A stretch of 54,972 nucleotides of DNA from Prevotella sp. (GTDB lineage Bacteria > Bacteroidota > Bacteroidia > Bacteroidales > Bacteroidaceae). Made by a program: the position numbers and the translations under genes. Location: NCBI GenBank assembly GCA_017474515.1, contig JAFVHN010000005.1, positions 1 through 54,972 of the forward strand, written 5' to 3'. Positions 1 through 54,972 of the stretch are shown here, piece by piece (the stretch's first letter is position 1; each line of letters opens with the position of its first letter). The notes beneath the pieces were generated by a model that was not told where the DNA came from, did not search any database, and worked only from the letters and a program-made list of their open reading frames with translations.

Positions 1-2
1 AC

Positions 3-1415
3 CGCTTTTCGTTCAGCTCAGAGGACAATTACGGCTACCAGAACCGAAACATCTCTGCCGAATGGCGCTCCATCCTGAATGAAAGCATCACGGCAACATT
101 TTCCACCGGCCTCGACCACTACGACTATTTCAATGAAGACAGAAACGTGCCCACCATGGCTGCCCGGCTGAGTTTCGGCATTGACCAGCTGTGGGGAAAG
201 CTGCACATTCGCCAACGCCTGTCGGAAAAGCGGGCCCTCGCCTACGGGCTCTCCGTGCAACACTACGATGTGCAGGCCGGAAAGTATGAGCCTGCCGGTG
301 AAGAGTCGCGAATAAAGACAGACCTGTTGCAACGGGAAAAAGCCTTGGAAAGCGCGGCATACATCGACTGGGAGCAATCGCTTACCGAAAAGCTGACAAT
401 GACCGCCGGTTTGCGTTATTCATTGTTCAATGCGCTGGGGCCGCGCCTCGTCAACCATTATCATCAAGGAGAGCTTCCGTCAGAGGGTTCGTTGCAGGAA
501 ACACGCCACGAAACAGGCATCATCAAAACCTACCATGCCCCCGAGCTGCGCCTGTCTGTTCGTTATGCCCTGCAGGACAATCTTTCCTTAAAGGCGGGCT
601 TCAACACTATGCACCAGTTTGTGCATAAGGTGTCGAACACGTCCATCATGTCGCCCACCGACATCTGGAAGCTCTCCGACCTGAATATCAAGCCCCAGAA
701 GGGCTGGCAGGCCGCCGCCGGCATCTATCACGAAACAGCAGGCAAAGACTACGAGTTCTCGGCAGAGGTTTACTACAAGCACATCGACCATTATCTCAAT
801 TATCGAAGCTCGGCGGTCCTGCTGATGAACCACAACCTTGAAACCGACGTCATCTCCACAAAGGGCCAGGCATACGGCATAGAGCTTCAGGCAAAGAAAC
901 CCGCAGGGAAACTCAACGGATGGGTGAGCTACACATTCTCGCGCTCCCAGCTCCGTCAAGATGACAAGAGGGTGGCAATGCCCCTGAACAATGGCGACTG
1001 GTATCCCTCGGAATACGACAGACCTCACGACGTAAAGGCGGTGCTCAACTACAAGATTACCGAGCGATACAGCTTTTCAAGCAATTTCAACTATGCCACA
1101 GGCCGCCCGACAACATTGCCGGCAGGACAATATTACGACGCGCATTTTGACAGATACATGCCATTTTACACAGACCGCAACACCTACCGCATTCCCGACT
1201 ATATGCGTTTGGACCTTGCCTTTAACATAGAGCCGACGCACAAGCTGACAAGCTTTCTCCACACGTCGTTCTCTATAGGCGTTTACAACGCCCTGGCCCG
1301 CAAAAACGCCTATAATGTCTATTATGTCACGGAATGGGAAGAAATAAAAGGTTATAAGCTGTCGGTGTTCGGCACCGCCATTCCATACGTTTCACTTAAT
1401 ATACGATTCAACTGA
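3..1415 (+). CDS. TonB-dependent receptor, C-terminal part (5' truncated by window edge)
   Basis: The frame is open from the first bases of the window to the stop at 1413-1415, giving 470 residues without a start, so the gene begins upstream. The protein alternates short polar turns with amphipathic strands rich in aromatic residues (for example LKAGFNTMHQFVHKVSN, YEFSAEVYYKHIDHYLNY, GWVSYTFSRS), typical of the beta-barrel of an outer-membrane TonB-dependent receptor. It contains the late-barrel YPSEYDRPHD region and ends in a strand, VSLNIRFN. The plug and any N-terminal carboxypeptidase-like domain would be outside the window. The DUF4249 gene starts 3 bp after the stop, so the two are cotranscribed. 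The substrate cannot be read from the sequence. Confidence 0.88.
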   Translation, partial: RFSFSSEDNYGYQNRNISAEWRSILNESITATFSTGLDHYDYFNEDRNVPTMAARLSFGIDQLWGKLHIRQRLSEKRALAYGLSVQHYDVQAGKYEPAGEESRIKTDLLQREKALESAAYIDWEQSLTEKLTMTAGLRYSLFNALGPRLVNHYHQGELPSEGSLQETRHETGIIKTYHAPELRLSVRYALQDNLSLKAGFNTMHQFVHKVSNTSIMSPTDIWKLSDLNIKPQKGWQAAAGIYHETAGKDYEFSAEVYYKHIDHYLNYRSSAVLLMNHNLETDVISTKGQAYGIELQAKKPAGKLNGWVSYTFSRSQLRQDDKRVAMPLNNGDWYPSEYDRPHDVKAVLNYKITERYSFSSNFNYATGRPTTLPAGQYYDAHFDRYMPFYTDRNTYRIPDYMRLDLAFNIEPTHKLTSFLHTSFSIGVYNALARKNAYNVYYVTEWEEIKGYKLSVFGTAIPYVSLNIRFN

Positions 1416-1418
1416 GAT

Positions 1419-2597
1419 ATGATGAAACAGATAAAAAACATTTGTTGCGCACTATGCTTAATGACGGGCACATGTCTTATGTGGAGCTGCATTGAGGAAT
1501 ATGAAGCCGACATTGATGAAGAAGACAACAAATTGCTCGTTGTGGAAGGCACCATTTGTTCTTCCCAACCCTGCCGGTTCATGCTTTCGTACACCCAGCC
1601 CCTGAGTTCTTTCTACACACCCCGGCTGACAACGGGGGCGACGGTTTCCGTTCGCGGCAATGACGGAACAGAATTCCGGGCACTGGAAAACTATGGGAGT
1701 TACACTTGCACGACGGGTACGCTCAATCCCGACGTGGAATATTATCTGCACATCGAGATTGACGGTGAAGTGTATGAGTCGGAGCCTCAAAAGCCCCTCC
1801 GCACCGAGGGAATAGCCGATGTAAGGGGAGTGCAGAATTCTCTTGAAAATTGTATCGACGTGCTGGTAACTCCCGACACGCCTCACGGGTCCGACAAAAC
1901 GAAGTTCTATTCGTGGACATGTGACGAGACATGGGAAGTGCATCCGGACTACACGACTCAAATATATTTCGACACCGAGCAGATGAAGGCCGTGTTTAAG
2001 CCCGAACAGTTTCCCAAACTGGGATGGAAGGATGGCGAAGGGACACCCTTCATGGTTGCCTCCAGCTCGAATTATGAAGGTCAGCACATCCAGGGTTTCA
2101 AGTTATACGACATTGACTTGGAAAGTGAGAAAATTTATCACAGATATAGCGGCCTTATACATCAACGGGCCATTTCAAAGGGCGAGTATGAATATGAACT
2201 GGCACGGAGTCAGGCCAGTTCAGACATGGGTGGCCTGTTCTCTCCGTTGCCGTCGGCCCTTCCTACAAACATCCGTTGCCTGACGTCGCACAAGCACGTC
2301 ATAGGGTTTGTGGGATGTTCGTTAAATACGACGGATTACAGGTTTTCCCTCGATGCGAAAGATTTCGACATCCGTCGGCCCCCACAAAACGACACGCGCA
2401 TCTGGTTCGACGACACCGACTTGGAGGACTGCCTGCGGATGGTTAACAGGGGATTGTTCCTTTGTGAATACATCGACAAGAGAATGGAGCCCGGCGGCAG
2501 GTTGCGCACGGCTTGGGCTTACCGGGAACAGTTGGATGTGAGATACAAAGGGGCTTATATTGAAGAACCGGACTTTTGGAAGGAATTATTTGAATGA
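1419..2597 (+). CDS. DUF4249 family lipoprotein
   Basis: 392 residues. The N-terminus has a hydrophobic stretch followed by the lipobox-like LMWSC with the Cys at residue 24, so export and lipidation are predicted. The mature start (acidic EEYEADIDEEDNKLLVVEG, then a TGATVSVRGNDG segment) matches the DUF4249 family, whose members typically sit next to TonB-dependent receptors in Bacteroidota and have no settled function. It begins 3 bp after the receptor stop, with ATGATG giving two possible starts (1419 or 1422), and is followed 10 bp later by the plug-like protein. The context suggests a surface or periplasmic partner of the receptor, for example in ligand capture. That role is inference. 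Confidence 0.85.
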   Translation: MMKQIKNICCALCLMTGTCLMWSCIEEYEADIDEEDNKLLVVEGTICSSQPCRFMLSYTQPLSSFYTPRLTTGATVSVRGNDGTEFRALENYGSYTCTTGTLNPDVEYYLHIEIDGEVYESEPQKPLRTEGIADVRGVQNSLENCIDVLVTPDTPHGSDKTKFYSWTCDETWEVHPDYTTQIYFDTEQMKAVFKPEQFPKLGWKDGEGTPFMVASSSNYEGQHIQGFKLYDIDLESEKIYHRYSGLIHQRAISKGEYEYELARSQASSDMGGLFSPLPSALPTNIRCLTSHKHVIGFVGCSLNTTDYRFSLDAKDFDIRRPPQNDTRIWFDDTDLEDCLRMVNRGLFLCEYIDKRMEPGGRLRTAWAYREQLDVRYKGAYIEEPDFWKELFE

Positions 2598-2607
2598 GGA
2601 ATTGAAG

Positions 2608-3909
2608 ATGAAAAGGAAAATAATATTACTGATAGCGGCATTGGCGCTTGGCCTGCGAAGCTTTTCCGCAAACGTTGAGACCGACCGCACTTGGTATCTG
2701 GCCGGTGAGGCGATGACGGTAAGCGTAACCGCCGACAATGCCCTGATAGCATACGCCGAACTGTGCGACACAGACGGATTGGCGGCTGGCGTAGTGGTAG
2801 GCCTTCATGACGGAAAGGGAACCGGCGTTATCGAATTGCCATCCAACCTCCATAGCGGTTACTATGTGTTGTCGGCCTACACTCGCGACGACAGGCGCGT
2901 GGCCAGTCGGCTTGTGGCTGTGGTAAATGCCCTTCGCAAGAGCGCTGACGACGATATCAGATGGGTGGAAATTACTATTCCCGACTCGTTGAGCTTCGCG
3001 AAGACAACCAGACGGCAATGGGATGGCAACGGCGTGCCAGCTTCCGCCGATTTGACAACGGTGAAGGCCGTGGACATGCGCGAGACGGAAGGCCACATCG
3101 TCAAAGCGCGCATAAGGAATGTCCATGAAGGCCGTACATTCAGGGGCAATCAGATATGCCCTTCCCTAAGCGTCGTCGGTAAGCAGATACATTATTTTGA
3201 AGGGGAAATGGTGAATGACACCACGGCTGTTTTCCGTATCTTCGGCATCCACGGCAAGCTTCCGCTGGTGTTATCTGCGGTGACCTATACGGGCGTGAGC
3301 CTGCCCATAGAGCTGATAAGCCCGTTCGCCGCCTTGCTTCCGAAAGCACTTCCGCATCTTGAATTTCATTATAAGCGAAGTGAGGTGGAAGAGCGCTCCC
3401 TTGCCATGCAACGCCATCAGGCAGCCATCGCTCCTGCCAGACAAGAGCCACAAATGGGTGTGGTGGCAGACGAAACGGCGGAGGAGGGTGCGGTCTTGGA
3501 CTATGACGACGGCGTGTTTGGCACCCGTCCCTACCTGACCTACAATCTTGATGAATACCGGCAGTTCCTCACGGTGAGGGAGGTGCTGCTCGAATATGTG
3601 GAATGTGTCGTCAACAAGAAAATAAGGGGCGTGCCGCACCTGATTGTACGCACCAAGCAAAGCCTCGACGACAATTCATGGTCGTCACTGGTGCTCATCG
3701 ACGGCATGCCCGTGAACGACATTGGGCGGTTGCTGAATTACGATGCCCGCCGTGTTCACCGTATCAACATCTACAACGGCCAATACACATTTGGCAATGG
3801 TGTGTATAACGGCATCCTGTCGTTTGTGACTCGTTCGGGACAGCTCACCAACTATCCTGTTGAGCCGACCATGCAGTACCTGGTGTATGAATTTCCGGAA
3901 GAATTATAA
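2608..3909 (+). CDS. Secreted protein with N-terminal macroglobulin-like and C-terminal TonB-plug-like regions
   Basis: 433 residues from the ATG at 2608, chosen because it starts a clean signal peptide (MKRKIILLIAALALGLRSFS) and follows a purine-rich stretch. An in-frame ATG at 2560 lies inside the preceding gene. After the signal, the ETDRTWYLAGEAMTVSV segment resembles the first strand of MG2/macroglobulin-like domains. The last 120 residues (VREVLLEYVECVV, LVLIDGMPVNDIGRLLNY, VHRINIYNGQYTFGNGVYNG) follow the pattern of a TonB-receptor plug domain, but no barrel follows. It is third in an operon with the receptor and the DUF4249 lipoprotein. The precise function is unknown; a gating or assembly partner of the receptor is possible. 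Confidence 0.72.
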   Translation: MKRKIILLIAALALGLRSFSANVETDRTWYLAGEAMTVSVTADNALIAYAELCDTDGLAAGVVVGLHDGKGTGVIELPSNLHSGYYVLSAYTRDDRRVASRLVAVVNALRKSADDDIRWVEITIPDSLSFAKTTRRQWDGNGVPASADLTTVKAVDMRETEGHIVKARIRNVHEGRTFRGNQICPSLSVVGKQIHYFEGEMVNDTTAVFRIFGIHGKLPLVLSAVTYTGVSLPIELISPFAALLPKALPHLEFHYKRSEVEERSLAMQRHQAAIAPARQEPQMGVVADETAEEGAVLDYDDGVFGTRPYLTYNLDEYRQFLTVREVLLEYVECVVNKKIRGVPHLIVRTKQSLDDNSWSSLVLIDGMPVNDIGRLLNYDARRVHRINIYNGQYTFGNGVYNGILSFVTRSGQLTNYPVEPTMQYLVYEFPEEL

Positions 3910-3921
3910 TAAGGTAAAAAC

Positions 3922-4176
3922 GAAAAGTGAAAAGTGAAAAATCGGCTGGCGTCAGCAAATTTTTCACTTTTCACTTAGAATCTTTTCACTTTCCCAAAAT
4001 CCCAAAATCCCCCGAAAAGTGAAAAGTGAAAAATCGGCTGGCGTCAGCAAATTTTTCACTTTTCACTTAGAATCTTTTCACTTTCCCAAAATCCCAAAAT
4101 CCCCCGAAAAGTGAAAAGTGAAAAATCAGCTGGCGTCAGCAAATTTTTCACTTTTCACTTAGAATCTTTTCACTTA
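3922..4176. repeat. 92-bp tandem array of the GTGAARA inverted element (2.75 copies)
   Basis: Copies begin at 3922, 4014 and 4106, an exact 92-bp period. Each contains GAAAAGTGAAAAGTGAAAAA, a GGCTGGCGTCAGC core and the reverse complement TTTTTCACTTTTCACTT, so each can fold into a long hairpin. The array fills the gap between the convergent stop of the plug-like protein (3909) and ilvC (4181). The copies are nearly identical (one G/A change in the core of the third), implying recent amplification. Confidence 0.9.
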
Positions 4177-4180
4177 TTTA

Positions 4181-5224
4181 TCAGTTGTTTTCCGGCCTCA
4201 GCTGCCTGACGACGGCGCCAGCCTGCCACATTTCCTGATTGCGCATGGCCTCCAGTTCCTTTTCCAGTCCGGCGCGGTAGTCGGGCTTGGAGTTGGAGTC
4301 GATGCTTATCTGTGCCTCGGTGCCGTTTTTCACGCTCTCGTAGAGCTGCTGCATGACGGGCTTGATGGCATCGTGGAATCGCGGTGCCCAGTCGAGGGCG
4401 CCTCGCTGTGCGGTGGTGGAGCAGTTGGCATACATCCAGTCCATTCCCTTCGCGCCGAAGAGCGGGCCAAGGCTTTGGGTGAGCTCCTCAACGGTTTCGT
4501 TGAAGGCTTCCGAAGGCGAGTGCCCGTTTTCGCGCAGCACCTCATACTGTGCGAGCAGCAGGCCCTGGATGGCCCCCATCAGCGAGCCGCGCTCGCCGGT
4601 GAGGTCTGAGGTGGCCTCGCGCTCAAAGGTGGTCTTGAAGAGATAGCCGGCACCGATGCCGATGCCGAAGGCGATGGTCTTTTCCTCGGCCTTGCCGCTG
4701 GCGTCCTGATAGACGGCGTAGGAGCAGTTGAGGCCGCGCCCCTCGCAGAACATGGTGCGCAGGCTGGTGCCCGAACCCTTGGGGGCCACCAGTATCACGT
4801 CAACATCCTTGGGCGGCACCACGCCGGTGCGGTCGCTCCAGTTGATGGCAAAGCCGTGGCTGTAGTAGAGCGTCTTACCGGGTGTGAGGCATTTCTTGAT
4901 GGTGGGCCAAACCTGTATCTGCCCGGCGTCGGAAAGGAGCATGCACAGGATGGTGCCCTTCTGGGCGGCTTCCTCGATGGAGAAGAGCGTCTTGCCGGGC
5001 ACCCAGCCGTCGGCCACCGCCTTCTCATAGGTCTTTCCCTGCCGCTGGCCAACGATGACGTTGAAGCCGTTGTCGCGCAGGTTGCAGGCCTGCCCGGGGC
5101 CCTGAATGCCATAGCCGATGACGGCGATGACCTCGTCTTTCAATACTTCGCGTGCTTTCTCCAAAGAGAATTCCTTGCTGGTGACCACTGTTTCGATGAC
5201 GCCACCAAAATTCATTTCTGCCAT
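4181..5224 (-). CDS. ilvC: Ketol-acid reductoisomerase (NADP+)
   Basis: 347 residues, the length of the short (class I) form. The enzyme carries out the Mg2+-dependent isomeroreduction of acetolactate or acetohydroxybutyrate in valine, leucine and isoleucine synthesis, in the cytoplasm. Visible motifs are the Rossmann loop GYGIQGPGQACNLRDNG near residues 37-53, the following VGQRQGKTYEKA cofactor-discriminating loop, APKGSGTSLR, and the acidic metal-binding segment DLTGERGSLMGAIQG in the knotted C-terminal domain. No other ilv gene is in the window, so it appears to be a single-gene unit. A TACCTTTG promoter element at 5359-5366 gives a leader of roughly 125 nt. Both flanks are occupied by the GTGAARA repeat family. 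Confidence 0.97.
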   Translation of the reverse strand: MAEMNFGGVIETVVTSKEFSLEKAREVLKDEVIAVIGYGIQGPGQACNLRDNGFNVIVGQRQGKTYEKAVADGWVPGKTLFSIEEAAQKGTILCMLLSDAGQIQVWPTIKKCLTPGKTLYYSHGFAINWSDRTGVVPPKDVDVILVAPKGSGTSLRTMFCEGRGLNCSYAVYQDASGKAEEKTIAFGIGIGAGYLFKTTFEREATSDLTGERGSLMGAIQGLLLAQYEVLRENGHSPSEAFNETVEELTQSLGPLFGAKGMDWMYANCSTTAQRGALDWAPRFHDAIKPVMQQLYESVKNGTEAQISIDSNSKPDYRAGLEKELEAMRNQEMWQAGAVVRQLRPENN

Positions 5225-5358
5225 AATAATGATTTGATTGTTGTTAATACTTTTCCATGCGAACCATGCCAGCCCTTCCCGAGGGCCGTCGTCTTATTGG
5301 TCCACCCCCATCCTGCACGAGAATGCGGCACTGGCGATTACTTTTTCAATTCAGCGTG

Positions 5359-5366
5359 CAAAGGTA
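5359..5366 (-). promoter_or_regulatory. Promoter -7 element (TACCTTTG) of ilvC
   Basis: Minus-strand TACCTTTG matches the Bacteroidota -7 consensus TAnnTTTG. No exact TTTG lies 19-20 bp upstream. That position falls inside the GTGAARA repeat starting at 5371, so the repeat forms the upstream part of this promoter. Confidence 0.6.
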
Positions 5367-5370
5367 ATAA

Positions 5371-5569
5371 AAAAAGTGAAGAGTGAAAAGTGAAAAGTGA
5401 AAAATTTGCTGCCACCTTTCAAAAAGTGAAGAGTGAAAAGTGAAAAGTGAAGAATTTGCTGCCGCCTTTCAAAAAGTGAAGAGTGAAGAATTTGCTACCG
5501 CCGTCCGTATTTCGCCTTATAAATGGCGGCAGCAAATTCTTCACTCTTCACTTTTCACTCTTCACTTAA
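5371..5569. repeat. 50-bp tandem GTGAARA units with terminal inverted copy
   Basis: Direct units start at 5371, 5421 and 5471 (50-bp period), each GTGAARA heptamers followed by ATTTGCTGCCRCC or a close variant. An inverted copy (GGCGGCAGCAAATTCTTCAC onward) closes the structure at 5525-5569, so the last unit and the inverted copy can form a long stem. The far end is 9 bp from the esterase stop at 5579-5581. Confidence 0.85.
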
Positions 5570-5578
5570 TAAACTCAT

Positions 5579-7414
5579 TCATTTGGAAAGCAGCAATTCT
5601 TCGAGTGCTTTCTGCCGCTCGGCCCATGTCGTATAGTCGTCGGCACGCAGCACATTCTTTCCGCTGCCCTTTCCCACTACTATCGTGCAGGGTTTCATGC
5701 GCTTGTCGGCAATCAGCTTGTCGGCCATGGCATCGGCGCCGCCCACCTTGAACCAGCTTTCCACGGTGTCGTCCTTTCCGGGAACCAGGGTGATGACGGT
5801 GTTGGTGCTACCCGAAGCCGGAACATATCGTGCCTCGCCCTTGTTGAGGTCGTAGCTCACCGTGCCGTGGGCAATGTCGCCCATGCGTACAAAGCTGTAG
5901 GCGGCATCGGGATGGCAGGCAACGCTGGGCTTGAAGCCCTTGCAGGGCGACAGATACATGTTGTTGGGGTCGGCCACCGCCGTGCCGTCAACCTGAAAAT
6001 AATAGGTGAAGGTCTGCCACTGTCCGCCTGGTCCTGCACTCACGCTGGCCGTCCACACGCCTTCGCCGTCTTTCACCATGCGCAGTGGCTGGCTGTAGGG
6101 TTCAGCCACCAAAAGGACCTCTTTGGCCTCGGGTGCTTTCATGCGGAAAATGATGCCACCCTGCTGATAGTCGGGCGACACGATGGGCCGCGGGAACAAC
6201 CGTGCCATCACCGCCGGCGTGAACTGCTGTTCCTGGCCGGTGGCGGCGGGAGCAGGCTGGCCCCCGCGCATGGCCGCCTCGGAAGCCTCGGGGTTGAACA
6301 GCAGCGGCATGGTGCGCGAAAGGAAATATTTGGCATTCATCCATGTATGGCCGAATTTGTCGGTTGTAAACTCCTTCACCGTGCGGATGCCCTTCTTGTC
6401 GAGAAACTCCATGTAGTCGCGGGCCGTGCCGAAAAGGAAGTCGTCGGTGCCCACGCCCAGCCAGAACAGGTGCAGCTTGCTGTTGGTGTCGGCGGCATTG
6501 TCGTAAACGCCGGGAATGTCAGTGGAAGTGAACGAGCTGTAGGAGCACAGGTAGGAGAACTTATCGAGGTGGCTCAGCCCGTTCATCAGTCCCTGGTTGC
6601 CGCCGCGCGAGAAGCCGCCGATGGCGCGGTGGTCGCGGTCGTTGATGGTGCGGTAGTGCTGCTCAATGTAGGGCATAAGGTCGTCGTTGAGGTCCTTGCT
6701 GAACACGTCGCCGCCGAAACGCGTCTGAGGCACGCCGGCCGCTCCCGGCACCGTGGGCAACAGCTTGTAGGGGTTGCCGTAAGGCAGCACGATAATCATT
6801 TCCTTGGCCTTCCCCTCGGCCAGCAGGTTGTCGAGGATGTAGTTCATGCGCCCTACCTTATAATACACCTCCTCGGTGTCGGTGGTGCCGCTGATGAGGT
6901 AGAACACGGGGAAGCGTTTCTTCGTGTCCTTGCCATACGACGGCGGCAGATACACCACGGCATGGTTGGTGGCACCAAGGCTCTTGGAGTAGTAGCTGAT
7001 GTAATGTAGCGCGCCGTGGGGCACGTTCCTGATGTCGTGGGCAAGGGCTCCCTGGCGCGAGGGAATTTCCAAAAGGCTGTTCTTGAAACCCTCGTTGGGG
7101 AAATACTGGTTGCACTGCGGGTCCATGATGCTCACGCCGTCAACCACGAAGCAGTAAGGATACATGTCGGGCGCGGCTGGTCCCAGCGTTACCGACCAAA
7201 GGCCGCGGCCGTCGCGCGTCATGGCCTTGCGGCCGGCGAACTGCACGTCCACCTGCACGTCCTTGGCCTGACGGTCCAGATAGCGGAAAGTCACCGTGCC
7301 GTCGGCATTACACTCTGTTGACTTAAACGAAAGGGGCGTTTGCGAAGACTGCGCCCATGCGGCCGTGACACTCATGCCGGCCAGCAAGACAAAGGCTGAA
7401 AGGATTCTTTTCAT
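5579..7414 (-). CDS. Secreted CE1/feruloyl-esterase-like protein with two E-set domains and a degenerate second esterase half
   Basis: 611 residues from the ATG at 7412-7414, where a signal peptide starts (MKRILSAFVLLAGMSVTAAWAQ). An in-frame start at 7609 is excluded because the -7 element at 7445-7452 lies inside that extension. Residues about 25-115 form an E-set/CBM48-like domain. Residues 120-380 are an alpha/beta-hydrolase of the esterase D/CE1 type with nucleophile motif GFSRGG (Ser269), likely acid in GVGTDD (324-325) and His356 in FGHTW. Residues about 400-500 repeat the E-set domain. The rest resembles a shortened esterase (WFKVGGADAMADKLIADKRM against YYKVGRMNYILDNLLAEGKA) without a nucleophile motif. 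A role in removing acyl groups from plant polysaccharide fits the neighbouring GH105 gene but is inferred. Confidence 0.85.
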   Translation of the reverse strand: MKRILSAFVLLAGMSVTAAWAQSSQTPLSFKSTECNADGTVTFRYLDRQAKDVQVDVQFAGRKAMTRDGRGLWSVTLGPAAPDMYPYCFVVDGVSIMDPQCNQYFPNEGFKNSLLEIPSRQGALAHDIRNVPHGALHYISYYSKSLGATNHAVVYLPPSYGKDTKKRFPVFYLISGTTDTEEVYYKVGRMNYILDNLLAEGKAKEMIIVLPYGNPYKLLPTVPGAAGVPQTRFGGDVFSKDLNDDLMPYIEQHYRTINDRDHRAIGGFSRGGNQGLMNGLSHLDKFSYLCSYSSFTSTDIPGVYDNAADTNSKLHLFWLGVGTDDFLFGTARDYMEFLDKKGIRTVKEFTTDKFGHTWMNAKYFLSRTMPLLFNPEASEAAMRGGQPAPAATGQEQQFTPAVMARLFPRPIVSPDYQQGGIIFRMKAPEAKEVLLVAEPYSQPLRMVKDGEGVWTASVSAGPGGQWQTFTYYFQVDGTAVADPNNMYLSPCKGFKPSVACHPDAAYSFVRMGDIAHGTVSYDLNKGEARYVPASGSTNTVITLVPGKDDTVESWFKVGGADAMADKLIADKRMKPCTIVVGKGSGKNVLRADDYTTWAERQKALEELLLSK

Positions 7415-7444
7415 ATCAAGTAATGAATAATAGTTCAATGTGTA

Positions 7445-7452
7445 CAAAAGTA
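7445..7452 (-). promoter_or_regulatory. Promoter -7 element (TACTTTTG) of the esterase gene
   Basis: Minus-strand TACTTTTG, 30 bp before the esterase ATG, matches TAnnTTTG. The -33 match at 19-20 bp is poor. It supports the start at 7414 over the longer frame. Confidence 0.5.
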
Positions 7453-7552
7453 GGCAAAAGTTGACAAACGGCCAACTCGCTTTCGGCTTTTTTGCTGCCG
7501 AAAGTTCCTTTTGTAACAATATGAAAACTATTTGTTGCCGGAAAAATGATAT

Positions 7553-7634
7553 AAGTGAAGAGTGAAAAGTGAAGAGTGAAGAATCAGATGGCGGTAGCAA
7601 ATTTTTCACTCTTCACTTTTCACTCTTCACTTAA
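7553..7634. repeat. GTGAARA inverted element
   Basis: A single element: AAGTGAAGAGTGAAAAGTGA on the left, the core CAGATGGCGGTAGCAAAT, and the inverted arm TTTTTCACTCTTCACTTTTC on the right, making a stem of about 30 bp. Its right end overlaps the GH105 stop codon: on the minus strand the gene ends AAG TGA, which is the first heptamer of the element. Confidence 0.88.
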
Positions 7635-8997
7635 ATAAGATTTTCCGCCCGTTTTTAATCACAATGCCGCGGGAGTGGCCGGAGAAGCGGCGGCCCTGCA
7701 TGTCGTAAACGACCGATGAAGGCTCCGCCCTGACGGCGTCGATGCGGCTGGGGTTGAAGGTGAAGATGTTGTCAACGGTGAAGCCCATCCGCTCCATTTC
7801 GAGCGACGCCCAGAGGAATGGTCCAATGCCTTTCGCGTCGTTGTCGCGAATAGGCTCGCTGATGTAGTACTCGAAGGAGCCGTCGCGCCGCGGGTTGTTC
7901 TCAGGCCCCAGTCCCGACACCGAGCAGCATTTTGTGAGCGAAATGGTGCCGTCGGCATTTTCCACCACAAACTGCTCTATCATCCCTCGGTAGGCGCGTA
8001 TGCCTTCGTTGAGGAAATGCTGGGGCAGCCACCCCTTTCGCCAGCCCTTCAGCATGCAATAGGTGAACATGGCCGAGGCGGTGGCCTCCAAGTAGTTGCG
8101 CGGGTCGTCCACGTCGAGCACGTCGTACCATACGCCGCTTTCCACATCCTGGTATTCGGCCAGGCTGGTCATGGCCTTCAGGAAGAGGGCCTCCACCTCG
8201 CCGCGGCGCTCATAGTCGGCGGGGAGCACGTCGAGGATTTCCACCATGGCCATCACGAACCACCCCATGGCGCGTGCCCACGAGTGCTGGCTGAGGCCCG
8301 TTTGCGGGTTGGCCCAGAACATGGCGTGCGTCTCGTCCCAGGCATGTTTCCATAATCGCGTCTGCTCGTCCCAGGTGCGTTGGTCGGTGGTGGTAATCTG
8401 GTTCACCGCATCGTCGTAGTACGACAACTCGTTCCCTGTGTGCAACACCGGTGCGGCGGCCGTATAGAACGGCAGCCCCATGAAGATGCCGTCGAGCCAC
8501 ACCTGGCGGGCATAGATGGCCTTGTGCCACCACACACCGTCGTTGGTGCGGGGCTGGTTTTCCAACTGGCTCATCAGCAGGTTGAGGGCCATGAGCAGCC
8601 TGTCCGAGGGCTGGTGCTGATAGAAACGCAAGAGAAAATGTCCCGGCCGCACGTTGTCAAGGTTGTAGTCGTCGTAGCGGTAGCCGTAGATGGTGCCGCC
8701 GTTGCCCACCATCGTGGCAGGGTATTCGCTGACGTAACGCCCGAGGTCCTCGTTGCCGTAGGTGAGGAAGACATCGTACATGCCGTCGAGCTCCACTCCC
8801 ACCTGATAGGACCAGCGCGGCACATTAGGCGAGAAATCGAGGTTATAAGAATGAGGCACGCGCGCCATTTCCGACGCCGCCATCCACTCGCTATAATGTT
8901 GCCAGCTGGCAGGGCAGGCGCTGAGGGCACACGAAAGCAGCAGGGCAAGGACTGGCAGGCGGCGCCATTTGCGGAAGTGTGTAAACAGGTGTGGCAT
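7627..8997 (-). CDS. GH105 (family 88/105) unsaturated glucuronyl/rhamnogalacturonyl hydrolase, lipoprotein
   Basis: 456 residues from the ATG at 8995-8997. A longer in-frame start at 9030 would overlap the promoter -7 box (9028-9035) and is rejected. The signal VLALLLSCALSAC ends in a lipobox-like SAC. The body is an alpha/alpha-barrel of the YteR/YesR type, with the catalytic-Asp motif VWLDGIFMGLPFY, HSWARAMGWFVMAMVEILDVLP and a YLEATASAMFTYCMLKG segment. Family members remove the unsaturated uronic acid left at the non-reducing end by pectin or other polysaccharide lyases. The last 30 residues (VVYDMQGRRFSGHSRGIVIK, then NGRKILFK) match the C-terminal motif of two other secreted proteins here. 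It probably acts with the esterase downstream. Confidence 0.88.
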   Translation of the reverse strand: MPHLFTHFRKWRRLPVLALLLSCALSACPASWQHYSEWMAASEMARVPHSYNLDFSPNVPRWSYQVGVELDGMYDVFLTYGNEDLGRYVSEYPATMVGNGGTIYGYRYDDYNLDNVRPGHFLLRFYQHQPSDRLLMALNLLMSQLENQPRTNDGVWWHKAIYARQVWLDGIFMGLPFYTAAAPVLHTGNELSYYDDAVNQITTTDQRTWDEQTRLWKHAWDETHAMFWANPQTGLSQHSWARAMGWFVMAMVEILDVLPADYERRGEVEALFLKAMTSLAEYQDVESGVWYDVLDVDDPRNYLEATASAMFTYCMLKGWRKGWLPQHFLNEGIRAYRGMIEQFVVENADGTISLTKCCSVSGLGPENNPRRDGSFEYYISEPIRDNDAKGIGPFLWASLEMERMGFTVDNIFTFNPSRIDAVRAEPSSVVYDMQGRRFSGHSRGIVIKNGRKILFK

Positions 8998-9027
8998 GAT
9001 TTGTTCTTTAAGCAGTTGTTTCGTTTG

Positions 9028-9058
9028 CAAAGGTAATCATAAAAAAACAAATGGCAAA
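9028..9058 (-). promoter_or_regulatory. Full consensus promoter of the GH105 gene
   Basis: Minus-strand TTTG (9055-9058), 19-bp spacer, TACCTTTG (9028-9035): a perfect match to the Bacteroidota promoter pattern. Transcription would start about 20-25 nt before the ATG at 8997. Confidence 0.75.
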
Positions 9059-9425
9059 CAAAGGCAGGGTAAATCTTTTTTCATGTTCAATATGACAAAG
9101 GAGTTTAGACGATAGTTCGTAGCGCGTTTTGTTGTCGTCAGCATCGGCCTTAACCATGCGATGCGAAGGTTGGCTCTTTGGAGTTCAGAGAAAAGTATTG
9201 GTTGTTTACCATGCGGATGGAGAGTGTGTTTGAACGGCCTTTGAGATGCTTGGAAACTTACGAATATGCAGTTTCGTGTTGTATAAATATGCTTGCTGGC
9301 TAACGCAAATGATGAGGGCTTGCGGTCTTGTTGGTTTTAAGTGCTTTCTTGCAAATAATAATGAGTTGAAATATAACGCTTTGTAATATGTTAATTCCAG
9401 TCCTTCTGCAAGTCGTCTGCAAATA
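9059..9425. other. Intergenic stretch without a recognisable gene
   Basis: No open frame here has codon use or motifs of a real protein. The only recurring item is one unit of the GGAGTTTAGACGATAGTT family at about 9101-9118. The rest looks like decayed or unique non-coding sequence. Confidence 0.5.
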
Positions 9426-9520
9426 GGACTGCAGTCGTATGCGGGAAGGACTGCAGTCGTTTGCGGGTTGGACTGGAGTTTTTTGCCGTTTGGACTGGAG
9501 CGATTTGCCGTATGTCCTGG
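9426..9520 (+). repeat. 22-bp tandem repeat, GGACTG(C/G)AGTCG family (4 units)
   Basis: Units start at 9426, 9448, 9470 and 9492, an exact 22-bp period. The first two read GGACTGCAGTCGTWTGCGG; the later two diverge after GGACTGGAG. The same unit recurs at 25807-25862 (opposite strand) and 45698-45806. Confidence 0.85.
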
Positions 9521-9615
9521 CCTGACATTTCATCTTTAGCGAAAAACTGCATAAATTTACATAGGCGAGGTCTTCAAAATAAAGTAAGAACCGACGTTGA
9601 GGGCCTCGACGCTGT

Positions 9616-9671
9616 AGAGCCGACACGATAGGAGCCGACGCGATAGGAGCCGACGCTTCCAAGCGTCGGAG
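9616..9671. repeat. GAGCCGACGC hairpin repeat cluster
   Basis: Three direct GAGCCGACNCGATAG-like units are followed by CCGACGCTTCCAAGCGTCGG, a perfect small hairpin. The same GAGCCGACGC/GCGTCGGCTC words recur at 26.34, 35.64, 45.33 and 45.43 kb. Confidence 0.75.
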
Positions 9672-9720
9672 TAATCATATTCTCGAAAATTTCATGTCAA
9701 TAAAACTCCGATAGACATGG

Positions 9721-9763
9721 CAAAAAGAAGGGGCGCGAAAGCCGTGATGCCTTCGCGCCCCTT
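9721..9763 (-). terminator. Intrinsic terminator of the C1B peptidase gene
   Basis: Perfect 12-bp arms AAGGGGCGCGAA (9728-9739) and TTCGCGCCCCTT (9752-9763). Read on the minus strand, the hairpin is followed by CTTTTTG. It lies 24 bp past the stop of the peptidase gene. Confidence 0.85.
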
Positions 9764-9786
9764 GGGGTGTTGTGTGTTGTTGCCAA

Positions 9787-10980
9787 TCAGATGCCGAGCT
9801 TTTTGCGGATGGCCTTGGGAATGGCGTTTTTGTTGATGAGGAAGTCCATGGTGTTGGCGGCCACGAAGGCTTTCGTCATGTACCATGTGCCTTTATAGTC
9901 GCCGTATTCTCCCCACGAGTTTTTCACCATGTAGTATTCTTTTCCGTTCTGGTCCTTGGCCAGTCCGTAGATGTGCATGCCGTGGTCGTCGGTGAGTTCC
10001 CAGTTGTCGAAGCGCTCCTGTCGAAGTTCCTGTGTGGGAACGATTTCGGGTGCATTGATGCCGAGGGAGTCGAGCTTGCTCTTTTTCTCGCTTGCCGAGA
10101 GTTTGAGCCAGCGTGCGGCGTCGGAGCCGGTGAGGCTCTGTGCCTTCTTGGTGTCGTAGGCAATGCCGAGGCCCTTGCGGGTGAATCCTTCTTCCGACAC
10201 GTCGCCGCCCCAAGCCACGGTGTATCCGTTTTCGAGGGCGTTGTCAATGATTTGCATCATTTCGTCCATGGGCACGTTGTAGCTGTGGTCCCAGCGCCAG
10301 TTGTCTTGCACCTCAACGGCGAAGGAGGTGTAGAAGGGGTGGTGGGTGTAGCTGGTGATGCTCACATAGTCGTTGAGGTCGATGCCCAGGCTTGCCATGA
10401 AGCTTTTCGGAGTGTATTTCTTGCCTTCATACATGAATTCCTCGGGGCACTTGCCCAGGTAGGCGTCGATGATGCCCTGGAGACCGACTTTCCACTGGTT
10501 GGAGATTTTCTTTGCCGAGTTCTTTGCCACGGCGTTGACATAGGGTTCCATCACGCTGAAGAATTCGTTGAAGTTGGCCAGCGAGTCGCCTTGCATGGTT
10601 CCCGGCAGGGGCATGGCGTCCTCGGGGCAGATGCCGTGGTTCTTCATGATGATGAGCACGTCGCCGGCGCTTCCGCCTTGTGAGAACTGGCTGTCGCCGT
10701 GCATGCGCACGGTCAGTTCGCCACGCTCCAGGTAGTCTTTGTTGGCCACGAACATTTCGCAGAGGTCGTAGCTCTTGCCGGTTTTCTTCAGTATCTCGCT
10801 CTCGAAGAACGACAGGGTGGAATAGGCCCAGCAGGTGCCCGACCGGTTCTGGTCTTTCACGCTTGTGATGGGCAGTTCCTTGACGGTGGTGAACACAGGC
10901 TTGTTGTCGTTTTTCTCTTCCTGTGCCAGGGCATTGGTGGCCATGCAGGCCAACAGTGCCAGTGTTAAGATTTTCTTCAT
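9787..10980 (-). CDS. Secreted C1-family cysteine peptidase (C1B, bleomycin hydrolase/aminopeptidase C type)
   Basis: 397 residues with a signal peptide (MKKILTLALLACMATNALAQ). The papain-fold catalytic set is complete: oxyanion Gln and Cys in VKDQNRSGTCWAYS (Cys50), His in DDHGMHIYG and Asn in YMVKNSWGEYGDY. Spacing and flanking segments (LCEMFVANKDYLERGE, GGSAGDVLIIMKNHGICPE) match the C1B aminopeptidase C/bleomycin hydrolase family. Classical members are cytoplasmic, while the signal peptide here predicts export to the periplasm or surface. It has its own terminator and lies downstream of the M24B aminopeptidase gene (67-bp gap), with which it may be cotranscribed. Both would serve peptide catabolism. 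Confidence 0.9.
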   Translation of the reverse strand: MKKILTLALLACMATNALAQEEKNDNKPVFTTVKELPITSVKDQNRSGTCWAYSTLSFFESEILKKTGKSYDLCEMFVANKDYLERGELTVRMHGDSQFSQGGSAGDVLIIMKNHGICPEDAMPLPGTMQGDSLANFNEFFSVMEPYVNAVAKNSAKKISNQWKVGLQGIIDAYLGKCPEEFMYEGKKYTPKSFMASLGIDLNDYVSITSYTHHPFYTSFAVEVQDNWRWDHSYNVPMDEMMQIIDNALENGYTVAWGGDVSEEGFTRKGLGIAYDTKKAQSLTGSDAARWLKLSASEKKSKLDSLGINAPEIVPTQELRQERFDNWELTDDHGMHIYGLAKDQNGKEYYMVKNSWGEYGDYKGTWYMTKAFVAANTMDFLINKNAIPKAIRKKLGI

Positions 10981-11047
10981 TGTTTTTTATTTAAAGTTCT
11001 GATTTCTATGTTCTAAGGATAGTTGGCTCACTCTCCCCGATCCCTTA

Positions 11048-12448
11048 TTAGAGCCGGGCCTCCATAAATTCTTCTATGTCGGCGGGATGGTAGGGGATGC
11101 GCTCCTGGCCGAGGAAGCGGCAACCGTCGCTTGTGATGAGGATGTCGTCTTCTATGCGAATGCCTCCGAAGTCTTTGTAGGTTTCCACAAGGTCGTAGTT
11201 GATGAAGTCCTTGTGAAGTCCCTGTGAGCGCCAGTCGTCGATGAGCGCGGGAATGAAGTAAATGCCTGGCTCGTCGGTCATTACGAAACCTTCTTGAAGT
11301 CTTTTCCCGCATCGAAGGGCGTTGGTGCCGAACTGGGTGGAGGGCTGTATTTCGTCGTCGAAGCCCACGTAGTTTTGCCCCAGTCCCTCCATGTCGTGGA
11401 CGTCGAGGCCCATCATGTGCCCCAGTCCGTGGGGCAGGAAGAGGGCGTGTGCCCCTGCTCTGACGGCCTCTTCGGTATCGCCGCGCATCAGCCCCAGTTC
11501 TTTCAACTTGTCGGTCATCATCCGGCATACGTTCATGTGGACGTCGAACCAGGGCACGCCGGGCTTTGCCACCTCGAGGGCGTAGTCGTGGCAGGCTTCC
11601 ACGATGCTATAGATTTCAAGTTGCTTCTGAGTGAATCTCCCGTTAACTGGGAACGTGCGGGTGTTGTCCGAGCAATAGTTCTCGGCATTTTCTGCCCCGG
11701 CGTCGCAGAGGGCGAGCCTTCCGTCCTGGAGGATGGCGTATGAGGGGTTGCCGTGCATGATTTCTCCGTGCTGGGTGAAGATGGTGGCGAAGCTCTCGTG
11801 CTCGCCCAGGGAATGGGCCATGCCATCGACTTGTCCGCCGATGTATTTCTCTGTCAGTCCGGGCTTTGTAAGGCGCATGGCGTGTGTGTGCATGTGGTAG
11901 GCAATGTTGCATGCCTTTTCAATCTCAGCCACTTCAATGGCCGTCTTGCATTGCCTCATCTCCACCACGGCCTTGATGAGGGGGAGGCTGGCGGATTCTT
12001 TTTGTTGCATGGGATGAATGCCGAGCAAATCCATCAGCATGATTTTCGTGTCGTGGCGGTAGGGTGGCAGGAAGTGGATGGTGCGCTTTTGCCTGAGTGC
12101 GTCGTTGCAGATGACCTGCAACTGCTTCATGGGCACTGAGTTATCGACGCCACAGGAGGCTGCCAACTGGCTTACGCTATCCACGGAGCCGTACCACACG
12201 ATGTCGTCGATGTCGATATCGTCGCCCACGAGCGTCTCGGTGCCGTTGTCGGCATCAATCACGCCCACCAGCCCTTCGCGGCGCAGGCCGAAATAATAAA
12301 GGAATGAGGAATCCTGACGAAACGGGTAATAGCCGTTGTTAGGATAGTTGCAAGGCGCATCGTTGTTGCCAAAAAGGATGATGAGGCCGTTGCCCACCAG
12401 ATGGCGAAGCTTTTGCCGGCGCTCTTGGTAAATTTTCTTCTCAAACAT
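11048..12448 (-). CDS. Xaa-Pro aminopeptidase (M24B, aminopeptidase P)
   Basis: 466 residues. An N-terminal AMP_N domain (from MFEKKIYQERRQKLRHLVGN to about residue 170) is followed by a pita-bread M24 domain. The dinuclear metal ligands are seen in order: Asp in CDAGAENAENYCSDNTRTFP, His in HGLGHMMGLDVHD, Glu in MTDEPGIYF and Glu in RIEDDILIT. The enzyme removes N-terminal residues preceding proline and is cytoplasmic, as no signal peptide is seen. Its start is supported by a good promoter at 12516-12547, which leaves a leader of about 60 nt. The secreted peptidase gene follows on the same strand. Confidence 0.93.
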   Translation of the reverse strand: MFEKKIYQERRQKLRHLVGNGLIILFGNNDAPCNYPNNGYYPFRQDSSFLYYFGLRREGLVGVIDADNGTETLVGDDIDIDDIVWYGSVDSVSQLAASCGVDNSVPMKQLQVICNDALRQKRTIHFLPPYRHDTKIMLMDLLGIHPMQQKESASLPLIKAVVEMRQCKTAIEVAEIEKACNIAYHMHTHAMRLTKPGLTEKYIGGQVDGMAHSLGEHESFATIFTQHGEIMHGNPSYAILQDGRLALCDAGAENAENYCSDNTRTFPVNGRFTQKQLEIYSIVEACHDYALEVAKPGVPWFDVHMNVCRMMTDKLKELGLMRGDTEEAVRAGAHALFLPHGLGHMMGLDVHDMEGLGQNYVGFDDEIQPSTQFGTNALRCGKRLQEGFVMTDEPGIYFIPALIDDWRSQGLHKDFINYDLVETYKDFGGIRIEDDILITSDGCRFLGQERIPYHPADIEEFMEARL

Positions 12449-12515
12449 GATTGTTGTTTTTTATGTTGCCACTTGCCAAACGGGGGAATGGTATGCGGCC
12501 GTTGATTTTATTTTG

Positions 12516-12547
12516 CAAATTTACGGGTTTTATGCTAAACGGGCAAA
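12516..12547 (-). promoter_or_regulatory. Promoter of the M24B aminopeptidase gene
   Basis: Minus-strand TTTG (12544-12547), 20-bp spacer, TAAATTTG (12516-12523), fitting TTTG-N19/20-TAnnTTTG. Confidence 0.7.
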
Positions 12548-12595
12548 TATTTTTGTTTTTATTTACAAAATAGGCTTGTTCTTGTATGGCAACAA

Positions 12596-12631
12596 TCAAG
12601 GGGATGTGCCCAATCAGGCACATCCCCTTGA
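12596..12631 (-). terminator. Hairpin terminator downstream of the 1290-aa repeat protein
   Basis: Perfect 15-bp arms TCAAGGGGATGTGCC (12596-12610) and GGCACATCCCCTTGA (12617-12631) with a 6-nt loop. On the minus strand it is followed by TTGTTGCC, a weak T tract. It lies 22 bp after the stop at 12653. Confidence 0.7.
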
Positions 12632-12652
12632 ATAATCAATGATGCGGAAGTC

Positions 12653-15600
12653 TTATTTCCGCCTCACCTGTTTGCGCACGGTGCCGTCGCTCATTCTCAC
12701 GAGGTTCATTCCCTTGCGTGTGTCGTTGAGTTGTCGTCCGGCGGTGTCATAGACGGTTCCCACCTGTGGCAGGACTTCCTCAATGCCGTCGATGGCGGTG
12801 GGCGGTCCCTGCTCAAAGCCAATGACCACCTTTCCCGTCACCATCTGCCCGTTCTTCATCAGGCAGTTGTTGTTATACACGGCGCCTTCGGGTGTGGTGA
12901 TGAGCAGACCTGGACCGGTGAGTGTGGAGAAGCCCTGCAGGGTTCCACTTCCGTTTCCGGTCAGTACGATGTCGCACGCATTGATAGTGCAAGTGCCGCT
13001 ATTACCCCACAGATATTCGCCCCTCAGGGTGAGGTTGTTCAACGTGAGGTTGGCCGGGCTTTCGGCGTTGTTGGAGTAGATGCCCTTCACTTTAAGTATG
13101 CCGTTGGAGCTGTTGACGGTGGTGTTTGAACCGAAGACGGCCTCCAAACCGCTGTTGGTGAAGTTGTTGGTGTTTTTCACCAGCACCGAGAAGTTGCTGG
13201 GCATGGTGCCTGTTTCAATGGCGTAGCCAAAGTTCGGTTCTGCGGGTACCGGCAGGTTGATGCCCGAGAGGGTGAGCTCCTTTGTGCCGGTGTTGTAGGT
13301 TGCTTTTCCGCTGATGCCCATTCCTGCGAGGACGTCCGACTTGTTGGCCGAGGTGACGCTCACGTTGGCCACCTTTATCTGATAGTCGTTGACCTGTTCA
13401 AGCACCACTTCTCCGTTGACCACCTCGTTTCCGGCGTAAGGCGAGGTCTTCAAGGTGCCATCCGAATAGTCTATCCATGCTCCGTTAGGTGTTGTGAAAT
13501 GGAATACCTTGCCGCCGTAGGTGGTGTTGTCGTCTAAATGCAGCACCAGTCCTTGGATGGTGGGGTATAAGTCATTGGCTCCTGTGAGTCTCAGTTTTGC
13601 CCCATTCTTCATCCAGATGCAAGGATAAATGGTTCCCGACTTTTCGAAGCAGAAATTGGTGCCCTCCAGTGTGACGCCGTCAATGATGTAGTCGTCCCAT
13701 CCCCAATGATGGTTCAGGTAGAGGGTGCCGTCTGTAATCAGCGAGGCATTGTTTCCGGTGAATGTGCAGGTGTTATTGTTAATTTTGATGCCAGAAGAGT
13801 TTGTCATATCGTTGGTTCCTTTTAGCAGGACGGTAAGGTTGACCTCGTCGGTTTCTTGATTACAATACAATCCGTTGTCGTCCTGGCAGTCGGCGGTGAC
13901 GTTGTCAAGTGTCAGGGTGTTTGTATCGCTATCGTATGACACCGTTCCGCTGATGTTGTCGTAGTAGAAGTTGTCTTTGTTGAGGTCGTTCATCTCGTGT
14001 CCTGCCACAGAAACCCCGTATAGTTGTGATGGGCGCTCAATCACCAGCGTGCCGGTGGTGAGCGAGGATGCGTTGCCGTATCCCTTCAGGCTTGGGTTGA
14101 ACCACACTTTCTTTGGCGAAGTAACCTCTGCCGCCCAGCTGTCAACCTCTGAAAAACCTTTCACGCATGGATAGCTTCCGGCATTGACGGTGACATTGAC
14201 AAAGAAGAGCGAGAGTTTTGAATTGTTGTCACCCCGCAGGCATCCGGAGCTGGTGGCTCCCTGTGCGGTGATATCTGCGAAAGAGAGCGATAACGTGTAA
14301 GCCCCGTTCATCAGGATTGCCGTTATGCTGCCATTGATGTCAAGTGCCGCGGTGTTAGCGCTGAGGTCGCCATTGATAGTCAAATCATTGTCTGAAGAAA
14401 TGGCATGGGTGCCCTTTACGGTGTTGTTTCCTTTCAAAGTGATTTTGAGTTCTCCGCCCGTCTTGTTGTTAATGCCGATGTATGAGCTGGTGGAAATGGA
14501 GGCGTTGTTCAGAGTAAGCCTGTTGAAGCTTGGGTCGTAAATAACTGATCCTGAGATGCCGGTGCCTGATATTTCGCTGGCGTTGGCCGAGGTGACCCGC
14601 GTGCCGGCAATGATGAGCCCGTAGTCTTTCACGCCGATGCTTACCGCACCGCTATAAAGCACTCCTCCTGTTGAAGGCAAATAAAGATATTTGTCGGGCG
14701 AGCTGTACATGAGCTTTTCCGGTGAGAGGAAATCCACCCCCTGGAGGTAGAGATTATTAAAACCGCTGATTGCGCCATACGAGCTGTTGCCCGAGAGATT
14801 GACCGTGGCATCGGTAAGGTAGCAGTATGTGATGTCCCCGTTCCAGCATCTTAAGTATTCCGCGTTGAGCGAACAGTCTTTTATTCTCAATGTGCCGGAG
14901 AGTGATACGTATTTGGCATCGAGCGTTCCCGTACCGTTGATGGTGAGCGTATTAGGAGCCCGGGAATAATTATGGAAAATATATCCTTCGGTGCCGAACG
15001 TGTTGGTTCCTTCTACGTTGATGGTGAAGTTTTCATCCTTGGAACCTTCCTCTATGCGCACGGCCCCTTTGCCCGACTCGGTGGTTGCCGTCACGTTGTT
15101 GAGCGAAAGCTTGTTCTGGCTGTAGTCGTAGGTGATGGTGCCAGAGGTGATGTTTTCATACATGAAGTTGCTCGCGTTGAGGTTGTTCAGCATGTGGCCT
15201 GCCACCAAAATGTTATATTCGGTGGTGGGCTGGTCAATCTGCAGGGTGCCGGTGGCGGCGGTTGTCGTGGTGCCAATCCACTTCTTGTTGCTTCGGTAGC
15301 ACACTTGTGAGGGCGAGATGATTTCGTCGCTGGTCATCGTGCAGGCGTTGATGTTTTGCATGATGGGATTGCTGCCGGCATTGACGGTGACGGTGGCATA
15401 TTTGAAATCTATTTTCGAACCGCTGCCGTAACCTCTGATGGCGCCGCTTGAGCTGGAGCCGGTAGTGCTCAATTTGATATTCTCGATGGTCAGCTTCGAG
15501 TCCTTTCCAATGAAAATAGGTGAATTGCTGGCGGTCAGTGTTTGCGTGTTGGTGAATGGGAAGCTGTTGGCGTCGGTGTAGATTCTTGTGTCGGCATTAA

Positions 15601-16525
15601 TGTCGAGCGGGAAGGAACCCTTGATGGTGTTGTTGCCATTCAATAGGATTTCCAGTCCTGACCTTTCATTTTTTATGCCTCCGGCATTGATGGTGGCACT
15701 TGAAAGCACGAGCCTGTTGTATGAAGGGTTGAAGGTCACGGTTCCGGTGATGTTGCTTCCGGTGATGTTGTTCTTGTTCCACGATGTCACCTTGACGCCG
15801 CCCACGGTGATTTTGTAGTCCACGACGCCCAGTTTGGCCTCGCCGGTTACCTTTGTTCCATTACTGTTTTTAAGGTATTTGTTCGTGCTGTCGTAGGAGG
15901 CGCCCTCCGGCAAGGTGACGGTGGTGCCGTCGTAGAAAGTCACGCCGCTAAAACCGCGAAGGGTGCCGTTGTTGTTCCCTTGGGTGAGGTGGAGTGTGGC
16001 GCCGTTTTCCATGATGATGCTACTGTTGCTGATTTCGCTGTAGCAGTAGGTGGCCTTCACGGTGCAGGTCTCCGAGAACCGCAGCTTGGGGCAGTAGGTG
16101 TACACATTGATACACCCTGGAATGTCGAGTGTGCCGGTGCCTTGGAAAGCCACGGTTTGTGAATTGGTAGAGGTTGACTGCGTAATGTGGATTCCCAAGC
16201 CAATGCCGTTGACGTTGGTTATTGTGTTGGTGCCAACGAGCTTGACTTTCAGTCCATAATAAAACTCCCCGTAGAAGTGCATGCCGTTAGTGTTGTTGGC
16301 ATTGATGGTGGCGTTTTGCAAGGTCAGCGTACAGGTGTTGGGGTCGTATTTCACTGTTCCGCTGATGTTTGATGCACTGCCGCTGATGTTGGAGTAGTTG
16401 TCCGACGTCACCTCCACGCCGCCGATGCGGATGCCGTAGTTGGTGGCCGCCAGTGCGGGCAGATGGCCTGCCAAAAGGAGAATGGCCATGGCCAAAAACC
16501 CTTGGGTAATGCTGAATTTTTTCAT
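12653..16525 (-). CDS. Large secreted six-repeat surface protein
   Basis: 1290 residues with a signal peptide (MKKFSITQGFLAMAILLLAG and following). Six repeats of about 200 residues start near residues 29, 237, 436, 634, 837 and 1047. Each opens with Y-x-I-x-V-x-G, then an N-rich linker, I-S/T-G-x-V-x-Y-(D/N), and T-L-T-L-x-N-A/V. Repeats 1, 2, 4 and 6 carry G-V-x-V-T-S; repeats 3 and 5 instead carry A-G-H-x-(L/M)-N-(N/D)-L-N. The Asn/Thr/Ser/Gly-rich, strand-turn pattern suggests beta-solenoid or carbohydrate-binding-like domains at the cell surface. The end (VYDTAGRQLNDTRKGMNLVR and DGTVRKQVRRK) resembles the short C-terminal motif of other secreted proteins here. The ligand and function are unknown. 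Confidence 0.75.
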   Translation of the reverse strand: MKKFSITQGFLAMAILLLAGHLPALAATNYGIRIGGVEVTSDNYSNISGSASNISGTVKYDPNTCTLTLQNATINANNTNGMHFYGEFYYGLKVKLVGTNTITNVNGIGLGIHITQSTSTNSQTVAFQGTGTLDIPGCINVYTYCPKLRFSETCTVKATYCYSEISNSSIIMENGATLHLTQGNNNGTLRGFSGVTFYDGTTVTLPEGASYDSTNKYLKNSNGTKVTGEAKLGVVDYKITVGGVKVTSWNKNNITGSNITGTVTFNPSYNRLVLSSATINAGGIKNERSGLEILLNGNNTIKGSFPLDINADTRIYTDANSFPFTNTQTLTASNSPIFIGKDSKLTIENIKLSTTGSSSSGAIRGYGSGSKIDFKYATVTVNAGSNPIMQNINACTMTSDEIISPSQVCYRSNKKWIGTTTTAATGTLQIDQPTTEYNILVAGHMLNNLNASNFMYENITSGTITYDYSQNKLSLNNVTATTESGKGAVRIEEGSKDENFTINVEGTNTFGTEGYIFHNYSRAPNTLTINGTGTLDAKYVSLSGTLRIKDCSLNAEYLRCWNGDITYCYLTDATVNLSGNSSYGAISGFNNLYLQGVDFLSPEKLMYSSPDKYLYLPSTGGVLYSGAVSIGVKDYGLIIAGTRVTSANASEISGTGISGSVIYDPSFNRLTLNNASISTSSYIGINNKTGGELKITLKGNNTVKGTHAISSDNDLTINGDLSANTAALDINGSITAILMNGAYTLSLSFADITAQGATSSGCLRGDNNSKLSLFFVNVTVNAGSYPCVKGFSEVDSWAAEVTSPKKVWFNPSLKGYGNASSLTTGTLVIERPSQLYGVSVAGHEMNDLNKDNFYYDNISGTVSYDSDTNTLTLDNVTADCQDDNGLYCNQETDEVNLTVLLKGTNDMTNSSGIKINNNTCTFTGNNASLITDGTLYLNHHWGWDDYIIDGVTLEGTNFCFEKSGTIYPCIWMKNGAKLRLTGANDLYPTIQGLVLHLDDNTTYGGKVFHFTTPNGAWIDYSDGTLKTSPYAGNEVVNGEVVLEQVNDYQIKVANVSVTSANKSDVLAGMGISGKATYNTGTKELTLSGINLPVPAEPNFGYAIETGTMPSNFSVLVKNTNNFTNSGLEAVFGSNTTVNSSNGILKVKGIYSNNAESPANLTLNNLTLRGEYLWGNSGTCTINACDIVLTGNGSGTLQGFSTLTGPGLLITTPEGAVYNNNCLMKNGQMVTGKVVIGFEQGPPTAIDGIEEVLPQVGTVYDTAGRQLNDTRKGMNLVRMSDGTVRKQVRRK

Positions 16526-16571
16526 GAAGTTGTGGTTTTTGTATTTATTATTTCATTTATGTTTTAGAGTT

Positions 16572-16579
16572 CAAAGATA
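16572..16579 (-). promoter_or_regulatory. Promoter -7 element (TATCTTTG) of the repeat-protein gene
   Basis: Minus-strand TATCTTTG, 46 bp before the ATG, matches TAnnTTTG. The upstream region is a purine-rich A tract without an exact TTTG at 19-20 bp. Confidence 0.55.
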
Positions 16580-16855
16580 CGAAAAAAAAGAAAAAACATG
16601 ACACTTAACGCACATTTTTAATATAATGTATGTTTTTTTTGTGTTTTCTGCTCACTGAGCTAATGTTTCCGCGCGTCTTTTGGCCTATATGTGTTTCGTT
16701 GACAATAATTTTGGTATTCCCATTCGGTCGTAGCTTTGTAGTTCGGAAGTTCAGGCAATAGTTCAGAAAGAGTTTTGTTTATTTCTATAGCGATTAAGTA
16801 TGTCTGAACTTCCGAATTCCTGAACTCCTCCACCTTACGGAAAAAGAGTGGCGGT

Positions 16856-17062
16856 TTGTCAAGATTTTTCATAAAAATCACCGGCCTGCCATGGGCGTGA
16901 CGGCAAATTTCGGGGAGAGATTTGGCAGTTTGAGGGGAGAGATTTGGCAGTTTGAGACCCGAAATTTGCGGTCAAACTCCGGGCGATTTGCAAGCGTCTG
17001 AGTTTCAAAGAATTACAAAATGGGTGAAAAATTACCGATTTTGTCAAGATTTTTCATAAAAA
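16856..17062. repeat. 22-bp direct repeats flanking an inverted-repeat/tandem structure
   Basis: TTGTCAAGATTTTTCATAAA plus two A's occurs at 16856-16877 and again at 17041-17062. Between them lies an inverted pair GCAAATTTCGGG (16903-16914) and CCCGAAATTTGC (16958-16969) enclosing two 22-bp tandem units (GGGGAGAGATTTGGCAGTTT) at 16912 and 16934. No convincing gene lies in 16580-17095. A 73-codon open frame at 16660-16881 (-) overlaps the first direct repeat and shows no family features. Confidence 0.75.
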
Positions 17063-17095
17063 CAAACAGTCTTTCTACCCGCTTTTTTTAAGGAT

Positions 17096-18256
17096 TTACA
17101 TCATGGTTCTGGTGTTTTCTATTTTGCGGGCTTTTGCCTCGGAACTGGCCGAGAGTTTTCCTTTCAGGTAGGTTTCCATGATGAGTGCCGCAACGGGTGC
17201 CGCCAGGTCTGCCCCGAATCCTCCGTGCTCTATGTAAACGGCGATGGCCACCTTCGGCTCGTCGGCGGGAGCAAAGCCGATGAATGCCGAATGGTCGCGC
17301 CCGCCCTTGTTCTCGATGGTGCCCGTTTTCCCGCAGATGGGGTAGGGGGCTTTGATGGCGTGGCATGTGCCGTGCTCCACCGCCATGCGCATGCCCTCCA
17401 CGACCGGGGCGTAGAGTTCGGAGGGAATGGTGGTCTGGTGCTTCACCTTATATTTATTGGGCAATGGCGACTGGGGCGTATCGCGGTTGATGTGCGGTTT
17501 GTAGAAGAACCCGCGGTTGGCAATGGTGGCCGCCAGGTTGGCCATTTGCAACGGGGTCATGGTGATGTCGCCCATGCCCATGGCCGTCCACAGGATGGTT
17601 TTCGGCGTCCAGCCGTCTTTGTATCTCCGCGTCAGGTAGTTGGTGTTGGCCACCAGTCCGCCTTTCTCCCCCTGCAGGTCGATGCCCAAGGGTCCGCCCA
17701 GCCCCATGCTCCGCATGTAGGCGTTCCAGGTGTTGACGGCCTCTTCGGGGCTTTCGTAGAGGAAATCGTCGCCGAGCATGGCCATGAAATTGCTGATGAA
17801 CCAGGTGTTGCACGATTGAGCCAAAGCCTCAGTGAGGTTGAGCGGCGAGCGGTGGCCGTGGCACCCCACGCGGATGTTTCCGTCGAGGAAGAACCCTTCG
17901 CAGGCAATCTCCGTGTCGGGCGTAATGAGTCCCTCGGCCAGCATGGCCAGCGCCTGTGCCGTCTTGAAGGTGGATCCCGGCTCGTAGGCTTTAGCAATGG
18001 CGGGGAGGTAGCTGTTGCCGTTGGGGGCGTTGGAGGCCAGGCAGACGACTTCGCCGTTCTTCGGGTTCAGTGCCACTATGCTGCCTTGCTTGCCCTTGAG
18101 CAGGCGGGCGGCCAACTGCTGGAGCAGGGGGCGCGTGGTGAGCGCGGGAAGGGGCTTCGAGGGCACCGCCACCCCGCCGCCACCAAGCGGACGGGCCGCA
18201 AGGTGCGAAAGGTTAAGAATCAGTATGGCGAAGGCGACAAAATATCGTTTTTTCAT
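17096..18256 (-). CDS. Short class B penicillin-binding protein (transpeptidase domain only)
   Basis: 386 residues, against more than 550 for usual class B PBPs. After a signal or anchor (MKKRYFVAFAILILNLSHLA) and a short linker, the transpeptidase domain starts at about residue 55. The three active-site motifs are present: SxxK as STFK (Ser95-Lys98), SxN as SCN (148-150) and KTGT (310-313), with the PBP2/FtsI-type surroundings YEPGSTFKTA and PICGKTGTIENKGG. The N-terminal dimerisation (pedestal) domain is missing. A functional D,D-transpeptidase or carboxypeptidase acting in the periplasm is likely, but its partner and role are unknown. It is divergent from the CoA-ligase operon and shares a promoter region with it. 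Confidence 0.88.
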   Translation of the reverse strand: MKKRYFVAFAILILNLSHLAARPLGGGGVAVPSKPLPALTTRPLLQQLAARLLKGKQGSIVALNPKNGEVVCLASNAPNGNSYLPAIAKAYEPGSTFKTAQALAMLAEGLITPDTEIACEGFFLDGNIRVGCHGHRSPLNLTEALAQSCNTWFISNFMAMLGDDFLYESPEEAVNTWNAYMRSMGLGGPLGIDLQGEKGGLVANTNYLTRRYKDGWTPKTILWTAMGMGDITMTPLQMANLAATIANRGFFYKPHINRDTPQSPLPNKYKVKHQTTIPSELYAPVVEGMRMAVEHGTCHAIKAPYPICGKTGTIENKGGRDHSAFIGFAPADEPKVAIAVYIEHGGFGADLAAPVAALIMETYLKGKLSASSEAKARKIENTRTMM

Positions 18257-18299
18257 CGGATTTTGATGTCGTTTGTAGCGTTTTTGACGTTTTTCGTTG

Positions 18300-18307
18300 C
18301 AAAAGTA
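18300..18307 (-). promoter_or_regulatory. Promoter -7 element (TACTTTTG) of the short PBP gene
   Basis: Minus-strand TACTTTTG, 43 bp before the PBP ATG, is back to back with the plus-strand element at 18340. Confidence 0.55.
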
Positions 18308-18339
18308 CTAATTTTTTAGGATGTTTCGCTATCTTTTTG

Positions 18340-18347
18340 TAACTTTG
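18340..18347 (+). promoter_or_regulatory. Promoter -7 element (TAACTTTG) of the CoA-ligase operon
   Basis: TAACTTTG matches TAnnTTTG, 44 bp before the ATG at 18392. No exact TTTG is present at the expected -33 position; a T run (18312-18317) is nearest. Confidence 0.55.
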
Positions 18348-18391
18348 CACGTCGAAAAAAGAATTTTTTAACAGTAAACACCCTCTGACAG

Positions 18392-19699
18392 ATGATTTGG
18401 AACCCAAACAAAGAGTGCATGAGCCGCGACGAGATGAGCGCCTTGCAAGGAAAACGCCTTCACAAAATAGTGAAATACGTTTATCACAACGTGCCTTTCT
18501 ACCGTAATAAATTGCAAGAGCTCGACATCCGTCCCGACGACATCCAGACGATTGAGGACATCAAGAAACTCCCCTTTACCACAAAGAAGGACCTGCGCGA
18601 CAACTATCCTTTCGGACTCCAGGCCGCGCCCCAAAGTGAAATCATCCGCGTTCATGCCTCTTCGGGCACGACGGGCAACCCCACCATTGTGGGATATACG
18701 CGAAAAGACATCGGCGTGTGGAGTGAGTGCATGGCGCGCTGCCTCACCGCCTATGGCATCACGCGCGACGACATCTTCTCCGTCAGCTACGGCTACGGAC
18801 TGTTTACCGGCGGACTGGGCGCCCACTACGGCGTGGAGCACCTCGGAGCGTCGGTGGTGCCGGCTTCTACGGGCAACACCGAGAAACACCTGAAAATCAT
18901 TCGCGACCTCGGCGTGACGGGCATTGCCTGCACACCGTCGTATGCCCTCTACCTGGCCGAGACCATGGACCGCATGGGCATCACCAAGGAGCAAATCAAG
19001 CTGCGCGTGGGTGCCTTCGGAGCAGAGCCGTGGACGGAGAGCATGCGCAGCGAGATTGAGGAACGCCTGGGACTGAAGGGCTACAACCTCTACGGACTGA
19101 GCGAAGTGATGGGACCCAGCGTCAGCTATGAGTGCCAGATGCAGCATGGCTCGCACATCTGCGAAGACCATTTCTTCCCCGAAATCATCAATCCCGTCAC
19201 CTTGGAATCGCTGCCCAACGGACAGACCGGCGAACTGGTGTTCACCACGCTCACCAAGGAGGGCATGCCCGTGTTGCGCTATCGCACGCGCGACCTTTGC
19301 TCGCTCATGCCGGGACAATGCGATTGCGGCCGCACCAGCATACGCATGAGCCGCATTGAGGGCCGTTCCGACGACATGCTCATCATCCGAGGCATCAACG
19401 TGTTCCCGTCACAGGTGGAAAGCGTGGTGCTCTCCATGAAGGAGTTTGCTCCAAGATACATGCTCGTGGTGGACCGCGTGAACAATCTCGACACGCTCCA
19501 GGTGCAGGTGGAATTGCGCAAGGAGTATTTCAACGCCACGCTGGAAACGCCTGCCACCGTCGATGCACTCGAAAAGAAACTGGCACAACGGCTGAAGAGC
19601 GTGCTCAGCATTTCGGCAAAGGTGCAACTGAAGGCGCCCAACTCCATTGAGCGCAGTCAGGGAAAGAGCGCCCATGTCATCGACAAGAGGAAACTGTGA
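18392..19699 (+). CDS. paaK: Phenylacetate-CoA ligase, first paralogue
   Basis: 435 residues of the adenylate-forming PaaK family, which activates aryl- (phenyl-, indolyl-) acetate to the CoA thioester with ATP in the cytoplasm. Visible are the P-loop-like SSGTTGNPT near residue 92, the YGLSE motif of the acyl-adenylate binding site, YRTRDL, and the C-terminal SDDMLIIRGINVFPSQVE hinge and lid segment. The ATG at 18392 follows a -7 element at 18340-18347. The second paralogue follows 162 bp downstream, with a hairpin-forming repeat in the gap, and then an ACT-domain gene. In rumen Prevotella, arylacetates are known to be carboxylated reductively to make aromatic amino acids. A role here in that pathway is inference. 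Confidence 0.95.
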   Translation: MIWNPNKECMSRDEMSALQGKRLHKIVKYVYHNVPFYRNKLQELDIRPDDIQTIEDIKKLPFTTKKDLRDNYPFGLQAAPQSEIIRVHASSGTTGNPTIVGYTRKDIGVWSECMARCLTAYGITRDDIFSVSYGYGLFTGGLGAHYGVEHLGASVVPASTGNTEKHLKIIRDLGVTGIACTPSYALYLAETMDRMGITKEQIKLRVGAFGAEPWTESMRSEIEERLGLKGYNLYGLSEVMGPSVSYECQMQHGSHICEDHFFPEIINPVTLESLPNGQTGELVFTTLTKEGMPVLRYRTRDLCSLMPGQCDCGRTSIRMSRIEGRSDDMLIIRGINVFPSQVESVVLSMKEFAPRYMLVVDRVNNLDTLQVQVELRKEYFNATLETPATVDALEKKLAQRLKSVLSISAKVQLKAPNSIERSQGKSAHVIDKRKL

Positions 19700-19710
19700 T
19701 TTGCTTCGAT

Positions 19711-19832
19711 GAAGGAGTGTAGGAGTTTAGAAGTTTAGGAGTTTAGACAATAGTTGTTGAGCGTGGAAACGTCTGAAGGGAACAATCACTATCGTCTAAA
19801 CTCCTACACTCCCAAACTCCTAAACTCCCTTA
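19711..19832. repeat. GGAGTTTAG repeat with inverted ends between the CoA-ligase genes
   Basis: GGAGTGTAGGAGTTTAGAAG units on the left are mirrored by CTAAACTCCTACACTCC on the right, with GATAGT/ACTATC words near both arms. A long hairpin can form in the transcript between the two ligase genes. Related units occur at 9.1, 22.1, 28.4, 33.2 and 43.5 kb. Confidence 0.8.
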
Positions 19833-19861
19833 AAACAGGAAATTTATAATTTAAATATACG

Positions 19862-21175
19862 ATGGAATATTCAAATTACTTCAACCCGGAACTTGAAACC
19901 ATGCCGCGCGAACAACTGGAGGCCCTTCAGCTGGAACGCTTGAAGGCCACCGTGCAGCATTGTATGTTCTCGCCTTTTTATCAAAAGAAATTCAAGGAAC
20001 TGGGCATCACGCCCGACGACATCCAGTCGCTTGCCGACGTGAGCCGCCTGCCTTTCACCACGAAGGAAGACCTTCGCGACAACTATCCCTTCGGTCTGGC
20101 CTGCGTGCCCATGAAGGAGTGCGTGAGGCTTCATTCCTCGAGCGGCACGACGGGCAACCCCACCGTGGTGCTCCATACGCAGAAAGACCTCGACGAATGG
20201 GCAAATGCCGTGGCACGATGCCTCTGGATGGTGGGCAGCCGTCCCGAGGACGTGTTCCAAAATTCCGCCGGCTACGGCATGTTCACCGCTGGCCTGGGCT
20301 TCCAATATGGTGCCGAGCGCGTGGGAATGCTCACCGTGCCGGCCGCCGCCGGAAACACCAAGCGCCAGATTAAGTTCATCAAGGACTTCGGCACCACCGT
20401 GCTCCACGCCATCCCGAGCTACGCCTCGCGTGTGTTTGAGGTGATGAGGGAAGAAGGTGTGGACCCGCAAAAAGACACCAAATTGCGCGTGCTCTGCATA
20501 GGTGCGGAACCCCATAGCGAGGAGCAGCGCAAGCGCATAGAGCAGAACCTGGGCGTGAAAGCCTACAACTCCTACGGCATATCGGAGATGATGGGACCCG
20601 GCGTGGCCTTTGAGTGCCCCGAACAAAACGGACTCCACATTTGGGAAGACTATTTCATCGTGGAAATCATCAACCCCCAGACCTTGGAGCCCGTGGCCGA
20701 CGGCGAACTGGGCGAGCTGGTGCTCACCACCATCAACCGCGAGGGCATGCCCTTGCTGCGTTACCGCACGCGCGACTTGACGCGTTTCCTTCCCGGCGAA
20801 TGTCCGTGTGGCCGACATCACCGACGTATCGACAGGCTCCAGGGCCGTAGCGATGACATGATCATCCTGAAGGGCGTGAACATCTTCCCCATTCAGGTGG
20901 AAAAAATCTTGTTGAAGTTCAAGGAGCTCAGCACCGACTACCTCATCACCATAGAAACGAAGGAGAATGGCGACGCCATGACCATCGACGTGGAGCTGAA
21001 CGGACTCTTCACCGACGATTTCCCGCAATTGCGCGAACTGGAACGCACCATCACGCGCCAGCTGAAAGATGAAATCCTCGTAACGCCAAAGGTGCGCCTG
21101 GTGCCCAAGGGAAGCCTGCCCACCTCCGACGAGAAGAAGGCCGTGAGGGTGAAAGACCTGCGTAAACTTTTTTAA
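19862..21175 (+). CDS. Phenylacetate-CoA ligase, second paralogue
   Basis: 437 residues, clearly paralogous to the preceding gene: LPFTTKEDLRDNYPFGL, HSSSGTTGNPTVV, YGISEMMGPGVAFECPEQNG, LLRYRTRDLTRFLPGECPCG and SDDMIILKGVNIFPIQVEKI align segment by segment. It should form an aryl-CoA through an acyl-adenylate. Keeping two adjacent copies suggests different arylacetate preferences, for example phenyl against indolyl or hydroxyphenyl. The ATG at 19862 follows an AT-rich leader without a clear promoter match, so transcription probably continues from the first gene. The ACT protein gene starts 38 bp downstream. Confidence 0.95.
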   Translation: MEYSNYFNPELETMPREQLEALQLERLKATVQHCMFSPFYQKKFKELGITPDDIQSLADVSRLPFTTKEDLRDNYPFGLACVPMKECVRLHSSSGTTGNPTVVLHTQKDLDEWANAVARCLWMVGSRPEDVFQNSAGYGMFTAGLGFQYGAERVGMLTVPAAAGNTKRQIKFIKDFGTTVLHAIPSYASRVFEVMREEGVDPQKDTKLRVLCIGAEPHSEEQRKRIEQNLGVKAYNSYGISEMMGPGVAFECPEQNGLHIWEDYFIVEIINPQTLEPVADGELGELVLTTINREGMPLLRYRTRDLTRFLPGECPCGRHHRRIDRLQGRSDDMIILKGVNIFPIQVEKILLKFKELSTDYLITIETKENGDAMTIDVELNGLFTDDFPQLRELERTITRQLKDEILVTPKVRLVPKGSLPTSDEKKAVRVKDLRKLF

Positions 21176-21213
21176 CAACAATAGAACAATAACCCCCTAA
21201 TACCTAAACAATT

Positions 21214-21642
21214 ATGACAATTCATCAACTGTCTGTATTTATTGAGAACCGAGCCGGAACACTTGTAAAGGTGTTGAAACTTCTGAAGCAATCGGAAATA
21301 CAAATCATTGCGTCAACCATTGCCGACACCGCCGAGTATGGCATCTACCGCCTCATTTGTAGCGAGCCGTTGAGGGCTTGCGAGGAGTTGCAACAAGCCG
21401 GCGTGGCCGTGGCCCTTTCGGAGGTGTTTGCCATTGAGCTTGACAACCAGCCGGGACGTGCCGCCGACGCCATCGAGGTGTTCAGCAAGGACGGCATTGG
21501 CCTCACCTATATGTATTCGTTCCTGCTCAACGGCAAGGGCATCCTTATTTTCCGCACCGACGATGCCGAAAAAGCCCGCGCCGCCATTGAGGAGCACGGG
21601 TTGTCGTATATCACCGAAGACGACCTCGTTGAGATGAAATGA
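21214..21642 (+). CDS. Tandem ACT-domain amino-acid-binding protein
   Basis: 142 residues made of two ACT-like units. The first begins HQLSVFIENRAGTLVKVLKL, the typical strand, turn (N-R-A-G) and helix of an amino-acid-binding ACT domain. The second begins near residue 70 (FAIELDNQPGRAADAIEVFS) with a matching N-Q-P-G turn. There is no catalytic domain. Stand-alone tandem ACT proteins accompany phenylacetate-CoA ligase genes in many anaerobes, which suggests an amino-acid sensor or regulator of the ligases, probably for aromatic amino acids. It is the last gene of the ligase operon and its stop is 9 bp from the convergent thioesterase gene. Confidence 0.9.
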   Translation: MTIHQLSVFIENRAGTLVKVLKLLKQSEIQIIASTIADTAEYGIYRLICSEPLRACEELQQAGVAVALSEVFAIELDNQPGRAADAIEVFSKDGIGLTYMYSFLLNGKGILIFRTDDAEKARAAIEEHGLSYITEDDLVEMK

Positions 21643-21651
21643 GGGCGGAAG

Positions 21652-22056
21652 TCAATCGTCGAGGTTGATGCTAATGCCCTCTTTGCGATAGCCGCTTGAG
21701 GTGAACATAGCCACCAGATGGCCTTGCCCGTCGGTAATCCTTACCTGGGCAAAGGGCAGTCGCCGGTGGTTCACAATCTCTTCTGCCTCGGCATACACAT
21801 AGCCTTCGCTCAACGACCGGAAAATTGTTATATTAGAAGAGGTAGAGAATGTCAGGGTGAGATGGCTGTTCACGGCCGCCGCGAAAGCAAGGTCGGCCAA
21901 CGTGAACAGGGCGCCGCCCTGACATACTCCGCCACCGTTCAGGTGGTCGGGGGTGATGAGCATGCGCGCTTTGGCATGCCCATCGCCAACTTCCATCAGT
22001 TCAACACCTGCCAAGGCCGCAAAGCGGTCTTTTTTGAAAAAGTCGATAAGGTTCAT
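21652..22056 (-). CDS. PaaI/hotdog-fold acyl-CoA thioesterase
   Basis: 134 residues. The fold signature is seen in DGHAKARMLITPDHLNGGGV followed by CQGGALFTLADLAFAAAVNS: the HLNGGGVCQGG loop and the LADLAFA helix carry the usual acyl-CoA-binding and catalytic residues of the PaaI/4HBT family (Asn and Gly at the loop, Asp in the helix). The protein would hydrolyse aryl- or short acyl-CoA esters in the cytoplasm. It is convergent with the ligase/ACT operon, so a coupled job (releasing CoA from dead-end aryl-CoA) is plausible but inferred. No clear promoter is seen upstream, where a GGAGTTTAG repeat starts 24 bp before the ATG. Confidence 0.9.
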   Translation of the reverse strand: MNLIDFFKKDRFAALAGVELMEVGDGHAKARMLITPDHLNGGGVCQGGALFTLADLAFAAAVNSHLTLTFSTSSNITIFRSLSEGYVYAEAEEIVNHRRLPFAQVRITDGQGHLVAMFTSSGYRKEGISINLDD

Positions 22057-22079
22057 ATTTTCTTTTGAGGTTTATTTAT

Positions 22080-22285
22080 TTGGAGTTTAGGAGTTCAGGA
22101 GTTCAGGAGTTCAGACGATAGTTGTGACGTATCAAACTCATAACTCATTATTTGGAGTTCAGGAGTTCAGGAGTTCAGGAGTTCAGACGTTAGTTTGTAA
22201 CGCGCCAAACTCATAATTCATAACTCAAAACTCATAACTCAGGATTTCCTAATTCCTAACTCATAACTCATAGCTCAGGAATTCA
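22080..22285. repeat. Composite GGAGTTYAG / AACTCATAA repeat
   Basis: Two units are present, each of 3-4 direct 9-bp GGAGTTCAG copies, then ACGATAGTT or ACGTTAGTT, a short GC spacer and AACTCATAACTC words (22081-22145 and 22154-22230), followed by degenerate AACTCATAA/AATTCCTAA runs. The region spans the gap between the thioesterase and SDR genes and holds no gene. Confidence 0.8.
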
Positions 22286-22291
22286 TAATTC

Positions 22292-23041
22292 CTAATTCCT
22301 AATTCCCATTTTTCTCCACGCCCAATTTGGAATAAGCCGCCAGAGGGCCACGAGCACCCGGTATCGCCCGTCGATGATGCGCACATGCCGTTGCCTATAG
22401 ACGGCGTCCATGATTTGCCGCGCCGCCTTCTCCGGCTTGATGAGCATGGGGTAGCGGCGGCCGTCGCCCAAGAGCGGCGTGTCAACAAATCCCGGACGGA
22501 TGTCGGTGATGCGGATGTCCAGCCGCCGCATCCGGGCCTGTTGTTCCAAAGCCTGCAAATAGGTGCCCTGCAACGACTTGGTGGCGCTATAGGCCGGCGC
22601 CGCCCCCAGTCCCTTGGTGCCCGCAATGCTCGTAATGGCGGCGATGTGTCCGCCCCCGTGACCGGCAAAATAGTTGAACGCCGTGTCGATGAGCCGTGTG
22701 AAGCCCACGGCATTGGTCATCATGGTCTGTTCCTCCGTCGATGCGTCGAGTTCCATGTTCTGCCTGCCGATGCCCGAGGAATGGAAATAGAGGTCCATGC
22801 CCCCCAGTTCCTCAATGAGCCGCAGCAGTTGTTGCGGAGCATCGCCCTGCGTGACGTCAATGGCCCGCACCCCGTCCACCAGAAGCGGAAACTCCTCCTT
22901 CAACTTTTCCATGGGCTCCGTGCGCCGTGCCGCCAATGCCACATGCCACCCGTCGCCGAGCAACCGCCGCGCCACTTCAAGCCCCATTCCCGACGAAGCC
23001 CCCATGACGACGGCCCGTTTTCTTTCATTTTTCTCTTTCAT
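22292..23041 (-). CDS. Short-chain dehydrogenase/reductase
   Basis: 249 residues of the classical SDR family. The nucleotide-binding motif GASSGMG is at residues 14-20, followed by AARR at the end of beta-2, where basic residues favour NADP(H). The catalytic set is Ser138 (ITSIAG), Tyr151 and Lys155 (YSATK), with the post-catalytic RPGFVDTPL loop. The C-terminal tail (RVLVALWRLIPNWAWRKMG) is hydrophobic and basic and may attach to the membrane. The substrate is unknown. A TAATTTTG promoter element lies 5 bp before the start, so the leader is very short; the gene is divergent from the GLUG protein. Confidence 0.92.
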   Translation of the reverse strand: MKEKNERKRAVVMGASSGMGLEVARRLLGDGWHVALAARRTEPMEKLKEEFPLLVDGVRAIDVTQGDAPQQLLRLIEELGGMDLYFHSSGIGRQNMELDASTEEQTMMTNAVGFTRLIDTAFNYFAGHGGGHIAAITSIAGTKGLGAAPAYSATKSLQGTYLQALEQQARMRRLDIRITDIRPGFVDTPLLGDGRRYPMLIKPEKAARQIMDAVYRQRHVRIIDGRYRVLVALWRLIPNWAWRKMGIRN

Positions 23042-23045
23042 GCCG

Positions 23046-23053
23046 CAAAATTA
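23046..23053 (-). promoter_or_regulatory. Promoter -7 element (TAATTTTG) of the SDR gene
   Basis: Minus-strand TAATTTTG is only 5 bp from the ATG at 23039-23041, implying a transcript with almost no leader. It is divergent from the element at 23097-23104. Confidence 0.5.
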
Positions 23054-23096
23054 CAAATAATTCGCCATTCCAGGTGGATAATTCGTTAATTATTTA

Positions 23097-23104
23097 TACT
23101 TTTG
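23097..23104 (+). promoter_or_regulatory. Promoter -7 element (TACTTTTG) of the GLUG-protein gene
   Basis: TACTTTTG matches TAnnTTTG and lies 20 bp before an ATG at 23125 and 53 bp before the preferred ATG at 23158. The -33 match is poor. Confidence 0.55.
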
Positions 23105-23157
23105 CATGTTGAAACGAACTAACGATGGATAATTATAGTTTTAAGCATATCAGAGAA

Positions 23158-25635
23158 ATGAAAACAACAACTACCGTTACATGCACGACGTGGCGGGCGG
23201 CAATGATGCTGCTTGCCACATTGCTCACCGCCTCTACGGCATGGGCACAGGACATTGCTCCCGATGCCGCCACCTATTTCGGCGACGGCGACGGCTCGGC
23301 AACCAATCCTTACGTCATCACCACCACCGATGGCTGGAACTTCTTCTGCGATTGTCTGGAAGACCCCGACACCTGGAACCACTTCACCGGCAAGACCATC
23401 GTTCTCGACGAAGACATCGACGCCGAGCGCATGGCAGGCCATGAGGGCAATGATTTCAGCGGAACCTTCAACGGACAGGGCCACACCATCACGGCAAACA
23501 TGGTCTCCGATGAGGGCAGCGCCGCTCCTTTCCGCGAAATCAGGGGCGCCACCATTTGCAATCTCATCGTCGTGGGAACCGTCAGCGGCAAGCGCCACAC
23601 CGCCGGACTCGTGAGCTTTGCCCGTGGCGAAGACGCCACCGTGGAAAACACCATCGAGAACTGCCTCGTGGCCGCCGATGTCAGCATCAACAACGACCGG
23701 GGATACCTCGGAGGCATCGTGGGCCACGGCCTCAAAAGCAAGCTCACCATCCGCGGTTGCGCTTTCACCGGCTCGCTCACCAGCCCCAGCTATTACACGG
23801 GCGGAATTCAGGGATGGAGCGACGGCAACACACTCGTGCTTCAGAACGACTTCTTCGTACCGAAGAGCGTAGAAGCCGCCAACGTAGGCTTCCACCCCAT
23901 TGCCTTCCACAACAACAATTCCCAAACCACGGCCACCGAGAGCAACGTTTACTATACCGTGGCACCCACTTGCAATGTGGCCTCACGCATTGCCGCCAAC
24001 GGCCAGCAGGCCTTAAGCATCACCGCCGGCGAACATGTCACCGTGAGCCATGCCGGCACCGCCACCGTTTACGACGTGAGCGGAATTACCGCGTTCGCCG
24101 ACGGCATCATGTTCGACAACGTGCTCTATGCCGGTAGCGGCCAATCAGTGCCTCTCACCCTTTTCAACGACGTAGAAGGCGCACCCCACGGCTATTGCTT
24201 CGCCGACTACATCGCCGGCGGCGGCACCCTCACCGACGTCGGGTTTTGCCGCTTCAACCTTGACATGCCCCAAGAGGATGTTGTGATAACGCTTGGAACG
24301 GGCGACACCCTCTGCGACATGGACTGGGAACTGGCCTACGGTGGCAACAGCGCCGACGACGCCTACATGATTTACACCCCCAACCAGCTCAATCTCCTGG
24401 CCTACCGCGTCAACGGCTCGCACGGTCAGCCGAATCGTGGCGACGGCTATGCCGGAAAGTTCTTCCGACTCGGCAACGACATCGCTTTCAGCTATGACTC
24501 CGAATGGTATGACACAGAAAGCACCGAGAGCAACTACGAGGGTATAGGAAAAGCATTTTTAATAAATTATCACACGGAGTTCTTATATTTTCAAGGCAAT
24601 TTCGATGGCGCCGGACACACGGTAAGCGGAATACGTATCTACTCCTACGGAGCTGATCATCAAGATGGTTGCAAAGGCATCTTTGGCTCGACAGGTGGCC
24701 AGGCCACCATCCATGACCTCGTCATTGCCGACTCCCGCATCACTGCCAACGTCAGTGTAGGAGGCATCGTAGGTGAAAACTCAGGCGGCACCATTACCCG
24801 TTGCCACGCGGCTGCCGACGTCGCCATCCATGCCGTCGGGGAAGGAGGCCTTTATTTCTTTGGCGGCATCGTGGGCCGTAACCTTGAAAACAGCACCCTT
24901 TCCTTCTGCACAAGCTCCGCCACCCTCAGCTTCATTGGTGGCAATATTAAGCACAACTATGGCGGCATAGCAGGACTCAACTATGGCACCATGAGCGACA
25001 ATCTCGCCATCGGCGCCACCGTCCCCAAAACAACTATCAACGTTCATGGTGCCGTGGTTGGCCAAAACCCCACCGGCACGCTTCTGCGCAATTACTACAG
25101 TGCATGCCGGGTGGCCAGCGAGAATGTCACGCCCAGCGGCGTGGGATGTAAAAGTTCCGACGTCACCGAGAACGACGGCGCCGTGCCCGGTTTCTTCCTG
25201 ACACTGGATGAAGGCATCTCTGCCAACGTTACTTCCATCACCGTGCCTGAACACAAGGTGCTCAATGCCGACGGGGAAAAGCAGACCGTGGGCACAGTCA
25301 CCTATAACGTGGCTGCCGCCGGCGCCAACATCGTCTTGACGGTAACACCTCCCGCCGGCTCGCATCTGGTCTCCCTCAGCTGCAACGGCACGGAGATGAC
25401 TCCCGTGGAAGGCGTGTACTCATTCACCATGCCCGCAGAGGATGTCACCATTGCCGCACAGTGGGAGGACGGTGTCGCCACCGGCATGAGCAATGCCCCC
25501 CGTCATGACAACCAAGGGGAAACGATGCCCGGCACCGGCGGTTGGTACACCATCGACGGCCGCCATCTCTCCGCCTCCCCCTCCCTCCCCAAAGGCATTT
25601 ATATTGTCAACGGGAAGAAAGTGGTGGTGAAGTAA
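23158..25635 (+). CDS. Secreted GLUG-repeat protein with C-terminal beta repeats
   Basis: 825 residues from the ATG at 23158, chosen because it begins a signal peptide (MKTTTTVTCTTWRAAMMLLA to the TAWAQ cleavage region). An in-frame ATG at 23125 would add 11 residues. Two similar blocks (about residues 30-250 and 390-660) each contain the GLUG-like pattern GGIVG-x-N/G (GGIVGHGL, GGIVGENSGG, GGIVGRNLEN, GGIAGLNYG) with buried FNGQGHTI / FDGAGHTV turns, suggesting a parallel beta-helix. Two MPxEDV segments (MPQEDVVITL, MPAEDVTIAAQW) end beta-repeat domains. The C-terminus WYTIDGRHLSASPSLPKGIY then IVNGKKVVVK is the motif shared by two other secreted proteins here. Function is probably adhesion or glycan binding at the surface. 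Confidence 0.82.
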   Translation: MKTTTTVTCTTWRAAMMLLATLLTASTAWAQDIAPDAATYFGDGDGSATNPYVITTTDGWNFFCDCLEDPDTWNHFTGKTIVLDEDIDAERMAGHEGNDFSGTFNGQGHTITANMVSDEGSAAPFREIRGATICNLIVVGTVSGKRHTAGLVSFARGEDATVENTIENCLVAADVSINNDRGYLGGIVGHGLKSKLTIRGCAFTGSLTSPSYYTGGIQGWSDGNTLVLQNDFFVPKSVEAANVGFHPIAFHNNNSQTTATESNVYYTVAPTCNVASRIAANGQQALSITAGEHVTVSHAGTATVYDVSGITAFADGIMFDNVLYAGSGQSVPLTLFNDVEGAPHGYCFADYIAGGGTLTDVGFCRFNLDMPQEDVVITLGTGDTLCDMDWELAYGGNSADDAYMIYTPNQLNLLAYRVNGSHGQPNRGDGYAGKFFRLGNDIAFSYDSEWYDTESTESNYEGIGKAFLINYHTEFLYFQGNFDGAGHTVSGIRIYSYGADHQDGCKGIFGSTGGQATIHDLVIADSRITANVSVGGIVGENSGGTITRCHAAADVAIHAVGEGGLYFFGGIVGRNLENSTLSFCTSSATLSFIGGNIKHNYGGIAGLNYGTMSDNLAIGATVPKTTINVHGAVVGQNPTGTLLRNYYSACRVASENVTPSGVGCKSSDVTENDGAVPGFFLTLDEGISANVTSITVPEHKVLNADGEKQTVGTVTYNVAAAGANIVLTVTPPAGSHLVSLSCNGTEMTPVEGVYSFTMPAEDVTIAAQWEDGVATGMSNAPRHDNQGETMPGTGGWYTIDGRHLSASPSLPKGIYIVNGKKVVVK

Positions 25636-25675
25636 TCGCCGGCCTTCTTGCTCCTTCCCGCCGACATTTTTCTGC

Positions 25676-26390
25676 AAAGTAGGGACGTGATACATCACGT
25701 CCCTACAAGGGGCATAAACACATTCCGCCGGCATTGAACACCCGTTCTGCCGAATCTTTAATTTTTTGTTAATATTGACGGGATGATTGTCGGATATGTT
25801 ATAAATGACTCCAGTCCAAACCGCATCCGACTTCAGTCCAAACCGCATCCGACTCCAGTCCTACTTAAAGACGAACTAAAGTAGGACTGGAGTATTTTCA
25901 TCCTAAAACGCTATATACCATCCCGTTATGTCTGCGCTTGTAGGGACATACTTTATATATGTCCGAAAACATCTGTTTTTATGCGCAGGCGGGCGGAAAC
26001 AAACGATGTATGGAGGCGGGCGGAAACAAAGTAGGGACATACTTTATGTATGTCCGAAAATACCTGTTTTTATGCGCAGGCGGGCGGAAACAAACGACGT
26101 ATGGAGGCGGGCGGAAACAAAGTAGGGACATACTTTATGTATGTCCGAAAATACCTGTTTTTATGCGCAGGCGGGCGGAAACAAACGACGTATGCAGGCG
26201 GGCGGAAACAAAGTAGGGACATACTTTATGTATGTCCGAAAATACCTGTTTTTATGCGCAGGCGGGCGGAAACAAACGACGTATGGAGGCGGGCGGACAT
26301 ACATAAAGTATGTCCCTACGGAACGCACGACCATTGAGAGCCGAATAGGAGCCGATACGCGTCGGCTCCTACCGCGTCGGCTTATACCTT
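25676..26390 (+). repeat. Composite non-coding repeat element, copy 1
   Basis: The order of parts is: a palindrome AAAGTAGGGACGTGAT/ATCACGTCCCTAC (25676-25706), CGTTCTGCCG (25743-25752), 22-bp units on the minus strand (25807-25862), a hairpin AGTCCTACTT/AAGTAGGACT (about 25856-25890), a unique conserved segment through TCCTAAAACGCTATAT (25904-25919), four 91-bp tandem units (25941-26294), the terminal inverted GGACATACATAAAGTATGTC (from 26295) and GAGCCGACGC hairpins (26340-26385). The same parts occur in the same order on the other strand at 45481-46141. No gene lies in the gap between the GLUG gene and sppA. Confidence 0.85.
25941..26319 (+). repeat. 91-bp tandem repeat, four units, closed by an inverted end
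   Basis: TAGGGACATACTTTATGTAT starts at 25941 (TATAT variant), 26032, 26123 and 26214, an exact 91-bp period. Each unit has the palindrome GGACATAC-TTTAT-GTATGTCC and two GGCGGGCGGAAACAAA copies. The last unit ends in the reverse complement of the first 25 bases (26295-26319). Confidence 0.92.
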
Positions 26391-26492
26391 TTCACCTTTT
26401 CACTTTATAATATAATAACCGCCGCTCCTACTTTTTCCGCCTTTTTATGTTTTTTTTGCGCTCTATATAATAAGAGTTTCGGGGGAAATGCG

Positions 26493-26500
26493 TATTTTTG
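26493..26500 (+). promoter_or_regulatory. Promoter -7 element (TATTTTTG) of the sppA operon
   Basis: TATTTTTG matches TAnnTTTG, 35 bp before the sppA ATG. No exact TTTG lies at 19-20 bp upstream. Confidence 0.55.
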
Positions 26501-26535
26501 CAGAATAATTGTCACTTTAATTAATTTATTATTGT

Positions 26536-28320
26536 ATGAAAGATTTCCTTAAGTATGTTTTGGCCACCGTGGTTGGCCTTTTGGTCTTTTTCCTCATCTT
26601 GGGCTTCTTTGCCGTGATGAGCATTGCGGGCATGGTGGCTTCTTCCGACACCACGGTCAATGTGAAAGACAACTCCGTGCTGGTGCTCGACTTGAACAGC
26701 GCCATGGAAGAGCGTTCCACAAGCAATTTTATGGGCAAGCTGACCGGCCAGTCCGCCGAGGCCATCGGCCTTGACGATATGTTGTCGGCCATCAAGAAAG
26801 CCAAGGACAACGACGCCATCAAGGGCATTTACATTGAATGTGGCTTGTTCAGCAGCGACTCCCCGGCATCGAGCCAGGCCCTGCGCAAGGCTCTCCTGGA
26901 CTTCAAGAAGAGCGGCAAATGGGTGGTGGCCTACGCCGACCAATACACCCAGGGCTCCTATTATGTGGCCTCCGTCGCCGACAAGGTGTGGATGAACCCG
27001 CAGGGCATGCTCGACTGGCACGGCCTGGCCTCCCAGCACTACTACCTGAAGGACCTCCTGGCAAAGTTTGGCGTGAAGATGCAGCTCATCAAGGTGGGCT
27101 CCTATAAGAGTGCGCCGGAAATGTTTGTGGCCGACAAGATGAGCGACGCCAACCGCGAACAGGTGACCGCCTACGTGACCGGCATCTGGGAAAACATGCT
27201 CAAGGAGGTGTCGGAAAGCCGCAAGATTTCCATCGACAGCCTCAACGCCTATGCCGACCGCCTCGTGATGTTCGAGGGCGCCGAGAACCTGGTGAAGAAC
27301 AAGATGTTGGACAAACTCCTCTATACCGACGAGGTAAAGGGTGAGGTGAAGAAGCTGCTCGGCATCACCGACGAGGATGAGGACATCAAGCAGCTGAGCG
27401 TGGAACAGATGAAAAACGTGAAAGAAGGCAAGCACAAGGGCGACGAGATAGCCGTGTATTATGCCTATGGCGACATTGTGGAGGACAACTCCTCGAGCGT
27501 CACCGGTTCGCAGGGCCACCTTATCAAAGGCAATGAAACCAGCCGCGACCTGGAAAAACTCATGAACGACGACAACGTGAAAGCCGTGGTGATGCGCGTG
27601 AACAGCGGCGGCGGATCGGCCTATGCCTCCGAGCAGATATGGCGCGCCGTGAAAAACCTGAAGGCCAAGAAACCCATCGTGGTTTCGATGGGAGGCATGG
27701 CAGCCTCGGGAGGATACTACATCAGCTGTGAGGCCAACTGGATTGTGGCAGAGCCTACAACCCTCACGGGCTCCATCGGCATTTTCGGGCTTATTCCCGA
27801 CTTCAGCGGACTGCTCACTCAAAAGCTCGGCGTGAAGTTCGACGAGGTGAAAACCAACAAGAATGCCGCTTTCGGCACCATGGCAAGGCCGTTCAACGAC
27901 GAGGAAATCAGCTACCTCAACATGTATATCGACCGCGGGTACAAGCTCTTCCGCCAGCGTGTGGCCGACGGCAGGAAGCAGTCGGTGGACGACATCGAGA
28001 AGATTGCCCAGGGACATGTGTGGCTTGGACAGGATGCGCTGAAGATAAAGCTTGTGGACCAGCTGGGCGGACTCGACGATGCCGTGAAGAAAGCCGCAGA
28101 ACTGGCCAAACTGGAAGAATACTACACCAACAGCTATCCCGGCCTGCCCAGTTTCATGGACCAGCTGACCACCTTCGCCGAAACGGAGAACGGCAACTAT
28201 CTTGATGCCCGGATGAAGGAAATGCTGGGAGAATACTACGAGCCCTTCAAGCTGATGATGACGCTCAACAGGCAAAGCCCCGTTCAGGCTCGCCTGCCCT
28301 TCGTCCTCAGTTTCAAGTAA
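26536..28320 (+). CDS. sppA: Signal peptide peptidase SppA, 67-kDa type (S49)
   Basis: 594 residues, the double-domain form. One N-terminal transmembrane helix (residues about 6-30) anchors the protein in the inner membrane with the catalytic part outside. Two S49 domains follow. The Ser/Lys dyad typical of the family is visible as Lys191 (VGSYKSAPEMF) in the first domain and Ser391 (GGMAASGGYYIS) in the second, with RVNSGGGSAYASEQIWRA before it and LTGSIGIFG after it. It digests signal peptides left in the membrane after export. It is the first gene of a run on one strand with lpxK, a nucleoside phosphorylase and thiL, although a 207-bp repeat-filled gap separates it from lpxK. Confidence 0.96.
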   Translation: MKDFLKYVLATVVGLLVFFLILGFFAVMSIAGMVASSDTTVNVKDNSVLVLDLNSAMEERSTSNFMGKLTGQSAEAIGLDDMLSAIKKAKDNDAIKGIYIECGLFSSDSPASSQALRKALLDFKKSGKWVVAYADQYTQGSYYVASVADKVWMNPQGMLDWHGLASQHYYLKDLLAKFGVKMQLIKVGSYKSAPEMFVADKMSDANREQVTAYVTGIWENMLKEVSESRKISIDSLNAYADRLVMFEGAENLVKNKMLDKLLYTDEVKGEVKKLLGITDEDEDIKQLSVEQMKNVKEGKHKGDEIAVYYAYGDIVEDNSSSVTGSQGHLIKGNETSRDLEKLMNDDNVKAVVMRVNSGGGSAYASEQIWRAVKNLKAKKPIVVSMGGMAASGGYYISCEANWIVAEPTTLTGSIGIFGLIPDFSGLLTQKLGVKFDEVKTNKNAAFGTMARPFNDEEISYLNMYIDRGYKLFRQRVADGRKQSVDDIEKIAQGHVWLGQDALKIKLVDQLGGLDDAVKKAAELAKLEEYYTNSYPGLPSFMDQLTTFAETENGNYLDARMKEMLGEYYEPFKLMMTLNRQSPVQARLPFVLSFK

Positions 28321-28326
28321 ACTCCA

Positions 28327-28509
28327 AAACTTGTAGTTTCAATTATGAGTTCTGAGTTTTGAGTTATGAGTTTGAGGTGCCACAAGCTATCGTCTAAACT
28401 CCTAAACTTGTAGTTTCAATTATGAGTTATGAGTTATGAGTTTTGAGGCGCCACAGACTATCGTCTAAACTCCTAAACTCCTAAACTCCTAAACTCCTGA
28501 ACTCCAAAA
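28327..28509. repeat. Composite AACTCATAA / GGAGTTYAG repeat, two units about 77 bp apart
   Basis: AAACTTGTAGTTTCAATTAT starts at 28327 and again at about 28404; each is followed by GAGTTATGAG-type words, a GCC spacer, CTATCGTCTAAACTCCTAAA and 9-bp CTAAACTCC copies. This is the same composite as at 22080-22285 in the opposite orientation. It fills the gap between sppA and lpxK. Confidence 0.8.
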
Positions 28510-28527
28510 GTATCATTCATAGCCGTC

Positions 28528-29700
28528 GTGGAAGGCAATTTCATTAAAATAAGAAGGTGGCTGCTCCCATTGAGCTGGCTCTACGGTGCCGCGGTGCGGT
28601 TCCGCAACCAGCTCTTCGACTTGGGAATACTGAAAAGCCGGTCGTACAAGGTGCCCATCATTTCCGTTGGGAACATCACCGTGGGCGGCACGGGAAAGAC
28701 GCCTCACGTGGAATACCTCATCCGACTGCTTCAAGACAAGGTGAAGGTGGCCGTGCTCAGCCGCGGATATAAGCGGAAGAGCCACGGCTACCTGCTCGCA
28801 GGAAATGGCACCACGGTGGCCGATATTGGCGACGAACCCTACCAGATGTTTACCAAATTCCCCAACGTGAGGGTGGCCGTGGACAAGGACCGCCAGCACG
28901 GCATCGACCGCCTCACCACCGACGAGAATACCAAGGACACCGACGTGGTGCTGCTCGACGATGCCTACCAGCACCGATATGTGAAGCCCGGCATCAACAT
29001 CCTGCTGACCGATTACCATCGCCTCATCATCTATGACAAGCTGTTGCCGGCAGGAAGGCTTCGCGAGCCGAAACAGGGAAAAGACCGCGCCGACATTGTG
29101 ATTGTAACCAAATGCCCCGACAACCTCAAGCCGATGGAATTCAGGGCCTTGTCGCGGGTTCTTAACCTCTACCCCTATCAAACGCTGTTCTTCACGAAAT
29201 TGCGTTACAAATGGCTGAACCCCCTTTTCGTGGGGGAGAAACGGCGGGTGGACAGCCTGCGGCCGGAGGAAAACGTGCTTCTGCTCACCGGCATCGCCTC
29301 GCCAAGGCAGATGGTGCTCGACCTGCAACCCTTCACCGGCAACATCGTGTCGCTGACATTCCCCGACCATCATCAGTTCCGGAAGAAGGACATCAGGCGC
29401 ATCAACGAAACCTTTGCCGCCATGCCTTCGCCAAAACTGATTATTACAACAGAAAAGGACAATGCGCGACTCTTCGGAAACGAGGGACTCTCCGACGAGG
29501 TGCGCCAAAATATTTTTATGATGCCTGTCGAGGTGGAGTTCTTACTCGACCAGCAGGATTTGTTTAACGAAAAAATCATTGGTTATGTACGAAAAAATTC
29601 AAGAAACAGCATCCTGGCTCAAGCAAAGGATGACCACAAGTCCGACAACCGCAATCGTACTGGGAACAGGTCTCGGACAATTAGCTTCAGAAATAACTGA
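28528..29700 (+). CDS. lpxK: Tetraacyldisaccharide 4'-kinase (lipid A biosynthesis)
   Basis: 390 residues from a GTG at 28528 (VEGNFIKIRRWLLPLSWLYG). No in-frame ATG fits the known N-terminus. LpxK phosphorylates the 4' position of the lipid A disaccharide at the inner membrane. Visible features are an N-terminal hydrophobic helix, the Walker A region VGNITVGGTGKTPHVEYL (about residues 46-63), LSRGYKRKS, VVLLDDAYQHRYV and TTEKDNARL. The C-terminal 38 residues (YVRKNSRNSILAQAKDDHKS onward) are translated from DNA that also encodes the first 38 codons of the downstream phosphorylase in another frame, a 116-bp overlap. Confidence 0.95.
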   Translation: MEGNFIKIRRWLLPLSWLYGAAVRFRNQLFDLGILKSRSYKVPIISVGNITVGGTGKTPHVEYLIRLLQDKVKVAVLSRGYKRKSHGYLLAGNGTTVADIGDEPYQMFTKFPNVRVAVDKDRQHGIDRLTTDENTKDTDVVLLDDAYQHRYVKPGINILLTDYHRLIIYDKLLPAGRLREPKQGKDRADIVIVTKCPDNLKPMEFRALSRVLNLYPYQTLFFTKLRYKWLNPLFVGEKRRVDSLRPEENVLLLTGIASPRQMVLDLQPFTGNIVSLTFPDHHQFRKKDIRRINETFAAMPSPKLIITTEKDNARLFGNEGLSDEVRQNIFMMPVEVEFLLDQQDLFNEKIIGYVRKNSRNSILAQAKDDHKSDNRNRTGNRSRTISFRNN

Positions 29701-30394
29701 CACCTACGAGTTCCCGTATTCCGACATTCCCAACTTCCCCATCTCGACCGTTGAGGGCCATTCCGGAAAGCTCATTTTCGGCAAGCTCGGCGGAAAGGAC
29801 ATCATGGCCATGCAGGGGCGCTTCCACTTCTATGAAGGCTACAACATGAAGGAGGTGACGTTCCCCGTCAGGGTAATGTATGAGCTGGGCATCAAGACCC
29901 TGTTCGTGAGCAATGCCTCGGGCGGCATGAACGCTTCGTTCCATGTGGGCGACCTGATGATTATCACCGACCACATCAATTTCTTCCCCGAGCATCCCCT
30001 TCACGGAAAGAATTTCCCCACCGGCCCCCGTTTCCCCGACATGCACGAGACCTACGACGCCGCCCTCATTGCGCAGGCCGACGCCATCGCCGCCGAAAAG
30101 GGCATCAAGGTGCAGCACGGCGTTTATGTGGGCGTGCAGGGACCGACCTTTGAAACACCTGCCGAATACCGCATGTATCGCATCCTCGGCGGCGACGCCG
30201 TGGGCATGAGCACCGTGCCCGAGGTCATCGTGGCCCACCATTGCGGCATCAAGACCTTCGGCATCAGCGTCATCACCGACCTTGGAGGGTTCGACGTTCC
30301 CGTGGAAGTCAGCCACGAAGAAGTGCAGGAGGCCGCCAACAAGGCACAGCCGCTGATGACGGAAATCATGCGCGAGATGATTCGCCGGAACTAA
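29585..30394 (+). CDS. Purine-nucleoside phosphorylase (type I, trimeric)
   Basis: 269 residues from the ATG at 29585. A TTG two codons upstream is a less likely start. The enzyme splits purine nucleosides with phosphate into the base and ribose 1-phosphate in the cytoplasm. Motifs are VLGTGLGQLASE (phosphate-binding GTGLG), STVEGHSGKL, MQGRFHFYEGYN, SNASGGMN, GVYVGVQGPTFETPAEYRMY and VIVAHHCGIKTFGISVITDL, matching the inosine/guanosine PNP family of about 270 residues. The start lies 116 bp inside lpxK in a different frame, so translation may be coupled. thiL follows 11 bp after the stop. Confidence 0.95.
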   Translation: MYEKIQETASWLKQRMTTSPTTAIVLGTGLGQLASEITDTYEFPYSDIPNFPISTVEGHSGKLIFGKLGGKDIMAMQGRFHFYEGYNMKEVTFPVRVMYELGIKTLFVSNASGGMNASFHVGDLMIITDHINFFPEHPLHGKNFPTGPRFPDMHETYDAALIAQADAIAAEKGIKVQHGVYVGVQGPTFETPAEYRMYRILGGDAVGMSTVPEVIVAHHCGIKTFGISVITDLGGFDVPVEVSHEEVQEAANKAQPLMTEIMREMIRRN

Positions 30395-30405
30395 CTCTTT
30401 TTTTA

Positions 30406-31515
30406 ATGGAAATAGCTGAATTGGGTGAGTTCGGTCTTATCGACCGGCTCACCAATGACTTGAAGCCGGAAAATATTTCGACTCGGAAAAGTGTGGGCGA
30501 TGACTGTGCCGTGATCAGTTATCCCGATAGCGACGTGTTGGTCACCACCGACATGCTCATGGAAGGCGTGCATTTCGACCTTACCTACATCGACCTGATG
30601 CACCTGGGCTATAAGTCGGCCATGGTGAACATCAGCGACGTGTTTGCCATGAACGGCACGCCGCGGCAGATGACGGTAAGCGTGGCACTGAGCAAGCGCT
30701 TCACCGTGGAGGACATGGAGCAGTTTTATAAAGGGCTGCGACTGGCCTGCGACAAGTGGAAGGTTGACATTGTAGGGGGCGACACCACGTCGTCGCTGAC
30801 GGGAATGGCCATCAGCATCACCTGCATTGGCGAGGCCCGCCGCGAAGACATCGTTTACCGCAACGGCGCGAAAGACACCGACTTGGTGTGCGTCAGCGGC
30901 GACCTTGGCGCGGCATATATGGGCTTGCAATTGTTGGAGCGCGAAAAGACGGTATATTACCAGCAAATCGACGACCTCAATCGCAAGCTGAAGAAAGTGG
31001 CTGCTGAGGGAAAGACCTTGGAACAGGAAACGTTGGAGGCACAGTTGGCGTCATTGCGCGATTTCCAGCCCGATTTCGCCGGTCGCGAATACCTGTTGCA
31101 GCGACAGTTGAAGCCCGAGGCTCGCGGCGACATCATCGCACTGTTGCGCGAGGCCGGCGTGCGCCCCACGGCAATGATGGACGTGAGCGACGGCCTGTCA
31201 AGCGAACTGCTGCACATTTGTAAACAAAGTGGGGTGGGGTGCCGCATCTATGAGAAAAACATTCCCATCGACTATCAGACGGCGGTCATGGCCGAGGAGA
31301 TGAACATGAATGTCACCACCTGTGCCATGAACGGCGGTGAGGATTATGAACTTCTTTTCACCGTGCCCATCGGAGATTACGAGAAAATGGAGGAAATGGA
31401 GGGCGTAAAGGTCATTGGCCACATCACTAAGCCGCAGCTGGGTGCCATGCTTGTAACGCGTGACGGCTCGGAATTTGAAATCACTGCTCAAGGGTGGAAT
31501 CCCCTGAAAAAGTGA
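30406..31515 (+). CDS. thiL: Thiamine-monophosphate kinase
   Basis: 369 residues from the ATG at 30406; open sequence upstream in this frame is the shadow of the phosphorylase gene. ThiL makes the cofactor thiamine diphosphate from the monophosphate. The AIR-synthase-like fold shows the metal/ATP residues in order: GDDCAVI, TTDMLMEGVHFDL, VNISDVFAMNGTP, IVGGDTTSS, then C-terminal MDVSDGLSSELLHIC and NGGEDYELLFTVP. The insert around residues 170-230 (YYQQIDDLNRKLKKVAAEGK) is rich in charged residues and may form a coiled segment. The stop TGA is the first heptamer of the GTGAARA element at 31510-31632. Confidence 0.95.
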   Translation: MEIAELGEFGLIDRLTNDLKPENISTRKSVGDDCAVISYPDSDVLVTTDMLMEGVHFDLTYIDLMHLGYKSAMVNISDVFAMNGTPRQMTVSVALSKRFTVEDMEQFYKGLRLACDKWKVDIVGGDTTSSLTGMAISITCIGEARREDIVYRNGAKDTDLVCVSGDLGAAYMGLQLLEREKTVYYQQIDDLNRKLKKVAAEGKTLEQETLEAQLASLRDFQPDFAGREYLLQRQLKPEARGDIIALLREAGVRPTAMMDVSDGLSSELLHICKQSGVGCRIYEKNIPIDYQTAVMAEEMNMNVTTCAMNGGEDYELLFTVPIGDYEKMEEMEGVKVIGHITKPQLGAMLVTRDGSEFEITAQGWNPLKK

Positions 31516-31632
31516 AAAGTGAAAAGTGAAGAGTGAAGAATTTGCTGCCGCCATCTGATTTGCGGTTTCAATTCTTCACTCTTCACTTTTCATTTTTCAC
31601 TTTTCACTTTTCACTTTTCACTATTCACTTAG
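31510..31632. repeat. GTGAARA inverted element between convergent stops
   Basis: AAGTGAAAAGTGAAAAGTGA begins at 31510, then GAATTTGCTGCCGCCATCTG, TTTGCGGTTTCAATTC, and an extended inverted arm of TTTTCACTTTTCACTTTTCA-type heptamers. It contains both the thiL TGA (31513-31515) and, at its other end, the TAA of the convergent GH105 gene (31629-31631). It thus spans the whole gap between the two genes. Confidence 0.9.
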
Positions 31633-33023
31633 TATCTAATGCTCCCGTCATAGTTAAAGATGGGATGGTCGGTGTTTACTTCGGTGTCGTAGAACTGCAC
31701 GGCACTGTCGTTGAGTTTCGGGTGTTGCTGTTGCAGCATCCGAATGATTTCCGCTCCTGCCCAAATGGCCGGACCGTAGCCGTGAGCCGCCATGGGATGT
31801 ACGGGCCTGTAGGCGTAGAAGGCGGCATCGAAGGCCATGCCAGTGCCTACGCAGACATTTTCCACCTGCCCTTTCTCGTTCACCGCCGATGCCGTGGCAT
31901 GCCATCCGAGTAGGGCCACGGGGCCGTAGGCTTTGGCATCAATCCAGCCCTTGTTGACGGCATGCGACAGGCAATAGGTGTAGATGGCCGTTGCCGACGT
32001 TTCCAGATAGGTGTCGTTGCGGTCGAGCAGCTGGTGCCAGAAACCGTCGTGGTGTTGTCTTTTGGCAAGCCCTGCCGCATGCTTGCGCAACAGCTGCAAG
32101 ATGTCGGCCCGCTGCCGATGGTTGTCGGGAAGCACGTCGAGCACCTCGCAGAGTGTCAGCAGCGCCCAGCCGTTGGCGCGGCCCCAGTAGAAAGCGGGGT
32201 GGGGGTCCATGGCTTCCACCCATCCGTGCCTGAACAGTCCGTCCTCCTCCACAAACATCCGCCCGGCAAAGAGCATCACCTGCCGTGCCGCCTCGTCGTA
32301 ATACTTGGTGTCGCCTGTGAGCCGGCCCATATAGGCGATGGCAGGAATGCCCATGAACATGTCGTCGAGCCATACGGTGTTCTTCTGCGGACGAAGGCGG
32401 GCGAAGGTGCCGTCGGCCAGACGGTATTCTTTGTTCATGATATAGTCGGCGTAGTTGTTGACAAGGTCGCGAAGGGGCAACTGCTGGTCGTGAAGCATGG
32501 CCTTGACCATCGACGCGCACACTGCGCCGGCATCGTCGAGGGCATGCGGGTCGATGACGCGCCGGATGTTGGGGTCGATGTCTTTCTTGGTTTCATAAAT
32601 CTTTTTGAACACCGGCGCTATGTCGGACAGCAGGCGGTGGCGTTTCCATACATAGTCGCGGTAGGCCGCGTCGCCGGTGGCCTCCCATGCCGACAGCACC
32701 GCCGAATAGGTGACGCCCCATTCGTAGCTGGTCAGCCTGAAACCGCCCTGTTTCAGCTGGGTGTCGGCGGTGACATCTTTCATTCGCGTCACTTCTTGGC
32801 CTGTCTTGCGGTCCACGAGCACGGCGGGCGTTTCCGTGTCTATGTAGTGCAGCACGCGGTCGATTGTCGCCTTTACCTCGCTTACTTTCGGTATGCCGTA
32901 ACGGTTGGAATTGGCCGGCCGCATCAGATGCAGCGGCGTGTTGTTGTCGTTGATTCCCTGTGCCGAGACCATGCTGCATGCTCCTGTCAGCAGCAGCAAG
33001 CCAATCATTGTTTCTTTTTTCAT
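31629..33023 (-). CDS. Second GH105/family-88-like secreted glycoside hydrolase
   Basis: 464 residues with a signal peptide ending near SMVSAQG. The alpha/alpha-barrel pattern matches the GH105/GH88 hydrolases: FRLTSYEWGVTYSAVLSAWE, the catalytic-Asp motif VWLDDMFMGIPAIAYMG, FYWGRANGWALLTLCEVLDV, DTYLETSATAIYTYCLSHAV and GPAIWAGAEIIRM. Members remove the 4,5-unsaturated uronic acid produced by polysaccharide lyases. It differs clearly from the GH105 lipoprotein at 7.6 kb: it has an ordinary signal rather than a lipobox and no C-terminal NG-R/K-K motif. No lyase, transporter or regulator is adjacent. A TATTTTTG element at 33075-33082 is the probable promoter. Confidence 0.9.
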   Translation of the reverse strand: MKKETMIGLLLLTGACSMVSAQGINDNNTPLHLMRPANSNRYGIPKVSEVKATIDRVLHYIDTETPAVLVDRKTGQEVTRMKDVTADTQLKQGGFRLTSYEWGVTYSAVLSAWEATGDAAYRDYVWKRHRLLSDIAPVFKKIYETKKDIDPNIRRVIDPHALDDAGAVCASMVKAMLHDQQLPLRDLVNNYADYIMNKEYRLADGTFARLRPQKNTVWLDDMFMGIPAIAYMGRLTGDTKYYDEAARQVMLFAGRMFVEEDGLFRHGWVEAMDPHPAFYWGRANGWALLTLCEVLDVLPDNHRQRADILQLLRKHAAGLAKRQHHDGFWHQLLDRNDTYLETSATAIYTYCLSHAVNKGWIDAKAYGPVALLGWHATASAVNEKGQVENVCVGTGMAFDAAFYAYRPVHPMAAHGYGPAIWAGAEIIRMLQQQHPKLNDSAVQFYDTEVNTDHPIFNYDGSIRY

Positions 33024-33074
33024 TATTCTAAATGGTTTTTCTTGAGAACGAATTTCTATTCCTCAATCTCTTTG

Positions 33075-33082
33075 CAAAAATA
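33075..33082 (-). promoter_or_regulatory. Promoter -7 element (TATTTTTG) of the second GH105 gene
   Basis: Minus-strand TATTTTTG, 51 bp before the ATG at 33023, matches TAnnTTTG. No exact -33 TTTG is at the usual spacing. Confidence 0.5.
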
Positions 33083-33254
33083 ATAAAAAAAACTGAAGTT
33101 CACCCCTTCTTCTTCATTTTTTATTTCTGCTTGTGTTATTTCTGCGTAGGTTGTTTCAAGCCTGCTGGCCATTTGAGTTAGGAGTCTGAACGATAGTTGG
33201 AGTGCTTTTCAAATAAATATTTATTGTTTTGCGATAAATAAATATCATTTTTCT

Positions 33255-33285
33255 TTGTAAATTAAAAAATTGTATTTATCTTTGC
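33255..33285 (+). promoter_or_regulatory. Full consensus promoter of the DUF2975/XRE pair
   Basis: TTTG (33255-33258), 19-bp spacer, TATCTTTG (33278-33285): a perfect Bacteroidota promoter. It lies downstream of an in-frame ATG at 33270 and so supports the start at 33327. Confidence 0.75.
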
Positions 33286-33326
33286 ACCGAAATTATTTAT
33301 CGAATAACAATAAATGTTTGTCAATT

Positions 33327-33794
33327 ATGAAAAAAAGATTGAATGTGTTAAGTGTATTGATGCTGTTGCTGATGGCGGCACAAGTGGTCATGACGTTTGT
33401 TACGGGTGCCGATGCTTTTTCAAAAGGTTGGCAAGAAGGCGCAGCGGGAGAAATTCCCGTCAGTACTTGGAGCGCGATAGGTGAGGTTTTTGTGGCCATT
33501 GCGGTAATGATAGCTGCCATCGTTTCGTTTTGCTGTTTCGTCAATTTCATCCTGAACATCAATCGCAACCAGGTGTTTGAATGGGGCAATGTTTATATGC
33601 TTCGATTGACGGGCATCGGTTTGGCGGTCGTCGTGCTGCTGATTTCAGCCGAAGAGTTTTTTCATGGCAGGGGGTTCACAGAGGTTTTTGACGACTATTT
33701 CGATGTGCTGATATTCTGCGTGTTCAACCTGATTGTTGCCGAGGCGTTTGCCATCGGGTTGAAGTTGAAAGAGGAACAAGCTCTGACCATTTAA
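33327..33794 (+). CDS. DUF2975 family membrane protein
   Basis: 155 residues from the ATG at 33327; an earlier in-frame ATG at 33270 falls inside the promoter. Four transmembrane segments are visible (about residues 7-26, 48-75, 92-112 and 123-147), with a short loop containing FHGRGFTEVFDDYFD before the last. Size, topology and the small XRE regulator 12 bp downstream fit the DUF2975 family, which is usually found as such a two-gene unit in Bacteroidota and Firmicutes. The biochemical function is unknown. The paired regulator suggests an environmentally switched or autoregulated membrane protein. Confidence 0.82.
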   Translation: MKKRLNVLSVLMLLLMAAQVVMTFVTGADAFSKGWQEGAAGEIPVSTWSAIGEVFVAIAVMIAAIVSFCCFVNFILNINRNQVFEWGNVYMLRLTGIGLAVVVLLISAEEFFHGRGFTEVFDDYFDVLIFCVFNLIVAEAFAIGLKLKEEQALTI

Positions 33795-33806
33795 TCGTTT
33801 CGTCTT

Positions 33807-34013
33807 ATGAGTATCATCGTAAATGTGGATGTCATGATGGCCAAACGCAAGATGTCTTCGCAGGAGCTTGCCGAGAAAATAGGCATCACCCAGGCCAACC
33901 TTTCCATCCTGAAGACCGGCAAGGCAAAAGCCATACGATTCACCACCTTGGAGGCCATTTGCAGGAGTCTCGACTGTCAACCCGGCGACATCCTGGAATT
34001 TCGGGAAGATTAA
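33807..34013 (+). CDS. Small XRE/Cro-type helix-turn-helix regulator
   Basis: 68 residues, almost entirely an HTH_3/HTH_26 domain: AKRKMSSQELAEKIGITQAN (helices 1-2 and turn) and LSILKTGKAKAIRFTTLEAI (recognition and following helix), then CRSLDCQPGDILEFRED, the usual C-terminus of the YozG-type subfamily. It is a cytoplasmic DNA-binding protein, likely dimeric. It starts 12 bp after the DUF2975 stop and shares its promoter, so it probably controls that operon. Target sites cannot be assigned from one copy. Confidence 0.92.
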   Translation: MSIIVNVDVMMAKRKMSSQELAEKIGITQANLSILKTGKAKAIRFTTLEAICRSLDCQPGDILEFRED

Positions 34014-34174
34014 AAGTTGCTTAAAAGGCGCGTTCACAACAAATGGATGAACGCCAGAACCAGAAAAAAAACGGAGAGAATATGAATTATGATTTTTTAT
34101 TTCTCCTGTTGTCTGATAATCTCGGAATTTTGTATATATTTGCACGATAAAAATCTTCGTTGGCGCGGGGATAT

Positions 34175-34202
34175 GAAAAACCCCGCCATGGTGGTGGCGG
34201 GG
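34175..34202 (-). terminator. Intrinsic terminator downstream of tRNA-Arg
   Basis: Arms CCCCGCC (34181-34187) and GGCGGGG (34196-34202) with an 8-nt loop; on the minus strand the stem is followed by TTTTT (34176-34180). It lies directly beside the 3' end of the tRNA. Confidence 0.88.
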
Positions 34203-34205
34203 AAG

Positions 34206-34280
34206 TGATTCCGCTGGGGCTCGAACCCAGGACCCACAGCTTAGAAGGCTGTTGCTCTAATCCAACTGAGCTACGGAACC
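34206..34280 (-). tRNA. tRNA-Arg (anticodon TCT)
   Basis: 75 nt on the minus strand. The acceptor arms GGTTCCG and CGGAATC pair (one G-U), with discriminator A at 34206 and no encoded CCA. D arm GCTCAGTTGGATTAGAGC, anticodon stem ACAGC/GCTGT with loop CTTCTAA giving anticodon TCT (reads AGA), and T arm CTGGGTTCGAGCCCCAG are all intact. A T-rich terminator follows at once. A TAATTTTG element at 34329-34336 upstream is a possible promoter, though its TTTG is 23 bp away. Confidence 0.96.
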
Positions 34281-34431
34281 GACGGGGTGAAAAATAGAAA
34301 CAAACGACGGGTCGTCATGTTTCGCGTGCAAAATTACTGTTTTTTTTCATCATACACAAATTATTGAATGGTTTTTTGAAGATATGGAGCAAATAAGGAC
34401 ACTGGGACGGGCCGACAGGTTCTCCGCCATA

Positions 34432-35622
34432 ATGAAGAAACCGTCTGGTTATCACCGCCTTTTCGCATTATGGGCCATTGCGGCACTTTTGTCTGTTCCC
34501 ATGATGGTGAGGGGACAGGGCCGGCAGGTAGTGGTGGCCGACAAGCAGACGCATGAGCCGATAGCCCATGCCAGCATCTACACGAAGATAAACGGCAAGT
34601 TCCAGTCGGCCACCACCGATGACCTTGGCCGCGCCGTAGTGCGCTTCGCGTTCAGCCGCCTGACCTTCTCGCATCTCAACTATGAGACCGCCACGGTCAG
34701 TAGCCTTCCCGACACGCTCTTCTTGCAACCGAAGGCCTACATGACGGGCGAGGTCGTCGTGGAAGACCGTGAGCCGCAGTGGATAAGGGCACTGCTGAAA
34801 CGGTTCGTGAAAAAGCATAAACGGGCCTATTTCTCCTTGCCGCAGGACATGGAGTATAGCTATCAGACGCAGAGCATCGGCGAAAGGAGTTTCTACAGGT
34901 TCTTGTCGTCAGGACTGTTGCGCATGAAAAACAATGACGACAACCATTTCTGGCTCTCTCAGAAAGAGGGAACCATCATCAGCGTGGATACCACAAAATT
35001 GACCGACGTGGCCAACATGAGGCGCATGCTCTATGAGGACTTCGTGTCGGAACTGGACATGGACTTCATCCGCGAACACAAGTTTGCCGTCAACGATGAG
35101 TACAGTGGGAAAAGAAACGTGGTGGAACTGGCTTTCAGGTGGAAAGACGATGCGCGGCAGGACCACGGCAGGATTGTCATAGACAGTGCGGAATGTAGAA
35201 TTTTGGAGGTGACGCGCACCATGGGCCTGAAATACAACAAAAAACACCGCGTATCGGGCATGCTGTTGGCCATGAGTTGGGCACTTACCGGCTATCAAAT
35301 CGTGGCGTGGGACACCAACTACCATGTGGTGTATAAGGACTTTTGGGGGAACATGCTTCCGGCGGCCATCGACTACAAGTTCTTTTTCAATGAGCACGAA
35401 TCGCGGCCCGATGCCTCGGATAGGGAATACTATGCGGCCACCGGCGGCGGATTCTCAAACATGGAGGCGAGCATGACGCTGTCAGCGAGTAACGGAACGA
35501 ACGGTGAGGAGGAATGGAAACGCCTGCCGAAGTCGTGGTATATAAAAATGGTCAGCGACGAAGAACGGCAGGAAAAGATTGCCCTTGCTCATCTGCCGGC
35601 GGTGTTCAAACTTTATGAATAG
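34432..35622 (+). CDS. Secreted protein with carboxypeptidase-regulatory-like (CarboxypepD_reg) domain
   Basis: 396 residues from the ATG at 34432, which starts a signal peptide (MKKPSGYHRLFALWAIAALL and on to VRGQG). An in-frame ATG at 34384 with an AT-rich leader would add 16 residues and cannot be excluded. Residues about 33-105 (VVVADKQTHEPIAHASIYTK, TDDLGRAVVRF, LTFSHLNYET, DTLFLQPKAY) follow the CarboxypepD_reg-like beta-sandwich found at the N-terminus of SusC-type receptors, but no plug or barrel follows. The remaining 290 residues are of a family I recognise only as Bacteroidota-specific. It probably lies in the periplasm or at the outer membrane. The function is unknown. Confidence 0.8.
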   Translation: MKKPSGYHRLFALWAIAALLSVPMMVRGQGRQVVVADKQTHEPIAHASIYTKINGKFQSATTDDLGRAVVRFAFSRLTFSHLNYETATVSSLPDTLFLQPKAYMTGEVVVEDREPQWIRALLKRFVKKHKRAYFSLPQDMEYSYQTQSIGERSFYRFLSSGLLRMKNNDDNHFWLSQKEGTIISVDTTKLTDVANMRRMLYEDFVSELDMDFIREHKFAVNDEYSGKRNVVELAFRWKDDARQDHGRIVIDSAECRILEVTRTMGLKYNKKHRVSGMLLAMSWALTGYQIVAWDTNYHVVYKDFWGNMLPAAIDYKFFFNEHESRPDASDREYYAATGGGFSNMEASMTLSASNGTNGEEEWKRLPKSWYIKMVSDEERQEKIALAHLPAVFKLYE

Positions 35623-35638
35623 TGACGGGCCATTTAGT

Positions 35639-35670
35639 AGGAGCCGACGCTTCCTGCAGCGTCGGCTCCT
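35639..35670. repeat. GAGCCGACGC hairpin between convergent genes
   Basis: Perfect 12-bp arms AGGAGCCGACGC (35639-35650) and GCGTCGGCTCCT (35659-35670). It lies between the convergent stops at 35622 and 35706 and could act as a bidirectional terminator, though no strong T tract follows. It belongs to the same family as 9616-9671. Confidence 0.75.
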
Positions 35671-35705
35671 ATTTCCATACTTGTTTTGTTCTTGGCAGTG
35701 GAGCG

Positions 35706-37031
35706 CTAAAAGCTCAAGTCTTTCAGTAGCACTTCTCGAAGGTCACCAAGATAGGTGTTTCGCAGACTTTTCACTTTCTGCCATTGCCCGCCCTCCATGG
35801 ACTGTATGTCCACGCCGGCGGTCCACGAGCCCTGGGATTCTATTTTGTCGATAAGCTCGCCCACACTGAGCGATGCCGGCGACTTGAGCGGAATATATAC
35901 CGGCTCGTCGCCTTTTTCATCGTTGACCACCTCAATGAGCAGGCCCGTGTTGCAGATTTCGTTCAGCAGGTCGTGTGTCACCCTGATGGGGATGTTTGTT
36001 TCCAGTTTCAGTTGCAATGCAGAATAAGGCTGTCCGCCCTCCTCGTATCTCTTGCAAATCAGGCTCATAATATGAATGGCGAGCTGTTGCCGGCATTGGT
36101 GGCTAATGTCGCTGGTGTGTGCCATGAAAGCATAGTCTTCCAGGTTTTGGCTCGTATAACACAGCTCGGCACCGAAAAGGCAGATGGTCCAGGAGATTTG
36201 CAGCCAAAGCATGAACAGCGGCAGGGCGGCAAACGAACCGTAGATGGCGTTGTAGCTGGTCACCCAAATCTGAGAATGGATGTAGAAGAGTTGCAGGCCC
36301 TGCATGGCCACGCCGGCCAAGATGCCTGGAACGATGGCATACTTGAACTTAACCTTTGTGTTGGGCATGAACATATAAAGCGCAATGAAGAGGCACGACA
36401 TGATGACGTATGGTGAAACAGCCAGCAACAAGCGCATCATGGGGCCCATGATGAAATGCTGGCTGGTGTCGTGAGCAAAGGCGGCCATGGCAATGGAAAT
36501 ACCGCTGGTCACCACAATAACGATGGGTGCCAGCAAGAACATTGCCATATAGTCGGTGATGGTGCGAAACAAGTTGCGCGGCTTGTTTACTTGCCAGATG
36601 TCGTTGAAAGCTCGTTCAATGTTGCTGATAAGCATGATGACCGTCCAAAGCATGAACAGCAGGCCGATGCCGAGGAAGATGCCGCTCTTGGTGTGTACCA
36701 GGTAGCTGTTGACAAAACCGATAAGGATGTCGGCGGCCTGGGGCTGCGAAGAGAGCAGGTCGCGGAACCAGTTCTCAATGTACTTGTTGTAGCCAAATCC
36801 CCGGGCAATGGCAAACACCACGGCAAGAATGGGAACAATGGCCAGCAAAGTGCTGTAGGTGAGGGCGGAAGCCGCCGAAAGCATTCGCCGCGTGGTGAAG
36901 CTCTCCACGGCCAGGATGAGTTTTTTGATAATACCGTAGAAAACCCGTTTTACCGGTGGCAGTTTCTCGTTGTTCACCTTCCAGATGTCATAACGCAGGA
37001 ACTGGTATGTTTTATTCACGAATGCAATCAT
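35706..37031 (-). CDS. YihY/BrkB (RNase BN-like) family inner-membrane protein
   Basis: 441 residues from the ATG at 37031 (MIAFVNKTYQFLRYDIWK), which matches the usual N-terminus; an in-frame ATG at 37064 would add 11 residues. About six transmembrane segments lie between residues 40 and 290, with the family signatures SAASALTYSTLLAIVPILAV and GSFAALPLFMLWLQISWTICLFGAELCY (in parts). A cytoplasmic C-terminal region of about 140 residues (MSLICKRYEEGGQPYSALQL, VTHDLLNEICNTGLL) looks like a winged-helix domain. The family was once called RNase BN and virulence factor BrkB; its true role (membrane or envelope homeostasis) is unsettled. It lies downstream of rnpB on the same strand. Confidence 0.92.
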   Translation of the reverse strand: MIAFVNKTYQFLRYDIWKVNNEKLPPVKRVFYGIIKKLILAVESFTTRRMLSAASALTYSTLLAIVPILAVVFAIARGFGYNKYIENWFRDLLSSQPQAADILIGFVNSYLVHTKSGIFLGIGLLFMLWTVIMLISNIERAFNDIWQVNKPRNLFRTITDYMAMFLLAPIVIVVTSGISIAMAAFAHDTSQHFIMGPMMRLLLAVSPYVIMSCLFIALYMFMPNTKVKFKYAIVPGILAGVAMQGLQLFYIHSQIWVTSYNAIYGSFAALPLFMLWLQISWTICLFGAELCYTSQNLEDYAFMAHTSDISHQCRQQLAIHIMSLICKRYEEGGQPYSALQLKLETNIPIRVTHDLLNEICNTGLLIEVVNDEKGDEPVYIPLKSPASLSVGELIDKIESQGSWTAGVDIQSMEGGQWQKVKSLRNTYLGDLREVLLKDLSF

Positions 37032-37118
37032 GCTTTTTGTGGGAAATGGTTTGACGTTAGGCACGTTGCCGCAATATAGGGGAATATGCCAGAAACACAG
37101 GGGGAAAGGAAAAGAAAA

Positions 37119-37523
37119 CAGTGCCCTTGTAAGCCGGGTTCTGTCCCTGCCGTGGGCAGGTGCCTGTCATTTATCTACTCCGAAGGTCACCCCGCGGCTC
37201 TAGCATTCCACCCTCCGTCGTTGTTCCGTTGAAAACAGAACATCGGGCGGGCAACCCTGACATGACGACGGTTTACGCGAACTTGCAGCCTCCAGTGGGC
37301 ACAGCCCGCATGGTCGCCCATGCGGCTGGTGGTCTCTTACACCACCTTCTCACCCTTGCCGCCCTGGGGCGGCGGTTGTTTTCTTCTGCCCGGTCCTGCC
37401 GTTGCCGACAGCTTCTATTTTCGGAAGTGGAGCGCCCTGTGCTGCCCGGACTTTCCTCTGGCACCAAAGTAAAAAACTGTAGAAGTCGTGATACAAGGTG
37501 CAAGCGACAGGCCGGGGCACTGC
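37119..37523 (-). ncRNA. rnpB: RNase P RNA (M1 RNA), bacterial class A
   Basis: About 405 nt on the minus strand. The conserved 5' segment GAGGAAAGTCCGGGC is at 37444-37458 and the conserved 3' segment ACAGAACCCGGCTTAC at 37131-37146. The P1 helix is formed by CAGTGCCC at the 5' end (37515-37522) and GGGCACTG at the 3' end (37119-37126), followed on the minus strand by TTTTCTTTT, which should terminate transcription. GC-rich hairpins in between fit the specificity domain. It is the catalytic RNA for 5' maturation of tRNAs. A perfect promoter precedes it. Confidence 0.95.
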
Positions 37524-37534
37524 TTTCTTTTGTG

Positions 37535-37565
37535 CAAAAGTAAGCATTTCTTTTCAGATGGCAAA
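37535..37565 (-). promoter_or_regulatory. Full consensus promoter of rnpB
   Basis: Minus-strand TTTG (37562-37565), 19-bp spacer, TACTTTTG (37535-37542). The predicted start is a few bases before the P1 helix of the RNA. Confidence 0.8.
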
Positions 37566-37583
37566 ATTTTCTTCTGCAAGATG

Positions 37584-37632
37584 TAAAAAAACAAGCCGTT
37601 TCCATGCCCTTTGAGGAGGATGGAAACGGCTT
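37584..37632 (-). terminator. Intrinsic terminator of the ATP synthase operon
   Basis: Arms AAGCCGTTTCCAT (37593-37605) and ATGGAAACGGCTT (37620-37632), perfect over 13 bp; on the minus strand the stem is followed by GTTTTTTTAC. It lies 53 bp after the atpG stop. Confidence 0.9.
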
Positions 37633-37684
37633 TTACGCTGCTGTACGACGATAATCGCCCACCGCAGGGGGTGTGGAAAACCGG

Positions 37685-38656
37685 TCAGTTGTTGACGGTG
37701 CCTCCCACGATGTCGAGCAGTTCGCTGGTAATGGCTTGCTGCCTGCTCTTGTTGTATTGCAGGTTGAGCTCGCGCAGCAGTTCGTCGGCATTGTCGGTGG
37801 CCGTCTGCATGGCAATCATGCGAGCAGCATGCTCCGAGGCCACGCTGTCGAGCAGGGCTGTGTAGAGCATCAAATGGGCCAGTTTCGGAATGAGCTTGCT
37901 CAAGACTGCATCCATTGACGGCTCCACGAGGAAATTGTCGTTCAGGGGTTTGGCATCAGCAGCCGAGCGCTTGGCCTGCTGCTCGCTGTCGCGCTGTCGC
38001 AGGTATTCCACGGCTTCGCGGGTTGCCACGTTCGATGTGAGGTCGCGCTCTTTGTCTTCGTTCAGCTCGCTTTCCACGTCGATGGGCAGGAAGGTCTTGC
38101 GTGTCAGGATTTGCGAGCCGGCGCTCTTGAAGTGATGGTAAATCATTTCAACGCGGTCGATGTCACCACTGGCGAATTTCTGGCCCAGTTCCATGGCGAT
38201 GTCGATGCAGTCTTGCACGTTGGGCTTGTCTATCAGTGCTGCGTGTTCGCCGTATGTCTTGAGGTTGAGCTTGGCCGCTTTTTCTGCCACTTTCCGCCCG
38301 ATGGGGTAAATAAGAATGTTGTCGCGGCCGAGATGTTCATAGTCGTTTACGGCCTGCTGCATCATTTTTATCACATTGGCGTTGAAACCTCCGCAAAGTG
38401 AGGAGTTGCTCGAATAGACCACCAAGGCCACCCTTTGCACCGGCCGCACCCTGTCGTAAATGGTCTGGGCATCGGCTTCCGAGGCGAGGAATGTCTTGAG
38501 AATGTGCTCAAGCATGGTCTCATAGGGAAGCATGTTCTCAATGGCCACCTGGGCATGGTGCAGCTTGCTCGATGCCACCATTTTCATGGCACTCGTTATC
38601 TTGCGGGTGCTGTTGACACTGGCAATGCGGCCCTTGATCTCTTTCAGTGACGGCAT
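37685..38656 (-). CDS. atpG: F1 ATP synthase gamma subunit
   Basis: 323 residues from the ATG at 38654-38656 (MPSLKEIKGRIASVNSTRKI), 6 bp after atpA. A TTG at 38662 also opens the frame but is not the family start. The gamma subunit is the central rotor shaft of F1. The long N-terminal helix (ITSAMKMVASSKLHHAQ) and the C-terminal helix (NADELLRELNLQYNKSRQQA then ITSELLDIVGG) form the antiparallel coiled coil inside alpha3beta3; the central VALVVYSSNSSLCGGFNANV is the conserved Rossmann-like part. The sequence is somewhat longer than usual because of an insert at about residues 195-235 rich in charged residues. It is the last gene before the operon terminator. Confidence 0.96.
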   Translation of the reverse strand: MPSLKEIKGRIASVNSTRKITSAMKMVASSKLHHAQVAIENMLPYETMLEHILKTFLASEADAQTIYDRVRPVQRVALVVYSSNSSLCGGFNANVIKMMQQAVNDYEHLGRDNILIYPIGRKVAEKAAKLNLKTYGEHAALIDKPNVQDCIDIAMELGQKFASGDIDRVEMIYHHFKSAGSQILTRKTFLPIDVESELNEDKERDLTSNVATREAVEYLRQRDSEQQAKRSAADAKPLNDNFLVEPSMDAVLSKLIPKLAHLMLYTALLDSVASEHAARMIAMQTATDNADELLRELNLQYNKSRQQAITSELLDIVGGTVNN

Positions 38657-38662
38657 ATACAA

Positions 38663-40249
38663 TTACTTTTTATATGTTCCTGCAATATCGGCCATGATGG
38701 CTTCAATGGCCTTCTTCACATCGTCGTCAATGGCACCCCTTCCGAGGGTTTCAATGATTTCGGGTTTCGTGCTGCGCAGCTTGTCAAGGAAAGCGTCCTG
38801 ACATTCGCGCACCTTGTCAACCGGCACCTCGTGCATCAGTCCGTTCACGCCGCAATAGAGGATGGCAATCTGCTCGCCCACGGGCATGGGGCTGTATTGT
38901 GGCTGAATGAGCAGCTGGTTGTTCTTGCGTCCGCGGTCGAGCGTCATGGCTGTCACGGCGTCCATGTCGCTTGAGAACTTGGAAAAAGCCTCAAGCTCAC
39001 GGTATTGTGCCTGGTCAATCTTCAGTGTTCCGGCCACCTTCTTCATTGACTTGATTTGTGCCGAGCCACCTACGCGCGACACCGATATACCGACATTGAT
39101 GGCCGGCCTGAAGCCCTGGTTGAAGAGGTCCGACTCCAGATAAATCTGACCGTCGGTAATCGAGATGACGTTCGTCGGAATATAGGCCGACACGTCACCG
39201 GCCTGTGTCTCGATAATCGGCAGTGCCGTGAGCGAGCCTCCGCCCTTCACATGGCCTTTCATGCACTCGGGCAGGTCGTTCATCTGCTCGGCCACTTCCT
39301 GCTGCTCGTTGATTTTTGCAGCACGCTCCAGCAGGCGGGAATGCAGGTAGAACACGTCGCCGGGATAAGCCTCGCGGCCCGAGGGGCGGCGGAGGATAAG
39401 CGACACTTCACGATAAGCCACGGCCTGTTTCGACAAGTCGTCATAGACCACCAGTGCCGGCAGTCCGCGGTCGCGGAAATACTCACCGATGGCAGCTCCG
39501 GCAAATGGTGCATAATACTGCATGGCCGCAGGATCGGCAGCCGTTGCCGCCACGATGATGGTGTAGGGCATGGCGCCATGCTCTTTCAGTGTTGCCACGA
39601 GTGCGGCCACCGTTGAAGCCTTCTGTCCGATGGCCACATAGATGCAATAGACGGGCTTGCCAGCCTCGTAGAAGCTCTTCTGGTTGATGATGGTATCTAC
39701 GGCGATGGCCGTTTTTCCCGTTTGCCTGTCGCCGATAATCAGCTCGCGCTGTCCGCGTCCGATGGGAATCATCGAGTCAACGGCCTTCAAGCCCGTTTGA
39801 AGGGGCTCCTTCACGGGCTGTCGGTAGATGACGCCGGGGGCTTTTCTGTCAAGCGGCATTTCAAAGGCGTCTTTCAGGTTGATGTCGCCTTTTCCGTCGA
39901 TGGCCTGTCCCAGCGGGTTGATAACCCTTCCGAGCATGTTGTCGTTCACCCTGATGGATGCAATGCGCTTGGTGCGCTTGACGACCTGTCCTTCCTTGAT
40001 GCCGGAAGTTGGTCCCAGCAGCACGCAGCCCACATTGTCTTCCTCCAGGTTCATCACGATAGCCATGGTGCCGTTTTCAAACTCGAGCAGTTCGTTGGCC
40101 TCAGCATTGCGGAGACCGTAGATGCGTGCCACGCCGTCGCTAACGGTGAGGACGGTGCCCACTTCGTCGTAGTTCTCCTCGCTGCTGATGCCCCTTAATT
40201 GCCTGAGGAGCACTTCAGAAACTTCGCTTGGTTTTATTTTGTCTGACAT
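38663..40249 (-). CDS. atpA: F1 ATP synthase alpha subunit
   Basis: 528 residues. The N-terminal beta-barrel, the P-loop [13 protein letters not shown] (about residues 172-184), the [20 protein letters not shown] segment (with the conserved arginine reaching into the catalytic site of beta) and the C-terminal helical domain are all in place, and the length is normal. Alpha carries the non-catalytic nucleotide sites of the F1 hexamer. It lies 60 bp after atpH and 6 bp before atpG. Confidence 0.98.
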
Positions 40250-40309
40250 ATTATTCTGTTTGGATGATGAAAGAATGATAAAAGAGCCTGTCCTGCCTGT
40301 GGAAGTCCA

Positions 40310-40867
40310 TCAGGCAGGCCCGTCTCCATGATCATTTTTTAATGTGTTAAGAATGGACTTGAGCTTTGTCTTTACGCTTGCATCCAGTCTGTAGGTATCG
40401 TATTCGAGGATGAAGCCGCCGATGATGTCCGGATTCACTTCCGATTCGAACTCCACTGTACCTTTAGTTCTGCTCTCTACCATGTGCCGCATCTTCTGCT
40501 CTGTTTCAGCATTGACAGCGGTGGCAGTGATGAGTCGCCCGCGGATGATGTTCTTATGTTGCCTGTAAAGAGTGATGTACGAATTAGCCATGAATTGCAG
40601 GATGTTTTCCCTATCCTCTTCAAGTACGACGTCCACAAACTTCTCTGTCAGCCGTGTGCGTGTTTCCCCGCAGGCCGTTAGCAGCAGTTGCTTCTTGTTG
40701 TCCTTGTCGAGCATGGGGTTGTCTATCGTCACCCTCAACTGCGGCACGGCAATGTAGCATTGTGCAAGCAGTTGCATGTCGTTGTAAACCATGTCTTCTT
40801 GCTTCTGCTCCATTGCACTTTTCAAGAGTGCCCGCGCGTAACGTACCGATACAACACCTATATCCAT
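40310..40867 (-). CDS. atpH: F1 ATP synthase delta subunit
   Basis: 185 residues of the OSCP/delta family: MDIGVVSVRYARALLKSAME and the C-terminal VNPDIIGGFILEYDTYRLDA with the glycine turn typical of the family. Delta joins the top of F1 to the peripheral stalk made by the b subunit, whose gene ends 7 bp upstream. The sequence is weakly conserved, as usual for delta. No oddities are seen. Confidence 0.94.
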   Translation of the reverse strand: MDIGVVSVRYARALLKSAMEQKQEDMVYNDMQLLAQCYIAVPQLRVTIDNPMLDKDNKKQLLLTACGETRTRLTEKFVDVVLEEDRENILQFMANSYITLYRQHKNIIRGRLITATAVNAETEQKMRHMVESRTKGTVEFESEVNPDIIGGFILEYDTYRLDASVKTKLKSILNTLKNDHGDGPA

Positions 40868-40874
40868 AACTCAA

Positions 40875-41393
40875 TCAATGTTTTGCAGCAGTCACATCAT
40901 CCAGCAATCTGTCGATCATCTTCATTTGCGCATCGTTGGAGGACAGCTTCTCGCGCAGCACTTTCTCTGCTATCTGCACCGAAAGTTCGGCCACCTGTGT
41001 GCGAATGTCGCGAATGGCCTGTTGCTTTTCGCTTTCTATCTCTGCCTTGGCCTCCTGCAGCAGCCTTGAGCCTTCGCTCTTGGCTTTTTCCTGAGCATCG
41101 TGGATGATCGCATCACGCGAGTCGGCAGCCTCCTTCAGGATGAGCGCCTGCTTTTCGCGGGCTTCCTGCAACATGGCTTCGCTCTCTTGTTTGATGTTCT
41201 CAAGCCTTTCCGTAGCTTCGTGGGCTTTCTTCAGGCTCTCGTCGATGTATTTTTTCCTTTCGTCCACCATGGAAATGATGGCGGGGAAACCATACCGCGC
41301 AAGAATGAAGAAGACCACCAGGAAGGCCAGCAGCATCCAGAACAAGAGTCCGAGATCGGGCGTGAGGATTGATGGCAGTTTTGTGAAATCCAT
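40875..41393 (-). CDS. atpF: F0 ATP synthase b subunit
   Basis: 172 residues. One transmembrane helix near the N-terminus (LGLLFWMLLAFLVVFFILAR, about residues 14-33) is followed by a long, highly charged helix (from about residue 45 to 165) without helix breakers, the peripheral stalk that dimerises and binds delta. There is no second b' gene, so a homodimer is expected. It lies 24 bp after atpE and 7 bp before atpH. Confidence 0.96.
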   Translation of the reverse strand: MDFTKLPSILTPDLGLLFWMLLAFLVVFFILARYGFPAIISMVDERKKYIDESLKKAHEATERLENIKQESEAMLQEAREKQALILKEAADSRDAIIHDAQEKAKSEGSRLLQEAKAEIESEKQQAIRDIRTQVAELSVQIAEKVLREKLSSNDAQMKMIDRLLDDVTAAKH

Positions 41394-41417
41394 TATCTAA
41401 AGGATGTGCTTGCTTGT

Positions 41418-41657
41418 TTACTTAATAAGGAATGCGCATGCTGCAATGGCAAAGAGGGCACATCCTTCCACGAATGCAGACGTCAGAATCATGTTTGTCT
41501 GGATTTTACCAGTTGCCTCCGGCTGGCGGGCGATGGCGTCCATGGCGTTGCCGCCGATTTTTCCAATTCCCAGACCAGCACCAATCGTTGCAATACCAGC
41601 TCCCAGTCCGCAGCCAAGTGCTGCCAGACCTTCTAACATTAATGTTGAAAATACCAT
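41418..41657 (-). CDS. atpE: F0 ATP synthase c subunit
   Basis: 79 residues forming a hairpin of two transmembrane helices. Helix 1 is glycine-rich (LAALGCGLGAGIATIGAGLG), the polar loop has the conserved ARQPE, and helix 2 has the ion-binding Glu in AFVEGCALFAIAACAFL (about residue 64). The extra Gln and Ser ligands of Na+-type rings are absent (GAG in helix 1, VEG in helix 2), so proton coupling is more likely. A 91-bp spacer separates it from atpB, longer than elsewhere in the operon, possibly for enhanced translation of this multicopy subunit. Confidence 0.97.
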   Translation of the reverse strand: MVFSTLMLEGLAALGCGLGAGIATIGAGLGIGKIGGNAMDAIARQPEATGKIQTNMILTSAFVEGCALFAIAACAFLIK

Positions 41658-41748
41658 AGTTTTACTTTTTTATTTGTTAATATTATACGTTGTTCTAATT
41701 GTTTCGGGAAATTATGTAATTTGTTGTTTTCCTTAGAGTTATTAAAAT

Positions 41749-42810
41749 TCATTCACCGTGATGCTCCTTGTGGGCCAGTCCGATAAAGACGGCGCTGAGC
41801 ATGGTGAAGACGTATGCCTGGATGAATGCCACCAGCACTTCCAGCAGGTTCATGAAAAGCAGCATGATGATGCTGAACGCGTTGAGCCCGAGGCCGTAGC
41901 CCACGCCCATCGACCATCCGAGGAAGATGACGCAGGTGAAGCTCAGGATTACGGCATGCCCCGCCATCATGTTGGCGAAAAGACGAATCATCAGGGCGAA
42001 GGGCTTCGTAAAGACGCCGAACAGCTCGATGACCGGCATCACCGGCACCGGATAGGCTTTCAAGAAGAGGGGCACGTCGGGCCAGAATATTTCCTTCCAA
42101 TACTCCTTGTTGGCAAAGATGTTGATGGCCAGCATGGTGCAGAGGGCCAGGAAGAAGGTGATGTTGATGTTGCCCGTCACGTTGGCGCCGCCGGGGAAAA
42201 TCGGAATCAGACCTATCATGTTGGTGGTGAAGATAAAGAAGAACACCGTCAGCAGGTAGGGGGCGTAGGGCTTGTAGTGCTTTTCGCCGATAGACGATTT
42301 TATCAGGTCGTCGTGAATGGTCATCACCATCATTTCCATAAATCCCACGAAGCCTTTGGGTGCCTCGCTTTTCTCGTCGCGTTTCTTATACCACCGGGCA
42401 CACGAAAGGAACACTACGCAGAGCACCAGCACCACAATCCATATTTGCAGCACGGTCTTGGTGATGCTCAGGTCCAGCGGCCTCACTTCCCGTCCGTCGG
42501 AAAGCCTTTCGTAAATCTTCCCGTGGTGCTCTTCGCTGAAGAAGAAGTTCTCGGGCAGGTCTGCCTCGCTGTGGGCGGTGAGGAAATGCCATTTCCCCGT
42601 TTCCGAACTGCGGATGATGATGGGAAGCGGAATGCTCAGGTGCTTTCCCTTGTACGAGGCAATATGCCATTCGTAGGCATCCGAAAGGTGCTCGAGCACG
42701 ATTTCCGGAATGTCCAGCTCTTTTTGCCCGCCGCCGGTTTCTTCGGCTCGCGAGGCCAGGGGCAACAATGCCAGTGCTAAGAGAAGTATGATTGACTTCA
42801 GTTGTTTCAT
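41749..42810 (-). CDS. atpB: F0 ATP synthase a subunit with extended N-terminal domain
   Basis: 353 residues, about 80-100 longer than the E. coli type. It starts with a cleavable-looking signal (MKQLKSIILLLALALLPLAS), followed by about 100 soluble residues (residues 24-120, predicted periplasmic) before the first core helix. The core carries the essential Arg in ALMIRLFANMMAGHAVI and the final helix FIQAYVFTMLSAVFIGLA. An N-terminal extension is known from other Bacteroidota a subunits. The a subunit forms the two proton half-channels against the c ring. It is 30 bp after the small membrane ORF. Confidence 0.96.
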   Translation of the reverse strand: MKQLKSIILLLALALLPLASRAEETGGGQKELDIPEIVLEHLSDAYEWHIASYKGKHLSIPLPIIIRSSETGKWHFLTAHSEADLPENFFFSEEHHGKIYERLSDGREVRPLDLSITKTVLQIWIVVLVLCVVFLSCARWYKKRDEKSEAPKGFVGFMEMMVMTIHDDLIKSSIGEKHYKPYAPYLLTVFFFIFTTNMIGLIPIFPGGANVTGNINITFFLALCTMLAINIFANKEYWKEIFWPDVPLFLKAYPVPVMPVIELFGVFTKPFALMIRLFANMMAGHAVILSFTCVIFLGWSMGVGYGLGLNAFSIIMLLFMNLLEVLVAFIQAYVFTMLSAVFIGLAHKEHHGE

Positions 42811-42840
42811 GTCTGCCTTGTTTACATGTATGATGTGATG

Positions 42841-43236
42841 TCAGTTACGGTTTGAAACTACAGAAAAATAAAAGGTGTGGTGGGCGAGGGCAATGAGGAA
42901 GAACCCCATGAAGATGATGAAAAACTTCAGCATCGCCCCGTGGCCGTTCACCAGGTAGTAGATGAACATGGTGGCCAGCGCCAGGAAAAACCTGATGCCC
43001 GACACCGCGATGAAAAACGCGGGCAGGTTGTCGGGATTGGCTTTGGCCACGCGCTTCCAGCCGGTTGCTATCGCCGTGGCCAGGCAGAGTGAAAACACCG
43101 AACTCACTATGATGGGAGTTATCAGCTCGTACATGTTCCACACTCTGACTATCAGCAGCGACACGAGGGTCAAAGCCACCACCACCAAGAGTTGCTGTTG
43201 GAAATATTTTCTGCTAATCGTCTTTACGTCAAGCAT
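42841..43236 (-). CDS. Small membrane protein of the ATP synthase operon (AtpI-like position)
   Basis: 131 residues from the ATG at 43234-43236 (MLDVKTISRKYFQQQLLVVV); a TTG seven codons upstream is a weaker start. Four hydrophobic segments are visible (about residues 14-32, 36-54, 75-94 and 99-122). It lies between atpC and atpB, directly before atpB in transcription order. AtpI occupies that place in other operons and helps c-ring assembly. The sequence has no clear AtpI motif that I can recognise. An assembly-factor role is inferred from position and topology only. Confidence 0.75.
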   Translation of the reverse strand: MLDVKTISRKYFQQQLLVVVALTLVSLLIVRVWNMYELITPIIVSSVFSLCLATAIATGWKRVAKANPDNLPAFFIAVSGIRFFLALATMFIYYLVNGHGAMLKFFIIFMGFFLIALAHHTFYFSVVSNRN

Positions 43237-43262
43237 TTCAAAAACAATTCCTAACAATCGCT

Positions 43263-43520
43263 TTAATGGGTTTCCTCCAGCATTTCCACACAGAGGCTGA
43301 CCGTGTTTTTCTGTACTTCCACAAATCCGCCCATGATGTCGATGGTGGTTTTTCCCTCACCGGCAATGCCGATTTCCACAGGACCTTTTTCTAAAGATGA
43401 GATGATGGGAGCGTGGTTTTCCAGCACTTCAAAGCGGCCCAGTGTTCCCGGCACGATGACGCTTTCCACCTCGCCCTCAAATTCCACTCTCTCAGGAGAT
43501 ACTATTTTTAATTTCAGCAT
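43263..43520 (-). CDS. atpC: F1 ATP synthase epsilon subunit (short form)
   Basis: 85 residues, matching only the N-terminal beta-sandwich of epsilon (LKIVSPERVEFEGEVESVIV, PGTLGRFEVLENHAPIISSL, IDIMGGFVEVQKNTVSLCVE). The C-terminal helical hairpin that inhibits ATP hydrolysis in E. coli is absent, as in other Bacteroidota, so that form of auto-inhibition cannot occur. The gene follows atpD after 77 bp that contain one GGAGTTTAG repeat unit. Confidence 0.95.
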   Translation of the reverse strand: MLKLKIVSPERVEFEGEVESVIVPGTLGRFEVLENHAPIISSLEKGPVEIGIAGEGKTTIDIMGGFVEVQKNTVSLCVEMLEETH

Positions 43521-43597
43521 AATACTTTTGGAGTTTAGGAGTTCAGACGACGTTCGTCGTGACCGTCGTCCTCACCCATAGAGCGGCCACGGGGCTT

Positions 43598-45136
<1,539 letters not shown>

Positions 45137-45199
45137 TTATTATGAATTTAACTTTTCGATTGTCTTAGCAAAAACGCATAGGTTGTCAAATATGACATG

Positions 45200-45231
45200 C
45201 AAAAATAGTACTTTTTTTTGAAGGAAACAAA
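45200..45231 (-). promoter_or_regulatory. Promoter of the ATP synthase operon
   Basis: Minus-strand TTTG (45228-45231), 20-bp spacer, TATTTTTG (45200-45207). It is the only good match between atpD and the repeat block upstream. Confidence 0.72.
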
Positions 45232-45697
45232 TTTTTTCCCATATTTTCCAAAAAAAAGTTTACCGAGGCACTGGCGGCTTGCGGGGGTGCTGAAAAAACA
45301 TGTTCGGCAGAACGAATTGCTATGAGCCGACGTGCTATGAGCCGACGCTTCCAAACGTCGGAGTAACCAAAATAAAGGTTGTACTATATATAATAATAGG
45401 TGAAATATAAGCAATCCTTTTTTTATATACTCCGACGCTCGGAGGCGTCGGCTCCTACTGCGCGTCGGCTCCTACCGCGTCGGCTTCTATTCGTCGCTCA
45501 ATGTGCATGCTCGTAGGGACATACTTTATGTATGTCCGCCCGCCACTGTACGCCTGTCTGTTTTCGCCAGTCCGCGCATAAAACAGGTGTTTTCGGACAT
45601 ACATAAAGTATGTCCCTACATGCGCAGACATAACGGGGTGGGATATAGCGTTTTAGGATGGAAATACTCCAGTCCTACTTTAGTTCGTCTTTGAGTA

Positions 45698-45806
45698 GGA
45701 CTGCAGTCGGATGCGGTTTGGACTGGAGTCGGATGCGGTTTGGACTGGAGTCGGATGCGGTCTGGACTGGAGTCGGATGCGGTCTGGACTGGAGCCATTT
45801 GTAACA
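45698..45806 (+). repeat. 22-bp tandem repeat, GGACTGGAGTCGGATGCGG (about 4.5 units)
   Basis: Units start at 45698, 45720, 45742, 45764 and 45786, an exact 22-bp period. They are nearly identical except C/G at base 7, TTT/TCT at the end and decay in the last unit. Confidence 0.92.
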
Positions 45807-45874
45807 TATCCGACAATCATCCGTCATTTTTTTCGAAAAAATGTAAATACGGCAGAACGGTGTGACATTATTAT

Positions 45875-46111
45875 GAAACGAATTGGAGCTAATTACAACT
45901 AATTGAATTCACTAATTACAACGAAAGATTTTTTGAAACGAATTTGAACGAATTTAATTCACAAATTACAACGAATGATTTTTTGAAACGAATTGGAGCT
46001 AATTACAACTAATTTATTTCACTAATTACAACGAATGATTTTTTGAAACGAATCGGAGCTAATTACAACAAATTTATTTCACAAATTACAACTAATGATT
46101 TTGTCTTCGCT
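45875..46111 (+). repeat. AT-rich 60-bp tandem repeat (4 units, one shortened to 50 bp)
   Basis: GAAACGAATTGGAGCTAATT-type units start at 45875, 45935, 45985 and 46045. Each goes on with AATTACAACTAATTNNATTC, AATTACAACGAATGATTTTT and TT. The second unit has lost 10 bp of the GGAGCTAATTACAA section. It is inserted within composite element copy 2. Confidence 0.88.
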
Positions 46112-46180
46112 TGCGGACGCGATACATCGCGTCCCTACTTTGTGCGGTCACTGTCGGCTCCTATGTCCAGAACTTCCGTT

Positions 46181-46300
46181 CAGGCGAATTTGCAATTCGC
46201 CTGCCGTGAGTATAAGAATTTGTAATTCGAGACAAAGGTTATTTCTTTTTTCGCATTGAAAATGCTGATACTCAATGCTGCCGAATTGCAAATTCGGCAG
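46181..46300. repeat. Pair of AATTCG palindromes
   Basis: CAGGCGAATT-TGC-AATTCGCCTG (46181-46203) and CTGCCGAATT-GCA-AATTCGGCAG (46278-46300) are each perfect 10-bp inverted repeats with a 3-nt centre. They differ by compensating changes. They lie between composite element copy 2 and the glycosyltransferase promoter. Confidence 0.8.
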
Positions 46301-46308
46301 AACGGTGA

Positions 46309-46367
46309 GAAATGAAAAGAAAAACAAGTTTTCCTTTTGCATTTCGCTCGTTTATTCGTAACTTTGC
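46309..46367 (+). repeat. Promoter-bearing dispersed repeat, copy at the glycosyltransferase genes
   Basis: This 59-bp segment matches the reverse complement of 54701-54760 with two substitutions and one 1-nt gap. It contains TTTG (46336-46339), 19 bp, TAACTTTG (46359-46366), so a complete promoter is part of the repeat. Confidence 0.88.
46336..46366 (+). promoter_or_regulatory. Full consensus promoter of the glycosyltransferase operon
   Basis: TTTG, 19-bp spacer, TAACTTTG. The -7 box ends only 5 bp before the GTG start at 46372, so the transcript would be leaderless or nearly so. Confidence 0.7.
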
Positions 46368-46371
46368 CCTC

Positions 46372-47295
46372 GTGAAATTGTCGGTCGTCATTCCCGTGTA
46401 TGGTGTAGAGCGCACTCTTGAGCGATGTGTCATGAGCGTGCTGGGCCAGGGCGTGCCCGACATGGAGGTCATTCTGGTTGACGACGGCTCGCCCGACGGC
46501 AGCGGAAAACTATGCGACAAGATGGCGGAGGAGAACGGCGCCGTGACCGTCATCCACCGCGAGAACGGCGGCCTGAGCGAGGCGCGCAACACCGGGCTGG
46601 CCCTGGCCAAGGGCCATTATGTCACCTTCGTGGACTCCGACGACGAGGTGGCCCCCGGCACCTACCGCCCCTTGCTTGATTTCCTGGCCCGACATTCCGG
46701 CGTTGACATCCTTGAATATAATATGGTGAAACACTACGGCACACCGCAGGCCGCCCACCTGCAACCCGGCGACCGCCTTTTTGAGAATGGCGACGACTAT
46801 TGGTTCCAGACGCGCGCCTACGGCCATGCCTATGCCTGCAACAAAATCTTCAGGCGGGGACTGTTCGACCATGTGCGCTTCCCCCGCGGCAAGGCGTTTG
46901 AGGATGCGTGGACGCTGCCCGCTCTTTTGGACCGCGCAACCGCGGTGGCCACCACCTCGCTCGGCGATTACCTCTATTATGAAAATGCCGGGGGCATCAC
47001 GCGACGGGCCGGTGGCGAGGCATTGCGGTCGTTGCTCGACGCCCATGTGGCGGCCATGGCGAACCACCGACACTGGCCCGCCTGCGACGGCTTTACCGAC
47101 TACTACATGCACGCGGTGAACATCCAGCTCGACGTGTATGGTGAAACGGGAGAGGTGGTTCTTCCCGACCTCTCAGCAAAGATAAAGCCGCTATATACAA
47201 ACGGTTTTAAGAACCGACTGAAAGCGTTAACAATCAAATTATTAGGAATAAAACATCTATGCAGAATCCACAAGACCTGCCGACTCCTTTGGTGA
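46372..47295 (+). CDS. Family 2 glycosyltransferase
   Basis: 307 residues from the GTG at 46372. The family's first strand (KLSVVIPVYGVERTLERCVM) starts there, and an in-frame ATG at 46312 would lie upstream of and inside the promoter. The GT-A fold motifs are VILVDDGSPDGSG, ENGGLSEARNTGL and the metal-binding VTFVDSDDEV (DxD). It transfers a sugar from a nucleotide donor to a growing surface glycan at the cytoplasmic face; donor and acceptor are unknown. The 3' end overlaps the next glycosyltransferase by 37 bp, so the three genes form one unit. Confidence 0.92.
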   Translation: MKLSVVIPVYGVERTLERCVMSVLGQGVPDMEVILVDDGSPDGSGKLCDKMAEENGAVTVIHRENGGLSEARNTGLALAKGHYVTFVDSDDEVAPGTYRPLLDFLARHSGVDILEYNMVKHYGTPQAAHLQPGDRLFENGDDYWFQTRAYGHAYACNKIFRRGLFDHVRFPRGKAFEDAWTLPALLDRATAVATTSLGDYLYYENAGGITRRAGGEALRSLLDAHVAAMANHRHWPACDGFTDYYMHAVNIQLDVYGETGEVVLPDLSAKIKPLYTNGFKNRLKALTIKLLGIKHLCRIHKTCRLLW

Positions 47296-48236
47296 GCTTC
47301 GTCATCACCTATTACAACGAACCCATCGAGATGCTCAAGGAGTGCCTGAAGAGCATTTTCTCGCTTTCGCTGACCGAAAACGAGTGCGAGGTGATACTTG
47401 TTGACGACGGTTCCGACCTGACGCCGTTGAACGAAATCGTGGAATATCGCGACAAAATCATCTATCTGAGGCAGCGCAACCAAGGCCTCAGCTCCGCCCG
47501 CAATGCCGGCATAGAATTGTGCCGCGGGCAATTCATACAATTCGTGGATGCCGATGACTACCTCATCAAGGCGGGCTATGAGCATTGCCTCGACATCGTG
47601 AGGTATCACCAGCCCGACATCGTGATGTTCACCTTCACCCACGAGGAAGCCGGCATCGACACGCCCTATTTGTTTGACGGGCCCGTGAGCGGCGCGGAAT
47701 ACATGAGGCACAACAACCTGCGGGCCTGCGCCTGGGGGTACCTGTTTCGGAAAAGCCTGCTGCTCGACCTGCGGTTCACGCCCAACCTGCTTCATGAGGA
47801 CGAGGAGTTCACGCCCCAGCTGGTGTTGAGGGCCGACAGCGTCTATAGCACCGAGACTTGCGCCTACTACTACCGCGAGCGGCCACAATCCATTGTCCAC
47901 AACAATTCGGCGCGCTGGACGCTGAAACGGCTCGACGACACGGAATATGTCATCACGCAGCTCGACCACCTCTCCGCCACCCTTCCCGTGGCCGAGCGGC
48001 AGGCCCTGCAACGGCGCGTGGCCCAGCTCACGATGGACTACATCTATAACATCATTGTGCTGACGCGGTCGGAGCACCAGTTGGAGGAAAGGCTGAAACG
48101 GTTGGAGAAGAAAGGGCTCTTCCCCTTGCCTTATCGCGAATATACCAATAAATACAGGCTTTTCAGGCGGCTTACCACGAGCAAGATAGGACGGAAAATA
48201 TTATTGCGCACGCTACCGTTGACGAAGAAGGACTGA
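47259..48236 (+). CDS. Family 2 glycosyltransferase
   Basis: 325 residues. The GT-A motifs are VSFVITYYNEPIEMLKECLK, VILVDDGSD, RNQGLSSARNAGI and IQFVDADDYL (DxD), and an EDEEF segment (about residue 187) probably holds the catalytic base. The C-terminal third is helical and basic, suited to membrane contact. The start lies inside the preceding gene (37-bp overlap), suggesting translational coupling. The GT4-type gene follows after 4 bp. The product is probably part of a short polysaccharide, capsule or lipopolysaccharide locus. Confidence 0.93.
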   Translation: MQNPQDLPTPLVSFVITYYNEPIEMLKECLKSIFSLSLTENECEVILVDDGSDLTPLNEIVEYRDKIIYLRQRNQGLSSARNAGIELCRGQFIQFVDADDYLIKAGYEHCLDIVRYHQPDIVMFTFTHEEAGIDTPYLFDGPVSGAEYMRHNNLRACAWGYLFRKSLLLDLRFTPNLLHEDEEFTPQLVLRADSVYSTETCAYYYRERPQSIVHNNSARWTLKRLDDTEYVITQLDHLSATLPVAERQALQRRVAQLTMDYIYNIIVLTRSEHQLEERLKRLEKKGLFPLPYREYTNKYRLFRRLTTSKIGRKILLRTLPLTKKD

Positions 48237-48240
48237 GAGA

Positions 48241-49338
48241 ATGAAAATCCTGTTGCTCGGAGAATATAGCAATGTGCATGCCACGCTGGCCGAGGCTTTC
48301 AAAAGGCTCGGCCACGACGTGCTGGTGGTGAGCAACGGCGATTTTTGGAAAAACTATCCGCGCGACATCTCGCTCGTCAGGCGGCCGGGGACCTGGGGAG
48401 GCGTGGCCTACATGGCCAAGTTGGCGGCCACGTTGCCGCGGCTCAGGGGGTACGACGTGGTGCAGATTATCAACCCCATGTTCCTGGAACTGAAGGCCGC
48501 GCGCATTGAGCCGGTGTTCAGGTTCCTGAAAAAACACAACCGCAAAATTTTTCTCGGAGCCTTCGGCATGGACTACTATTGGGTGTATGTCAACGACACG
48601 TTGCGCCCCATGAGGTACAGCGACTTCAACATCGGCGACACACGACGGACCAATGCCGATGCCGAGAAAGAACGGAAAGACTGGGTGGGCACCGACAAGC
48701 AACGGCTCAACGAAACGGTGGCCAGGGAGTGCAACGGCATCATTGCCGGACTTTACGAATATTGGGCGTGCTATCAACCGTTGTTTCCCGAAAAAACGCG
48801 ATTCATTCCCTTCCCGATAAAGCCCGGGGAAGGGCAGAAAGGGGGAACGGCGTCGGATTTGAAAAAGAAAGTAAGGATTTTCATTGGCGTGAACCGCGAG
48901 AGGTCGGCTTACAAAGGAACCGACATCATGTTGAAAGCGGTCGAAAGGGTGGCGCGGGAATATCCCGACAAGATGGAACTGGTGAAGGCGGAAAGCGTGC
49001 CTTTCAACATCTATGGGCAAATGATGAACGGCAGCGATGCCATCCTCGACCAGCTCTATTCCTACACTCCGTCGATGAATGCACTGCTTGCCATGTCGAA
49101 AGGCATCATCAACATCGGCGGCGGAGAACCCGAGAACTATGAGATATTGAACGAAACGCAGCTCAGGCCCATCATCAATGTGCTGCCCGACGAGGAAAGC
49201 GTGTACCGCCAACTCGTGGAACTGGTTACACATCCCGAGATGATTCCGCGGCTGAAAAGCGAGAGCATGGAATATGTAAGGCGGCATCACGACTACCTGA
49301 AGGTGGCGCGGCAATACCTTGAGTTTTACGGACTGTAG
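48241..49338 (+). CDS. GT-B fold glycosyltransferase (family 4-like)
   Basis: 365 residues. The N-terminal Rossmann half opens KILLLGEYSNVHATLAEAFK (glycine-rich acceptor-side loop) with LGHDVLVVSNGD. The second half has VRIFIGVNRERSAYKGTDIM, equivalent to the donor-side strand of GT4 enzymes, and YSYTPSMNALLAMSKGIINI followed by GGGEPENYEI, where the usual E-x7-E motif is only loosely matched. It probably adds a sugar to the glycan made by the two upstream enzymes. The match to the GT4 family is weaker than for the neighbours. Confidence 0.82.
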   Translation: MKILLLGEYSNVHATLAEAFKRLGHDVLVVSNGDFWKNYPRDISLVRRPGTWGGVAYMAKLAATLPRLRGYDVVQIINPMFLELKAARIEPVFRFLKKHNRKIFLGAFGMDYYWVYVNDTLRPMRYSDFNIGDTRRTNADAEKERKDWVGTDKQRLNETVARECNGIIAGLYEYWACYQPLFPEKTRFIPFPIKPGEGQKGGTASDLKKKVRIFIGVNRERSAYKGTDIMLKAVERVAREYPDKMELVKAESVPFNIYGQMMNGSDAILDQLYSYTPSMNALLAMSKGIINIGGGEPENYEILNETQLRPIINVLPDEESVYRQLVELVTHPEMIPRLKSESMEYVRRHHDYLKVARQYLEFYGL

Positions 49339-49432
49339 TAAAAATCATTTTTAATTATGAGTTATCAGTGATGAATGATGCGCGGCGGCTAAACCTCATA
49401 ACTCATAATTCATCACTTAAAAGAGTCCACTC

Positions 49433-49449
49433 TTTTTCACTCTTCACTT
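49433..49449. repeat. Partial GTGAARA element at the pcrA stop
   Basis: TTTTTCACTCTTCACTTA contains the pcrA stop (TGA on the minus strand at 49444-49446, preceded by AAG). The rest of the 49339-49443 gap contains AACTCATAA-type words and no gene. Confidence 0.7.
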
Positions 49450-51840
49450 ATAAAATTTCACCACTTTGTACTTGGCAAATTTCAGCAACAGCTGCTTTTC
49501 CCCTACTTGCTTGAAGCGCACTGTGGCCTTTGTGTTCTCGCCGGTTCCCTCAACTTTGATGACCTCGCCGATGCCGAAGCGGTCGTGCTCAATGACATCG
49601 CCTTCGTTGAGCGGTGTTTTCCCCGTGGGTGTGGCAGGTGCGGATGCCGGCGACGGTTGTTTTGTGACTTCGGAAAGCTTGCGGAGCCTTGGATTTTTCT
49701 CGGCGAGAAAAACCAGGAACGACTGAGAAAAAGGCGACTGCGCAGGTTCCTCGCGGTGGGTGACCACGCGGGGCTTGGGGTCGGCTTTGAATTGACTGGC
49801 CACGGGCCGCGAATTTTGCCCTCCGCGCCAGGGAGCGTAGCCGCTGGCAGGGAAAGCGCCCAGAGCGTCGGGCTTCTTCATCAGGCTGGTGTCAATGTCG
49901 CGCAGGAAGCGGCTGGGCGTGCCTATTTCCATACGGCCATAGCGGAAACGCTGCTTGGCGTAGGAAAGGATGCAGTGCTTGCGGGCACGGGTGATGGCCA
50001 CATAGAGCAGTCGCCGCTCTTCCTCTATCTGACGGCTGTTGCCTGCCGACTGCTGGCTGGGCAGGATGTTTTCCTCAAGTCCCACCACGAAAACGGTGTC
50101 ATATTCCAGTCCCTTGGCACTGTGTATGGTCATCAGCGACACCTTCGGCCCTTCGGCATCTCCCTCGTTGTCTTCAATGTCGGTTAGCAAGGACACTTCC
50201 TGCACGAAGCGCTCCAGCCTGGTGTCTTCGCTGTCGCCTGTCTGCTGGCGCTCTTCAACAAATCCCTTCAAACCGGCCATGAATTCATCAAGGTTCTCGC
50301 GCCTTGCCTTTGCCTCGTCGGTGTCGTCTTCCGAGAGTTCTTGCAGTATGCCGCTCTCTTGGATGATGGCGGTTCCCAACTCGTAGGCGTCGAGGGCCTG
50401 CAACCTTGACCTGAAGTCCTCCATCATGATTTTAAAGGCCTGGAGCTTGGCCAGGGTTCCCCTGTTGGCCTGCATGCCGTATTGCGGCGGATTGTCGAGC
50501 ACCTGCCAGAAGCTCACCTGGTGGCTGGTGGCAGCCAGTGCTATCTTGTCGAGCGTGGTGTTTCCGATGCCCCTTGAAGGATAGTTGATGATGCGCTTGA
50601 ACGCCTCCTCGTCGTCGGGATTGATGGTCAGCCGGAAATAGGCGATGACATCTTTTATTTCTTTCCGCTGATAGAAACTCATGCCGCCGTAAATCCTGTA
50701 GGGAATGTTCTTTTGACGCATCACCTCCTCGAAGCTCCTGCTCTGGGCGTTGGTGCGGTAGAGCACTGCGAAATCGCTATAGGAGCAATGCTCATTGCGC
50801 CTGATGCGCTCGATGTCGTTGGTCACGATGATGGCTTCTTCCTTGTCGTTGAAAGCCTCCTTGAGCTGCAGCAGGTCGCCCTTTTCGTTCTCGCTGAACA
50901 CGTCTTTCTCTATCTGCCACTTATTCTTTTTTATCAGGCTGTTGGCGGCCTTCACGATGCGCTGCGTGCTACGGTAGTTCTGTTCCAACTTGAACTCCCT
51001 CACGTCGTTATACAGCGACTTGAAGCCGAGAATGTTGTCGATGTTGGCACCACGGAAGGCATAGATGCTCTGCGCATCGTCGCCCACCACGCAAATCTTC
51101 TGGTGGTTGCGCGTCAGTTGCCACAAAATTTCCTTTTGCACGCTATTGGTGTCCTGATATTCGTCCACGAGCACATAATGGAACATCTGTTCATATTTCG
51201 CCCTTACTTCCTCGTGTTCGTCAAACAACTTGTAGGTCATGAGCAGCAGGTCGTCGAAGTCCATGGCGTTTGCCTGCCGGCAGCGGTCGGCATAAGTCTT
51301 GTAGATGTCGGCGATGGCCGGCATTTTCCGCTCCTTGTCGCGTTGCTGCGCCTCGTAGTCTTCCATATAACGCTCGGCCGTTATGATATGGTTTTTTGCC
51401 ATGCTGATAACGGCGTGGACGGCGGCCGGTTTATAGATGTTGTCGTCGAGTTTCATTTCCTTGATGATGCTTTTCAGCACCGAACGGCTGTCGGTTTCAT
51501 CATAGATGGTGAACTGTCCGTTGTATCCCAGCAGATGTCCCTCCACCCTGAGAATTCTGGCAAACACGCTGTGGAATGTTCCCATTCTCAGCCGCATGGC
51601 CACCTCTTCGCCCACGAAGGCCGCCACGCGCTCTTTCATTTCGCGTGCCGCCTTGTTGGTGAAGGTCAGTGCCAGGATGTTCCATGGCTTCATGCCCTGC
51701 ATCAGCAGCCATGCTATTTTGTAAGTCAGCACGCGCGTCTTTCCCGAGCCGGCACCGGCGATGACCAGTGCCGGGCCGTCACAGTATTCCACGGCTTCGC
51801 GTTGCGGGGTGTTGAGTTGTGTCAGTATGTTGTCGTTCAT
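49444..51840 (-). CDS. pcrA: ATP-dependent 3'-5' DNA helicase, UvrD/PcrA family (SF1)
   Basis: 798 residues. SF1A motifs are seen in order: Q motif LNTPQREAVEYCDGP, Walker A IAGAGSGKTRVLTYK (about residues 27-41), Ia TFTNKAAREMKERV, II VLVDEYQDTNSVQ, III VVGDDAQSIYAFRGA, IV QNYRSTQRI, V VSLMTIHSAKGLEYDTVFVVG and VI EERRLLYVAITRARKH. A flexible linker and a C-terminal Tudor-like domain (VIEHDRFGIGEVIKVEG, the RNA-polymerase-binding part in PcrA) finish the protein. It removes excised oligonucleotides and UvrC in excision repair and clears stalled complexes. The ATG overlaps the uvrA stop as ATGA. Confidence 0.96.
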   Translation of the reverse strand: MNDNILTQLNTPQREAVEYCDGPALVIAGAGSGKTRVLTYKIAWLLMQGMKPWNILALTFTNKAAREMKERVAAFVGEEVAMRLRMGTFHSVFARILRVEGHLLGYNGQFTIYDETDSRSVLKSIIKEMKLDDNIYKPAAVHAVISMAKNHIITAERYMEDYEAQQRDKERKMPAIADIYKTYADRCRQANAMDFDDLLLMTYKLFDEHEEVRAKYEQMFHYVLVDEYQDTNSVQKEILWQLTRNHQKICVVGDDAQSIYAFRGANIDNILGFKSLYNDVREFKLEQNYRSTQRIVKAANSLIKKNKWQIEKDVFSENEKGDLLQLKEAFNDKEEAIIVTNDIERIRRNEHCSYSDFAVLYRTNAQSRSFEEVMRQKNIPYRIYGGMSFYQRKEIKDVIAYFRLTINPDDEEAFKRIINYPSRGIGNTTLDKIALAATSHQVSFWQVLDNPPQYGMQANRGTLAKLQAFKIMMEDFRSRLQALDAYELGTAIIQESGILQELSEDDTDEAKARRENLDEFMAGLKGFVEERQQTGDSEDTRLERFVQEVSLLTDIEDNEGDAEGPKVSLMTIHSAKGLEYDTVFVVGLEENILPSQQSAGNSRQIEEERRLLYVAITRARKHCILSYAKQRFRYGRMEIGTPSRFLRDIDTSLMKKPDALGAFPASGYAPWRGGQNSRPVASQFKADPKPRVVTHREEPAQSPFSQSFLVFLAEKNPRLRKLSEVTKQPSPASAPATPTGKTPLNEGDVIEHDRFGIGEVIKVEGTGENTKATVRFKQVGEKQLLLKFAKYKVVKFYK

Positions 51841-54686
51841 AACAGTTTCTCCTTTAAATATTTACCCGTGATGCTGTCGGGGCATTGTGCGATATCTTCC
51901 GGCGTGCCGGCACATACCAGGCACCCGCCCTTGTCGCCGCTGTCGGGACCGAGGTCGATGACGTGGTCGGCACATTTCACCACCTCGAGGTTATGCTCGA
52001 TGACGAGCACCGAATGTCCGCGCACGATGAGGGCGTCGAAGGCGTGAAGCAGTTTCTTGATGTCGTGGAAATGCAGGCCCGTGGTGGGCTCGTCGAAGAT
52101 AAAGAGCGTGGGCTCCTGGCGTTCCTGCCCTATGAAGTAGGCCAGTTTCACGCGCTGGTTCTCGCCGCCCGAGAGCGTTGACGAGTTCTGCCCCAGCTTG
52201 ATGTATCCCAGTCCCACGTCGTCGAGGGGCTTCAGCCGTTCCACGATGGCCCTTTGCTGTGCCCCGTCTTTCCCTGCCGGCATGTCTTCAGAAAAGAATG
52301 CGATGGCTTCGCTCACGGTCATGTCGAGCACGTCGTAGATGTTTTTCCCGTGATAGCGCACCTCCAGGATGTCGGGTTTGAAGCGTTTGCCGTGGCACGC
52401 CTCGCACACCATTTCGAGGTCGGCCATGAACTGCATCTCCACGGTGATGGTTCCCGCGCCCTTGCATTCCTCGCAACGTCCGCCGTCGGCGTTGAACGAG
52501 AAGTATTGCGGCGAGAAGCCCATCTGTTGTGCCAGAGGCTGCTCGGCAAACAACTGCCTGATGGCGTCGTAGGCCTTCACATAGGTGGCGGCATTCGACC
52601 GCGTGCTCTTCCCGATGGGGTTTTGGTCCACCATTTCCACGTGTTTCACGGCTTCCCATTCCCCCGCCAGGCCCGTATAGTCGCCGGGCATGTCGGCCAC
52701 CTCGCTCAGGTGGCGTTTCAGTGCGGGGAACAGAATGCCGCGCACCAGCGACGACTTTCCCGACCCCGACACGCCGGTCACCACCGTGAGCACGTTCAGC
52801 GGAAAGTCCACGTCAATGCCTTTCAGGTTGTTCATGCGGCAGCCGGTAAGCCTGATTCTTCGGTTCCATTGCCGCCGGCTTGCCGGAACGTCAATCGTTT
52901 CGCGCCCGTTCAGGTAGTCCAGTGTATGGCTCCTGCCGTTTTCCGCCGCTGCCGTGTCGTCGGCCTTTCCGGCAAAAACCACTTCGCCGCCCAGTCTTCC
53001 GGCGTCGGGGCCGATGTCGATGAGCCAGTCGGCGGCTCTCATCATTTCTTCGTCGTGTTCCACCACCATCACGGTGTTGCCAATGTCGCGAAGTTGCCTG
53101 AGCACACTGATGAGCCTTTGCGTGTCGCGCGAGTGGAGGCCGATGCTCGGCTCGTCGAGGATATAGAGCGAGCCCACCAGGCTGCTTCCGAGCGACGTGG
53201 CCAGGTTGATGCGCTGCGCTTCACCGCCCGACAGCGTGTTCGACGGCCTGTTCAGCGTGAGGTATTCCAGTCCCACGTCGGTCAGGAACTGCAGGCGCTG
53301 GCCTATTTCCGTCAGCAGGCGCCCGCCCACCGCCGTGTCGTGGTCGTCGAGCGTCAGCCTTTCAAACCACCGCTTCAGCTCTCCCACGGGCATTTCCACC
53401 AGGTCGGTGATGCTCATGCCGCCAATCTTCACATAGGCGGCCTCGGGCTTCAGCCTGGTGCCGCGGCATTTCGGACATATCGTCTTTCCGCGGTAGCGGC
53501 TCATCATTACGCGGTATTGTATTTTGTATTGGTTATCCTTGACCATCTGGAAGAAGGCGTCGATACACACCTTGCCGCCGATGTGCCCCCGGTCTGAGGG
53601 CAGTCCGTGCCACAGCCAGTCTTTTTGCCTGGCTGTCAGGTTGTAATAAGGTTCAAAAATGGGGAAGTCGTCTTTTACGGCACGGCGGCAGAACTCGTCT
53701 TGCCACATCTTCATCTTCTCGCCGTGCCAGCACACCACGCAACCGGCGGCCACGCTCAGCGATGTGTTGGGAATCACCAGTTTCTCGTCGATGCCGATGA
53801 CCTGTCCGAAGCCCTCGCACTCGGGGCAGGCTCCTGCCGGCGAGTTGAACGAGAACAGGCGGTCGCTGGGCTCCTCGAAGGTCATGCCGTCGGCCTCGAA
53901 GCGTATGGAAAAGTCGTGGCAGATATTTCCGGGCAGCACCATCAGCCGGCACTCGCCGCCACCCTCGTAGAAGGCTGTCTCGGCGGCCTCGGTCAGTCGC
54001 GACAACGTGTCTTTGTCGTCGCTGGCACTCATGCGGTCCACCACGAGCCATAGCAGGCGCTCTCCCGTATGCTTTGCCTCGGCCTCCAGCTTTTCCACGC
54101 GGTCGCCGTCGGCCAGCAGGTCGTCCATGCGCAGCAGCTCACCATGGCATGCCACGCGCACGAAGCCCTGCGCCACTTCTTTTTCCAACTGCCGGCGCAA
54201 CGTGCGCCCTTCGCCCACAAGGAGGGGGGCCAGCACCACGAAGCGGGTGCCGTGGCCATACTGCCTCATGCAACCGATGACGTCTTCCGTTCCGTGCCGC
54301 TTCACCTCGCAGCCGCTGACGGGCGAGAAGGTCTTGCCGATGCGGGCGAAGAGCAACCGCAGGTAGTCGTACACCTCCGTACTGGTGCCTACTGTGCTCC
54401 GCGGGTTTCGGGCAATGGTTTTTTGCTCGATGGCGATGGCTGGCGGCAGGCCGCCGATATGGTCACACTCCGGCTTGTTCATGCGTCCGAGGAACTGGCG
54501 GGCATAGCTCGACAGCGACTCCACATAGCGACGCTGACCCTCGGCATAGAGTGTGTCGAAGGCCAGCGACGATTTTCCCGACCCCGACACGCCGGTCACC
54601 ACCACAAGGCGGTTGCGCGGAATGGACAACGACACTCCTTTCAGGTTGTTCACCCGCGCGTTTTTCACGCTGATACAATCTTCCAT
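51837..54686 (-). CDS. uvrA: Excinuclease ABC subunit A
   Basis: 949 residues from the ATG at 54684-54686 ([20 protein letters not shown]). The open frame upstream to 54830 is rejected because the promoter lies inside it. Two ABC ATPase modules are present: Walker [16 protein letters not shown] and [15 protein letters not shown], signatures [18 protein letters not shown] and [16 protein letters not shown], Walker [11 protein letters not shown] and FDEPTTGLH. The zinc-binding modules are CPECEGFG...[11 protein letters not shown] and CEECKGAG...CEACHGKR. UvrA recognises bulky DNA lesions and loads UvrB. It is the first gene of a two-gene operon with pcrA. Confidence 0.98.
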
Positions 54687-54700
54687 TTTTGTTCTTTTGT

Positions 54701-54760
54701 GCAAAGGTACGGATAAACGAGCGAAATGCAAAAGGAAAACATTGTTTTTCTTTTCATTTC
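54701..54760 (-). repeat. Promoter-bearing dispersed repeat, copy at uvrA
   Basis: 60 bp that match 46309-46367 on the opposite strand apart from two substitutions and a 1-nt gap. A second, partial copy (CCAAAGGTACGGATAAACGA onward, 54779-54804) lies next to it. Function as a promoter is inferred from the box spacing. Confidence 0.88.
54702..54732 (-). promoter_or_regulatory. Full consensus promoter of uvrA-pcrA
   Basis: Minus-strand TTTG (54729-54732), 19-bp spacer, TACCTTTG (54702-54709), ending 15 bp before the ATG. Confidence 0.78.
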
Positions 54761-54972
54761 CGAGTGAGAGTACCTTATCCAAAGGTACGGATAAACGAGC
54801 GAAATCAGCGATTAAGCGAGCGACATGCAAGCTCTTACCTTTGCATCGGATTATAGATAATGTTCTAAATGTCCGATGTTAAACATCGTATAAGTTTAGT
54901 ACATGCGGCAACAATTTTGTAGTTTTGCTGGAGATTGTGGCCGTGGAGGGCGAGAGCATTGCTCGCTAGGTA
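54761..54972. other. Upstream region of uvrA to window edge
   Basis: It holds a partial promoter repeat (54779-54804), a plus-strand TACCTTTG (54836-54843) and a small palindrome CGATGT-TAA-ACATCG (54874-54888). An 18-codon open frame (54869-54922) after the plus-strand box is too short to call. A divergent gene may start beyond the window. Confidence 0.45.

Follow-up and report, generated by a model that had tools for sequence, protein, structure and literature searches.

Two intergenic blocks of repeats face each other in inverted orientation, about 19 kb apart, in the 54,972 nucleotides of Prevotella sp. contig JAFVHN010000005.1 (assembly GCA_017474515.1) that were analysed here as a whole and are called the window. 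The preliminary description took them for two copies of a single composite element of about 0.7 kb. The question raised by this locus is whether the parts of the two blocks belong to one mobile unit, or whether repeats of separate families lie side by side in them and were duplicated together.

The best local alignment between block A (25742–26380, plus strand) and block B (45454–45860, minus strand) scored 180, as against 8.5–12 for 20 shuffles, and it spans a run of 22-bp units, a cap hairpin, the TCCTAAAACGCTATAT segment and the first REP palindrome. The portion past the first REP (the second REP, a CATTGAG spacer and AGCCG) scored 51, where the maximum in 200 shuffles was 19. The parts therefore do occur in the same order in A and B, as had been described, and the homology does not consist of isolated short matches. 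It starts at CCGTTCTGCCG (25742 in A, 45860 in B) and ends within the GAGCCGACGC hairpins (26340–26383, plus strand, in A; 45428–45489, minus strand, in B), so that it covers about 640 bp in A and about 400 bp in B, less than the 0.7 kb first given. The longest identical run common to the two blocks is 33 bp. Since the source genome is a draft of 3.51 Mb in 118 contigs, estimated as 88% complete, an assembly artefact was considered as the origin of the pair. This is extremely improbable, because about 10% of the 219 aligned bp differ between A and B, both of which lie inside one contig, and because one of their components, E2 (described below), is present on many contigs.

The two differences between the blocks that had been pointed out are real: a 91-bp tandem (3.9 copies, 25940–26297) was found in A only, and a 60-bp AT-rich array (45947–46102, minus strand) lies on the B side only, outside the homology. 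The list of shared parts needed one correction. The units, the cap, the conserved segment, the REPs and the GAGCCGACGC hairpins all belong to the homologous stretch, while the GTAGGGACG palindromes (25679–25706, plus strand, and 46115–46141, minus strand) lie about 35 bp (A) and about 254 bp (B) from the start of the homology with dissimilar DNA in between, and they were therefore taken as separate from the island. In terms of coding capacity, block B contains no ORF of at least 100 aa, and block A is entered by one 142-aa minus-strand ORF that extends to 25848 and mainly overlaps the upstream gene; the statement that no protein is encoded fits B at this cut-off and needs a reservation for A. 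Inversion of the 19-kb interval between A and B, which also holds the RNase P RNA (RF00010) at 37114–37523 on the minus strand, is possible in principle. Searches of the whole genome returned 87 matches for 25676–26390 and 123 for 45428–45900, and nearly all of the matches listed were to single parts.

The core of both blocks was named E2. Aligned copies show it to be a row of 22-bp units, then a cap hairpin of 34 nt, then a tail of 40 bp whose last letters are GTTAT. In A (plus strand) it comprises two units (25812–25855), the cap (25856–25889; predicted fold of −14.5 kcal/mol with a z score of −5.8 relative to mononucleotide shuffles) and the tail (25890–25929), and in B (minus strand) four units (45704–45791), the cap (45670–45703) and the tail (45630–45669). 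A third full copy in the window (9341–9478, minus strand), identified with a covariance model and by flank comparison, belongs to a different flank subfamily. Across the source genome 18 copies align over 120 columns with a sole gap of one base (in copy L007), many of the tail columns being variable. Exactly three units precede the cap in 15 of the 18; A has two, and B and L015 have four. Every one of the 18 caps folds, with z scores between −1.5 and −8.7 relative to mononucleotide shuffles; the cap exists in two forms, with unlike stems that nevertheless each close. The covariance model, built from these 18 copies, gave 74 matches in the source genome, 19 of them at 125 bits or more (one being independent of the model) and the rest at 79 or less. 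Full copies are spread over many contigs, and some ten of the weaker matches, when inspected, were unit arrays without the tail, one of them (L107) with a cap-like hairpin.

The flanks of these copies bear directly on the composite element. Over the 153 pairs of the 18 copies, the median flank identity was 0.40 upstream and 0.30 downstream. Between A and B it was 0.83 and 0.92, respectively, and within a trio formed by the third window copy and copies on contigs C39 and C32 it was 0.78–0.83 upstream and 0.70–0.87 downstream. Only in A–B and in this trio were both flanks at 0.70 or above; B against the trio gave 0.65–0.67 upstream, and the few other pairs near 0.7 were so on one side only. From this both-flank likeness it follows that islands have occasionally been duplicated whole. 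A and B are the only ones of the 18 aligned copies in which a palindrome of the kind named REP1 stands about 10 bp past the tail. In L012 REP1 is about 0.65 kb from the array, in L006 there is a single decayed look-alike, and the other 14 copies have no REP1 in their flanks, mostly taken as 1.5 kb on each side. The single element of about 0.7 kb rests on two copies with their parts in matching order. It was rejected, and we hold it to be very unlikely, given that only two of 18 E2 copies have REP1 close behind them, that flanks are otherwise unlike, that the GTAGGGACG palindromes and the AT-rich array fall beyond the homology, and that in the genome full E2 copies number 19 and REP1 sites 110. 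The parts are thus not peculiar to A and B, and what remains of the original proposal is a structured, repeated, non-coding and partly mobile-looking pair.

Other repeats were noted in the window. Intergenic arrays of AAAAGTG-type heptamers lie at 3921–4175, 5371–5487 and 31566–31630, one of them inside a 92-bp tandem, and outside the window similar runs adjoin some of the E2 copies. Arrays of the GGAGTTCA octamer lie inside a 72-bp tandem at 22076–22248. A 53-bp repeat occurs at 46309–46360, at a gene start, and at 54708–54760 with 96% identity, and a stretch resembling it adjoins the L005 copy of E2, ending near a TTTG that resembles a Bacteroidetes promoter element.

REP1 consists of GTAG followed by GGACATACTTTATGTATGTCC. 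In A there are four direct REPs in the 91-bp tandem and one inverted REP (25940–26319, plus strand), and in B there is one inverted pair (45513–45619, minus strand). Counted without GTAG and with at most 2 mismatches allowed, the palindrome had 110 forward and 109 reverse matches in the genome, which represent one set of sites seen from either strand; the control gave none. Among the matches listed, many form inverted pairs 47–69 bp apart from start to start, two pairs are at 237, and some sites are single. The tag adjoins the short palindrome at the REP1 sites of the window and of a locus on contig C24, where a search of the source genome with the PF01797 profile found its one gene (C24:23184, 35.5 bits with a cut-off of 23). 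This gene scored 77.7 bits, just below the cut-off of 80, against NF047646, the NCBIfam model for REP-associated tyrosine transposases (RAYTs); REP1 pairs stand on either side of it, and its protein carries NHIH, WQ and YIENNP, motifs that match the table line for RAYT subclass 2.4 in PMC6006769. With the protein as query, a weak second match (30% identity) was seen at the end of contig C3. Because of the flanking pairs and of the sequence itself, the RAYT gene and REP1 are linked; the REP1 palindromes are REPINs, and this genome's own transposase very likely spreads them. The claim that the element lacks its own transposase accordingly fails for the REP1 part.

The same arrangement was seen in other genomes. 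A RAYT search of 301 genomes of the family gave a match in 87, many of them weak, and a GTAG palindrome, differing from gene to gene, stood beside the RAYT gene in all ten loci that were examined (seven by script, three by eye) out of the 30 returned, namely L189–L192, L194–L196, L198, L199 and L203, with L193 left out. A RAYT gene with a GTAG palindrome is the known RAYT–REP arrangement, to which the ten loci add Bacteroidales cases. RAYT subclasses had already been placed in Bacteroidetes in the section of PMC6006769 that we cite, and Bacteroidetes are not among the phyla given for GTAG repeats in the cited excerpt of PMC3733652. A REP1 25-mer had no match in viral contigs.

E2 was also considered as the REP of the C24 RAYT and was excluded: none of the 18 copies has GTAG outside the stem, the tetranucleotide lying, where present, inside the cap stem of some copies, and the RAYT locus has no array. 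No transposase linked to E2 was seen: in the array loci that are titled as Bacteroidales taxa (the named loci below), the sole match to the source genome's RAYT was one of 28% in L149, which speaks against the preferred explanation given below.

The unit of E2 is a hairpin, CAGTCC-N10-GGACTG, and arrays of it were found well outside the source genome. A scan of genome contigs with a free spacer gave 60 loci, of which 49, in 25 genomes, are titled as Bacteroidales taxa; a scan with the source spacer held nearly fixed gave none, and both scans may omit the source genome. The match length was 50–52 in all 49 of these loci (a period of 22–23 bp, where 16–30 was allowed) versus one of the 11 others (52). 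The 49 loci are not independent, coming as they do from 25 genomes and including the near-duplicates L120/L129 and L132/L155, which were counted separately. Array loci numbered eight in Candidatus Bacteroides intestinipullorum, seven in Horse_feces106 and six in RUG12173. With the spacing set to 12–13, all of 26 selected genomes had matches (136 in the source genome, 2–28 in the others) and the control had none; as these genomes, the source and the 25, were picked for having matches, this result speaks to copy number and to a clean control, not to frequency.

In terms of frequency, unselected draws were barely above control and the family is sporadic, which weighs against the explanation that we prefer. 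The general unit pattern matched nine of 398 genomes of the genus, the source included, versus four with a control match; G289 (6 matches), G366 (4), G402 (4) and G439 (2) are clear beyond the source genome, and the one match each in G039, G059, G348 and G416 is chance-like. The matches in G366 share their coordinates with those in the genome of Prevotella sp. P6B1 (G1046), so that the source genome presumably belongs to the genus of P6B1. A stricter two-core pattern matched the source genome alone among 344 genomes of the order. E2 DNA, searched in 151 genomes of the family with at most five candidates scored per genome, returned the source and G165, the latter for the REP1 part only. The E2 model, run on the 398 genus genomes under strict filters with eight candidates scored per genome, returned the source and a weak match of 34.5 bits in G402. 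A short array of the E2 kind with a different spacer is present in G402 (L088, near 1500). No match to E2 was found in plasmids or phages, and none to the unit patterns in viral contigs.

The arrays are built of complete hairpins. The 49 named arrays contain 3–6 units each (mean 4.1); 45 of them lack the opposing half-site beyond the left end, and 47 lack it beyond the right. In the source-genome arrays the corresponding counts are 28 and 27 of 29. Arrays thus consist of whole numbers of hairpin units. Unit positions 1–6 and 17–22 were used in the search pattern or in the unit score, so only positions 7–16 are independent of how the units were found. Of 125 distinct units, 104 have a Watson–Crick or T-G pair at 7–16 (TA 65, CG 17, AT 4, TG 18), the remainder being 16 C-A and five others. 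By genome, the pair forms in all units of 16 of the 24 named genomes, in part of the units in seven, and in neither of the two units of Gx481; the latter eight genomes run against the preferred explanation. Pairing within the loop reached 0.54 over 133 units; 1000 shuffles of the loops averaged 0.38 and never exceeded 0.43. The unit stems are therefore extended by covariation in other genomes. Within the source genome the picture is less favourable: its units pair poorly past 5 bp, with pair 6–17 formed in 15% of 59 and a loop pairing of 0.31, and an RNAalifold consensus of its 18 E2 copies had no changes on both sides of a pair. The 11 loci from outside the Bacteroidales were excluded from the counts of array ends, pairing and loop agreement; in addition, L129 was excluded from loop pairing and from the pairing by genome, L155 from loop agreement, L103 is absent from the pair 7–16 counts and from the comparison of orthologous arrays below, and L093 from the array-end count.

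The loops, in turn, are characteristic of the genome. When loops from different loci were compared, 6.4 of 10 positions agreed if the loci shared a genome (919 unit pairs) and 3.4 of 10 if they did not (12035 unit pairs), and agreement was higher within the genome in all six genomes with enough loci. Because loops are alike within a genome and different between genomes, we infer that the arrays spread within genomes.

Sites at which a DNA-binding protein attaches, lined up in a row and spaced by about two turns of the helix, might also look like this. The steady 22–23-bp period and the core, kept across genera beside a variable spacer, are in line with such sites, with the proviso that the core was set by the search. 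The growth of the stem into the spacer through varied base pairs suits a folded strand better, and array ends at whole units are compatible with both readings. We regard protein-binding sites as unlikely.

A stronger case can be made for arrays that act as RNA, such as transcript-end elements for 3′ protection or two-way termination, which would be kept by selection and spread only by segmental duplication. An array is retained between the same genes in four Prevotella/Xylanibacter genomes, which fits inheritance or function equally with mobility. In the four orthologous arrays, which lie between convergent genes, none of 36 stem columns but 17 of 30 loop columns vary; 26 of the 36 are fixed by the search, and the other ten are invariant as well. 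The six bases preceding these arrays are invariant too, where 21 of 40 upstream columns vary. Pair 6–17 is C-G or T-G in 119 of the 125 units even though the unit score favours C there, and A–B and the trio resemble segmental duplicates. Set against this, T-G and C-A are about equally common at pair 7–16, so that no transcribed strand stands out, and Rfam at its gathering thresholds had no match for the window arrays or for 16 named loci. The gene context is also mixed. According to a rough ORF caller, 14 of the 49 Bacteroidales loci lie between convergent, 13 between tandem and four between divergent genes, with 12 within an ORF call and six at an edge; the 30 loci of the source genome comprise ten tandem, three divergent, two convergent, 14 within a mostly short ORF call and one at an edge. 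A dedicated terminator was rejected on account of this variety, and the functional RNA as a whole seems rather improbable.

The explanation that we prefer combines mobility of E2 with duplication of islands. Hairpin units of 22 nt in tandem would define a family in Bacteroidales, and E2 would be the version of it in one genome, supplemented by a cap and a tail. Its single-stranded DNA would fold into a row of hairpins, and a putative enzyme supplied in trans, the first choice by analogy with REPINs, would recognise and copy the folded strand, so that E2 would spread non-autonomously while whole islands are now and then duplicated. A and B would then be paralogous intergenic islands composed of separate short dispersed families, duplicated together and inverted. 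This joint reading is held tentatively, at a little short of an even chance. Its foundations, namely the anatomy, the copy numbers, the flank homology, the covariation in other genomes and the link between RAYT and REPINs, are directly supported; that E2 is mobile, that an enzyme acts on it and that it may have a function is inferred. Some observations speak against it. No target duplication longer than 2 bp flanks any of the 18 copies when the right end is taken from the alignment, which also answers the suggestion that flanking duplications be sought, and no empty site was seen, the four orthologous sites (L043–L046) being too dissimilar to show one.

Comparison with known systems separates the two components further. 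REP1 resembles REPINs and RAYTs (PMC3733652; see also PMC3116915) in its GTAG tag, short palindrome, inverted pairs, 110 sites and flanked RAYT gene; E2 differs in having no GTAG outside its stem and an enzyme that is only putative. The BrickBuilt MITE of Porphyromonas gingivalis, which is described in PMC4596501 with 19 forms in one strain, is like E2 an intergenic Bacteroidales element, in which a leader and a tail enclose 23-nt repeats in tandem. Its unit, AGAYCATARTATCCTCTCRTRTG, is unlike that of E2 when compared by eye, and it has terminal inverted repeats of about 12 nt that are IS5-family-like. None were found in E2, whose ends as placed here (CAGTCC on the left, GTTAT on the right, the latter defined from the alignment) are non-complementary. 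The STAR elements of staphylococci are likewise interspersed intergenic direct repeats, a likeness by description only (PMC3532100).

BOX elements of Streptococcus pneumoniae are modular intergenic repeats, composed of boxA, boxB and boxC, that have, as in E2, a repeated inner unit and fixed ends. They differ from E2 in sequence, unit length and lineage.

A search of an incomplete collection of open-access literature gave no description of the CAGTCC-N10-GGACTG unit and no related title among those listed. The view that the locus is undescribed therefore applies to E2, as far as was searched, and not to REP1, which belongs to a known kind. It is possible, although we put this somewhat below evens, that the CAGTCC-N10-GGACTG arrays, as rows of 3–6 tandem 22-nt hairpins, represent a class of dispersed Bacteroidales element not described before, whose stem is common to several genera and whose loop is private to each genome, and which spreads within genomes by some putative machinery. 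If this family is real, a major group of animal-associated bacteria would have a second hairpin-repeat system beside REPINs, and the persistence and spread of repeats that have no visible enzyme of their own would become testable.
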